Shown: piece by piece, positions 1 to 35,881 of the stretch | How the letters are laid out: every line of letters starts with the position of its first letter | How positions within the stretch are numbered: position 1 is the first letter of the stretch | Assembly: GCA_903901045.1 (NCBI GenBank) | Contig: CAIUPP010000001.1 | Location: forward strand, 1 to 35,881 | Origin: an uncultured Planctomycetota bacterium | Lineage (GTDB): Bacteria > Planctomycetota > Brocadiia > CAIUPP01 | Direction of reading: 5' to 3' | Length of the DNA stretch: 35,881 nucleotides | Made by a program: the position numbers and the translations under genes | Notes under the pieces: model-generated | The model's database searches: none | Told to the model about the DNA's origin: nothing | What the model saw: the letters and a program-made list of their open reading frames with translations, nothing else

Positions 1-1
1 A

Positions 2-115
2 TCCGGCGCCGATGCCCAGGACGCCGCGTGGCGTCGGGCCGTGGAATCCTGGTTACACCACAACGGTGTCATCACCGTCTCGATGGACGGACAAGTGTTA
101 CCCCTTTTTCCGTAA
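2..115 (+). CDS. C-terminal end of a gene entering from the left (partial)
   Basis: A frame open from the window edge codes for 37 residues and stops at TAA 113-115. Its composition looks like a real C-terminus (helix-like DAAWRRAVESWL followed by strand-like GVITVSMDG), unlike the arginine-rich overlapping frames. No family can be assigned from so little sequence. It could still be a chance open frame. Confidence 0.35.
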   Translation, partial: SGADAQDAAWRRAVESWLHHNGVITVSMDGQVLPLFP

Positions 116-323
116 AATTGGTCTCATTATCTCATGGTGTGCACAGGGAGTTCATGCGTCCCGCAAGCTGGGCCGCCTTCAAGTTTCATCAGCTTAGAGC
201 CGGATGCTGCGGTAACGGACAGATGACAGCGGTGGTTGCTCGGGACGGAGGCGTAATGCTAACGTGAATACAGTCCAGCCCGTCCTGCTTTGAAGTTCCT
301 TGAAGAAGAGAGCCGTCTGAGCC
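116..323. other. Intergenic leader before the esterase locus
   Basis: No convincing gene is visible here. A purine-rich stretch AAGAAGAGAG at 303-312 lies 11 bases before ATG 324 and could be its ribosome binding site. No clear promoter was found. Confidence 0.3.
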
Positions 324-427
324 ATGTCCAAGGTGGAGACGACCGTCTTTCTCGCACACTATAAGCTGCTTGACGCGCGCCTCTCACGTCCCCGCTTCGC
401 CAACTTGCATATGCCGCGCCTGCGCCG
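324..427 (+). pseudogene. 5' fragment of the esterase gene in a different reading frame
   Basis: ATG 324 opens a frame reading MSKVETTVFLAHYKLLDARL and then SRPRFANLHMPRL. In planctomycete-type relatives of the downstream hydrolase, a segment of this kind (roughly F-A-N-x-H-x-P-R) comes directly before the EWERR motif. Here EWERR is encoded in another frame, open from 374 and reading GRAEWERRVQWLRRRV at 431-478. The switch from frame 324 to frame 431 needs one lost base (or two gained) at about 411-430. I read this as the true N-terminus separated by a frameshift. The comparison is from memory of the family, not from an alignment. Confidence 0.45.
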
Positions 428-454
428 ACGGGCCGCGCGGAGTGGGAACGGCGC

Positions 455-2368
455 GTGCAGTGGCTGCGGCGGCGCGTACGCATCGCCGCCGGTCTCTGCC
501 CGGAACCGCCGCGGACGCCGTTGAACGCGCGCATCTTCGGCCGCAGCCTACTGAACAGTTGTTCGATTGAGAAGGTGTACTTCGAGAGCCGCCCCGGTTT
601 CCTGGTCACCGGCAACCTCTTCCGCCCGCTTCACGCACGGGGAAGGCGTCCCGCCATTCTGAGCGCCCACGGCCACTGGGCGCATGGCCGCTTGGAGCAC
701 ACTGGCCTCTCTGCCATCCAGGGGCGGTGCGAAATGATGGCACGGCTGGGGTTCGTGGTCTTCAGCTATGACATGATCGGCTACAACGATAGCTGCCAAC
801 TGGACCACCGCGACGATGTCCGCGCCGGTCCGGCCGTGCGCCGGTGGACGCTGAAGGAACAGCGACGCAGTTCGCTCTACGGCATCGGAACCTTCGGCCT
901 TCAACTGTGGAACAGCATCCGCGCGACGGACTTCATTGCCGGCCTGCCGGACGTGGACGCCGGACGGATCGGCTGCACCGGCGCATCGGGAGGCGGAACG
1001 CAGACGTACTATCTTGCGCTGATGGACGAACGCATCCGCGCCGCTGCGCCGGTGTGCATGATGTCCTCGCACTACCAGGGGGGATGCAGTTGCGAGGAAG
1101 CGCCGTTGCTGCACTTGGGCGACTTGACGACGGTGGAAGTGGTGGCGGCGCTCGCCCCCAGGCCCGTCCTGCTCCCTTCCGTGACGGGGGACTGGACCAA
1201 CCAGAACCCAACGTACGACGTCCCTGCGGTGAAGCGCATCTATGCGCTTTACGGAGCCGCTGACCGCGTGGCGAGCGTTCACCTGGACGCGCCCCATAAC
1301 TACAACAAGGACGTGCGCGAGCACGTGTACGCCTGGCTCCTGAAATGGCTTGCAGGAGAATGGGACATCGGCGCGCGGATCAAGGAAGGGCCGCTGACGG
1401 TCCCCGACCCGCAGCAGTCGCGGGTCTTTCCGTCCGGCTGCCCGCCCGCTGGATTCAAGCGCGGCAAGGAATTGCTTAGCAAGCTCGCCGTTGAGGAACG
1501 CGCGGCGTTCGCCCGCCCTCCGCGTACATTGGCCGCGTTGCGCCGGTTGCGCGCGGTGTGGGGAGACATCTATCGCGACGTGCTTGGCGTCGAACCGGTG
1601 GAAGAACCGGTCAGCATCGGCTCCCCGCAGCCGAAGGGAGGAGGCGCCGGCTTCACGGCGGTCGGCCGGGGGATTGGGCGGTACGGACGCGGGGAGATGA
1701 CACCGGCGCTCTGGATCGTTCCCAGCGGCGCGGACAGCCGCTCGCCCGCTGCGCTGGTCGTCTGCGGAAGCGGCAAGAACGCACTGTTCAGGCGAGGTCA
1801 AGCCGGCCTCATGCTTCGGAGACTCTTGAACTCAGGCGTACGAGTCCTTGCCATTGACATGTTGGGGAAGGGAGAGACGGCTTCGCTGTTGGAGAACGAA
1901 GCGGTGGACCGGCGAGACCGCATTTTCCATGCCTTCAATCCCAGCCTGACCGCCCTCCGCGTTCAGGAGATACTGACCTGCTTGGCGGCGCTCCGGCAGC
2001 ACGACGACGCGGCGCGTCCGCAGCTGATAGGGCTGGGTCTGGGCGCCGCCACGGCGTTGCTGGCGAGGCCCATGGCGGGCGATCTGGCGGGCACGCTGGC
2101 CGATCTGGACGGCTGCGACCCCGAGGATGAGCCATTCTGGTTGGGGGAGGCATACCATCCTTGCATTCGCAGGGTGGGAGACGTCTACGACGCCTTGGCG
2201 CTTGCGCCTGTCTCCCAGTTCACGCTCGTGGGCGCGGGGGAGGGTCTTACGAGATGGGCGCGGGCGATCCACAGACTGCAGGGGAAGCAGTCGCAACTTC
2301 GCCTTTACCCGCAGGGAAAGCAGCGGGCTGCTCTCCGTGATTTCCTCCTCAAGTATGCGAAATCATAG
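455..2368 (+). CDS. Acetyl-xylan-esterase-like alpha/beta hydrolase (main open frame)
   Basis: The 637-residue product is an alpha/beta hydrolase of the acetyl xylan esterase / dienelactone hydrolase type, probably acting on polysaccharide esters or related substrates. Visible motifs are SAHGHW (oxyanion region), FSYDMIGYNDS, the nucleophile elbow GASGGG with its serine, and HLDAPHNYN carrying the likely catalytic histidine; an acidic residue in TGDWT is a candidate third member. The second half (about residues 420-630) looks like a degenerate second hydrolase lobe, with VVCGSGKNA and AIDMLGKGE but no clear nucleophile. GTG 455 is only the first start in this frame; homology runs upstream through EWERR (440-454), so the real N-terminus lies before it. 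No signal peptide is visible from this start. The family is fairly sure, the substrate is not. Confidence 0.8.
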   Translation: MQWLRRRVRIAAGLCPEPPRTPLNARIFGRSLLNSCSIEKVYFESRPGFLVTGNLFRPLHARGRRPAILSAHGHWAHGRLEHTGLSAIQGRCEMMARLGFVVFSYDMIGYNDSCQLDHRDDVRAGPAVRRWTLKEQRRSSLYGIGTFGLQLWNSIRATDFIAGLPDVDAGRIGCTGASGGGTQTYYLALMDERIRAAAPVCMMSSHYQGGCSCEEAPLLHLGDLTTVEVVAALAPRPVLLPSVTGDWTNQNPTYDVPAVKRIYALYGAADRVASVHLDAPHNYNKDVREHVYAWLLKWLAGEWDIGARIKEGPLTVPDPQQSRVFPSGCPPAGFKRGKELLSKLAVEERAAFARPPRTLAALRRLRAVWGDIYRDVLGVEPVEEPVSIGSPQPKGGGAGFTAVGRGIGRYGRGEMTPALWIVPSGADSRSPAALVVCGSGKNALFRRGQAGLMLRRLLNSGVRVLAIDMLGKGETASLLENEAVDRRDRIFHAFNPSLTALRVQEILTCLAALRQHDDAARPQLIGLGLGAATALLARPMAGDLAGTLADLDGCDPEDEPFWLGEAYHPCIRRVGDVYDALALAPVSQFTLVGAGEGLTRWARAIHRLQGKQSQLRLYPQGKQRAALRDFLLKYAKS

Positions 2369-2395
2369 CAGCGGTTGACCATCTATCCCGCGCGC

Positions 2396-2425
2396 TTGAC
2401 TGTCCCTCTGTCCCTCCCGTAAATT
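2396..2425 (+). promoter_or_regulatory. Sigma70-like promoter with no gene downstream
   Basis: TTGACT (2396-2401), an 18-base spacer and TAAATT (2420-2425). Transcription would start near 2432. No coding gene on this strand follows before the opposing ATPase gene. Confidence 0.4.
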
Positions 2426-2431
2426 CTATCT

Positions 2432-2503
2432 GACCGGAAACGTGGTCGAAGAAGGCTGTGGACGGGGAAAAGGCACCGTAAAACGCTTTCAGTACGGTGT
2501 TTT
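2432..2503 (+). ncRNA. Possible small RNA of about 70 nt
   Basis: The interval runs from the expected start of the promoter at 2396-2425 to the T run after the hairpin at 2474-2499. No protein is encoded. This rests only on a promoter and a terminator lying in the right order; no RNA family was recognised. Confidence 0.2.
2474..2503 (+). terminator. Hairpin with T run between convergent genes
   Basis: CACCGTA (2474-2480) pairs with TACGGTG (2493-2499) across a 12-base loop and is followed by TTTT. A-rich sequence on the other side could let it serve the reverse strand too. Confidence 0.4.
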
Positions 2504-2678
2504 GCAGTGACTGATTGCGCGAGGAAACCTTTCAGCGGGGCCGTGTGCACAGAGTGGGGGCGATGGCCTTAGCGCGGCGGTGGGCTGATCTACGCGGCGC
2601 GCGTGTAGCGATGATGCAAACCGCCGGCCTGCGGAACGGTGACGACTTGGCCCCGTGAGCCACACCCAGCGGGTCCGG

Positions 2679-3917
2679 TCACGCCCGCCAAAGTGCTTCG
2701 ATGGGCACTGCATGAAGGTTCTTGCCAAAGGGCACGGTTTCGCGTCCTTGGTACAGCACCACGCCGCATCGGAACCGCTTCCCCGTCTCTTCGGCAAGCA
2801 CGCGCAGCCACCTGAAGTCCGTCGCGTTGACTGAGGCACTCGCCTTGACCTCGATGCCCACCAACTCGCCGGAGGGGGATTCCAGCACAACATCTACTTC
2901 CTGCCCTGTCAGCGTGCGGAAGTGAAACAGGTTAGGTTCGGTCTTGCTCCAAGTGACCTGTTTGAATAACTCCGTCACGACAAAGTTCTCCAACAGCGGT
3001 CCGAGCAGGTGTGAGTCGCGTAACGCCTTCTCATCGCCCTGTCCCATAATGGCGGCCGCCAACCCCGTATCATTGAGGTATATCTTGGGTGATTTGACCA
3101 GTCGTTTGCCTAAGTTAGCGGACCATGCCGGCAGCAGCTGAACCAGGAAGGTGGTCTCCAGTAGGGCCATGTACCGTTTGAGTGTGCTTTGTGGCATCCC
3201 GAGACTTCGAGAGATCTCCGCATGATTGAGAAGCGTCCCCGCGCGCGAAGCCAGGAGCGACAGCAACCGCGGCAACATTCCAAGTCCTTCGATATGGGAC
3301 AGGTCCCGGACATCTCTCTGGAGGATGGTCATGACATAGGAGTTGAACCAGGCCCGGCGGCGGCTCCATGTGGCGCGTCCGTGCGCTTCCGGATAGCCTC
3401 CGCGCAAGATGCGCTCCACCATATCCGAGTGCCCATGAGCATCATCGGATTGAAACTTTCCGGGGTCCCCGCCGAACAACAGGTCCACAAAGCCTTCCCG
3501 GTGACCGGCGATCTCACCCTGCGATAGCGGCCAGAGGGGGAGAATCTCCATCCTCCCAGCCAGCGACTCGGAGAGTTTCGGTAGCATCAAGACATTAGCC
3601 GAGCCAGTCAGCAGGAATCGACCAGGCTGACGATTGCGGTCCACGTCGGCCTTAATGGCCAGGAAAAGCTCCGGCGCGCGCTGAATCTCGTCGAGGGCAA
3701 ATGGCCCCTCCGTCCCGGCAAGAAAACCTACCGGGTCGGCTGTCGCTGCCGACAGGACCGATACGTCGTCGAGGGTGAGATACCGGGCTGGACGGTCGCT
3801 GGACGAAACATGCTGCACGAGGGTGCTCTTGCCGGTCTGCCTAGCCCCGTGCAATAGAACCACCGGGCTGTCCGCCAGCGCGGCGAGTAATCTGGGTGAT
3901 ATATGCCTCTTAATCAT
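2679..3917 (-). CDS. AAA ATPase with DUF4143 C-terminal domain
   Basis: The 412-residue product belongs to the AAA_14 / DUF4143 family of P-loop ATPases, common in prokaryotic accessory regions with no settled function. Walker A is GARQTGKST at residues 24-32, Walker B FALDE at about 73-77, followed by LLTGSANVL, a sensor-like strand. The C-terminal DUF4143 part carries EVDVVLE followed by GIEVKAS, the D...ExK arrangement of PD-(D/E)xK nuclease folds. A longer frame reaches 3959, but its extra residues overlap a promoter, and MIKRHISPRL at 3917 is the usual family start. No ribosome binding site precedes that ATG, which sits at the predicted transcription start. It is convergent with the esterase gene and next to the integrase remnant. 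Confidence 0.85.
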   Translation of the reverse strand: MIKRHISPRLLAALADSPVVLLHGARQTGKSTLVQHVSSSDRPARYLTLDDVSVLSAATADPVGFLAGTEGPFALDEIQRAPELFLAIKADVDRNRQPGRFLLTGSANVLMLPKLSESLAGRMEILPLWPLSQGEIAGHREGFVDLLFGGDPGKFQSDDAHGHSDMVERILRGGYPEAHGRATWSRRRAWFNSYVMTILQRDVRDLSHIEGLGMLPRLLSLLASRAGTLLNHAEISRSLGMPQSTLKRYMALLETTFLVQLLPAWSANLGKRLVKSPKIYLNDTGLAAAIMGQGDEKALRDSHLLGPLLENFVVTELFKQVTWSKTEPNLFHFRTLTGQEVDVVLESPSGELVGIEVKASASVNATDFRWLRVLAEETGKRFRCGVVLYQGRETVPFGKNLHAVPIEALWRA

Positions 3918-3923
3918 GCCGTA

Positions 3924-3952
3924 AATATAACCACCACGTGGGTGAAAGTCAA
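3924..3952 (-). promoter_or_regulatory. Strong promoter of the DUF4143 ATPase gene
   Basis: Read on the reverse strand: TTGACT (3952-3947), 17-base spacer, TATATT (3929-3924). Only 6 bases separate the -10 box from ATG 3917, so the mRNA should be leaderless or nearly so. The spacer contains the palindrome CCACGTGG, a possible operator. Confidence 0.65.
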
Positions 3953-4066
3953 CCAGCACAAGGTACTTTATTGAAGGCTGGAATTGGAAACGGTTTGATT
4001 CCAGTCGCTTCCTTCAGCACCTATCATGCAACGGAAACCTCTGACCACGCATCAATATCCGACGAA

Positions 4067-4094
4067 TCAGTATCTAATCCTGCCCCCGCTACCA
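4067..4094 (+). other. tRNA 3'-end-like sequence, possible attachment site
   Basis: AATCCTGCCCCCGCTACCA (4076-4094) matches the layout of a tRNA 3' end: T-stem half CCTGC, a 7-base acceptor strand CCCCGCT, A, then CCA. It resembles many bacterial initiator tRNAs. The preceding T-loop and 5' T-stem (4067-4078) are degenerate and no anticodon arm is visible, so this is not a tRNA gene. A duplicated tRNA 3' end next to an integrase gene is the classic att site. Confidence 0.45.
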
Positions 4095-4105
4095 TATGTG
4101 CGAGA

Positions 4106-4134
4106 GGGACTTGCAGCAATGCAAGTCCCTTTTT
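4106..4134 (+). terminator. Intrinsic terminator with GCAA tetraloop
   Basis: GGGACTTGCA (4106-4115) pairs perfectly with TGCAAGTCCC (4120-4129) around the loop GCAA and is followed by TTTTT. It lies 12 bases after the tRNA-like 3' end, where a tRNA terminator would be expected. Confidence 0.7.
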
Positions 4135-4153
4135 CGTTGGCCGAAAATCGGCA

Positions 4154-4177
4154 TTTGTACAGTACTTTGTACAGTAC
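4154..4177 (+). repeat. Two tandem 12-bp repeats before the integrase remnant
   Basis: TTTGTACAGTAC occurs twice without a gap (4154-4165 and 4166-4177), 51 bases before the integrase ATG. Just upstream is a small hairpin GCCGA-AAA-TCGGC (4139-4151). Repeats in this position may be recombinase arm sites or an operator. Confidence 0.6.
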
Positions 4178-4227
4178 GCGCCGAGAAAGGGACTGGAAAC
4201 CGTGACCCTTTTTCGGAGGTGCCGACC

Positions 4228-4610
4228 ATGGCCGGACTGATTCGACGCGGAACGCAGTACTAAGCTCTCGCAGTTTGAGACGTTACCTCGACCGCTACGC
4301 GCCCCGCCCGACAAAGGGACGCTGGTACTTCCCCAGCCCCGACGCCCAGCGCCGGGACGCCGACAATTTCAGCGCCGACCTTCGCGCCGCCAATGACAAA
4401 GCCGGGCTTCCGTGGGGATGTCTGGACTACCGGCATACCTTCGGAACCCAGCTTGCAATAAAGGGTGAGAGTCTGTATAAGATTTCCAAGCTCATGGGTA
4501 ACTCATCAGAAATCTGTAGACGCCATTATGCGGCGCTCATACCCGAGGCACTCGTCAACACAGTCGAGTTCTGCCACTCAGCGCCAAAGGCAACATTGCG
4601 CACAGCGTAA
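4228..4610 (+). pseudogene. Tyrosine recombinase (integrase) with internal deletion
   Basis: A ribosome binding site GGAGG (4215-4219) precedes ATG 4228, which codes for MAGLIRRGTQY and then meets TAA at 4261-4263. This is the typical start of a phage-type integrase. In another frame, open across the junction and continuing through 4610, lies the C-terminal catalytic half: GRWYFPSP, DYRHTFGTQLA (histidine-containing box), LYKISKLMGNSS and CRRHYAAL with the nucleophilic tyrosine. The central part with the core-binding domain and the first catalytic arginine is missing. An internal deletion near 4258-4275 therefore joined the two ends out of frame, and the element can no longer excise by itself. 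Confidence 0.8.
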
Positions 4611-4701
4611 GTCCCGGCACATCTATTCCTAGCCCGGATACTTGCCGCCGAACGTTCGCGGATGTGCCGACGCTCCTTAGCGTTTGTGGAGAATGGTTCT
4701 C

Positions 4702-6609
4702 ATGAACCGCACAATCACCAGCCTATCGATCGTCGCCACTCTATGGGACCAGCACCGCAAAGACTACCTTGAGTGCTATATCCCCATGCTAGCAACCTTA
4801 ATTCTCCGCAAGGAATACGCCCAAATCGACATTGAAACGGTAACAACAGATTTTCAGGAGGAGTACGGCCTGTCCATTCCTTATCACCCAATGGTTGCCT
4901 TGCTTAACCGAGCCACCAAGAGAGGACTACTGCAGCGTCAAGTGAACGTTTACGTTCCGGTCCTTGATGAGATGCGCAAGCATGATGTTTCTGCTCTTGC
5001 CCAGCAGAACCTGACAGCCATTAGCGGTATCCTGGCGGAGATAGTTCAATTCGCCTCTGAACTTGCGGTCCCAGGTTTCGATATCGCACGTGCCGAGACG
5101 GCTATGATTGCCTTCCTTGCACAATATGACGCGGATATCCTCTTCGCCACTGACACCCCAACCGTACTTCCCCGCGTTAAGCCTTCGCGCCACGACATCT
5201 ATGTCATATCGAAGTATGTTGAACGAGTATTCTCCTCACCACACGCCCACGCCCGCGACCAACTTGTGAACATCGCGGCGGGCCACATACTCGCTGGCGC
5301 AATCACCTTTAGCGACATTATGAAGTACAGTGCCAAGTCAAAGCGGATCAACGTATACCTAGACACCCAATTCATCTTCCGTCTACTCGGGTTCGATGGC
5401 CCATTTCGTGCCCGGTCATACGCCGAACTCGTCAGTCTGATCAATGCGGAGTGCGGGTACGCCTGCCTCTTCCAGCACACCTACGACGAAATCATGCAGA
5501 TAATCCGCAATTGTGAACATTGGCTCAACAACCCCAACTACGACCCACTCAAGGCCTCGCCCGTACTCAGGTATTTTGTCGAAACCAACGCACGCTCAAG
5601 CGACATCGACCGCCTCATTATCACCCTGCGCGACAGACTTGAGAAAGAACACAACATCTCCATCCGGCCAGCTCCAGTTTTCGACGCCAACAGAAATGAC
5701 GTTATCGATGAGCTAGCCCTTCAGAACGCAATCTTAGACGTTTACGGCCTCCCCGACATCACCACTCTTGATACCTATAAGAAGAGGACCATACTCCGCG
5801 ACATCAAGTCGATATCGAGCGTTCACGTTCTCCGTCGCGGCAGACCTGCCCACACTCTGCGCGAGGCTAAGCATCTTTTCATAACCACCAACAGTGGCTT
5901 AGCCGCTGCCAACCGACAATACGAGATATCCGTCGACACAGGCAGCATTGTTTTCGCATGTGTTACAGACGTATTTCTAGGTACAGTCCTCTGGGCGCAA
6001 TCGCCGGCCGCATTACGGACTATCATTACCAACAACCTAATTGCAAATTGCCAAGCCATTCTCCAGCCCACGCCCGCTCTCTTAAGGCGATACACTGAGC
6101 GCCTCAAGGAACTACATTCCCAAGGCACCATTTCCGAACAGGAATTCTACCTCCTCCGTTCCCAGCGTCTCGCGCTTGCGCTTCTCGTAGACCACACCCT
6201 CGGCGATCCGGCGGGTTTCTCTGACGAACTTCCTGAGCAGATTCTTCACGACATGCAGCTGAGGACAATCCAAGATGCCGTAACTGCCCGCGACCGTGCG
6301 GTAACCGCCCAGATTCAAGCAGAAGAGCAATTGCGCATCGTTCGCGACAAGACCCTCCAAGTCACCCGCAAGATTTCATCTTTTCTGGCACTGTTAGTTG
6401 CACTTCTCTTCCTCCTGACAACAGTTACGACCCTCATCTATCAGGCCGCATCTCCCACCCCTAACAAGACTGTCATGATCATTGCCGCCATTCTTGGCAT
6501 CCTCAGTGCATTTTTTAGTTGTGACTTCTTCACTATTCGTCACAAGCTCACAAACATCTTCGCCACTTGGCTAGCACAGGCGCTCACAGTGGACGCCGGA
6601 CCACTTTGA
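4702..6609 (+). CDS. PIN-like nuclease domain protein with two C-terminal membrane helices
   Basis: I do not know a named family for this 635-residue protein. Residues 1-85 look like a helical, winged-helix-like region (TDFQEEYGLSIPYHPMVALL, then NRATKRGLLQR). The middle carries a PIN-like pattern: VYLDTQFIF (Asp 221), YDEIMQII (Glu 263), LRDIKSI (Asp 367) and HLFITTNSGL (395-397), matching in order the acidic residues and final T/N of PIN nucleases. Residues 519-554 are charged and coiled-coil-like, followed by two hydrophobic helices (about 559-581 and 591-609). The nuclease would therefore be held at the inner membrane. ATG 4702 is preceded by GGAGA at a spacing of 9; ATG 4693 sits too close to it. 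Codon use is plainly less GC-rich than the neighbours, which suggests transfer. It follows an integrase remnant, so a defence or stress role is possible but inferred. Confidence 0.7.
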   Translation: MNRTITSLSIVATLWDQHRKDYLECYIPMLATLILRKEYAQIDIETVTTDFQEEYGLSIPYHPMVALLNRATKRGLLQRQVNVYVPVLDEMRKHDVSALAQQNLTAISGILAEIVQFASELAVPGFDIARAETAMIAFLAQYDADILFATDTPTVLPRVKPSRHDIYVISKYVERVFSSPHAHARDQLVNIAAGHILAGAITFSDIMKYSAKSKRINVYLDTQFIFRLLGFDGPFRARSYAELVSLINAECGYACLFQHTYDEIMQIIRNCEHWLNNPNYDPLKASPVLRYFVETNARSSDIDRLIITLRDRLEKEHNISIRPAPVFDANRNDVIDELALQNAILDVYGLPDITTLDTYKKRTILRDIKSISSVHVLRRGRPAHTLREAKHLFITTNSGLAAANRQYEISVDTGSIVFACVTDVFLGTVLWAQSPAALRTIITNNLIANCQAILQPTPALLRRYTERLKELHSQGTISEQEFYLLRSQRLALALLVDHTLGDPAGFSDELPEQILHDMQLRTIQDAVTARDRAVTAQIQAEEQLRIVRDKTLQVTRKISSFLALLVALLFLLTTVTTLIYQAASPTPNKTVMIIAAILGILSAFFSCDFFTIRHKLTNIFATWLAQALTVDAGPL

Positions 6610-6614
6610 AACAA

Positions 6615-6655
6615 TACTCCCCCGGCGGAACTTGCAGCCCAGGACCGGGGGAGTA
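6615..6655. terminator. Strong hairpin between convergent genes
   Basis: TACTCCCCCGG (6615-6625) pairs perfectly with CCGGGGGAGTA (6645-6655) over a 19-base loop, starting 5 bases after the PIN gene stop. There is no T run, so it may end transcription from both sides or mark the island edge. Confidence 0.5.
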
Positions 6656-6687
6656 CATGACGCGAGATTCAATTGTCATGGCAGGGC

Positions 6688-6900
6688 CTACACCTGCCGG
6701 GCGACCTCATAGGCTTCCACCTCCTTCCTGATGTAGCGCACCATTCCGTTGCGCCCTGTGCCCAGGCAAAGCCGGTGCAGCCCCGCCCGATGCGCAATCC
6801 GGTCCACCGAGGAGCGCCCGCAGCGCCGGCTCTCCGTCAGTTCTCCATGGCGCGCCGCCATGCACCGGCGAATGACGGCCCGAAAGGCGGCTTCGTCCAC
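6688..6900 (-). CDS. Small protein downstream of the glycosidase, possible DNA-binding wing
   Basis: The frame ends in RNGMVRYIRKEVEAYEVARQV, which resembles the C-terminus of small MerR/AlpA/HTH_17-type DNA-binding domains (V-R-Y-x-x-x-E-V-x-A). The family is not certain. GTG 6900 gives 70 residues, but the same frame stays open upstream to 6987 and reads a plausible sequence there (DRGGIVPVLTPVDERDRVD). A GTG at 6962 overlaps the glycosidase stop as GTGA, the normal arrangement for coupled genes, but lies in another frame. A run of eight G (reverse strand, 6947-6940) lies between. The real gene is probably 6688-6962, shifted at that run. Confidence 0.45.
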   Translation of the reverse strand: MDEAAFRAVIRRCMAARHGELTESRRCGRSSVDRIAHRAGLHRLCLGTGRNGMVRYIRKEVEAYEVARQV

Positions 6901-6958
6901 GCGGTCGCGTTCATCGACGGGAGTGAGGACGGGAACGATCCCCCCCCTGTCGGATGAG

Positions 6959-9900
6959 TCACTTTTTCTCTCTCCTGGAGAAGGCCTTCACGGCTTCGTT
7001 GCGCACGTAGAGGGAGGGAATCTTCTTCAGGGCGCGGCGCAGCAGCGCGTCGGAGCTGCTCTGCCGGTGCGCCACGAGACCCACTGCCGCCGTGGCCGCT
7101 ACAACGGAGGAAGGGTCTTTGACAAGCCGGCAAAGCGCCTCGCGCGCGCGGGGAGTGCCCACTCGCCCAAGAACTCTGGCGGCGGTCTGCCGCAGCCGCC
7201 AGTCGGGGTCCGTCACGTGCCCCAGCGCGTCCGCCTCCGACCAGACAGATGGAAGCGGCGTCGGCGCGCGGCGCGGGTTCCCCAGGAAGAGGTACCCGTT
7301 CTCGGTTTCCTGGCCATGCGGAAGATCTTCGGGGTAATAGAGGATGTCCGGCCGGTGCGGGTCCGTCAGGCGAACGGGGATGGCGACCGGCTTCGCGGCC
7401 GGTTCCGTCCGCGCCGGCCAGCGACGCGCCTTCAACCCGCCGCGCTCCTGGCTCAGAATGACCGTTTCCCCCGGTTTCATGCGGACAGGTCCCGCCGCGC
7501 GCGAGACCTTTCCGCCGCGTTTCATCCATACCGGCGCTTCGGGACGCCATGGGGCGCGCAAGTCCAGAATGCCCCCGTTGAGGCTTTGGACGGCGATGAA
7601 GGAGACTTGCGAGCCGGTCCACTCGCCGCTGAGGAGGAAGCCCCCCATGGCCCGCATCCCGGCGAAGCGGCAAGGCGCTCCCTCTCCCACGCAAGGAAAT
7701 ACGTCGATATGGTCCGGGAAGGACTGAAGCAGCCGCTCGGCAAGCGCGGCCGTCTGGCCGGAACTGGCCTCGATGATGCCCATTCGCTCCAAGAAGAGGG
7801 AATGGCGCGGGTCGCAAATGGAGCGCAGGCCGTTGCGTTTGAGTTGCCGCCCCAGTACCAGCGACGCGAACAGCCGGTCGAAATCCCGGGGGCGGCGCAG
7901 CCGCGCGGCGAAGGCCAGGAGGAAGGAGGTGGCATGGCCATTGGGCTCGATGCCTCCTTCGTGCCCGACGATGGTCTTGTGGCGGTCCTCGTAATGGAAC
8001 GCGAACAGGTTCGTAACCAGGTCGAACGTGCGCTGCGCCATCTCGTATTCCTTCATCCCCTTTCGCCACAAGCCGAGCGGATAAAGGCCCATGAGGACGA
8101 CGGGATGACAACGATACGGATGCGGGTTGCTCAGCGTTTCGAAAATGGTTTTTCCGTCGCCGGGCAGAGGGAACAGGCGCGCGAGCACGGACTTGAAGCG
8201 CCGCCGCTCGGCCTCGTCCACGCGCAGAATCGTCGAGGCGGAGATGACCGCCTTCAGGAGCGCCTCCACCGACACGCGGTCGTAGACATTGTCGGAGGCG
8301 GTCTTCTCCTGCTCCGGCGAGCCGGAATGCAGGCAGTGGTACACGCCGCCCCTGAGCGTCATCGTCGCTGCGATGGCTTCAGCCGCCGAGCGCAGAATGG
8401 GGTAGGCCACGCGCGCGAGGAAGCGCTTGTCCCCCGAGTACAGATAGTCCCACCAGAAGTCCAGAACATGCCAGGCGGTGGAGCCGAAGGGGTAGGGATG
8501 CACGAAAGGAGGCGCCAGCATGGCATGCCCGCCGCCTTCGATGGGAACGAACCAGTGCGGCGCTTTCGCGCCCGCGCCGGCGGTGTGCTCGGCATGCTCC
8601 TTCCAGCATTCGGCGTAGGTGGACAGCAGGGGAGCCGTGAGCGCAAGGTGATTGGAGGCGTAGGCGCCCCAGGTCAGCATTTCCGTCTGCGCGTCCGTCA
8701 CGTGACAGTCCAGCCAGGTCCGATGGTCAATGGGCTGGGTGAGTCCAAAGAAACCCGGCGCGCTGTTGCCGGCGAAGCTGCACGCCATGTGGTACAGCCC
8801 CTGGTAATAGAGGTTCTCCTGCAACGGGTCCGGCATCTGGAGAAAGGAGCGCTGCCAGAATTCCTCCCAGCGCTTCGTGTGCCGCTCCAGCGTGCTGTGC
8901 AACGCCCGCCGGACGTTCCTGCTGTTGCGCCGAAGGCTGGCGGCTTCTTCGCCCGGGGAGGCAACCGACACGGCCACGGTCAGCCGCGCCGTCTTGCCGG
9001 GCAGGAGCCGGAGCGTGCCACGCACGGCGTTCCGCGCAGCCCCCTCCTCCACGCGGAGGTCGCCCGCCAGCGTGCCGGTGACGGAGAGGTTCGGGGCGAG
9101 GCAGGTCAAGTTCGCCCCCTGGACGATCATCGGCGCGCGAGGACACTTCCGGAGTTCGGCGCGATAACGGGCCACATCTCCTCGCGTTGCGATACGAGCC
9201 CAACTCCCGTTCCAGAGCGAGACGACACTCTCTGAAAGGAGCGGCAGTTCGCGGCGGGTCAGGGTGATGCCGATCTTCCGGGGCGACCGGGCGCACAGTT
9301 CGATGACGGCTACGGAATGCTCCCGATCGATGTACGCCACAATCGTCAGGTCATCCTGCGTGGTCGTCACGACCCCTCGCCCAAGGGAGAGTCGCTGGGC
9401 AAAGCGCCGGAACGCGCCGCAGTCGAGGTGGAGGTCGCAGGCGTAGCCGCGTCCAAGCGGGTGTTCCCGTTCCGTGGCCAGCCAGATATCCGCCCTGTCC
9501 AGCCCCAGACTGAGTCTGCCCTTGGGGCCTCCCGTCACAACACCGCCGAGGATGCCGTTGCCGAGGTAGAGCCCCTCCGTCCAGTGGCGGGCGGGCTTCT
9601 CGAAGAGGATGTCATGCTTCCGAAGGTACGCCGAAACGCGGAAACCCTGCTCGACCCCCGGCCACCGGCCAATGGCACGCTCGCGGTGGGAGAGGTAGGA
9701 ATCCAAGTCCTTCTCGGGTGAATGAGGGAGCGCCCCCGCCGGCCCCTTCCCGCACCGGACCGTCGACGTGCTGCTTTCTCCGGAGGGAGAGATCACTCTC
9801 AAGCGCAACGCCCCGCGCAGCGCCCGTTCGGGAACCCAGAAGCCGCACGTCCATGGATACGCCGTCTCGGGATGCACGCGCTCCGCGTCCAGCGCCGCGT

Positions 9901-10033
9901 TGCGCGCGTCAAGAAGTTCAAGAACCGTGCCGGGTTGCAGCGGCGATTTGAAGGTGTGCTTGATGAGGCGGCTCGTGCGCCCCGTGTCGCGGTTGCGCCA
10001 TTGTTGCCGGTCGATAGCGAAGTAATATGTCAT
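6959..10033 (-). CDS. GH95-like glycoside hydrolase with C-terminal HEAT-like repeats
   Basis: The 1,024-residue protein resembles the six-hairpin (alpha/alpha)6 glycosidases around family GH95 (alpha-L-fucosidase / galactosidase). The N-terminal half has the typical WTEGLYLGNGILGGVV (151-166) and LSLGLDRADIW, equivalent to the LPLGNGRLGAMV and NEDTLW segments of GH95. Aromatic- and acid-rich catalytic-barrel segments follow (TWLDCHVTDAQTEM, WHVLDFWWDYLYSGD, EGGIEPNGHA). The last 100 residues hold HEAT/PBS-like repeats (DPDWRLRQTAARVLGRVG, DPSSVVAATAAVGLVAH), unusual for this family and perhaps a protein-binding tail. No signal peptide is visible, so it is probably cytoplasmic. It lies 29 bases after the LacI gene on the same strand and is probably co-transcribed with it. 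The exact sugar is not readable from sequence. Confidence 0.75.
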   Translation of the reverse strand: MTYYFAIDRQQWRNRDTGRTSRLIKHTFKSPLQPGTVLELLDARNAALDAERVHPETAYPWTCGFWVPERALRGALRLRVISPSGESSTSTVRCGKGPAGALPHSPEKDLDSYLSHRERAIGRWPGVEQGFRVSAYLRKHDILFEKPARHWTEGLYLGNGILGGVVTGGPKGRLSLGLDRADIWLATEREHPLGRGYACDLHLDCGAFRRFAQRLSLGRGVVTTTQDDLTIVAYIDREHSVAVIELCARSPRKIGITLTRRELPLLSESVVSLWNGSWARIATRGDVARYRAELRKCPRAPMIVQGANLTCLAPNLSVTGTLAGDLRVEEGAARNAVRGTLRLLPGKTARLTVAVSVASPGEEAASLRRNSRNVRRALHSTLERHTKRWEEFWQRSFLQMPDPLQENLYYQGLYHMACSFAGNSAPGFFGLTQPIDHRTWLDCHVTDAQTEMLTWGAYASNHLALTAPLLSTYAECWKEHAEHTAGAGAKAPHWFVPIEGGGHAMLAPPFVHPYPFGSTAWHVLDFWWDYLYSGDKRFLARVAYPILRSAAEAIAATMTLRGGVYHCLHSGSPEQEKTASDNVYDRVSVEALLKAVISASTILRVDEAERRRFKSVLARLFPLPGDGKTIFETLSNPHPYRCHPVVLMGLYPLGLWRKGMKEYEMAQRTFDLVTNLFAFHYEDRHKTIVGHEGGIEPNGHATSFLLAFAARLRRPRDFDRLFASLVLGRQLKRNGLRSICDPRHSLFLERMGIIEASSGQTAALAERLLQSFPDHIDVFPCVGEGAPCRFAGMRAMGGFLLSGEWTGSQVSFIAVQSLNGGILDLRAPWRPEAPVWMKRGGKVSRAAGPVRMKPGETVILSQERGGLKARRWPARTEPAAKPVAIPVRLTDPHRPDILYYPEDLPHGQETENGYLFLGNPRRAPTPLPSVWSEADALGHVTDPDWRLRQTAARVLGRVGTPRAREALCRLVKDPSSVVAATAAVGLVAHRQSSSDALLRRALKKIPSLYVRNEAVKAFSRREKK

Positions 10034-10062
10034 GGAAACCGCCGGATCATGAAGGGAAAATA

Positions 10063-11022
10063 TCAGAGGTCGCGAACCGACTCGCGCTCAGCCAACTCAT
10101 ACGGGACGCAGCACTTGCGCTGATCGACCGGCTGGCCCTCCATCCGCTTGACCAGCTTGCCGACGGCCAGTTCGGCCACCTTCTTGAGCGGCTGCACGAG
10201 GCAGGTGATCGGCGGGTACGTGAACCGCGGGCCGCCGTCATACTCCTGGCCGATCACCGATACGTCCCGCGGGAAATCCTTGTTGAAGAGCCGCAGGAAG
10301 AAAAGCACCTTCGGCAGCCAGGAGGGCTCCGGGCAGAACAGCGCGGTCATTCCCTCGGCGCACAGGCGCTGTATCCCTTCCAGCAGCAGCGAATCGTCGT
10401 TCTGGAATACGAGGGACTGGCGGAACAGGTCGTTCTGTTCCATGACTTCTTTGTACCCATCGAAGTGTGCGCGCACGCCGCGGCTCACCACTTTGGAGCC
10501 GACATAAGCGATCTTCCGATGCCCCCGCTCGAGAAAATGGCGCGTCGCCATCGCCCCGCCCTGGGTGTGGTCGGAACTCACCAGAATCGCCTCGGGAGCG
10601 AGCTCTTCCGTCAGGTCGTCAATCGTCACGAAGGGAACCTTGCTGGCGAACTTGCGCGCGACCGTCAGCGAAGCCGCATCCTCCTGGTGCAAGATGGCAA
10701 TGAACGCCCGCTGGAAGATGAGGGGGGATCGCTCAATTTCCGACAGCGGCGACACGACCACGTGGTACCGCTGCTCGTTCAGAAGCGACACAATGGTGCT
10801 GAGCATCACGTTGTCCCCCATGTAGAAATGGGGAGGGGCAGGAATGATCAGACAGACAGTCCGGATGCGGTTGGGAATCACCCGGGGGCTGAAATTCATC
10901 TGTTGGCACACGCTGCGGATTCTAGCCAGCGTTTCCGGGCGCACTTTCTCCGGAGTGTTCAGCGCGCGCGAAACGGTAACGCAGGAAACACCTGCATTCT
11001 TGGCGATCTGACCCATTGACAT
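10063..11022 (-). CDS. LacI/GalR-family transcriptional regulator
   Basis: The 319-residue product has the LacI helix-turn-helix at its N-terminus (GQIAKNAGVSCVTVSRALN, residues 4-22) and hinge region, followed by a periplasmic-binding-like sensor domain (TVCLIIPAPP, VSSDHTQGG, HRKIAYVGS, DVSVIGQEYD). It should bind a sugar or sugar phosphate and control the glycosidase gene directly downstream and probably the facing dehydrogenase. ATG 11022 has GGAG at a spacing of 8. A perfect 12-bp palindrome with a central CG, as usual for LacI operators, lies in its promoter at 11107-11118, which suggests self-regulation. Confidence 0.9.
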   Translation of the reverse strand: MSMGQIAKNAGVSCVTVSRALNTPEKVRPETLARIRSVCQQMNFSPRVIPNRIRTVCLIIPAPPHFYMGDNVMLSTIVSLLNEQRYHVVVSPLSEIERSPLIFQRAFIAILHQEDAASLTVARKFASKVPFVTIDDLTEELAPEAILVSSDHTQGGAMATRHFLERGHRKIAYVGSKVVSRGVRAHFDGYKEVMEQNDLFRQSLVFQNDDSLLLEGIQRLCAEGMTALFCPEPSWLPKVLFFLRLFNKDFPRDVSVIGQEYDGGPRFTYPPITCLVQPLKKVAELAVGKLVKRMEGQPVDQRKCCVPYELAERESVRDL

Positions 11023-11052
11023 GGTTCATGCTCCGTTCCACTCGGCAATGCC

Positions 11053-11081
11053 TTGACAACGCATTCCAGTGATGGTCTAAT
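11053..11081 (+). promoter_or_regulatory. Promoter for the short-chain dehydrogenase gene
   Basis: TTGACA (11053-11058), 17-base spacer, TCTAAT (11076-11081); start expected near 11088, giving a leader of about 185 bases. TTCCAGTGAT occurs in the spacer (11064-11073) and again in the leader (11194-11203). Confidence 0.6.
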
Positions 11082-11096
11082 GCATCGCCAATGGTA

Positions 11097-11125
11097 TTAT
11101 TACATTCCCTCCGGAGGGTTGTCAA
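11097..11125 (-). promoter_or_regulatory. Promoter of lacI-glycosidase unit with palindromic operator
   Basis: On the reverse strand: TTGACA (11125-11120), 17-base spacer, TAATAA (11102-11097). The spacer contains CCCTCCGGAGGG (11107-11118), a perfect palindrome and the best operator candidate for the LacI protein. Confidence 0.65.
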
Positions 11126-11272
11126 GCCTGGCTCTGCGCCCTTCCCATGAGTTAAAAGGCGCGCAGGCAATGGCAAACCGGTCGGAGTGCGATTTCCAGT
11201 GATAGGATGCCATGAGCCTTTGTTTTTTCGATGACGAACCAAAGTGAACATGTAACCAAGGAGGAAATGACT

Positions 11273-12073
11273 ATGGGCGTGCTGGATTCATTCCGACTCG
11301 ATGGCAAGGTGGCCGTCGTCACCGGCGGCGCGAGGAATCTTGGATATGATATGGCCGAGGCTCTTGCCGAGGCAGGCGCTCACCTGGTCATCACCTCCCG
11401 CGATATTTCCTCCGCTCGCGAGGCAGCGGGGAGCCTGCGAAAAGCGCACGGGGCGGAGGTGTTGCCCCTGGCGCTGGACGTGACCAAGCCCCGCCAGGTG
11501 GCAATCGTTGCCGGGAAAGCCCTCGCCTGGAAAGGTCACGTGGATGTTCTGATCAACAACGCCGGCGGCGGCTCCGGCAAGAGTCCGGCGCACCTCTTCG
11601 AGCGCTCCACAAAGGACATGGACGCCCTCCTGGCCGCCAACCTGAACGGCGCGCTCTATTGCTGCCAGGCGTTCGGCAGGATCATGGCCAAACAGGGATG
11701 CGGCAAGATCATCAACATCGCCTCCATTGCGGCGCTCGTCGGGCGCGACCGGCGGATGTACAGCCGGAACGGGATGCTCGGCCAGCCCATCGACTACGCC
11801 GCCGCAAAAGCGGGCATCGTAGGCATGACGCAGGACTTGGCGGGCCTGCTCAGCCCGATGGGCATTTGCGTCAACGCCATATCGCCGGGGGGCTTCGCGC
11901 GCGGCCAGCCGAAGGGGTTCATCAAGGACTACAGCCATGCGACCCCCCTGGGCCGGATGGGACGCGACGGGGTGGACCTGAAGGGCGCCGCGCTGTTCCT
12001 CGCCTCGCCCGCGTCGGATTATGTCACCGGCCATAATCTGGTCGTAGATGGCGGCTTTTCGATGTGGAAGTGA
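11273..12073 (+). CDS. Short-chain dehydrogenase/reductase (SDR)
   Basis: The 266-residue product is a classical SDR, an NAD(P)-dependent oxidoreductase similar to gluconate 5-dehydrogenase and sugar dehydrogenases. It shows the cofactor loop TGGARNLG (17-24), NNAG (95-98), the catalytic serine in NIASIAA (Ser 151), YAAAK with Tyr 175 and Lys 179, and the C-terminal DYVTGHNLVVDGG. ATG 11273 is chosen because AGGAGG lies 8 bases before it; an in-frame ATG at 11231 lacks such a site. It faces the lacI-glycosidase unit and may oxidise the sugar that unit releases. That link comes from location only. Confidence 0.9.
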   Translation: MGVLDSFRLDGKVAVVTGGARNLGYDMAEALAEAGAHLVITSRDISSAREAAGSLRKAHGAEVLPLALDVTKPRQVAIVAGKALAWKGHVDVLINNAGGGSGKSPAHLFERSTKDMDALLAANLNGALYCCQAFGRIMAKQGCGKIINIASIAALVGRDRRMYSRNGMLGQPIDYAAAKAGIVGMTQDLAGLLSPMGICVNAISPGGFARGQPKGFIKDYSHATPLGRMGRDGVDLKGAALFLASPASDYVTGHNLVVDGGFSMWK

Positions 12074-12204
12074 CGAACGCGCGCCGTCCTATGGTCAAGA
12101 CTGCGGCTCCATTGCTGTTCCGAAAGGGAAGCAATGTGCAACGGCAGGGAGTTCTCTGCCACAGCGGGGATTGCGAACGGCTAATCCTCTTTGACTCGCT
12201 TTTC

Positions 12205-12234
12205 TTGACATTCCCTTCCGGTTGGCGATATCGT
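12205..12234 (+). promoter_or_regulatory. Weak promoter candidate for the glycosyltransferase
   Basis: TTGACA (12205-12210), 18-base spacer, then TATCGT (12229-12234). The -10 match is poor. Confidence 0.3.
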
Positions 12235-12240
12235 CAGCAA

Positions 12241-12286
12241 GGCTCACCGTCGTCGTGAGCCGGTGTTCATCCGGGAACTTCCGGAT
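12241..12286 (+). other. Two small hairpins before the glycosyltransferase
   Basis: GGCTCAC / GTGAGCC (12241-12247 and 12255-12261) and ATCCGG / CCGGAT (12269-12274 and 12281-12286) are perfect stems. They may be leader structures of the glycosyltransferase mRNA or an end signal for the dehydrogenase gene; there is no T run. Confidence 0.4.
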
Positions 12287-12303
12287 CAGATATCGAGGCA
12301 GTC

Positions 12304-13440
12304 ATGAAGCCGGCTTTGACGGAAAAGATAGCCTATGTCTCTTATGACTGTTTCGTTGACACCCTTCGGCTGCCCGTCATCCGTGAATTGAACAAGAGAT
12401 GCGACTTCCATTATTTTGCGATATTCGGCAAAGAACCGGCGTATATGTACGGCCCGGGAGACGTCCGGAATTATTGCAGTGAGAACCATATCCCCTGCGA
12501 TATCTTTGTGAGGCGCAAACGGGCAAGGCATCCTGAAGGCGCGAAAATTGCGCTCGATATTGTAAGAGGAATCAGGCGATTCAACCCCGATGTGATCTAT
12601 TTTGAAGGCTTCAAAGACCCCTATTTGCCGCTCCTGAGCCGGTGTTTTCTCGGTCGAAAAAGAGTGGTGGTGGGAATACATGATGCCGTCCCGCACGAGA
12701 ACTTCTATTCACGGCTCTTCGCCCTCAATGAGCGCTTGTCCATTTCATTGTTCAGACATTTCCACGTGTTTTCCGATCCCCAGAAAAAGGCGTTCAGCGC
12801 GAGATATCCGCGCAAGAACCTGTTTGTAGCACGGCTCCCCGCGTGCAGCCTCGAAGGGGGCAAAGAACACATCAGCAGGCAGAGCGCGGACCATGGAACG
12901 AACTTTCTTTTCTTTGGGAATATTCATCACTACAAGGGACTCGATATCTTGATCAAAGCGGCGAACCTGCTGGCCGCCGAAAGGAACGATTTCACCGTAA
13001 CGATAGCCGGCAAGTGCTCCGACTTTGCACCGTACGAAGCGATGATCGAAAGGAGCGAGAGGTTCAACCTCAGGATATCCCTGATTCCCTCCGGGGAAGT
13101 TCCCGGTTTATTTGCCGCCGCGGATTTCCTGGTGCTCCCCTATTGGGACGTGACGCAAAGCGGCCCTCTCATGCTCGCTCTTGCCCACCGCGTGCCGGTC
13201 ATTTCCAGCGACTTGCCCGGCTTCAACGAACATATCACCGCCGGCGTGAATGGCTTCCTGTTCCCCCCCGGCAATGCGGACGCATTGGCGGCATGCATGA
13301 GGAATGTCCTGAACCTGGGGGCCGGCGAACGAGACCGTCTGCGCGCCCATATCGGACAAGTCGCCGAAAAGAAGTTCGCTCTCGACAGCGTGCTCCAGGA
13401 ATATGCCGCGATGTTTCACGCAGTCCGGGCAAGCTGTTGA
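12304..13440 (+). CDS. Glycosyltransferase, GT4 type (GT-B fold)
   Basis: The 378-residue product has the two-lobed GT-B layout of glycosyltransferase family 4. The C-terminal lobe is clear: FLFFGNIHHYKGLDILIKA, a sugar-nucleotide-binding region with ADFLVLPYWDVTQSG, and GFNEHITAGVNGFLFPPGN. The usual E-x7-E pair is not conserved in the segment DVTQSGPLMLALAHRVPV, so it belongs to a GT4 branch without that motif or has altered chemistry. It probably transfers a sugar to a lipid or glycan at the inner face of the membrane. ATG 12304 follows GAGG at a spacing of 5. Its codon use is less GC-rich than the pst operon next door. No other glycan gene is adjacent. Confidence 0.8.
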   Translation: MKPALTEKIAYVSYDCFVDTLRLPVIRELNKRCDFHYFAIFGKEPAYMYGPGDVRNYCSENHIPCDIFVRRKRARHPEGAKIALDIVRGIRRFNPDVIYFEGFKDPYLPLLSRCFLGRKRVVVGIHDAVPHENFYSRLFALNERLSISLFRHFHVFSDPQKKAFSARYPRKNLFVARLPACSLEGGKEHISRQSADHGTNFLFFGNIHHYKGLDILIKAANLLAAERNDFTVTIAGKCSDFAPYEAMIERSERFNLRISLIPSGEVPGLFAAADFLVLPYWDVTQSGPLMLALAHRVPVISSDLPGFNEHITAGVNGFLFPPGNADALAACMRNVLNLGAGERDRLRAHIGQVAEKKFALDSVLQEYAAMFHAVRASC

Positions 13441-13449
13441 AAAAGTGCA

Positions 13450-13535
13450 GCGCGGGTTACTTGCCCTGAGCAAAGCCGAAGGGGTCAAACCCGTGTGCGC
13501 AGTTGCGAATTGGCCGGACGGATTGTAACCCGCGC
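13450..13535. repeat. Inverted-repeat (REP/MITE-like) element
   Basis: GCGCGGGTTAC (13450-13460) and GTAACCCGCGC (13525-13535) are perfect inverted ends of an 86-base unit. Inside is CCCTGAGCAAAGCCGAAGGG (13464-13483), very like the widespread REP palindromes of the CCCTGAGC...GAAGGG type. It starts 10 bases after the glycosyltransferase stop, between convergent genes. Confidence 0.55.
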
Positions 13536-13549
13536 AAGCTCCCGAGCGG

Positions 13550-13569
13550 CAGGCGGTGCGCGCCGCCTG
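13550..13569 (-). terminator. Hairpin after phoU
   Basis: CAGGCGG (13550-13556) pairs with CCGCCTG (13563-13569), directly after the phoU stop on the reverse strand. No clear T run. Confidence 0.4.
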
Positions 13570-13571
13570 AC

Positions 13572-14264
13572 TCAGGCCCGGCGGGTTTGCGGATCGCCGG
13601 GGCCGTGCTTTTCAGGGTGATGGCGCACGATCTCCCCCTTCAGCATGTACATGACATCTTCCGCGATGTTGGTGGCGTGGTCGGCGATGCGCTCGATCTG
13701 GCGCACGGCGGTGAATTGCGGCATGAGGGTCCCGATCCGGGCGGGCCGCTCGCGCGCGGCCGCTACGAAGCTGACATAGGCCCTGCGGTTCGCCTCATCC
13801 ACCTCCTCATCCGCATCGCAGGTCGCCTGCGCGGCGATGGCGTCGCGGTTCACGAGCGCGTCGAGGCTCATCTTGAGCATCGCTTGCGCCTTCTCCGCCA
13901 TGCCGCGCAAGTCGAAGGGCGGGTCGTCGGGCTCCATTCCGGCCAGCAGTTCCGCCCGTTGGGCGATGTTGACGGCCAGGTCGCCGATGCGCTCCAGGTC
14001 GCTGTTGATTTTCAAGATGGCGACGATGAAACGCAGGTCGGCGGCGACGGGCTGGTAGAGCGCGAGGATCTTCAGGCACTCCTCCTCGATGTCCACTTCC
14101 GTCCGGTCGATCTCCTCGTCGTCGCGGATGACCTGGGCGGCCAGTTCGCCGTCGCGCTTCAGAATCGCGTCGACGGAACGGCGCACCTGCTCCTCGACAA
14201 CGGCCCCGAGAGCGAGGATTCTTTTCTTCAGCTTCTCGACTTCCATGCTGAGGTGGACGGGCAT
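13572..14264 (-). CDS. phoU: Phosphate signalling protein PhoU
   Basis: The 230-residue, all-helical product has two PhoU repeats with the conserved metal-binding segments DDEEIDRTEVDIEEECLKIL, LERIGDLAVNIAQRA and IERIADHATNIAEDVMYM. PhoU links the PstSCAB transporter to the PhoR kinase and damps the Pho response when phosphate is plentiful. It is the last gene of the pst operon, 15 bases after pstB. The length is normal for the family. Confidence 0.95.
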   Translation of the reverse strand: MPVHLSMEVEKLKKRILALGAVVEEQVRRSVDAILKRDGELAAQVIRDDEEIDRTEVDIEEECLKILALYQPVAADLRFIVAILKINSDLERIGDLAVNIAQRAELLAGMEPDDPPFDLRGMAEKAQAMLKMSLDALVNRDAIAAQATCDADEEVDEANRRAYVSFVAAARERPARIGTLMPQFTAVRQIERIADHATNIAEDVMYMLKGEIVRHHPEKHGPGDPQTRRA

Positions 14265-14279
14265 GCGAAGCTCCTTTCG

Positions 14280-15110
14280 TTAACCGAACCGGCCGGTGAC
14301 GTAATCCTCCGTCTGCTTGAGCGCCGGCTTGGTGAAGATCTGTTCCGTCGGGCCGAATTCCACGATGCGCCCCTGGTAGAAGAAGGCGGTGAAGTCGCTG
14401 ACGCGCGCCGCCTGCTGCATGTTGTGGGTGACGATGACGATGGTGTAATGCTCCGCCAGGGCGCCGATCAGGTCCTCGATCTTGGAGGTGGCGATGGGGT
14501 CGATGGCCGCCGTCGGCTCGTCCATGAGGATCACCTCCGGCTCGACGGCGATGGCGCGCGCAATGCAGAGGCGCTGCTGCTGCCCGCCGGAGAGGGCCGC
14601 GCCGGGGCGGTCCAACTGCCCCTTCACCTCTTCCCAGAGCGCGGCCTGGCGCAACGCGGCCTCGACGCGTCCGGCCAGTTCGCCGCTCGCGAGCCGGTAG
14701 TGCAGACGCAACCCGTAAGCCACGTTCTCGAAGATGCTCAGCGGGAAGGGAGTGGGCTTCTGGAAGATCATGCCGACCTTCCGGCGCAATTCGATCACAT
14801 CCGTCTCCGGCGCGAGGATGTTCTCCCCGTCCAGAAGAATCTCTCCCTGAGCCCGCTGGTCGCGGTACAGTTCGAAGATGCGGTTATAAGCGCGCAGGTG
14901 CGTGCTCTTGCCACACCCGGAGGGGCCGATGATGGCGGTCACCCGGTTCTGCGCGATATCCATCGTGTTGTCCGACAGCGCCTGGTTGCGGCCGTAGAAG
15001 AAATTGAGGCCGCGGACGGAGATTTTCGGCTGCAGTTCGCCCTGCGCCGGTGGAAGCGCGTGTTCCGCGCGGAATACCCCGGGCTTTTCCTGCAGGAAGC
15101 TCTTAGACAT
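14280..15110 (-). CDS. pstB: Phosphate ABC transporter ATP-binding protein PstB
   Basis: The 276-residue product is the ATPase of the phosphate importer. Walker A is GPSGCGKST (62-70), the Q-loop lies in [18 protein letters not shown], the signature is LSGGQQQRL, Walker B is [13 protein letters not shown] and the switch histidine is in VTHNM. The segments [10 protein letters not shown] and [10 protein letters not shown] differ from the common STFLR..NRM and MDEPCSALDP of PstB, so this is a variant, but order and context leave little doubt. Its start overlaps the end of pstA by 8 bases, suggesting coupled translation. Confidence 0.95.
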
Positions 15111-15951
15111 GGCTTTTCCCTCTCAGCATCAATCGCGCTGAGATATTCAGCGCCAGCACGCTCAGCGTGATGATCAGCGCGGCCCCCCAGGCCAGGCGCT
15201 GCCAGTCGGCGTAGGGGGACATGGCGCGGGTGAAAATCGTCACCGTCAGGTTGGCCGTCGGCGCGTTGAGCGACGTGGGCCAGTAATCGCTGTTCATGCA
15301 GGTGAACAGGAGCGGCGCGGTCTCCCCGCTGATGCGCGCCACCGCCAGCAACATGCCGGTCAACAGCCCGGTTTTGGCGGCGCGGAAGACGATGCCCAGG
15401 GTGACTTTCCATCGCGGGGCGCCAAGCGCCATGGCCGACTCGCGCAAAGCGTTGGGCACCAGTTCGAGCATGTCCTCGGTGGTCCGCGCGATCACCGGGA
15501 GCATCAGAATCGCCAGCGCCACGGCCCCCGCCCATGCGGAGAAGTGCCCCGTGGGCAGCACCAGCAGCGTGTAGACGAACAGCCCCACGATGATGGAGGG
15601 AATCCCCATCAGCACGTTGGTGGAGAAGCGCACCACCGCGCCCAGCCGCGAGTGCTTTCCGAACTCCGCAAGGTACACCCCCGCCAGCAGTCCGATCGGA
15701 ACGCCGAAAAGGATGGCCAACCCGACGAGGATCGCCGACCCCGCCAGCGCATTCGCGATGCCGCCCCCCTCGACTCCGGCGGGCGCCACTCGGTGGAAGA
15801 AGAAGTCCCAACTGATGGCCGCCGACCCGCGCTGCACGACGACGATCAACACCCAGGCGAGCACAAAGAGCCCCGCCAGCGCCGCAGCCGCCGAAAGCGC
15901 CTGCACCAGGCGGTTGATCATTTTCCTTCGCGCCATGGAGCGGTGGATCAT
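15103..15951 (-). CDS. pstA: Phosphate ABC transporter permease PstA
   Basis: The 282-residue membrane protein is the PstA permease, with about six hydrophobic helices and the ABC-permease EAA-like loop [37 protein letters not shown] and [11 protein letters not shown] are typical of PstA. It pairs with PstC to form the phosphate channel. The start overlaps the pstC stop by 4 bases (ATGA). ATG 15951 is used; other methionines follow within ten residues. Confidence 0.95.
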
Positions 15952-16892
15952 AGTCCGGCCCCCATGCTCCTGGAGAGGGAGCGAAGCCAGTAGTGCGCCA
16001 TCACCTGCAGCGCCAGGGAGAGGATGAACAGAATCAACCCCAGCTCCACCAGCGAACTCAGGTAGAGCGGCTCCGAGGCCTCGGTGAATTCGTTGGCCAG
16101 CGTGGAGGCGATGCTGTTGCCCGCAGCGAAGAGCGAGGCGGAGACGTCATGCCGGTTGCCGATGACGAAGGTCACGGCCATCGTTTCGCCGACGGCGCGC
16201 CCCAAGCCGAGGAAGCACGCACCGACCAGGCCGCGGATGCCGTAGCGAACGGTGATCTTGCGCGTGACCTCCCAGGTGGTCGCTCCCATGCCGTAGGCGG
16301 ACTCCTTGACCACGGCGGGCACCATCTGGAAGACGTCGCGCATGACGGCGCTGATGAAGGGGAGAATCATCAGCGCCAGAATGAAGCCGGCGGTGAGGAT
16401 GCCGACCCCCATCGGCGGCCCCTTGAACAAAGGAAGGAACCCCAGGCTCTTGCCCAGCGCCGGTTGGAGATACTTGGCCGCAAACGGCGCGAAGATGAAC
16501 AGCCCCCACATCCCGAAGATGATGCTCGGGATCGCGGCGAGCAATTCGATGGCGCTGCCGACGATCCGCCGCACGCGCGGCCCGGCCATTTCGACCAGGA
16601 AGAGCGCAATCGCCAGGCTCAGCGGCACGGCGATGATCATGGCGATGGCGGTCGAGACCAGCGTGCCATACAGGCTGCTCAGCGCTCCGAACTCGCCGCG
16701 GTAAGGGTTCCACTCATTCGAGATGAGGAAGCGCCAGCCGAAATGCGCCAGCGAAAGCCGGGAACTGAGCAGCAACCGGACAAAGAATCCCGCCATCAAC
16801 AGCAGCACGATTCCCGCGCACAGGGCTGTCATCCACTGGAAGACCCTGTCGGCGTTTCGCTGTTTTCCGGCGGGTTTCCCTGTCTCCGGCAT
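15948..16892 (-). CDS. pstC: Phosphate ABC transporter permease PstC
   Basis: The 314-residue product is the PstC permease. The N-terminal helix is VFQWMTALCAGIVLLLMAGF; further on are FGALSSLYGTLVSTAIAM, a Pst-typical segment, the cytoplasmic loop VKESAYGMGATTWEVTRKIT and GRAVGETMAVTFVIGN. About six membrane helices are visible. It starts 6 bases after the pstS stop and overlaps pstA, so it belongs to one polycistronic unit. Confidence 0.95.
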   Translation of the reverse strand: MPETGKPAGKQRNADRVFQWMTALCAGIVLLLMAGFFVRLLLSSRLSLAHFGWRFLISNEWNPYRGEFGALSSLYGTLVSTAIAMIIAVPLSLAIALFLVEMAGPRVRRIVGSAIELLAAIPSIIFGMWGLFIFAPFAAKYLQPALGKSLGFLPLFKGPPMGVGILTAGFILALMILPFISAVMRDVFQMVPAVVKESAYGMGATTWEVTRKITVRYGIRGLVGACFLGLGRAVGETMAVTFVIGNRHDVSASLFAAGNSIASTLANEFTEASEPLYLSSLVELGLILFILSLALQVMAHYWLRSLSRSMGAGL

Positions 16893-16898
16893 GTTCCC

Positions 16899-17951
16899 CT
16901 ACTTCCAGACGTTCTTTCCGCCGGAGGTGACCTGCGCCGCCCACTGCGCGTGGACGAGGGTGATCACGTTCTCCGGCATCGGCACGTAATAGAGCCCCTT
17001 GGCGACGTCCCCGCCGTGCGCATAGCACCAGTCGAAGAACTTCAGCATCGCTTCAGCGGAGGCGGCGTTCGCCTGCTGCTTGTAGATCAGAATGAAGCTG
17101 GCGCCGGTGATCGGCCAACTCTGTTCGCCGGTCTGGTCGGTCAGGACCCTGTAGAACCCCGGAGCCTGCTCCCAGTCGGCGCTGGAGGCGGCGGCCATGA
17201 ACGTCTCGATGGTCGGCTGGACGAACTTCCCATCGCGGTTGCGCATCTGCGTGTGGCACATCTTGTTTTCCTGCGCGTAGGCGAACTCGACGTATCCGAT
17301 GGAGCCGGACATGGTCTTCACGGTCGCCGCCACGCCATCGTTCCCCTTCGCGCCCACGCCCACGGGCCACTTCACGGCCTTGTCCCAACCCACCTTCTCA
17401 TGCCAGGGGACCGAGGTCTTGTCCAGGAAACTGGTGAAGATCCAGGTGGTGCCGGAACCGTCGGAACGGTACACCACGGTGATATCCTGGTCCGGCAGCT
17501 TGAGCCCGGGATTGAGAGAGAGGATGGCGGGGTCATTCCACTTCGCCACCTTGCCCAGGTAGATGTTCGCGAGGAGCTCGGCGCTCAGCTTCAACTGCCC
17601 CGGCTGCAAACCGGCGACGTTGATGACGGGCACAACCCCTCCCATGATCAGGGGGAACTGGATCAATCCGGCATCGTCCAATTCCTTCTTCGTCAGCGGC
17701 GCGTCGGAAGCGCCGAAATCCACCGTCTTGGCCTTGATCTGCGCGATGCCGCCGCCTGAGCCGATGGCCTGATAGTTCATCTTCACGCCGGTCAGTTCGT
17801 GGTACTTGAATGCCCACTTGGAATATACCGGATAAGGGAACGTCGCCCCGGCCCCGTTGATCGTCGCCCCCTCCTGCGCAAGAACCGAACCGGCCAGCAA
17901 CACAGCCCCGACTCCTGCAACTCCCAGGAACGTCCTCATGCTTTTTCTCAT
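16899..17951 (-). CDS. pstS: Phosphate-binding protein PstS
   Basis: The 350-residue product is the periplasmic phosphate receptor. Residues 1-25 form a signal peptide ending VLAQEG, without a lipobox cysteine. Phosphate-binding motifs are GAGATFPYPVYSKW, YQAIGSGGGIAQIKAKTVDF, GASDAPLTKKEL and RSDGSGTTWIF. It is the first gene of pstS-pstC-pstA-pstB-phoU. ATG 17951 is preceded by GGAGGAG at a spacing of about 7. The promoter carries 11-bp repeats that look like a Pho box, so induction by PhoB under phosphate starvation is expected. Confidence 0.95.
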   Translation of the reverse strand: MRKSMRTFLGVAGVGAVLLAGSVLAQEGATINGAGATFPYPVYSKWAFKYHELTGVKMNYQAIGSGGGIAQIKAKTVDFGASDAPLTKKELDDAGLIQFPLIMGGVVPVINVAGLQPGQLKLSAELLANIYLGKVAKWNDPAILSLNPGLKLPDQDITVVYRSDGSGTTWIFTSFLDKTSVPWHEKVGWDKAVKWPVGVGAKGNDGVAATVKTMSGSIGYVEFAYAQENKMCHTQMRNRDGKFVQPTIETFMAAASSADWEQAPGFYRVLTDQTGEQSWPITGASFILIYKQQANAASAEAMLKFFDWCYAHGGDVAKGLYYVPMPENVITLVHAQWAAQVTSGGKNVWK

Positions 17952-17967
17952 CTTCGTTCTCCTCCTC

Positions 17968-18016
17968 TATATATGAAACCACAACTTCGTTAGGGAAACA
18001 TTAGGTTTTTGCTAGG
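17968..18016 (-). promoter_or_regulatory. Pho-box promoter of the pst operon
   Basis: Read towards pstS there are three abutting 11-mers, CCTAGCAAAAA (18016-18006), CCTAATGTTTC (18005-17995) and CCTAACGAAGT (17994-17984), each starting CCTA. After a 10-base gap comes TATATA (17973-17968). This is the layout of a PhoB-activated promoter, where the repeats replace the -35 box. Confidence 0.7.
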
Positions 18017-18026
18017 CACAAATTAA

Positions 18027-18046
18027 CCGCGGTAATTCCTCCGCGG
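18027..18046 (-). terminator. Hairpin between the small gene and the pst promoter
   Basis: CCGCGG at 18027-18032 and 18041-18046 can pair over an 8-base loop, followed on the reverse strand by TTAATTT. It could end the transcript of the small gene just upstream. Confidence 0.4.
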
Positions 18047-18085
18047 ACAAGGCGCTGCCACATGACGGCGCTTGGCTGCGCGGCG

Positions 18086-18301
18086 TCACACAGCGTAATC
18101 CGTAACGGGCCCGCAATCGCGCCCCCTGCGCAACGCCTGGAATTGCTCCAAACGACGAACGGTCACGTCAATCCCCTCATTCTGCCGGCGAACGAAGTTG
18201 CGCAGCGGGTCCACCTGCGCCCCAAGACAGGCCCCCTGTGCGGTGGCCAGACGCGCCAACCGCGCCGGCGCCAGCGTTCGGGTAACTACGAACATCTCCA
18301 T
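18086..18301 (-). CDS. Small conserved-looking protein of unknown function
   Basis: The product is a 71-residue basic protein starting MEMFVVTRTLAPARLARLA, with probable helices and no membrane segment or cysteine pair; I do not recognise it. The start is well supported: AAAGGAGAAGCTG leads into ATG 18301 with normal spacing, and TATACT (18343-18338) upstream is a fair -10 box with no good -35. It lies between the pst promoter and the prepilin genes on the same strand, so it could belong to the Pho regulon, but nothing proves this. Confidence 0.5.
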   Translation of the reverse strand: MEMFVVTRTLAPARLARLATAQGACLGAQVDPLRNFVRRQNEGIDVTVRRLEQFQALRRGRDCGPVTDYAV

Positions 18302-18409
18302 CAGCTTCTCCTTTCCTTTCTTTGTATTTCTAAAGAAAGTATAGGACCGGAACGCTACCGGGTTGTGAGAAGGGGGCTAAATGTGGATGAAATGGCGGTT
18401 AGATTCCGG

Positions 18410-19513
18410 TTATGGAGGCACGTCAACGCCCGCTCTTTGGTCCAGGAGGTTCCATGCCTTCTGGCTGGAGTGCGAACTGATGGTGAGGTTGTCCGTGCCG
18501 GGATTGGCCGGATCGGCCCAGTCTGTCCACAGGGCGAGCCGGTTGTCATCCTCGAACCAGGCGGCGTGACTGTCGCCGTAGAGGACGTTGTAGCCCTCGC
18601 GATGGTGATACATGGACAACCCTCGCGTGAACTGCCCCTCGCCGGCGGGGGCGTAGTCAAAAGCGTCCGCCACGATGGCGCGCCCCCCCAGCGCGCGGCG
18701 CGTCTTGAACGGGGGCGTCATGAATTGCGCCCGGACTTTCGGACGCGTGCTATCCAGAACCCACTCCGCAAGCCATTGCCCGCCCGGCGTCTCACAGGAC
18801 AGGCTGGAACTATCGCTCGTGTAACTCCACCCTGCCGGAACATTATCGGGCCGGAGCCGGCTGTAGAACGGCGTATCGCGGTAACTGTAGCTGCCGAGCA
18901 CGGCGGTGACCTGTGTGCCCCGACCGGTATCTGTGTGGCGGAACTGGCGGCCGTCCCCGGTGGCCAGCGCCATCTTCTCCTGGTGGCCGATGCGGCTGGT
19001 CAAGTCGCTGACGTACTCATAGGGCGCGCCGCTGTACCACGTCGGCGCCCTGCCAAGCATGGAGGGGCACTGCATGATGCGCGTGCCGAGCTCCTGCCAG
19101 GCAACCAGCATGCCCAGGCCCACGGGGACGAAGTTGAGCCGGCCCGGCTCGAGCGTGTCGGACGGGTTGGATTCCCCGGCGCCGCAGCCCAGGACCATGT
19201 GCCGCGAAAGCCCCTGGTGGTCGCCAAACGCAGTCAGGGACATGGAGTCGTACTGGACCGCGCAAGGGTTGGTTCCCCATCCCGGGCAACTGGGCAGGTA
19301 CTCGTCGCCGGCGTCGGCGTAGAGACTGAGCGCCTTGCCGATCTGGGAAAGGTTGTTGGCGCATGCGGCGCGCCGGGCATGCTCGCGGGCGCGTCCGAAC
19401 ACCGGGAGCAGTATCCCTGCCAGAATAGCCATGATCCCTATGGTCACTAGCAACTCGACGAGGGTGAACCCTGCGGCGAGCCTAGGGTATTGCGTCGTAG
19501 TGCGTTGCGTCAC
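18410..19513 (-). CDS. Prepilin-like (H-X9-DG type) secreted protein 1
   Basis: The 367-residue product begins with a type IV pilin / type II secretion leader: a short basic stretch ending AAG, then [20 protein letters not shown], with Glu at +5 of the mature protein. The prepilin peptidase would cut before the Phe. The large globular part ends in [17 protein letters not shown], the H-X9-DG motif of planctomycete-type pseudopilins with Ser in place of Gly. The start is GTG 19513, with AAGGGG about 9 bases upstream; the longer frame to 19693 overlaps the preceding gene and is not credible. It follows another prepilin gene after 122 bases containing a strong hairpin. Confidence 0.8.
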
Positions 19514-19571
19514 GATAGAACGCCCCTTTCGGAACTGCCTCAGCAGATAACCATGAGTCGGAGCCGGAGGA

Positions 19572-19608
19572 AACCGAGGCCCGGTCCTCGCGGTACCGGG
19601 CCTCGGTT
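19572..19608 (-). terminator. Strong hairpin between the two prepilin genes
   Basis: AACCGAGGCCCGGT (19572-19585) pairs perfectly over 14 bases with ACCGGGCCTCGGTT (19595-19608), loop 9. It starts 27 bases after the stop of the upstream prepilin gene. It may end most transcripts and let some pass to the next gene. Confidence 0.6.
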
Positions 19609-19635
19609 CCAACTGAAGTCGTTGATGCGCGGAGC

Positions 19636-20688
19636 TTACGGATTGTCCTGGATGAGCGGCTTGGTGTAGATGGAGTACATCTTGTAACCCCACATGAAGT
19701 TGCCCTGCTCCAGAGTCTTCGGGAGAGTGAACTTGGCCGCGTGGCCATCCACGAAGAGGTAGTTGCTGCCCTCCTGGTGGGCATCGGGGTTGATGTACGC
19801 GATGTGGTCCAAAGTGGCCCCATCGGCGTCCGGCGTGGTCATTGCGGTGTTGATGTCCGTCATGGCCTCGTCCGCAGTCAACTTGAAGAAGGTCGGCTTC
19901 GTGGTCAACTGAGAGTACACCTCGCCGTCGAACACGGTCGTCGGGTCCTTCTTCGGATGCGTATAGGAGGAAGTCTTGACGCCGTTGGTGGGACGATGGC
20001 TCTTGTAGGCCTGCGCGCCGGCATTGGAGGAGCCGTAGATGCAGGTGGCGTTGTTGCTGAACTCGGCCAGAAGGATCGTGTTGGCGGGGTCCTTGACTTC
20101 ATCAATGTTGACCAGGCAGAGGTCCTTGGTGGTCGACGTGGAAGCCGGATTCGTGTCATGGGCGTCGCAGAACTTCTTGCGGGGCATGACGACTTCGTTG
20201 GGGACGTAGCTGACGCGGGGCGCCTGCTTGTCATCGACCAGGCCCGTGGTGTCCTGGCTCAACTGCCCCGGCGGGGGATTCGGGATGCGGGAGGCGGTGA
20301 AATTGCTCGGCGCAAAACCGCGCGGGATGTGGGAGGGGCAGATGTACTGGTTGGCCGACCGGGGGTACTTGCCGGTCGTGTCGTAGTCGCCCTTGTCCAG
20401 GGCCGCCGTCCAGTGGTAGTAGCCGCCGCTGCTCGACTCGCCGTTGACGTAGTTGTACGAGGACGGGAAGAGGCCGTCGTTGGCATTCGTGTACATCGCA
20501 AGGCTCGTACCGATGTTCTTCATATTGCTCATGCAGGCGGAGGTGCGAGCCTGTTCGCGCGCGCGGCCCAGCGCCGGCAGCAGCAACGCGGCCAGAATCG
20601 CGATAATGGCGATCACGACTAGCAGCTCAATCAAGGTGAAGGCCTGCATCAGCCGGCCCATCAACTTTCTCATCTTTCTCATTGACAT
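19636..20688 (-). CDS. Prepilin-like (H-X9-DG type) secreted protein 2
   Basis: The 350-residue product has a charged leader ([16 protein letters not shown]) and the pilin helix [20 protein letters not shown] with Glu at +5; cleavage would fall between Ala and Phe. [20 protein letters not shown] follows, typical of this family. The C-terminus contains [17 protein letters not shown], a full H-X9-DG motif. Such proteins are numerous in Planctomycetota, Lentisphaerota and similar lineages and probably form short pseudopilins or surface structures. ATG 20688 is chosen because GGAG lies 8 bases before it; the frame runs open to 20763 without a good site. I found no assembly ATPase or prepilin peptidase nearby. 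Confidence 0.85.
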
Positions 20689-20943
20689 AACCTTTTCTCC
20701 TGTTTGAATTCCTGAAACACTCACGGTTTGACCTGCGACTTCTCCAAGTTGCAGCACTCGCACCCGCTCGATTCTCGCCTCCCCCTCCTTTCACCGCTTT
20801 GCGGCTTCTGCAGTCCCGTTCTCGCTCTCGTTCCTTTCCCATATTCTGCCCCCTCTCCATAAGGAGCGCATGAGCGGGTTGTGAAAAGCAGGATAATTTT
20901 GAGAGCCCGGCGGGGTTCGAGGCAGCGCGGCGTTTCGGCGTTT
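20689..20943. other. Intergenic leader of the prepilin genes
   Basis: About 255 bases with no gene I can support and no convincing promoter. Confidence 0.35.
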
Positions 20944-22005
20944 TCACGCCAGGAGCTTGATCCGCGTGAAGACATAGTCGAGGTTGTCTTCCTTGAGCGG
21001 CACACGGAAGAACGGGGTGTCCGCGAGGGGTTCGGGCTGGTAGCCGTTGAAGTTGAAATACTTCGTGCTCCGCTGCGAATCGAACCAGAAGACGAGGGAA
21101 ATGCGCCCGTTCGCAATCTCGATGGCCGTCACGCCGCGTTTCCCCGTCGCGCAGCCGGAATTGAAGACGCATGGAACGAGATGGCCGGAATCGTACAGGC
21201 TGCTGCGCGAGCCGTTGAGGTGGTCCTTCTCCAGCGTGCGCACGAGCTCCTGCTGGTAGGCGAGCGCCTTCTTCTCCAGCGCGCGCTTCTGGCCGTCGCC
21301 GGCGCCCGGATAGCTGCGGCAAAGGTTCTCAATCTGGAATTTGAGGTAGTCGATCCGTGAGAGCGACTCGAATAGCGGGCGGTGCGTATGGCCGATGACC
21401 GCGAGCAGCTTGCGCGCCTTGGCAAAGTCGTAGATGCGCTTTTCCGTGCGGTACTTCTTCATCTCATCGTGCGCCACGCTGCCGTTGGGGAAGCCCAGGG
21501 GGGAAAGGATGCGGCGGCTGACGAAACTGAAGAGCTGATGGCAGTGCGTGGTGAGCACGTCCGCCTGGTGGCCGTGCAGTACGAAGGCTTCCTGTCCGCC
21601 GAATTGCAGACGCAGGGCCGGGTGCAGTGGAAAGCGTTGCAGGCTCGCCCGGTGGTCCTGCAAATCCAGGTCGTGGTTGCCCAGCACCTTGTACAGGGCC
21701 GTTCTGCGGCGGAACAGGTCGAAGAGCTGGTACAGCGGCTCGTTGTGCGCAATGACAGAGCGGGCGGAGAAGCGGTAAAGATCTTCGACATCTCCGTTGA
21801 GCACCAGCTTGAAGTGCCGGGGAAGATAATGGGAGGAGAGGACGCTGGAGAATAGCCCGGCGTTGTGGGTGAAGTTGTCTCGCGGACTGCCATCGCCCAG
21901 GTGCAGGTCGCTGAAGATCACATAGCGATCCTCCGGCGCGCACGCCACCACGGGCGCGGCCGAAAGCAACCGCTCCAGCCGCCGCATCGCCCTGGTTCGG
22001 GTCAT
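20944..22005 (-). CDS. Calcineurin-like metallophosphoesterase
   Basis: The 353-residue product has all metallophosphoesterase blocks in order: FSDLHLGDG (about 30-38), NGDVEDL, GNHDLD, HGHQAD and GHTHRP, which provide the two-metal site. It resembles UDP-2,3-diacylglucosamine-hydrolase-like and Ser/Thr-phosphatase-like members but lacks clear features to choose between them. No signal peptide or membrane helix is visible, so it is probably cytosolic. It lies 167 bases after phoR on the same strand. The gap contains one CCTAACGCTCC (22110-22100) like a Pho-box unit, so it may belong to the Pho regulon. Confidence 0.85.
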   Translation of the reverse strand: MTRTRAMRRLERLLSAAPVVACAPEDRYVIFSDLHLGDGSPRDNFTHNAGLFSSVLSSHYLPRHFKLVLNGDVEDLYRFSARSVIAHNEPLYQLFDLFRRRTALYKVLGNHDLDLQDHRASLQRFPLHPALRLQFGGQEAFVLHGHQADVLTTHCHQLFSFVSRRILSPLGFPNGSVAHDEMKKYRTEKRIYDFAKARKLLAVIGHTHRPLFESLSRIDYLKFQIENLCRSYPGAGDGQKRALEKKALAYQQELVRTLEKDHLNGSRSSLYDSGHLVPCVFNSGCATGKRGVTAIEIANGRISLVFWFDSQRSTKYFNFNGYQPEPLADTPFFRVPLKEDNLDYVFTRIKLLA

Positions 22006-22172
22006 CGGCCGCCCCCCTGCGCTGCGTCACTGAGGTGCATCATCCCGTCTCCTCTTCTTCCGCTTTATCCTTTGTTCTCTTTACCGTCAGGATAGCGCAG
22101 GAGCGTTAGGGGAGCATGAGGAGGGGGTGAAGTTCAGGTTCAATCCGGCGCGCGGGGAGAAGAGCCGGCAGC

Positions 22173-23966
22173 TCATTCACCGCGCGGCGCCGCTGCGCTT
22201 GCGGGGAGGGACAGCGTGAAGGTGCTTCCTTTGCCGGGGGTGCTCTCGACCGCGACCGAGCCGCCGTGCGCCTGGACAATGTGCTTGACGATCGCCAGCC
22301 CCAGCCCCGTGCCGCCCAGGTCCCGGCTGCGCCCTTTGTCCACGCGGTAGAATCGCTCGAAGATGCGCGACAGATGCTCCGGCGCGATGCCGCACCCCTC
22401 ATCCTGCACCACGACGGCAACGCGCCCCCCGCGTTGGACCGCCTCGACGCGGACGGCTCTTCCGGGTTCGCTGTATTTGACGGCATTGTCCAGGAGGTTG
22501 GCCACGGCCTGTTCGATCAGCGCCGCGTTCACTCGCGCTCGGAGCCCCTCTTCACAGCGCGCACTGATCGAGATCTGCCGCGCCTCAGCCTTGGGGCGGC
22601 ACAGTTGGACGGCCCCCTCCAGAATGCCGCAGACCGGGACGTCGGCAGCCTGAAGAGTCACCGCGTCCCCGTCCTGCTCCAGCCTGGAGAGCAGCAGCAA
22701 ATCGCCGATGATCGCGTTCATCCGCTCCGCCTGCCGCGCGATGATCGCCAGGAACTTCTCGGCGGACTCCGGCTCGCGAATCGCGCCGTCCAGCAGCGTT
22801 TCGACGAACCCCTTGATGGAGGTGATCGGCGTGCGCAGTTCGTGCGAGACGTTGGCCACGAACTCGCGGCGGAACCCTTCGAGCCGTCGGATGCGCGTAA
22901 CGTCGTTGAGAACCACCAGCGCGCCCAGCCGCTGGCCGGCGGCATCCTGCAGCGTCGCGCCGTGCGCCTGCAGCCATTGTTCGCCATCCTGGCGCAGATG
23001 GATCTCCCCCTCCGTCGGCTCGCCGCTCTTCAGCGCCCGGGCCACGAACTCCTTCAGTTCCATGTTCCGTATAATCTCCAGAAGCGGCTTGCCCTGTGCC
23101 GCCGCCGGGTCGATATTCAGGAACTTTCCGGCGGAGCGGTTCATCCGAAGCACGCGCTCGTGCGTGTCCACCGCAAGCACCCCTTCCGTCATGCTCGCAA
23201 AGACCGCCTCCTGCTCATTGCGCTGCGTGGCGATGAGGCGCATCCGGTCCGCCAACTGCCCCGCCATTTCGTTCAGCATCTCCGCCAGGCTGGCGATTTC
23301 GTCGGCGGACGGGACTGCCAGCCGGTAGCCCAATTCCCCCGCGGCCAGCCGCGCCACGCCGCGTTTCACCTCCTCGATGGGGCGAGCGATGCGCCGCGAC
23401 ACCCACAGGCTGATCGCGGCGGCCGCCAGCGCGATGATGATCCCCGCAAACGCAATCCTCAGCTCGAGATCGCGAATCGCCCCGCTGATGTGACTCAGCG
23501 GCCTCGCGGCCCGAATGACCAGCCGGTTCCCCTCTCTATCCGTGGTGGAGACCGCCACGTACATCATGGGAACCTGCAAGGTCGGGCTCTCGCGGACATG
23601 CCGGCCCACCTTTCCGGCAAGCGCCTCCTGCACCTCAAACCGGTCGCCGTGATTTTCCATGGTGGCCGGGTCGTGATCGGAGTCGCCAATGACCTTGCCG
23701 GTAGGCAGGATGATCGTGATGCGGTCGCCGGTCGCCTTCTCCATCTCCTTGCACAGGGCGTCGGCCCGGGCCGGATCGGACGCCGGGGCGTCCGTTGCAA
23801 CGTACCATTGCAGCGACTTCGCCCTGGTTTCAAGCGCCTCGGAGGTCTGGTCCCAGAAGAACTGCCGTGCGGTGTTGGAAGCGTACCATGTCGCCGCCAC
23901 CAGCGACAGGAGAATGACCACCAGGTAAGATGGGAACAACTGCCAGAGCAGGCGCTTCCGCCGCAT
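22173..23966 (-). CDS. phoR: Sensor histidine kinase PhoR
   Basis: The 597-residue kinase has a first membrane helix (residues 7-28), a periplasmic sensor region of about 140 residues, a second helix (168-189), HAMP (about 183-236), PAS (about 253-353), HisKA with FVANVSHELRTPITSIKGF (His 375) and HATPase_c with NLLDNAVKYS, DEGCGIA and GGTGLGLAIVKH. This is the PhoR layout, although the large periplasmic domain is more like that of Gram-positive PhoR/WalK kinases than of E. coli PhoR. ATG 23966 lies just after the phoB stop, and the AAGGAG at the phoB end serves as its ribosome binding site. The frame extends to 24032 inside phoB and is not used. Confidence 0.9.
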   Translation of the reverse strand: MRRKRLLWQLFPSYLVVILLSLVAATWYASNTARQFFWDQTSEALETRAKSLQWYVATDAPASDPARADALCKEMEKATGDRITIILPTGKVIGDSDHDPATMENHGDRFEVQEALAGKVGRHVRESPTLQVPMMYVAVSTTDREGNRLVIRAARPLSHISGAIRDLELRIAFAGIIIALAAAAISLWVSRRIARPIEEVKRGVARLAAGELGYRLAVPSADEIASLAEMLNEMAGQLADRMRLIATQRNEQEAVFASMTEGVLAVDTHERVLRMNRSAGKFLNIDPAAAQGKPLLEIIRNMELKEFVARALKSGEPTEGEIHLRQDGEQWLQAHGATLQDAAGQRLGALVVLNDVTRIRRLEGFRREFVANVSHELRTPITSIKGFVETLLDGAIREPESAEKFLAIIARQAERMNAIIGDLLLLSRLEQDGDAVTLQAADVPVCGILEGAVQLCRPKAEARQISISARCEEGLRARVNAALIEQAVANLLDNAVKYSEPGRAVRVEAVQRGGRVAVVVQDEGCGIAPEHLSRIFERFYRVDKGRSRDLGGTGLGLAIVKHIVQAHGGSVAVESTPGKGSTFTLSLPASAAAPRGE

Positions 23967-23970
23967 GCGG

Positions 23971-24654
23971 CTACTCCTTGAAACGGTACCCGACTCCCCG
24001 CACGGTCTCGATGAAATCTCCGCACGGGGCAATTTTCTTGCGCAGGCTCACGATGTGCACATCCACGGAACGATCCGTCACGGGGGCATCGCCGCGCGCC
24101 GCGTCAATGATCTGTTGCCGCGTGAAGACCCAGCCGGGACGCCGCGCCAGCAAGCGCAGAATCACGAACTCCGTATGCGTCAGTTCGGCCGCCTTGCCGC
24201 GCACCAGCACCTCATGCCGTCCAGGATTGATCACGATGCCGTGAATCGAAACCGTCGCCTCGTCGTCGGGTTGCTCCCCCGAATGACGCCTCAGAACCGC
24301 TTTCACGCGGGCCAGCAGCACGCGCGGGCTGAACGGCTTGGTGACGTAATCATCGGCGCCGAGCTCCAGGCCGGTCACCACGTCGGCCTCCTCGCCGCGC
24401 GCCGTCAACATCATAATCGGCACATGCGCAGTCTTCGCATCCAGCTTGAGCGCCTTGCAGACCTCCAGGCCGTCCATTCCCGGCAACATCAAATCCAGCA
24501 CCGCCAGGTCCGGCGGCTTGGCGCGCGCCAGCTTCAGCGCCTCTTCGCCGCTGACGGCGCGCGTGACCTTGTAGCCGACCTTCGTCAAAGTGTACGCCAC
24601 CAATTCCAGGATGTCCTGCTCATCATCCACGACCAGGATCGTTTCTCGCGCCAC
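23971..24654 (-). CDS. phoB: Response regulator PhoB/PhoP family
   Basis: The 227-residue product has a receiver domain (ILVVDDEQD, phospho-acceptor Asp 54 in LAVLDLMLPGMDG, Lys in VTKPFSP) and an OmpR/PhoB winged helix ending TDRSVDVHIVSLRKKI and VRGVGYRF. With the adjacent phoR and the pst operon it is almost certainly the phosphate-starvation regulator. The start is GTG 24654, preceded by GGAGGG at a spacing of 6. Pho-box-like repeats precede the gene, suggesting self-activation. Confidence 0.9.
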   Translation of the reverse strand: MARETILVVDDEQDILELVAYTLTKVGYKVTRAVSGEEALKLARAKPPDLAVLDLMLPGMDGLEVCKALKLDAKTAHVPIMMLTARGEEADVVTGLELGADDYVTKPFSPRVLLARVKAVLRRHSGEQPDDEATVSIHGIVINPGRHEVLVRGKAAELTHTEFVILRLLARRPGWVFTRQQIIDAARGDAPVTDRSVDVHIVSLRKKIAPCGDFIETVRGVGYRFKE

Positions 24655-24699
24655 GCTATTCCCTCCAACTAAATGCTCCCCTAGCGCGAGTCTAATACC

Positions 24700-24721
24700 T
24701 CCACGTTAACGTTCTGTTAGG
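24700..24721 (-). promoter_or_regulatory. Pho-box-like repeats before phoB
   Basis: Read towards phoB: CCTAACAGAAC (24721-24711) and GTTAACGTGGA (24710-24700), two abutting 11-mers sharing TAAC with the pst repeats. A possible -10 TATTAG (24697-24692) follows very closely, so the spacing differs from pstS. Confidence 0.55.
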
Positions 24722-25049
24722 AAAATGCAAGTTCGGAGCGAAGGAATCCCGCGCGCGGTCTGAACGGGCGCCCTGCCGTCACCGTGGAACATGCCGAAAT
24801 CAACTGCCCGGGGGCTTGACTCGATGGCCCTCAGTGCGTAAAATTACCGACGCTCGCCAGCCCAACAATAGCTTTTGCCCACATACATGACTCTTGGCGT
24901 CCAGGAACGAACCTATCGGCCTGCGAGGCGGAGTGGATTCCCTGATAAAGGTTGTACCGTTGTCGCCGCAGTATCTGGAGGCGCTGCAAAGTCGGCCTCG
25001 TTGACTGCGGCAGCCGTTTTCGAGGGTCCTATCGCGAAGGAGCACGGAT
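24722..25049. other. Intergenic region with the collagen-like gene promoter
   Basis: About 330 bases between divergent genes. Apart from the promoter listed separately and an AAGGAG site just before the collagen-like gene, no gene or structure is supported. The leader of about 200 bases is long. Confidence 0.4.
24816..24844 (+). promoter_or_regulatory. Promoter of the collagen-like gene
   Basis: TTGACT (24816-24821), 17-base spacer, TAAAAT (24839-24844). Start expected near 24851, leaving a leader of about 200 bases. Confidence 0.6.
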
Positions 25050-26834
25050 ATGGCGCATAAAAGGACGCATGCCTTTTGGGCTGCGGTTGCGGCGGTGCTG
25101 TTTGTCGTCATGTGTGCGATGCCCTGGGCTTTTGCCGAAGTGCCCGTGAGCAGCGCGTTCTTCTATACCGGCATCATACCAAGCTCCAACTTCGCGAGCG
25201 GGCAATATGACATGCAGTTCAGCTTGTGGGATTCGGCCACGGGCGGAACCAAGCTCGGCTCGACCGTATCGGTGAGCAATGTGACCGTCGACGACGGCCT
25301 GATGTTCGGGGTGACTTTGGACTTTGGCGTCTCCCCGTTCGTCGGCAAAGCGCGCTGGCTTGACATCAGCGCCAGCCGGCGCGGCCGGCTCAGCGGCGAC
25401 AGGAACAACTGCGGCGGCGGGGTGATCTCCATTGGCCCGCGCCAGCCGATTCTCGCGGTCCCCTACGCACTGTATGCTCTTAGCGGCCCCTTGGGAGCCT
25501 CAGGTCCCGTCGGCGACAAGGGTGCGACTGGCGCTACGGGCGCAACCGGCGCTACAGGAGCAACCGGCGCTACGGGTGCGACTGGCGATAAAGGCGCGAC
25601 TGGTGACGCTGGCGCCAGGGGTGCGACTGGCGCAACCGGCGCTGCGGGAGCTACCGGCGTTTCAGGCGCGACTGGCGCTGCGGGTGCTACAGGTGCTGCC
25701 GGCCCTGCGGGCGCTACCGGCGCTACCGGTGCGACTGGCGATAAAGGCGTGACTGGCGACGCTGGCGCCAGGGGTGCGACTGGCGCAACCGGCGCTGCGG
25801 GAGCTACTGGTGCTACCGGTCCTGCGGGAGCAACCGGCGTTACAGGTGCAACTGGCGCTACAGGTCTTGCGGGAGCTACCGGCGCGACCGGCGCAACGGG
25901 CGCTGCGGGTGCTACTGGTGCTACCGGTCCTGCGGGAGCTACCGGCGCTGCGGGTGCTACCGGCGCTGCGGGAGCTACCGGCGCAACGGGCGTTGCGGGT
26001 GCTACCGGTGCTACGGGTGCGACCGGCGCTGCGGGTGCAACCGGCGCTACAGGTGCGACCGGCGATAAAGGCGTGTCTGGCGACGCTGGCGCTAAGGGTC
26101 CGACTGGTGCAACGGGCGCAACAGGTGCTGCGGGTGCTACCGGCGTTACAGGTGCAACCGGCGCTACCGGCCTTGCGGGAGCTACCGGCGCTGTGGGTGC
26201 AACCGGCGCCACCGGCCTTGCGGGCGCAGCCGGTGCGACCGGCCCTACGGGAGCAACTGGTCCTACCGGTGCGACCGGCGATAGAGGCCCGGTCGGCGAC
26301 AAGGGTCCCACTGGCAACCAGGGTCTTGCGGGTCCGGAAGGCTCCCAAGGTCCTGCGGGCATTCCGGGCGACAAGGGACCCAACGGCGACAAGGGGTTAC
26401 TCGGTGATCAAGGCCCGGCGGGTCCGGCCGGCCCGATCAGCGCGACCAACGTGGGTAATGAGACCCTCGGAACAACGACTTCCACTATCTACACCGCCAC
26501 GCTCACCGGCGGCGGCACAGGCCCTTCCGTGACGGTCACAACCGGCGCGCGAGCGCTCGTTATTCTGACGGCCTATGTCGAGTCCACGACCGGCGGCATC
26601 GCATATATGGGCTTCGCGGTGTCGGGGGCCACGACCATCGCCGCCGGCGATACCACTGCACTTCGCCGCACGATGGGCACGAGCACCAGCACAGGCGGTG
26701 TTCAAGACAGCGCGATCTTTGTTGTCTCGTCGCTCAACGCCGGATCCAACACCTTCACGCTGCAATACAAGACCAACGGCGACCACACGGCGACGTTCGC
26801 CAACAGAAGCATTATCGTAATTCCGCTGAATTAG
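25050..26834 (+). CDS. Secreted collagen-like Gly-X-Y repeat protein
   Basis: The 594-residue product has a signal peptide ([21 protein letters not shown]) and an N-terminal domain of about 110 residues (FFYTGII...[49 protein letters not shown]), a module common in secreted planctomycete-like proteins. About 105 Gly-X-Y triplets follow (residues 146-461), mostly G-A-T and G-A-A with some G-D-K. The last 130 residues are rich in Thr/Gly beta strands ([37 protein letters not shown]), resembling a C1q/TNF-like or fibre-tip head that could set the trimer. It is probably a surface or extracellular fibre. ATG 25050 follows AAGGAG. Threonine in the Y position may be glycosylated, as in known Gly-X-Thr proteins of Bacillus; this is an analogy. 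Confidence 0.85.
25485..26435 (+). repeat. 9-bp-periodic coding repeat (Gly-X-Y)
   Basis: The collagen-like part is a 9-bp-periodic array with longer near-identical blocks. For example, the block containing [20 protein letters not shown] at about 25586-25650 recurs at about 25736-25800 ([12 protein letters not shown]) and again near 26064. Such arrays change length by slippage or recombination and are easily misassembled. Confidence 0.8.
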
Positions 26835-26869
26835 TCGACGGTTCAAGACGTTGTTGCGAGAGACGGAAT

Positions 26870-26905
26870 AAGACGGGAAGCCCTCGGGCTTCCCGTCTTG
26901 CTTTT
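26870..26905 (+). terminator. Terminator of the collagen-like gene
   Basis: AAGACGGGAAGCCC (26870-26883) pairs perfectly with GGGCTTCCCGTCTT (26886-26899) over a 2-base gap, followed by GCTTTT. A very strong stem 35 bases after the stop codon. Confidence 0.85.
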
Positions 26906-26971
26906 GAGGAGAGTGCGCCGCCCGCCCTGTCGCCGGGAATCATCCGCCCTCTGCGGCGCCTTCGGAAATGA

Positions 26972-27005
26972 AGAAGCCGCGCATTCCGTGGAATGCGCGG
27001 CTTCT
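26972..27005 (-). terminator. Terminator of the convergent secreted-protein gene
   Basis: AGAAGCCGCGCATTCC (26972-26987) pairs perfectly over 16 bases with GGAATGCGCGGCTTCT (26990-27005). On the reverse strand it follows the stop at 27082 and leads into TTCATTT. Confidence 0.8.
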
Positions 27006-27081
27006 CTGTCAGACAGGCCATACTTGCCGTCATACTTCGTGCGGCATTGAGCCTTCACGATCCGGAAAACGCTGCGCGCGC

Positions 27082-28227
27082 TCAGGGTGCCGGGTGCCTC
27101 GCCGCCTTCCGGGCGAACTTCCAGGCCAGTCGAAACTCAAGAACGGCGTCGCAACAGGCGCCTGCGTTGTGCGCCGCAACGCCACTGGTGTAGTGCTGCT
27201 GAGCCATGGGGATCATCGACTTCGCCTGGCCGCCACTTCCGCCCGCTTCCTGAATTGCCGTCAGCGCCAAGGCATCATCGGCGTTGACCAGGTCATTCTC
27301 GGCCCCCTGCAGAATGCCGGCGATATCCGACTCAGGAGGCAGGGACTTGAGTACTTGGACAAGATGTTCGATAGCCTCACGTTCTCTGGAGAAGACCCAC
27401 TCCCCTGAGTCGGTCAGGTGATTGTCGTCCACCCAGCGTTTGTCCACGAGGCTGTCTCGGACGGCCCTGATAGCCTGGGAGATGCGGTTGTCGGTCCACC
27501 TGCCTTCGTGGAAAAAGGCCGTCGTCAGGTTCAGCACGACTTGCCGCTTGAGTTCACGGGGCGTGAGGGTCTGTGGCGGAGCGGCGCCGAACCCGTCGAG
27601 GTAGACATAGCCGCCGTGACCGCCCTGGGCGCAATCGGAGGCAAGGAGCGTCAGCGTCAGAGTATGTCCCACGGCCCCCGCCGCCTCAATGTCGAGATCC
27701 ACCACCTGCCAGCCCGAGTACTTCCAATCGTTCACCATTTGGAAGATTTCCGGCGTGGTGTCCGAGGCGATCAGAATGCTGTACAGGTCAACGTCCGCCG
27801 TATCATCGTGCAAGCTGATAAGAAAGTGTGGTTCCTCATCGTGCACGTGACCGGGTTCCTGAAGGACCGCCGACCAGGCGAAATACATGTGCGGTCTGGT
27901 CCAGACGGTGGCTTGTGAGATCGTAGAGAAATGGTTGCCTCCGCCGTAATCGTTGACCCTTGCGGCATAGTTCCCGCTGTAAACCATCGGCACGTTGACG
28001 CTCATCTCGGCAAGAAGGGGGTCATTTCCCACCCCGACAATGGCGGACGTGCCCGGGTCGCCCGAGTAGGTGTAGGTTCCGATGGAACCGTACCAGTATC
28101 CCCCGTCCTGCGTCCAGCCGCCGAAGGTGCCATCCTCAAAGCCGCCGTTGATGAAATCGGCGCCGGCCGCCGTGGCGGCCAGGCAGGCCACCAAACACAG
28201 CACTCCCATCCGCGATACCGTTCTCAT
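27082..28227 (-). CDS. Secreted protein with jelly-roll-like N-terminal domain, function unknown
   Basis: The 381-residue product has a signal peptide (MGVLCLVACLAATAAGA) and then DFINGGFEDGTFGGWTQDG, the usual beginning of extracellular beta-sandwich (carbohydrate-binding or PEP-CTERM-type) domains in N-G-G-F-E-x-G-x-F-x-G-W form. The domain continues to about residue 225 (GYVYLDGFGA). The rest is helical, with RWTDNRISQAIRAVRDSLVD and a last helix AVLEFRLAWKFARKAARH, like helical tails of secreted planctomycete proteins. No PEP-CTERM anchor is visible. ATG 28227 follows AGGGAG at a spacing of 7; the frame runs open to 28332, inside the promoter region, and is not used. Function not known. 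Confidence 0.7.
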   Translation of the reverse strand: MRTVSRMGVLCLVACLAATAAGADFINGGFEDGTFGGWTQDGGYWYGSIGTYTYSGDPGTSAIVGVGNDPLLAEMSVNVPMVYSGNYAARVNDYGGGNHFSTISQATVWTRPHMYFAWSAVLQEPGHVHDEEPHFLISLHDDTADVDLYSILIASDTTPEIFQMVNDWKYSGWQVVDLDIEAAGAVGHTLTLTLLASDCAQGGHGGYVYLDGFGAAPPQTLTPRELKRQVVLNLTTAFFHEGRWTDNRISQAIRAVRDSLVDKRWVDDNHLTDSGEWVFSREREAIEHLVQVLKSLPPESDIAGILQGAENDLVNADDALALTAIQEAGGSGGQAKSMIPMAQQHYTSGVAAHNAGACCDAVLEFRLAWKFARKAARHPAP

Positions 28228-28310
28228 TAGCCGCTCCCTTTTGGAGATGATGACCCGCAGGTCATGCGCCGACGCCGCCCCATAGCAGAGATTTTCAGGA
28301 TGTCCGGCGG

Positions 28311-28327
28311 TTCGCGATCGTCGCGAA
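28311..28327. promoter_or_regulatory. Palindromic operator candidate
   Basis: TTCGCGATCGTCGCGAA is a perfect 7-bp inverted repeat with a 3-base centre. It lies just after the expected transcription start (about 28334) of the secreted-protein gene, a typical repressor site. Confidence 0.5.
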
Positions 28328-28340
28328 TTCAACGGACAGT

Positions 28341-28368
28341 ATTATACTTCCTCCAGACTCATAATCAA
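28341..28368 (-). promoter_or_regulatory. Promoter of the secreted-protein gene
   Basis: On the reverse strand: TTGATT (28368-28363), 16-base spacer, perfect TATAAT (28346-28341). The leader to ATG 28227 would be about 107 bases. Confidence 0.65.
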
Positions 28369-28403
28369 GACAAACTCATTCAGCGGCCTTGCAGCCCCAC
28401 TGT

Positions 28404-28432
28404 TTGTGCAAAGCGCAGTGCGCGTGTATCAT
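28404..28432 (+). promoter_or_regulatory. Promoter of the MFS transporter gene
   Basis: TTGTGC (28404-28409), 17-base spacer, TATCAT (28427-28432). Start expected near 28439. Confidence 0.45.
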
Positions 28433-28481
28433 TGACGGTTCAAAGCTCACAAGCCGCGCGATGCGTTGAAATGACAGGTTG

Positions 28482-29882
28482 ATGCCAGGCATGACGACCG
28501 AAAACGAACTCAAAGCCGCGGAAAGCAGCTTCGACGCCCTGCAGAAGTATATCCGCGATTATTTCGCGCAACGCCAGATCGACCCGAACCAGCTCCCGGA
28601 CATCATGGTCAAGCACATCTACACGGGGGCGATGGGCAACGTCTGGGGCACGATCATCACCGGCCCCTTTCTCGTCTTCTTCGGCAATTACATCGGCATG
28701 ACCCCCTTCGAATGGGGCGTCATGGGCGCCATCGGCACGTGGGTGCTGCTGACGGAACTGGTCGCGGCGGCCATCACCCAGCGCATGGGCCACCGTAAGT
28801 TTCTCTGGTTCGTTTGCGCCCTCGCCGACCGCGGCTTGCGCTTCGTCGGAATACTGCTCGCCCTTCTGCTTTGGCATCTTGGCTGGACGCACGCGGGGCT
28901 TGTCCTGATCCTGGCGATCAGCGTCGCCACCTGCCTGGGCGCCATGGCCAACCCCCCGTGGCTTTCCTGGCTGGCCGACATTATTCCCGAGAAGCAGCAG
29001 GGCACGTTCTGGGGCCGGCGGCTGATGTGGATTTCGCTGGCGGTGGTGGCCACGCTGATCCCCGCCGCCATCTTCATCGACAAAGCGCCGGAGCCATGGA
29101 AGATCCGCGCCACCCTGCTCGTCTTTCTGGTCGGCACCCTCATCGGCCTGAGCGACATCGTCATTCACGGAACCATCCCCGAACCGGCCATCGCCACCCC
29201 CAAGGAACGGGACTTTTTCAAACAACTGATGGAAGCGCTGCGCGACAAGGGGTTCCGCCCATGGCTGACGTTCGTCTTCTGCTGGCAATTCTCGCTGATG
29301 CTGGGCGCCACGCTGCTCCTGATCTACATCATGGATGACCTCGGCATGAGCCGCAACATGCTCGGGGTCACCATCGCCACCACGGTGGCCTATCTGTGCG
29401 GCAGCATTCTCTCCGCGAAGCACTCCGGCGCGCTGGTGGACCGATGGGGCGCCAAGCGCGTCATGTTCTGGGGATATCTGTTCTGGGCGCTGCTTCCCAT
29501 TTCCTGGCTGTTCCTGACGCCCACGAACGTCGGCTGGATCATCGGGGGCGTCAACGTGGTGGCGGGCGTCTTCCTGACGGGCGGCACCAACGCTTCGCTG
29601 AAGATACAGACTCGCTTCCCCCCGGACGATCGACGGCTCATGTACATCGCCGTCTCCAACTCCACCAACTACATCGCTTCCGGGCTGGCCGCGCTGACGG
29701 CGGGGTTCATTGTGAAGTGGCTCGAAGGCTGGCACTGGAGCATCGGGGAACACTCCTTCGGACGGTACGACTGCATCGGCGTCCTTTCCCTCGTCTTGCG
29801 CGTGGCCACGGTGCTCTTCCTCCTCCGCAGCATCCGCGAATCCTCGGATCAAGCATCAGACCGCACGTCACTGCTTCGGTGA
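28482..29882 (+). CDS. MFS transporter
   Basis: The product has 466 residues and about twelve hydrophobic helices in two halves, the major facilitator layout. The loop signature between helices 2 and 3 is recognisable as TQRMGHRKFLW, and SGALVDRWGAKRVMFWG is its second copy. A soluble N-terminal stretch of about 40 residues (KAAESSFDALQKYIRDYF) comes before the first helix. The substrate cannot be told; relatives of this type often stand near sugar-use genes, but none is adjacent. ATG 28482 is used; ATG 28491 is an equally possible start, and neither has a strong ribosome binding site. Confidence 0.8.
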   Translation: MPGMTTENELKAAESSFDALQKYIRDYFAQRQIDPNQLPDIMVKHIYTGAMGNVWGTIITGPFLVFFGNYIGMTPFEWGVMGAIGTWVLLTELVAAAITQRMGHRKFLWFVCALADRGLRFVGILLALLLWHLGWTHAGLVLILAISVATCLGAMANPPWLSWLADIIPEKQQGTFWGRRLMWISLAVVATLIPAAIFIDKAPEPWKIRATLLVFLVGTLIGLSDIVIHGTIPEPAIATPKERDFFKQLMEALRDKGFRPWLTFVFCWQFSLMLGATLLLIYIMDDLGMSRNMLGVTIATTVAYLCGSILSAKHSGALVDRWGAKRVMFWGYLFWALLPISWLFLTPTNVGWIIGGVNVVAGVFLTGGTNASLKIQTRFPPDDRRLMYIAVSNSTNYIASGLAALTAGFIVKWLEGWHWSIGEHSFGRYDCIGVLSLVLRVATVLFLLRSIRESSDQASDRTSLLR

Positions 29883-29899
29883 ACCTCTCCCTTTCTTTC

Positions 29900-29915
29900 C
29901 CGCGCGCGGTTTTTT
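29900..29915 (+). terminator. Terminator after the MFS gene
   Basis: The palindrome CCGCGCGCGG (29900-29909) is followed directly by six T. The stem is short but very GC-rich. Confidence 0.55.
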
Positions 29916-29917
29916 GC

Positions 29918-29945
29918 TTGCCTCGTCTCCCAGCGCGGGTAGAAT
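29918..29945 (+). promoter_or_regulatory. Promoter of the polyprenyl synthase gene
   Basis: TTGCCT (29918-29923), 16-base spacer, TAGAAT (29940-29945), directly after the terminator of the MFS gene. Confidence 0.5.
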
Positions 29946-29996
29946 AAAATTGTCGAGACACGCAGCGCTGCGCGCCCGCTTGCCGGGGGAGGATGA

Positions 29997-31103
29997 ATGT
30001 TCGACAAGGCATTTCAACCGGTTGCCTGCGAGTTGAAGGAGGCGAAGAGAATTCTTCGCTCCGCTCAGCAGTTTGACGGATGGGCGGCTTCTGCGGCATT
30101 CGACGGGCCGTTCGATTCCGCCGCCGGGGAGTCGCGGAACGGTCCGCCGGTCTTCCAGGAGATGGCGGCGGAGATCGCCGGCCGGCCGGGCAAGTGGATG
30201 AGGCCGGGGCTCTATCTCCTGGCTGCGCGCGCGGCGCGGGAGGGGGCTCTGCCGCGGCAACACCTCTTGATCGCAGCCGCGCTGGAGATGATCCAGAACG
30301 CCTCGCTGCTGCATGATGACGTGCTGGACGAGGCGGCGCTGAGGCGTCATCGGCCGACGGCGAACGCGCGATGGGGTAACCGGGCGGCCGTCCTCTTCGG
30401 CGATTACCTGATCGCGACGGCATTCCAGTTGGTGGCGGAAGCGGAGATGCCCGCCGCCCACCCCTGTCTGGCCAACATCCTTTCCTCCCTGTGCACGGGA
30501 GAAATCCTGCAGGGTGCGCTCGGGGAACATCCCGCGCGGATCACCCCGCGGGAGGCCGTGGGCGTGGCAACGCGCAAGACGGCCTCCTTCGTGGCCGAAG
30601 TGTGCGGACTTGGATTTGCCGCGGGCGGGGGTTCAGCCGCGGCGAGCGAAGCGTTGCGTTCATACGGGCTGCATCTCGGCCTGGCCTACCAGATCCTGGA
30701 TGACGTCGTGGACATCGTGGGGAATGAGGAGGAAGAGGGCAAGACGCTGCGCACGGACCTCCTGCTGGGCCGGCCGACGCTGGCGCTCGCCTACCTGATG
30801 CAATTGGCGCCGGAGGAGGCGCAGCGCCTGCTTCCGCCGGACAACGGCTCCACGGTGGAGGAGTTGGCGGCGCTCATGGTGCGGTCGGGAGCGGTCACGC
30901 GAGCGATGGCCGATGCCGAAATCCATCTTGCCGGCGCGGGAGGCGCGCTGGCCGAGGCTGCTGCGCTCGCCCCGCGCAATCTCAATGGCCTGGGCGGTTC
31001 CTTCAACGCATTGCTGGCCGCGCTCGCGGCGCGGCACAGCGCCCTCGCGGCCATTGCCTCTCCGGATGCCGAACGAGTCCAGGTGACGCTGGCGGAGTTC
31101 TAG
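29997..31103 (+). CDS. Polyprenyl diphosphate synthase (trans-isoprenyl synthase)
   Basis: The 368-residue, all-helical product condenses isopentenyl diphosphate with allylic diphosphates. The first aspartate-rich motif is LLHDDVLDEAALRRHRPTAN (DDVLD 107-111) and the second YQILDDVVDIVG (DDVVD 235-239). GKWMRPGLYLLAA takes the place of the common GGKRLRP segment and GKTLRTDLLLGRPT that of GKxxxTDL. The residues before the first motif (A-S-L-L) are small, which favours long chains such as octaprenyl or solanesyl for quinones; this is an inference. ATG 29997 follows GGAGG at a spacing of about 5. No other isoprenoid gene is nearby. Confidence 0.88.
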   Translation: MFDKAFQPVACELKEAKRILRSAQQFDGWAASAAFDGPFDSAAGESRNGPPVFQEMAAEIAGRPGKWMRPGLYLLAARAAREGALPRQHLLIAAALEMIQNASLLHDDVLDEAALRRHRPTANARWGNRAAVLFGDYLIATAFQLVAEAEMPAAHPCLANILSSLCTGEILQGALGEHPARITPREAVGVATRKTASFVAEVCGLGFAAGGGSAAASEALRSYGLHLGLAYQILDDVVDIVGNEEEEGKTLRTDLLLGRPTLALAYLMQLAPEEAQRLLPPDNGSTVEELAALMVRSGAVTRAMADAEIHLAGAGGALAEAAALAPRNLNGLGGSFNALLAALAARHSALAAIASPDAERVQVTLAEF

Positions 31104-31295
31104 GCGGAACAGCGCAACGCCGGGGGTCTCAAGGAGTCCAATCGAGAGCGGACAGGTCGCCCCTCCCCCGCCCCGACTACAACCGCCTGACGCGCAGGTA
31201 GCGCGCAAGCTGAGGCAGAGAGATTACGGCGCCGTGACAGCCATCCCGCCTCCCCCCTGCCGACCGTACGACTTCTGCGCCGGCCCCCTTCTCGC

Positions 31296-31344
31296 TTGAC
31301 GAGCGGCGGCGTCCGGGAATATACTTGCATAAGCTAAGCATTAG
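31296..31344 (+). promoter_or_regulatory. Promoter and operator of the marR-efflux operon
   Basis: TTGACG (31296-31301), 18-base spacer, TATACT (31320-31325). Overlapping the start site is the imperfect palindrome TGCATAAGCTAAGCA (31326-31340), a typical place and type for a MarR operator. Confidence 0.5.
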
Positions 31345-31355
31345 AAAGGACAACC

Positions 31356-31844
31356 ATGTTCCCTTCGTCCGAGGAATGCGCCAGCCGAGTCCTGGAGGTC
31401 GTGCCGCTCGTGATCCGCGCGATCCGGGCGGAGATGCGCCGGCATCGCACGCCGGATATCTCCGTCTCTCAGTTCCGCACGCTGGCCTTCATCAATCAGT
31501 ACCCGGGGGCGTCGCTTTCGGAGGTTGCCGAGTTCATCGGCCTCACGCTGCCCTCGATGTCCAGAATGGTGGAGGGGCTCGTGGCGCGCGACCTGGTCAG
31601 GCGCGAGACGCACCCGCGCGACCGCCGCCGCCTGACGCTGTCGCTCACGCAGCAGGGACTTGCGATGCTGAAGACGGCGCGCGCGGCCACCCAGCGTTTT
31701 CTGGCGGAACGCCTGGCAGCGTCGAGCGCGTCGGAGCGCGCCGTGGTGGCGCAGGCGATGCTCCTCCTGAAGCCGCTCTTCGCGTGCGACAATGGGGAGC
31801 CGGCGCGCCCCTCTCCGGCCGGGACAAGGCGCGTGAGGCCGTGA
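31356..31844 (+). CDS. MarR-family transcriptional regulator
   Basis: The 162-residue product has the MarR winged helix: ISVSQFRTLAFINQYPGASL, recognition helix FIGLTLPSMSRMVEGLVARD and wing VRRETHPRDRRRLTLSLT with the family's D-x-R motif. It is first in an operon with EmrA-like and EmrB-like genes and probably represses it until a toxic compound binds. ATG 31356 follows AAAGGA at a spacing of about 6. The C-terminal 20 residues are proline- and arginine-rich and probably disordered. Confidence 0.9.
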   Translation: MFPSSEECASRVLEVVPLVIRAIRAEMRRHRTPDISVSQFRTLAFINQYPGASLSEVAEFIGLTLPSMSRMVEGLVARDLVRRETHPRDRRRLTLSLTQQGLAMLKTARAATQRFLAERLAASSASERAVVAQAMLLLKPLFACDNGEPARPSPAGTRRVRP

Positions 31845-31911
31845 TTCGACTTTTTCACAAGAGCGTTGCGCGTCGCAACGCCGGCAAGAAGCGAGGCAAC
31901 GTCGAGCAGCC

Positions 31912-33063
31912 ATGAGCACAACGGAACAGACTCCCGGATCGAGCAAGTCAGAACCGCAGCCGGCGGACCAAACCGCCGCGGCGCCCGCAGCGGCTCGCCC
32001 GGGAATCCGGGGAGGGAAAATATACCTGGCCCTTGGAATCCTGGCGTTTTGCGCCGCCGCGCTGGCCGGCTATTGGTTCTTCTTCATGCGGAACATCGTC
32101 TTCAGCGACGACGCGCGCCTCGCGGGGCACATGGTGGACCTGGCGCCGGAGATCAACGACCGGCTGGTGGACGTCCTGGTGAGCGAGGGGCAGTTCGTTC
32201 GCCGCGGCGACGAAATCTTCCGCCTGGATTCCAGCGCGCAGGAAGCCGCGCTGGCGCAAGTGGAAGCGGCGGCCACCTCCGCCGCCGCGAACGCCGCCGT
32301 CAGCGAGGCCGGGTACCAGAAGACCGTCAACGGCTGCCGCCCGGAGGAGATTCGGGCCGCCGAGGCCACGGTGAAGCGCCTGCAGAATGAGGAGGAGCTC
32401 GCCCGAGTCGAGCAGGAACGGGCGGAGAAGCTTCAAGCCGACGGCGCTTCCACTCGGGACTCCCTGGACCGCGCGCGGTCGGCTTTTGCCTCCGCCCAGC
32501 ACAGCCGGGAGAACGCCTCCGAGACGCTGGCGATGCTCCAGAAGGGTTCGCGCTGCGAGGACATCGACGCGGCGAAAGCGGACCTGGATATGGCTCGGAG
32601 CCGGGTGATCGAAGCGAAAGCCGCCATCACCCACGCTCGAAGCGACCTGGATCGCTGCCTCGTGAAGGCCCCCTTCGACGGGTGGGTCGTCCGCCGCTGG
32701 CTCGATCCCGGCGCCATGCCGCTGCCCGGCCAGCCGGTGGTGAGCTTGTTCGACCCGTCGACGCTCCGCGTGGATGCCAATATCGAAGAAAAGTACCTCC
32801 ACCGGATCCACGTCGGCGACGAAGCGTCCATCCGGATTGACGCATACCCCGGCCTGACGCTCGCGGGCCGGGTGACGCAGATTCTGCGCGCCACCAATTC
32901 CCAATTCAGCCTCATCCCTTCCGAGGGGGTCTCCGGCACGTTCATCAAAGTCACCCAGCGGGTGGCGCTGCGCCTCTCGGTTGAAGCGCCTCCGGAACTT
33001 CCGCTGGGCCCCGGGCTCTCCGCAGAGGTCAGCATCCATGCCGGATCGTCGCGCGACCACTGA
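31912..33063 (+). CDS. HlyD/EmrA-like membrane fusion protein
   Basis: The 383-residue product has a disordered Ala/Pro-rich N-terminus (1-33), one membrane helix (about 36-58) and a periplasmic part with the split biotinyl-lipoyl domain (VLVSEGQFVRRGDEIFRLD and CLVKAPFDGWVVRRWLDPG), a long coiled-coil hairpin (about 115-245) and a beta-barrel segment (LRVDANIEEKYLHRIHVGD). It links the EmrB-like pump to an outer-membrane channel. It lies 68 bases after marR and 15 before the pump gene. No TolC-like gene is present in the window. Confidence 0.9.
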   Translation: MSTTEQTPGSSKSEPQPADQTAAAPAAARPGIRGGKIYLALGILAFCAAALAGYWFFFMRNIVFSDDARLAGHMVDLAPEINDRLVDVLVSEGQFVRRGDEIFRLDSSAQEAALAQVEAAATSAAANAAVSEAGYQKTVNGCRPEEIRAAEATVKRLQNEEELARVEQERAEKLQADGASTRDSLDRARSAFASAQHSRENASETLAMLQKGSRCEDIDAAKADLDMARSRVIEAKAAITHARSDLDRCLVKAPFDGWVVRRWLDPGAMPLPGQPVVSLFDPSTLRVDANIEEKYLHRIHVGDEASIRIDAYPGLTLAGRVTQILRATNSQFSLIPSEGVSGTFIKVTQRVALRLSVEAPPELPLGPGLSAEVSIHAGSSRDH

Positions 33064-33078
33064 GGCCGAGGCCCCCCT

Positions 33079-34665
33079 GTGAACGAAAACCATCCCGCCC
33101 ACAGCTACCGATGGGGCATGCTGATCATCATCATGATGGGCACGTTCATGGCGATCCTGGACAGCAGCATCGTCAACGTGGCCCTGCCGCACATGATGAG
33201 CGCCTTCGGCGTGACGCGGGACCGGATCGAATGGGTCGCCACCGGCTACATGCTGACCTCCGCGGCCGTCATGCCGCTGGTCGGCTGGCTCGCGACCCGG
33301 ATAAACTACAAAACGCTGTACCTGGGTTGCCTGGTGATCTTCACGGTGGCCAGCGCCTTGTGCGCGATGGCCTGGAGCTACGAATCTCTGCTCGCGGCGC
33401 GGGTGCTGCAGGCCCTGGGCGGCGGCGCCATCCTGCCGATCGGCATGGCCATCGTGGCGGAACTGTTCGAGCCGCACGAGCGCGGCCGCGCGCTGGGAGT
33501 CTGGGGAACGGGCATCATGGTCGGCCCCGCCCTCGGCCCGACCCTGGGCGGCTACCTGACCGACGCGTTCAGTTGGCGGACCATCTTCTCCGTCAACCTC
33601 CCCATCGGCGCGGCGACGTTGCTGGCGGGGATGATCGTCATGCGCCCGATTCGCGCGCACGGCGACAAGAACCGCTTCGACCTGGCCGGCTACTGCTTCC
33701 TGGCCATCGCGCTGATCGCGGGGCTGACGGCACTCTCCAACGGGCAGGAGAAGGGCTGGGATTCCGACTACATTCGTCTGTGCGAGGCGGTCGCCGCCGT
33801 CTGCGCGGTGATGTTCATTGCGGTCGAATTGACGGTCGAGCACCCGGTGCTGGACCTGAAGCTGTTCCTCATCCGCAACTACACCTTGAGCATCCTGCTG
33901 GCGGTGTTCCGCGCGGTCGGGCTGTTCGGGAGCGTCTTCCTGCTGCCGATCTTCCTCCAGCAGGTGATGGGATACACCGCCGTCCAGGCCGGTCTCTGGA
34001 TGATTCCCGGCGCGGTGGCCGTCGGCGCGACGATGCCGATTGCGGGACGGTTGGCGGACCGCTATTCGCCGCGCGCGCTCACCTCCGTGGGGTGCGTCCT
34101 GACCGGCGTGTCGCTGATCATGTTCGGAGAATTGGACCCCCTTGCGGACTGGAAGATGCTCGTCATTCCCCAGCTGGTGCGCGGAGTGGGATTGGGCTTG
34201 ATGATGGCGCCGCTGCTGGCGGCGGCATTGAACTCGATCCCGCGAAGCCAGTTGCCCATGGCATCCAGTTTCCTGAACGTCTCGCAGAACGTCGGCGGGT
34301 CGCTGGGCATCGCGCTGCTGAATACGTTCGTCACCAATGCGATACATACCCACGCCGTGCGCCTGGGGGAAGTCTTTGCGGTGCAATCCCAATCGTACCT
34401 CCGGTTCAGCCTCCACGTCACCGGCATGGTCGTGTACAAAAGTCCCGGGGTGCTGGCCAGCCCGCTGGTGAAGGCGGAATTTGCCGCCGCCGAGAGCATC
34501 CTTCGGCGCGCTCAGGTGCTGGGGTTCGACAATGGATTCGTCCTGGCGGGCGTCATCATTCTGGCGGGAATCCCGCTGTGCCTCCTGCTGGAACCCTCCG
34601 CCCACCATTCGCAGAAGGTGGAGCTGGAGGAGGGAAGCCGGGAGCCGACGGCCCTGGCGGAGTGA
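33079..34665 (+). CDS. DHA2-family (EmrB-like) multidrug MFS transporter
   Basis: The 528-residue product has about fourteen membrane helices, as in the DHA2 drug:H+ antiporters. Typical segments are MAILDSSIVNVALPHM (motif D1: LD-x-T-x-V-N-V-A-L-P) in helix 1, RVLQALGGGAILPIGMA, the antiporter motif C in GTGIMVGPALGPTLGGYL and WRTIFSVNLPIG. It should pump hydrophobic compounds out with the EmrA-like partner. The start is GTG 33079. A long loop before the last helix (about residues 430-475) matches EmrB. Third gene of the marR operon. Confidence 0.92.
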   Translation: MNENHPAHSYRWGMLIIIMMGTFMAILDSSIVNVALPHMMSAFGVTRDRIEWVATGYMLTSAAVMPLVGWLATRINYKTLYLGCLVIFTVASALCAMAWSYESLLAARVLQALGGGAILPIGMAIVAELFEPHERGRALGVWGTGIMVGPALGPTLGGYLTDAFSWRTIFSVNLPIGAATLLAGMIVMRPIRAHGDKNRFDLAGYCFLAIALIAGLTALSNGQEKGWDSDYIRLCEAVAAVCAVMFIAVELTVEHPVLDLKLFLIRNYTLSILLAVFRAVGLFGSVFLLPIFLQQVMGYTAVQAGLWMIPGAVAVGATMPIAGRLADRYSPRALTSVGCVLTGVSLIMFGELDPLADWKMLVIPQLVRGVGLGLMMAPLLAAALNSIPRSQLPMASSFLNVSQNVGGSLGIALLNTFVTNAIHTHAVRLGEVFAVQSQSYLRFSLHVTGMVVYKSPGVLASPLVKAEFAAAESILRRAQVLGFDNGFVLAGVIILAGIPLCLLLEPSAHHSQKVELEEGSREPTALAE

Positions 34666-34695
34666 TCTTGGATTTCCACCCAGCCGGGGAACTGC

Positions 34696-34723
34696 TTGAC
34701 AGTGGCTGCGTCGAGCGTACAAT
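34696..34723 (+). promoter_or_regulatory. Promoter of the DUF3108-like gene
   Basis: TTGACA (34696-34701), 16-base spacer, TACAAT (34718-34723). It lies 31 bases after the pump gene stop, so the next gene has its own promoter. Confidence 0.65.
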
Positions 34724-34761
34724 CTAGTTCAGGGGCGGACAGTTCATCGGAGCGTCGTCGA

Positions 34762-35637
34762 ATGCGAACCCGGGCGTTAGCAGGCTGGCGCGTTGTTCTG
34801 CTCCTGGCAGCGTGCCCCCTCGTGGCCGACGCGCAAGCCCCCCCCGCGCCTCCCCCCTCCGGCCTCCCTGCCGCACCAGCGGCCATCGTGAAAGTGAAGC
34901 CCGCCTTTGCCGCGGGCGAAACGCTCTATTATGAAGTCGGGTGGAATGGCATCACGGCCGCCGAGGCGAAGGTGTGGGTGGAGAAGGGGTTGCTGGAAGA
35001 GGAAGAGATTTACACCTTCCGTGTGACGGCGCGCACCACCAGTTTCGTGGATAAGCTCTATGAACTCCGCGCGAACGCCTGGTCCAAGGCCTCCGCAGAC
35101 ACGCTCCTCCCGCTGCAGAACCGTCTGAGCCAAACGGAGAACGGGCGCAGGACCACCGAAACCATCCTGTTCGATCCCGAGAAAAAGACGGCCGCGTACA
35201 CGCGCGAGAAGCAAGAGGATGCCGGCAAGGCGCCGACCATCCAGAACGCAACGATCCCATGCGCAACGCCGGGCGACGCCTTCGCCCTCGCTTATCTCCT
35301 GCGCAGCCAGAGCCTGAAGGTCGGCGATGTCAAAAGCACCGAAATCGTCGTGGGAAGGCACCTCTACGCGTTTTCCGTGAAGGTGGAGGCGCGGGAGAGG
35401 ATAAAGGTGAAGGCAGGAACCTTCGATGCGTTGCGCCTGATTCCGGTTTATCACCAGGTGGGGAAGGCGCCGGACAAGAAGAAGGTGCGCGAGATGGTGC
35501 TCTGGATCTCGGATGACGAAAAGCACCTGCCGCTCAAGGTCACGGCGGAAGCCTTCGTCGGCCACATGTATGGGGAACTGACGCGGGTGGAGGCGGACCC
35601 CGCGCCCAAGCCGCTGGCCACAGCGCCGAAACCATAG
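34762..35637 (+). CDS. DUF3108-like secreted protein
   Basis: The 291-residue product has a signal peptide (WRVVLLLAACPLVADAQA; a cysteine is present but no clear lipobox), a Pro/Ala-rich linker and a beta-rich domain of the DUF3108 type: GETLYYEVGWNGITAAEAKV, YTFRVTARTTSFVDKLYEL, the LLPLQNRLSQTENGRRT block, KVKAGTFDALRLIPVYHQVG and LWISDDEKHLPLKVTAEAFVG. Members are periplasmic and their function is not known. ATG 34762 follows GGAG at a spacing of 9; the frame runs open to 34696, but that part is the promoter. Confidence 0.85.
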   Translation: MRTRALAGWRVVLLLAACPLVADAQAPPAPPPSGLPAAPAAIVKVKPAFAAGETLYYEVGWNGITAAEAKVWVEKGLLEEEEIYTFRVTARTTSFVDKLYELRANAWSKASADTLLPLQNRLSQTENGRRTTETILFDPEKKTAAYTREKQEDAGKAPTIQNATIPCATPGDAFALAYLLRSQSLKVGDVKSTEIVVGRHLYAFSVKVEARERIKVKAGTFDALRLIPVYHQVGKAPDKKKVREMVLWISDDEKHLPLKVTAEAFVGHMYGELTRVEADPAPKPLATAPKP

Positions 35638-35665
35638 CCGGCCGAAGTTTCGTGTGACGCTGGAA

Positions 35666-35813
35666 GCTGTTTCAAAACATGGCCTGCGAACGGACTTCTC
35701 AGCCGAGGGCTCAGGTGCCAGAGTACTGCCACCGCACTGAGCCACATGGTTTTTCGGCCAAATACGGAGGTCGGTGTGGCACAGGCGCCCTCGCCTGTGG
35801 GTTTTGAAACGGC
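35666..35813. repeat. Inverted-repeat (MITE-like) element
   Basis: GCTGTTTCAAAAC (35666-35678) and GTTTTGAAACGGC (35801-35813) match as inverted repeats in 12 of 13 positions and bound 148 bases without a gene. Inside, CACAGGCG-CCCT-CGCCTGTG (35780-35799) forms a hairpin followed by GGTTTTG. Confidence 0.55.
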
Positions 35814-35840
35814 TTTGCTCTGTTGAAACCATCCTGTTCC

Positions 35841-35870
35841 GTCCGTCAGGCCGCGAAGCGGCCGTCGGAC
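35841..35870. repeat. Nested hairpin at the right edge
   Basis: GTCCG...CGGAC encloses GGCCGC-GAA-GCGGCC (35841-35870), followed by TTTAGCCCACG. It resembles interspersed palindromic repeats and could also work as a terminator. Its partner sequence may lie beyond the window. Confidence 0.5.
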
Positions 35871-35881
35871 TTTAGCCCACG

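Follow-up and report, generated by a model that had tools for sequence, protein, structure and literature searches.

The question raised by this locus is what function is encoded by a gene of lower G+C content that is located beside the remnant of an integrase; the original prediction proposed an orphan phage defense protein, a membrane-tethered PIN nuclease, that acts alone or with a nearby ATPase. The window that was analyzed is a 35,881-nucleotide stretch of DNA from an uncultured Planctomycetota bacterium (Table 1), and the gene is present in a single copy in the genome of this organism (a 4.77 Mb assembly in 154 contigs). Its reading frame encodes 635 residues from an ATG, and an alternative TTG start would give 4684–6609; judged from the sequence, the ATG at 4702 is the more likely start, with the closest homologue beginning at the same point and a GGAG ribosome-site-like sequence located ~11 bases upstream. 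The lower G+C content was confirmed (~0.53 over 4500–6500 vs 0.60–0.68 on either side), as was the integrase remnant, which matches only the C-terminal half of the Phage_integrase profile and ends 92 bases before the gene; the remnant is mobility context and is outside the mechanism. No attachment sites were recognized around the gene in a repeat search, which returned only chance-like short pairs. Between the ATPase gene and the integrase remnant, positions 4106–4134 contain a perfect 10-bp hairpin (GGGACTTGCA/TGCAAGTCCC) with a run of five T after it, a sequence resembling an intrinsic terminator.

Table 1. Features of the window at and beside the gene for the PIN protein.
Feature	Position	Strand	Evidence
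AAA_14-DUF4143 ATPase	2679–3959	−	PADLOC candidate PDC-S01, 3e-172; adjoins the low-GC stretch
Tyrosine recombinase/integrase, C-terminal remnant, 111 aa	4275–4610	+	Pfam Phage_integrase, 5.3e-5, profile positions 83–167 of 172
CDS of the membrane-tethered PIN protein, 635 aa	4702–6609	+	Open reading frame, family membership
N-terminal winged-helix-like domain, aa 2–108	4705–5025	+	VIA-align, MarR/PadR folds, Z 7.4–9.8; pLDDT ~70–85
All-helical linker, aa 109–203, with the conserved G194/L197 helix at its end	5026–5310	+	Model, conservation
PIN first half, aa 214–280: strand with D221 (5362–5364), helix with E263 (5488–5490)	5341–5541	+	hhalign, structure
Family-specific insert between PIN motifs 2 and 3, ~aa 281–357	5542–5772	+	Alignment, model
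PIN second half, aa 358–437: D367 (5800–5802), R378, G380, T395 (5884–5886), N397 (5890–5892), W431	5773–6012	+	Conservation, fold match to residue 437
Long helix/probable coiled coil, aa 510–560	6229–6381	+	Unbroken predicted helix 510–581
Transmembrane helix 1, aa 561–579	6382–6438	+	Hydropathy 2.62; same position in 16/16 members
Transmembrane helix 2, aa 591–609	6472–6528	+	Hydrophobic stretch

The PIN assignment is supported by several comparisons. The full-length AlphaFold model (mc122bbe0ce12) is weak (pLDDT 61, pTM 0.37); in this model residues 2–108 resemble the winged helices of MarR/PadR proteins (Z up to 9.8), in agreement with the winged-helix-like N-terminus that had been predicted, and residues 213–437 match PIN proteins. 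Because of the low confidence of the full-length model, residues 163–470 were folded separately; the resulting domain model (me5415f5c9a52) has a pTM of 0.73 and a core pLDDT of ~80–94. Its best Foldseek match is the PIN-like RNase P HARP (7og5; probability 1.00, e-value 0.024), and its best rows in VIA-align are PIN-type folds (Z 7.4–10.3; the top row is VapC, Z 10.3 over 132 residues). The best VIA-align matches are RNA-cleaving PIN proteins (VapC, HARP, SMG6, and the exosome subunit Rrp44), not FEN-type DNases. No Foldseek e-value for the domain model was below 0.001, so we sought independent support in profile–profile comparison. When the PIN region of the family was compared with PIN_3 proteins of related genomes using hhalign, the probabilities were 84–91%, with D221 and E263 placed on the PIN aspartate and glutamate; the controls gave ≤2.2% (200 column shuffles), 0.2% (reversed profile), and ≤0.3% (N- and C-terminal regions), and the second half of the PIN domain, when used alone, gave an uninformative 4.7%. 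Pfam PIN_3 (PF13470) matches two homologues weakly and in the correct register; the best score, 21.9 bits in a homologue, does not reach the cut-off of 27 bits, and the window protein has no match. These scores identify a divergent PIN domain that is outside the membership of PIN_3. The presence of a PIN fold in the window protein is therefore highly probable: the structure comparison that had been proposed as a check finds a PIN core, and the profile comparison with its shuffles agrees. In the window protein the PIN active-site set is complete (D221, E263, D367, T395, and N397), and the protein is a putative nuclease.

The gene is not an orphan as originally described; relatives are present in at least five phyla. 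Two are found within the phylum of the window (genomes G368 and G400), a Nitrospinae metagenome-assembled genome (locus L005) encodes a homologue that is 36% identical to the window protein, and tblastn located relatives on plasmids of Enterococcus, Hymenobacter, Arthrobacter, Sporosarcina, Citrobacter, Pantoea, and Klebsiella; six E. coli chromosomes and one viral contig (L022) carry relatives that were reached via the enterobacterial copies. The family is sparse: within the window's phylum it was found in 3 genomes out of 294, and in E. coli, by DNA similarity, in 6 out of 5,426. Identity to the window protein is higher for the Nitrospinae homologue (35%) than for that of G400, which is from the same phylum as the window (23%), as would fit horizontal transfer, and nearly all homologues are carried by plasmids or prophages or lie next to recombinases. 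Credible matches to the window protein were absent from Pfam, NCBIfam, PHROGs, and PADLOC, and in PADLOC-DB 2.0.0 neither it nor the homologues scanned had a credible full-length match. The INPHARED phage records matched neither the window protein nor the E. coli homologue, the IMG/VR scans identified one prophage (L022), the family profile found nothing credible among PDB sequences, and a literature lookup by accession located no matching paper. A Listeria monocytogenes plasmid contains a gene (L027:7995–8756), directly after an IS6 transposase, that matches only the C-terminal third of the family (the post-PIN region, long helix, and membrane part); this is probably a shortened copy.

The 16 full-length members that were aligned have a common architecture: a winged helix resembling those of MarR/PadR proteins, a PIN domain interrupted by a long insert, then a long helix and, at the C-terminus, a pair of membrane helices. 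The coiled coil that had been predicted is probable, the region being recovered as a single predicted helix (510–581); the predicted membrane pair occurs at the corresponding position in each of the 16 members, and the positive charge before the first helix and after the second suggests a hairpin whose two ends face the cytoplasm. The invariant residues are P60, G194, D221, G230, G233, F257, E263, R378, G380, T395, and W431. The predicted acidic set is thus upheld in all members for D221, E263, and T395, and only in 12 of the 16 for D367 and N397; the latter pair is missing from one clade (Citrobacter, an E. coli lambdoid prophage with the homologue WP_136676584, Pantoea soli, and Duffyella; L010, L016, L025, and L026) that retains the other three residues. 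From their sequences, the members of this clade may not cleave or may have an altered active site, and they are the main loose end. Closely related pairs have dN/dS values of ~0.06 (Klebsiella/E. coli) and ~0.10 (Citrobacter/E. coli), that is, the protein is under strong purifying selection.

A distant sister protein, which represents a second family with this order of parts, provides further evidence on the active site. Genome G175 encodes a 636-residue protein (L065:1931–3838, minus strand) that aligns with the family over the PIN motifs (family HMM, 6.6e-13) and has the order N-terminal domain, PIN, long helix, and one membrane helix; its gene adjoins those for an Eco57I-type methylase and a protein-kinase-like protein. 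D253, E295, D402, and D432 occupy the four PIN positions, and the aspartate at the fourth supports the assignment of N397.

We then used the genome neighborhoods of the homologues as evidence for function. In G368 the order on one strand is hsdM-hsdS-gene-hsdR, and the homologue overlaps hsdS and hsdR by 4 bp each; this copy (L030:6090–15042) is split into two halves by a DDE transposase gene at 9877–11004. In the Nitrospinae locus the homologue is the third gene, 69 bases after those for a type II methyltransferase and a TdeIII restriction enzyme. Type III systems are found with two others: in G400 res and mod are located 0.8 kb downstream, with a tyrosine recombinase directly upstream, and on the Hymenobacter plasmid a divergent mod/res pair is 0.2 kb away. 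On the Sporosarcina plasmid, CBASS genes are located at a distance of 1.2 kb. Copies in E. coli strains and in the viral contig L022 occupy prophage positions: in strain FDAARGOS_1337 the homologue (WP_204691543) is located in a P2-like prophage beside G and divergent from FI, the same slot that is filled in the same orientation by fun(Z) in P2 itself (annotated ‘cloned gene blocks growth of T5; nonessential; lysogenic conversion’); in strain MEI7BO1-21 and L022 it adjoins ogr in P2-like prophages; and in strain MS21324 it is at the end of a lambdoid prophage, by ssrA. P2-like phages also have defense genes at another hotspot (PMC9122126). As simple counts, with no statistical test of enrichment, known defense genes are adjacent in 5 of ~16 loci, and prophage accessory positions add three; no recognized defense neighbor was found for the plasmid copies of Enterococcus, Arthrobacter, Citrobacter, Pantoea, Klebsiella, and Duffyella. 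The survey of neighborhoods that had been suggested thus located restriction–modification (R-M) operons, proximity to CBASS, and prophage accessory slots, and no housekeeping contexts.

Among the loci examined, no neighboring gene is common to the homologues, so the protein most likely works alone. This agrees with one half of the earlier proposal; the other half, joint action with the AAA_14-DUF4143 ATPase, was rejected because that gene is beside none of the homologues examined and is not a conserved neighbor. No antitoxin was found beside the homologues, and the small genes downstream in Hymenobacter, Pantoea, and E. coli look unrelated. The gene directly after the Pantoea homologue (L011:10040–10456) encodes a 138-residue protein that contains an RNRVAH motif, HEPN-like when judged by eye, and has a hydrophobic helix at its C-terminus; it is not conserved beside other members of the family.

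The R-M operons, the proximity to CBASS, the fun(Z) slot, and the other prophage positions favor a defense role; an anti-phage role of the family is likely, and the protein very probably provides stand-alone phage defense. For the mode of action, RNA cleavage with an abortive outcome is slightly favored. The explanation that we prefer, by a modest preponderance, is that the family is a single-gene, membrane-anchored, auto-inhibited PIN RNase that causes abortive infection. The C-terminal hairpin would anchor the protein in the inner membrane and leave its other parts (winged helix, PIN domain, and coiled coil) on the cytoplasmic side; the winged helix and the helical linker, perhaps together with the PIN insert, would both sense infection and keep the nuclease inactive. 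Once the protein is triggered, the putative metal-dependent PIN site (D221, E263, D367, and T395/N397) would cut RNA, most likely tRNA or mRNA, and this cleavage would halt phage production by the infected cell. Against this explanation are the clade without D367 and N397 and the several plasmid homologues with no recognized defense neighbor.

The membrane hairpin could instead be the effector, that is, the activated protein would oligomerize and damage the membrane as SLATT proteins do, with the PIN domain as a sensor or as a binder of nucleotide or nucleic acid and cutting dispensable. The hairpin is universal in the alignment, the clade without D367 and N397 still has its membrane part, and one homologue matches NCBIfam SLATT_4 over the hairpin (8.2e-5), a two-helix likeness shared with the SLATT effectors. 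However, this match occurs in a single member and, at 22.5 bits, is far under the cut-off of 55 bits, and the SLATT_4 proteins that were compared have long helices after the hairpin that are absent from the PIN family, so SLATT membership was rejected; also, the sister protein has a full set of PIN residues but a single membrane helix, a combination that an anchoring role of the membrane part would predict. We consider this alternative unlikely. A second alternative, which we also judge improbable, is exclusion at the membrane: an anchored PIN-like DNase would destroy incoming phage DNA or block entry of the genome, and the cell would survive. Both the membrane tether and the homologue in the exclusion-gene slot of a prophage are in keeping with this; however, the closest structures are the RNA-cleaving PIN proteins, although the fold alone does not fix the substrate.

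The neighborhoods could also suggest that the protein helps or controls the adjoining R-M system, for example as a back-up when R-M is blocked, given that in four unrelated lineages it is found inside a type I, behind a type II, or beside a type III system. These types are wholly different, however, and at least 10 homologues have no R-M neighbor, so R-M is not required; we regard such an accessory or regulatory role as quite doubtful. Finally, an addiction toxin that stabilizes mobile elements without an antiviral role is very improbable: the association of nearly all homologues with plasmids, prophages, or recombinases would suit it, but neither an antitoxin nor any other conserved neighbor was found, and the embedding in R-M loci and the fun(Z) slot indicate defense.

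The preferred explanation, a membrane-anchored PIN RNase, can be placed beside known systems. PIN or HipA systems are said to have been validated elsewhere, Brenes and Laub 2025 and Payne 2024 reportedly being among the works on them that DefensePredictor cites. One parallel by description is DS-3, one of the DefensePredictor systems. That PIN nucleases contribute to phage defense outside toxin–antitoxin pairs is a recent finding, and DS-3 is a published one-protein PIN defense that establishes such a mechanism as real (PMC13092281). Like the window protein it is a single protein with PIN motifs that are separated in the sequence and has no antitoxin, and it is found in E. coli; the window family differs in that its PIN domain occupies the middle third of the protein, preceded by a winged helix and followed by a membrane hairpin. 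From this comparison of descriptions, DS-3 may or may not belong to the same family. VapC of VapBC resembles the window protein in its PIN fold (Z up to 10.3 in VIA-align) and in the D/E/D/(T-N) set; however, it has ~130 residues and is paired with the VapB antitoxin, whereas the window protein has 635 residues, is membrane-anchored, and has a winged helix and no antitoxin. Assignment to VapBC was rejected given the lack of an adjacent antitoxin gene or a conserved small neighbor. HARP, the bacterial protein-only RNase P and top Foldseek match, likewise has a PIN-like domain with a helical insert between motifs, but it is a soluble tRNA-processing enzyme of <200 residues, and the sequence identity is 11–14%. 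P2 Fun(Z) resembles the family in position, since a homologue takes its G–FI slot in a P2-like prophage and both are accessory and in the same orientation; it differs in containing a P-loop (GEKGTGKT) and in lacking any strongly hydrophobic helix, and homology was rejected because the family HMM finds no match to it.

We tentatively propose a broader possibility, namely that this is an undescribed and widely transferred one-gene immune family, an auto-inhibited PIN RNase with an inner-membrane anchor and a winged-helix sensor of its own, that serves as a built-in back-up in R-M operons of types I, II, and III and, in P2-like phages, as a substitute for fun(Z) that excludes rivals. If this reading of the R-M embedding is correct, the protein would watch for phages that escape or block restriction. 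The result would add a defense family that annotation has missed, one found in at least five phyla, with three kinds of R-M systems, and in prophages, and absent from the four libraries scanned. The family is directly testable because copies exist in E. coli prophages, one of them in a classical exclusion-gene slot.
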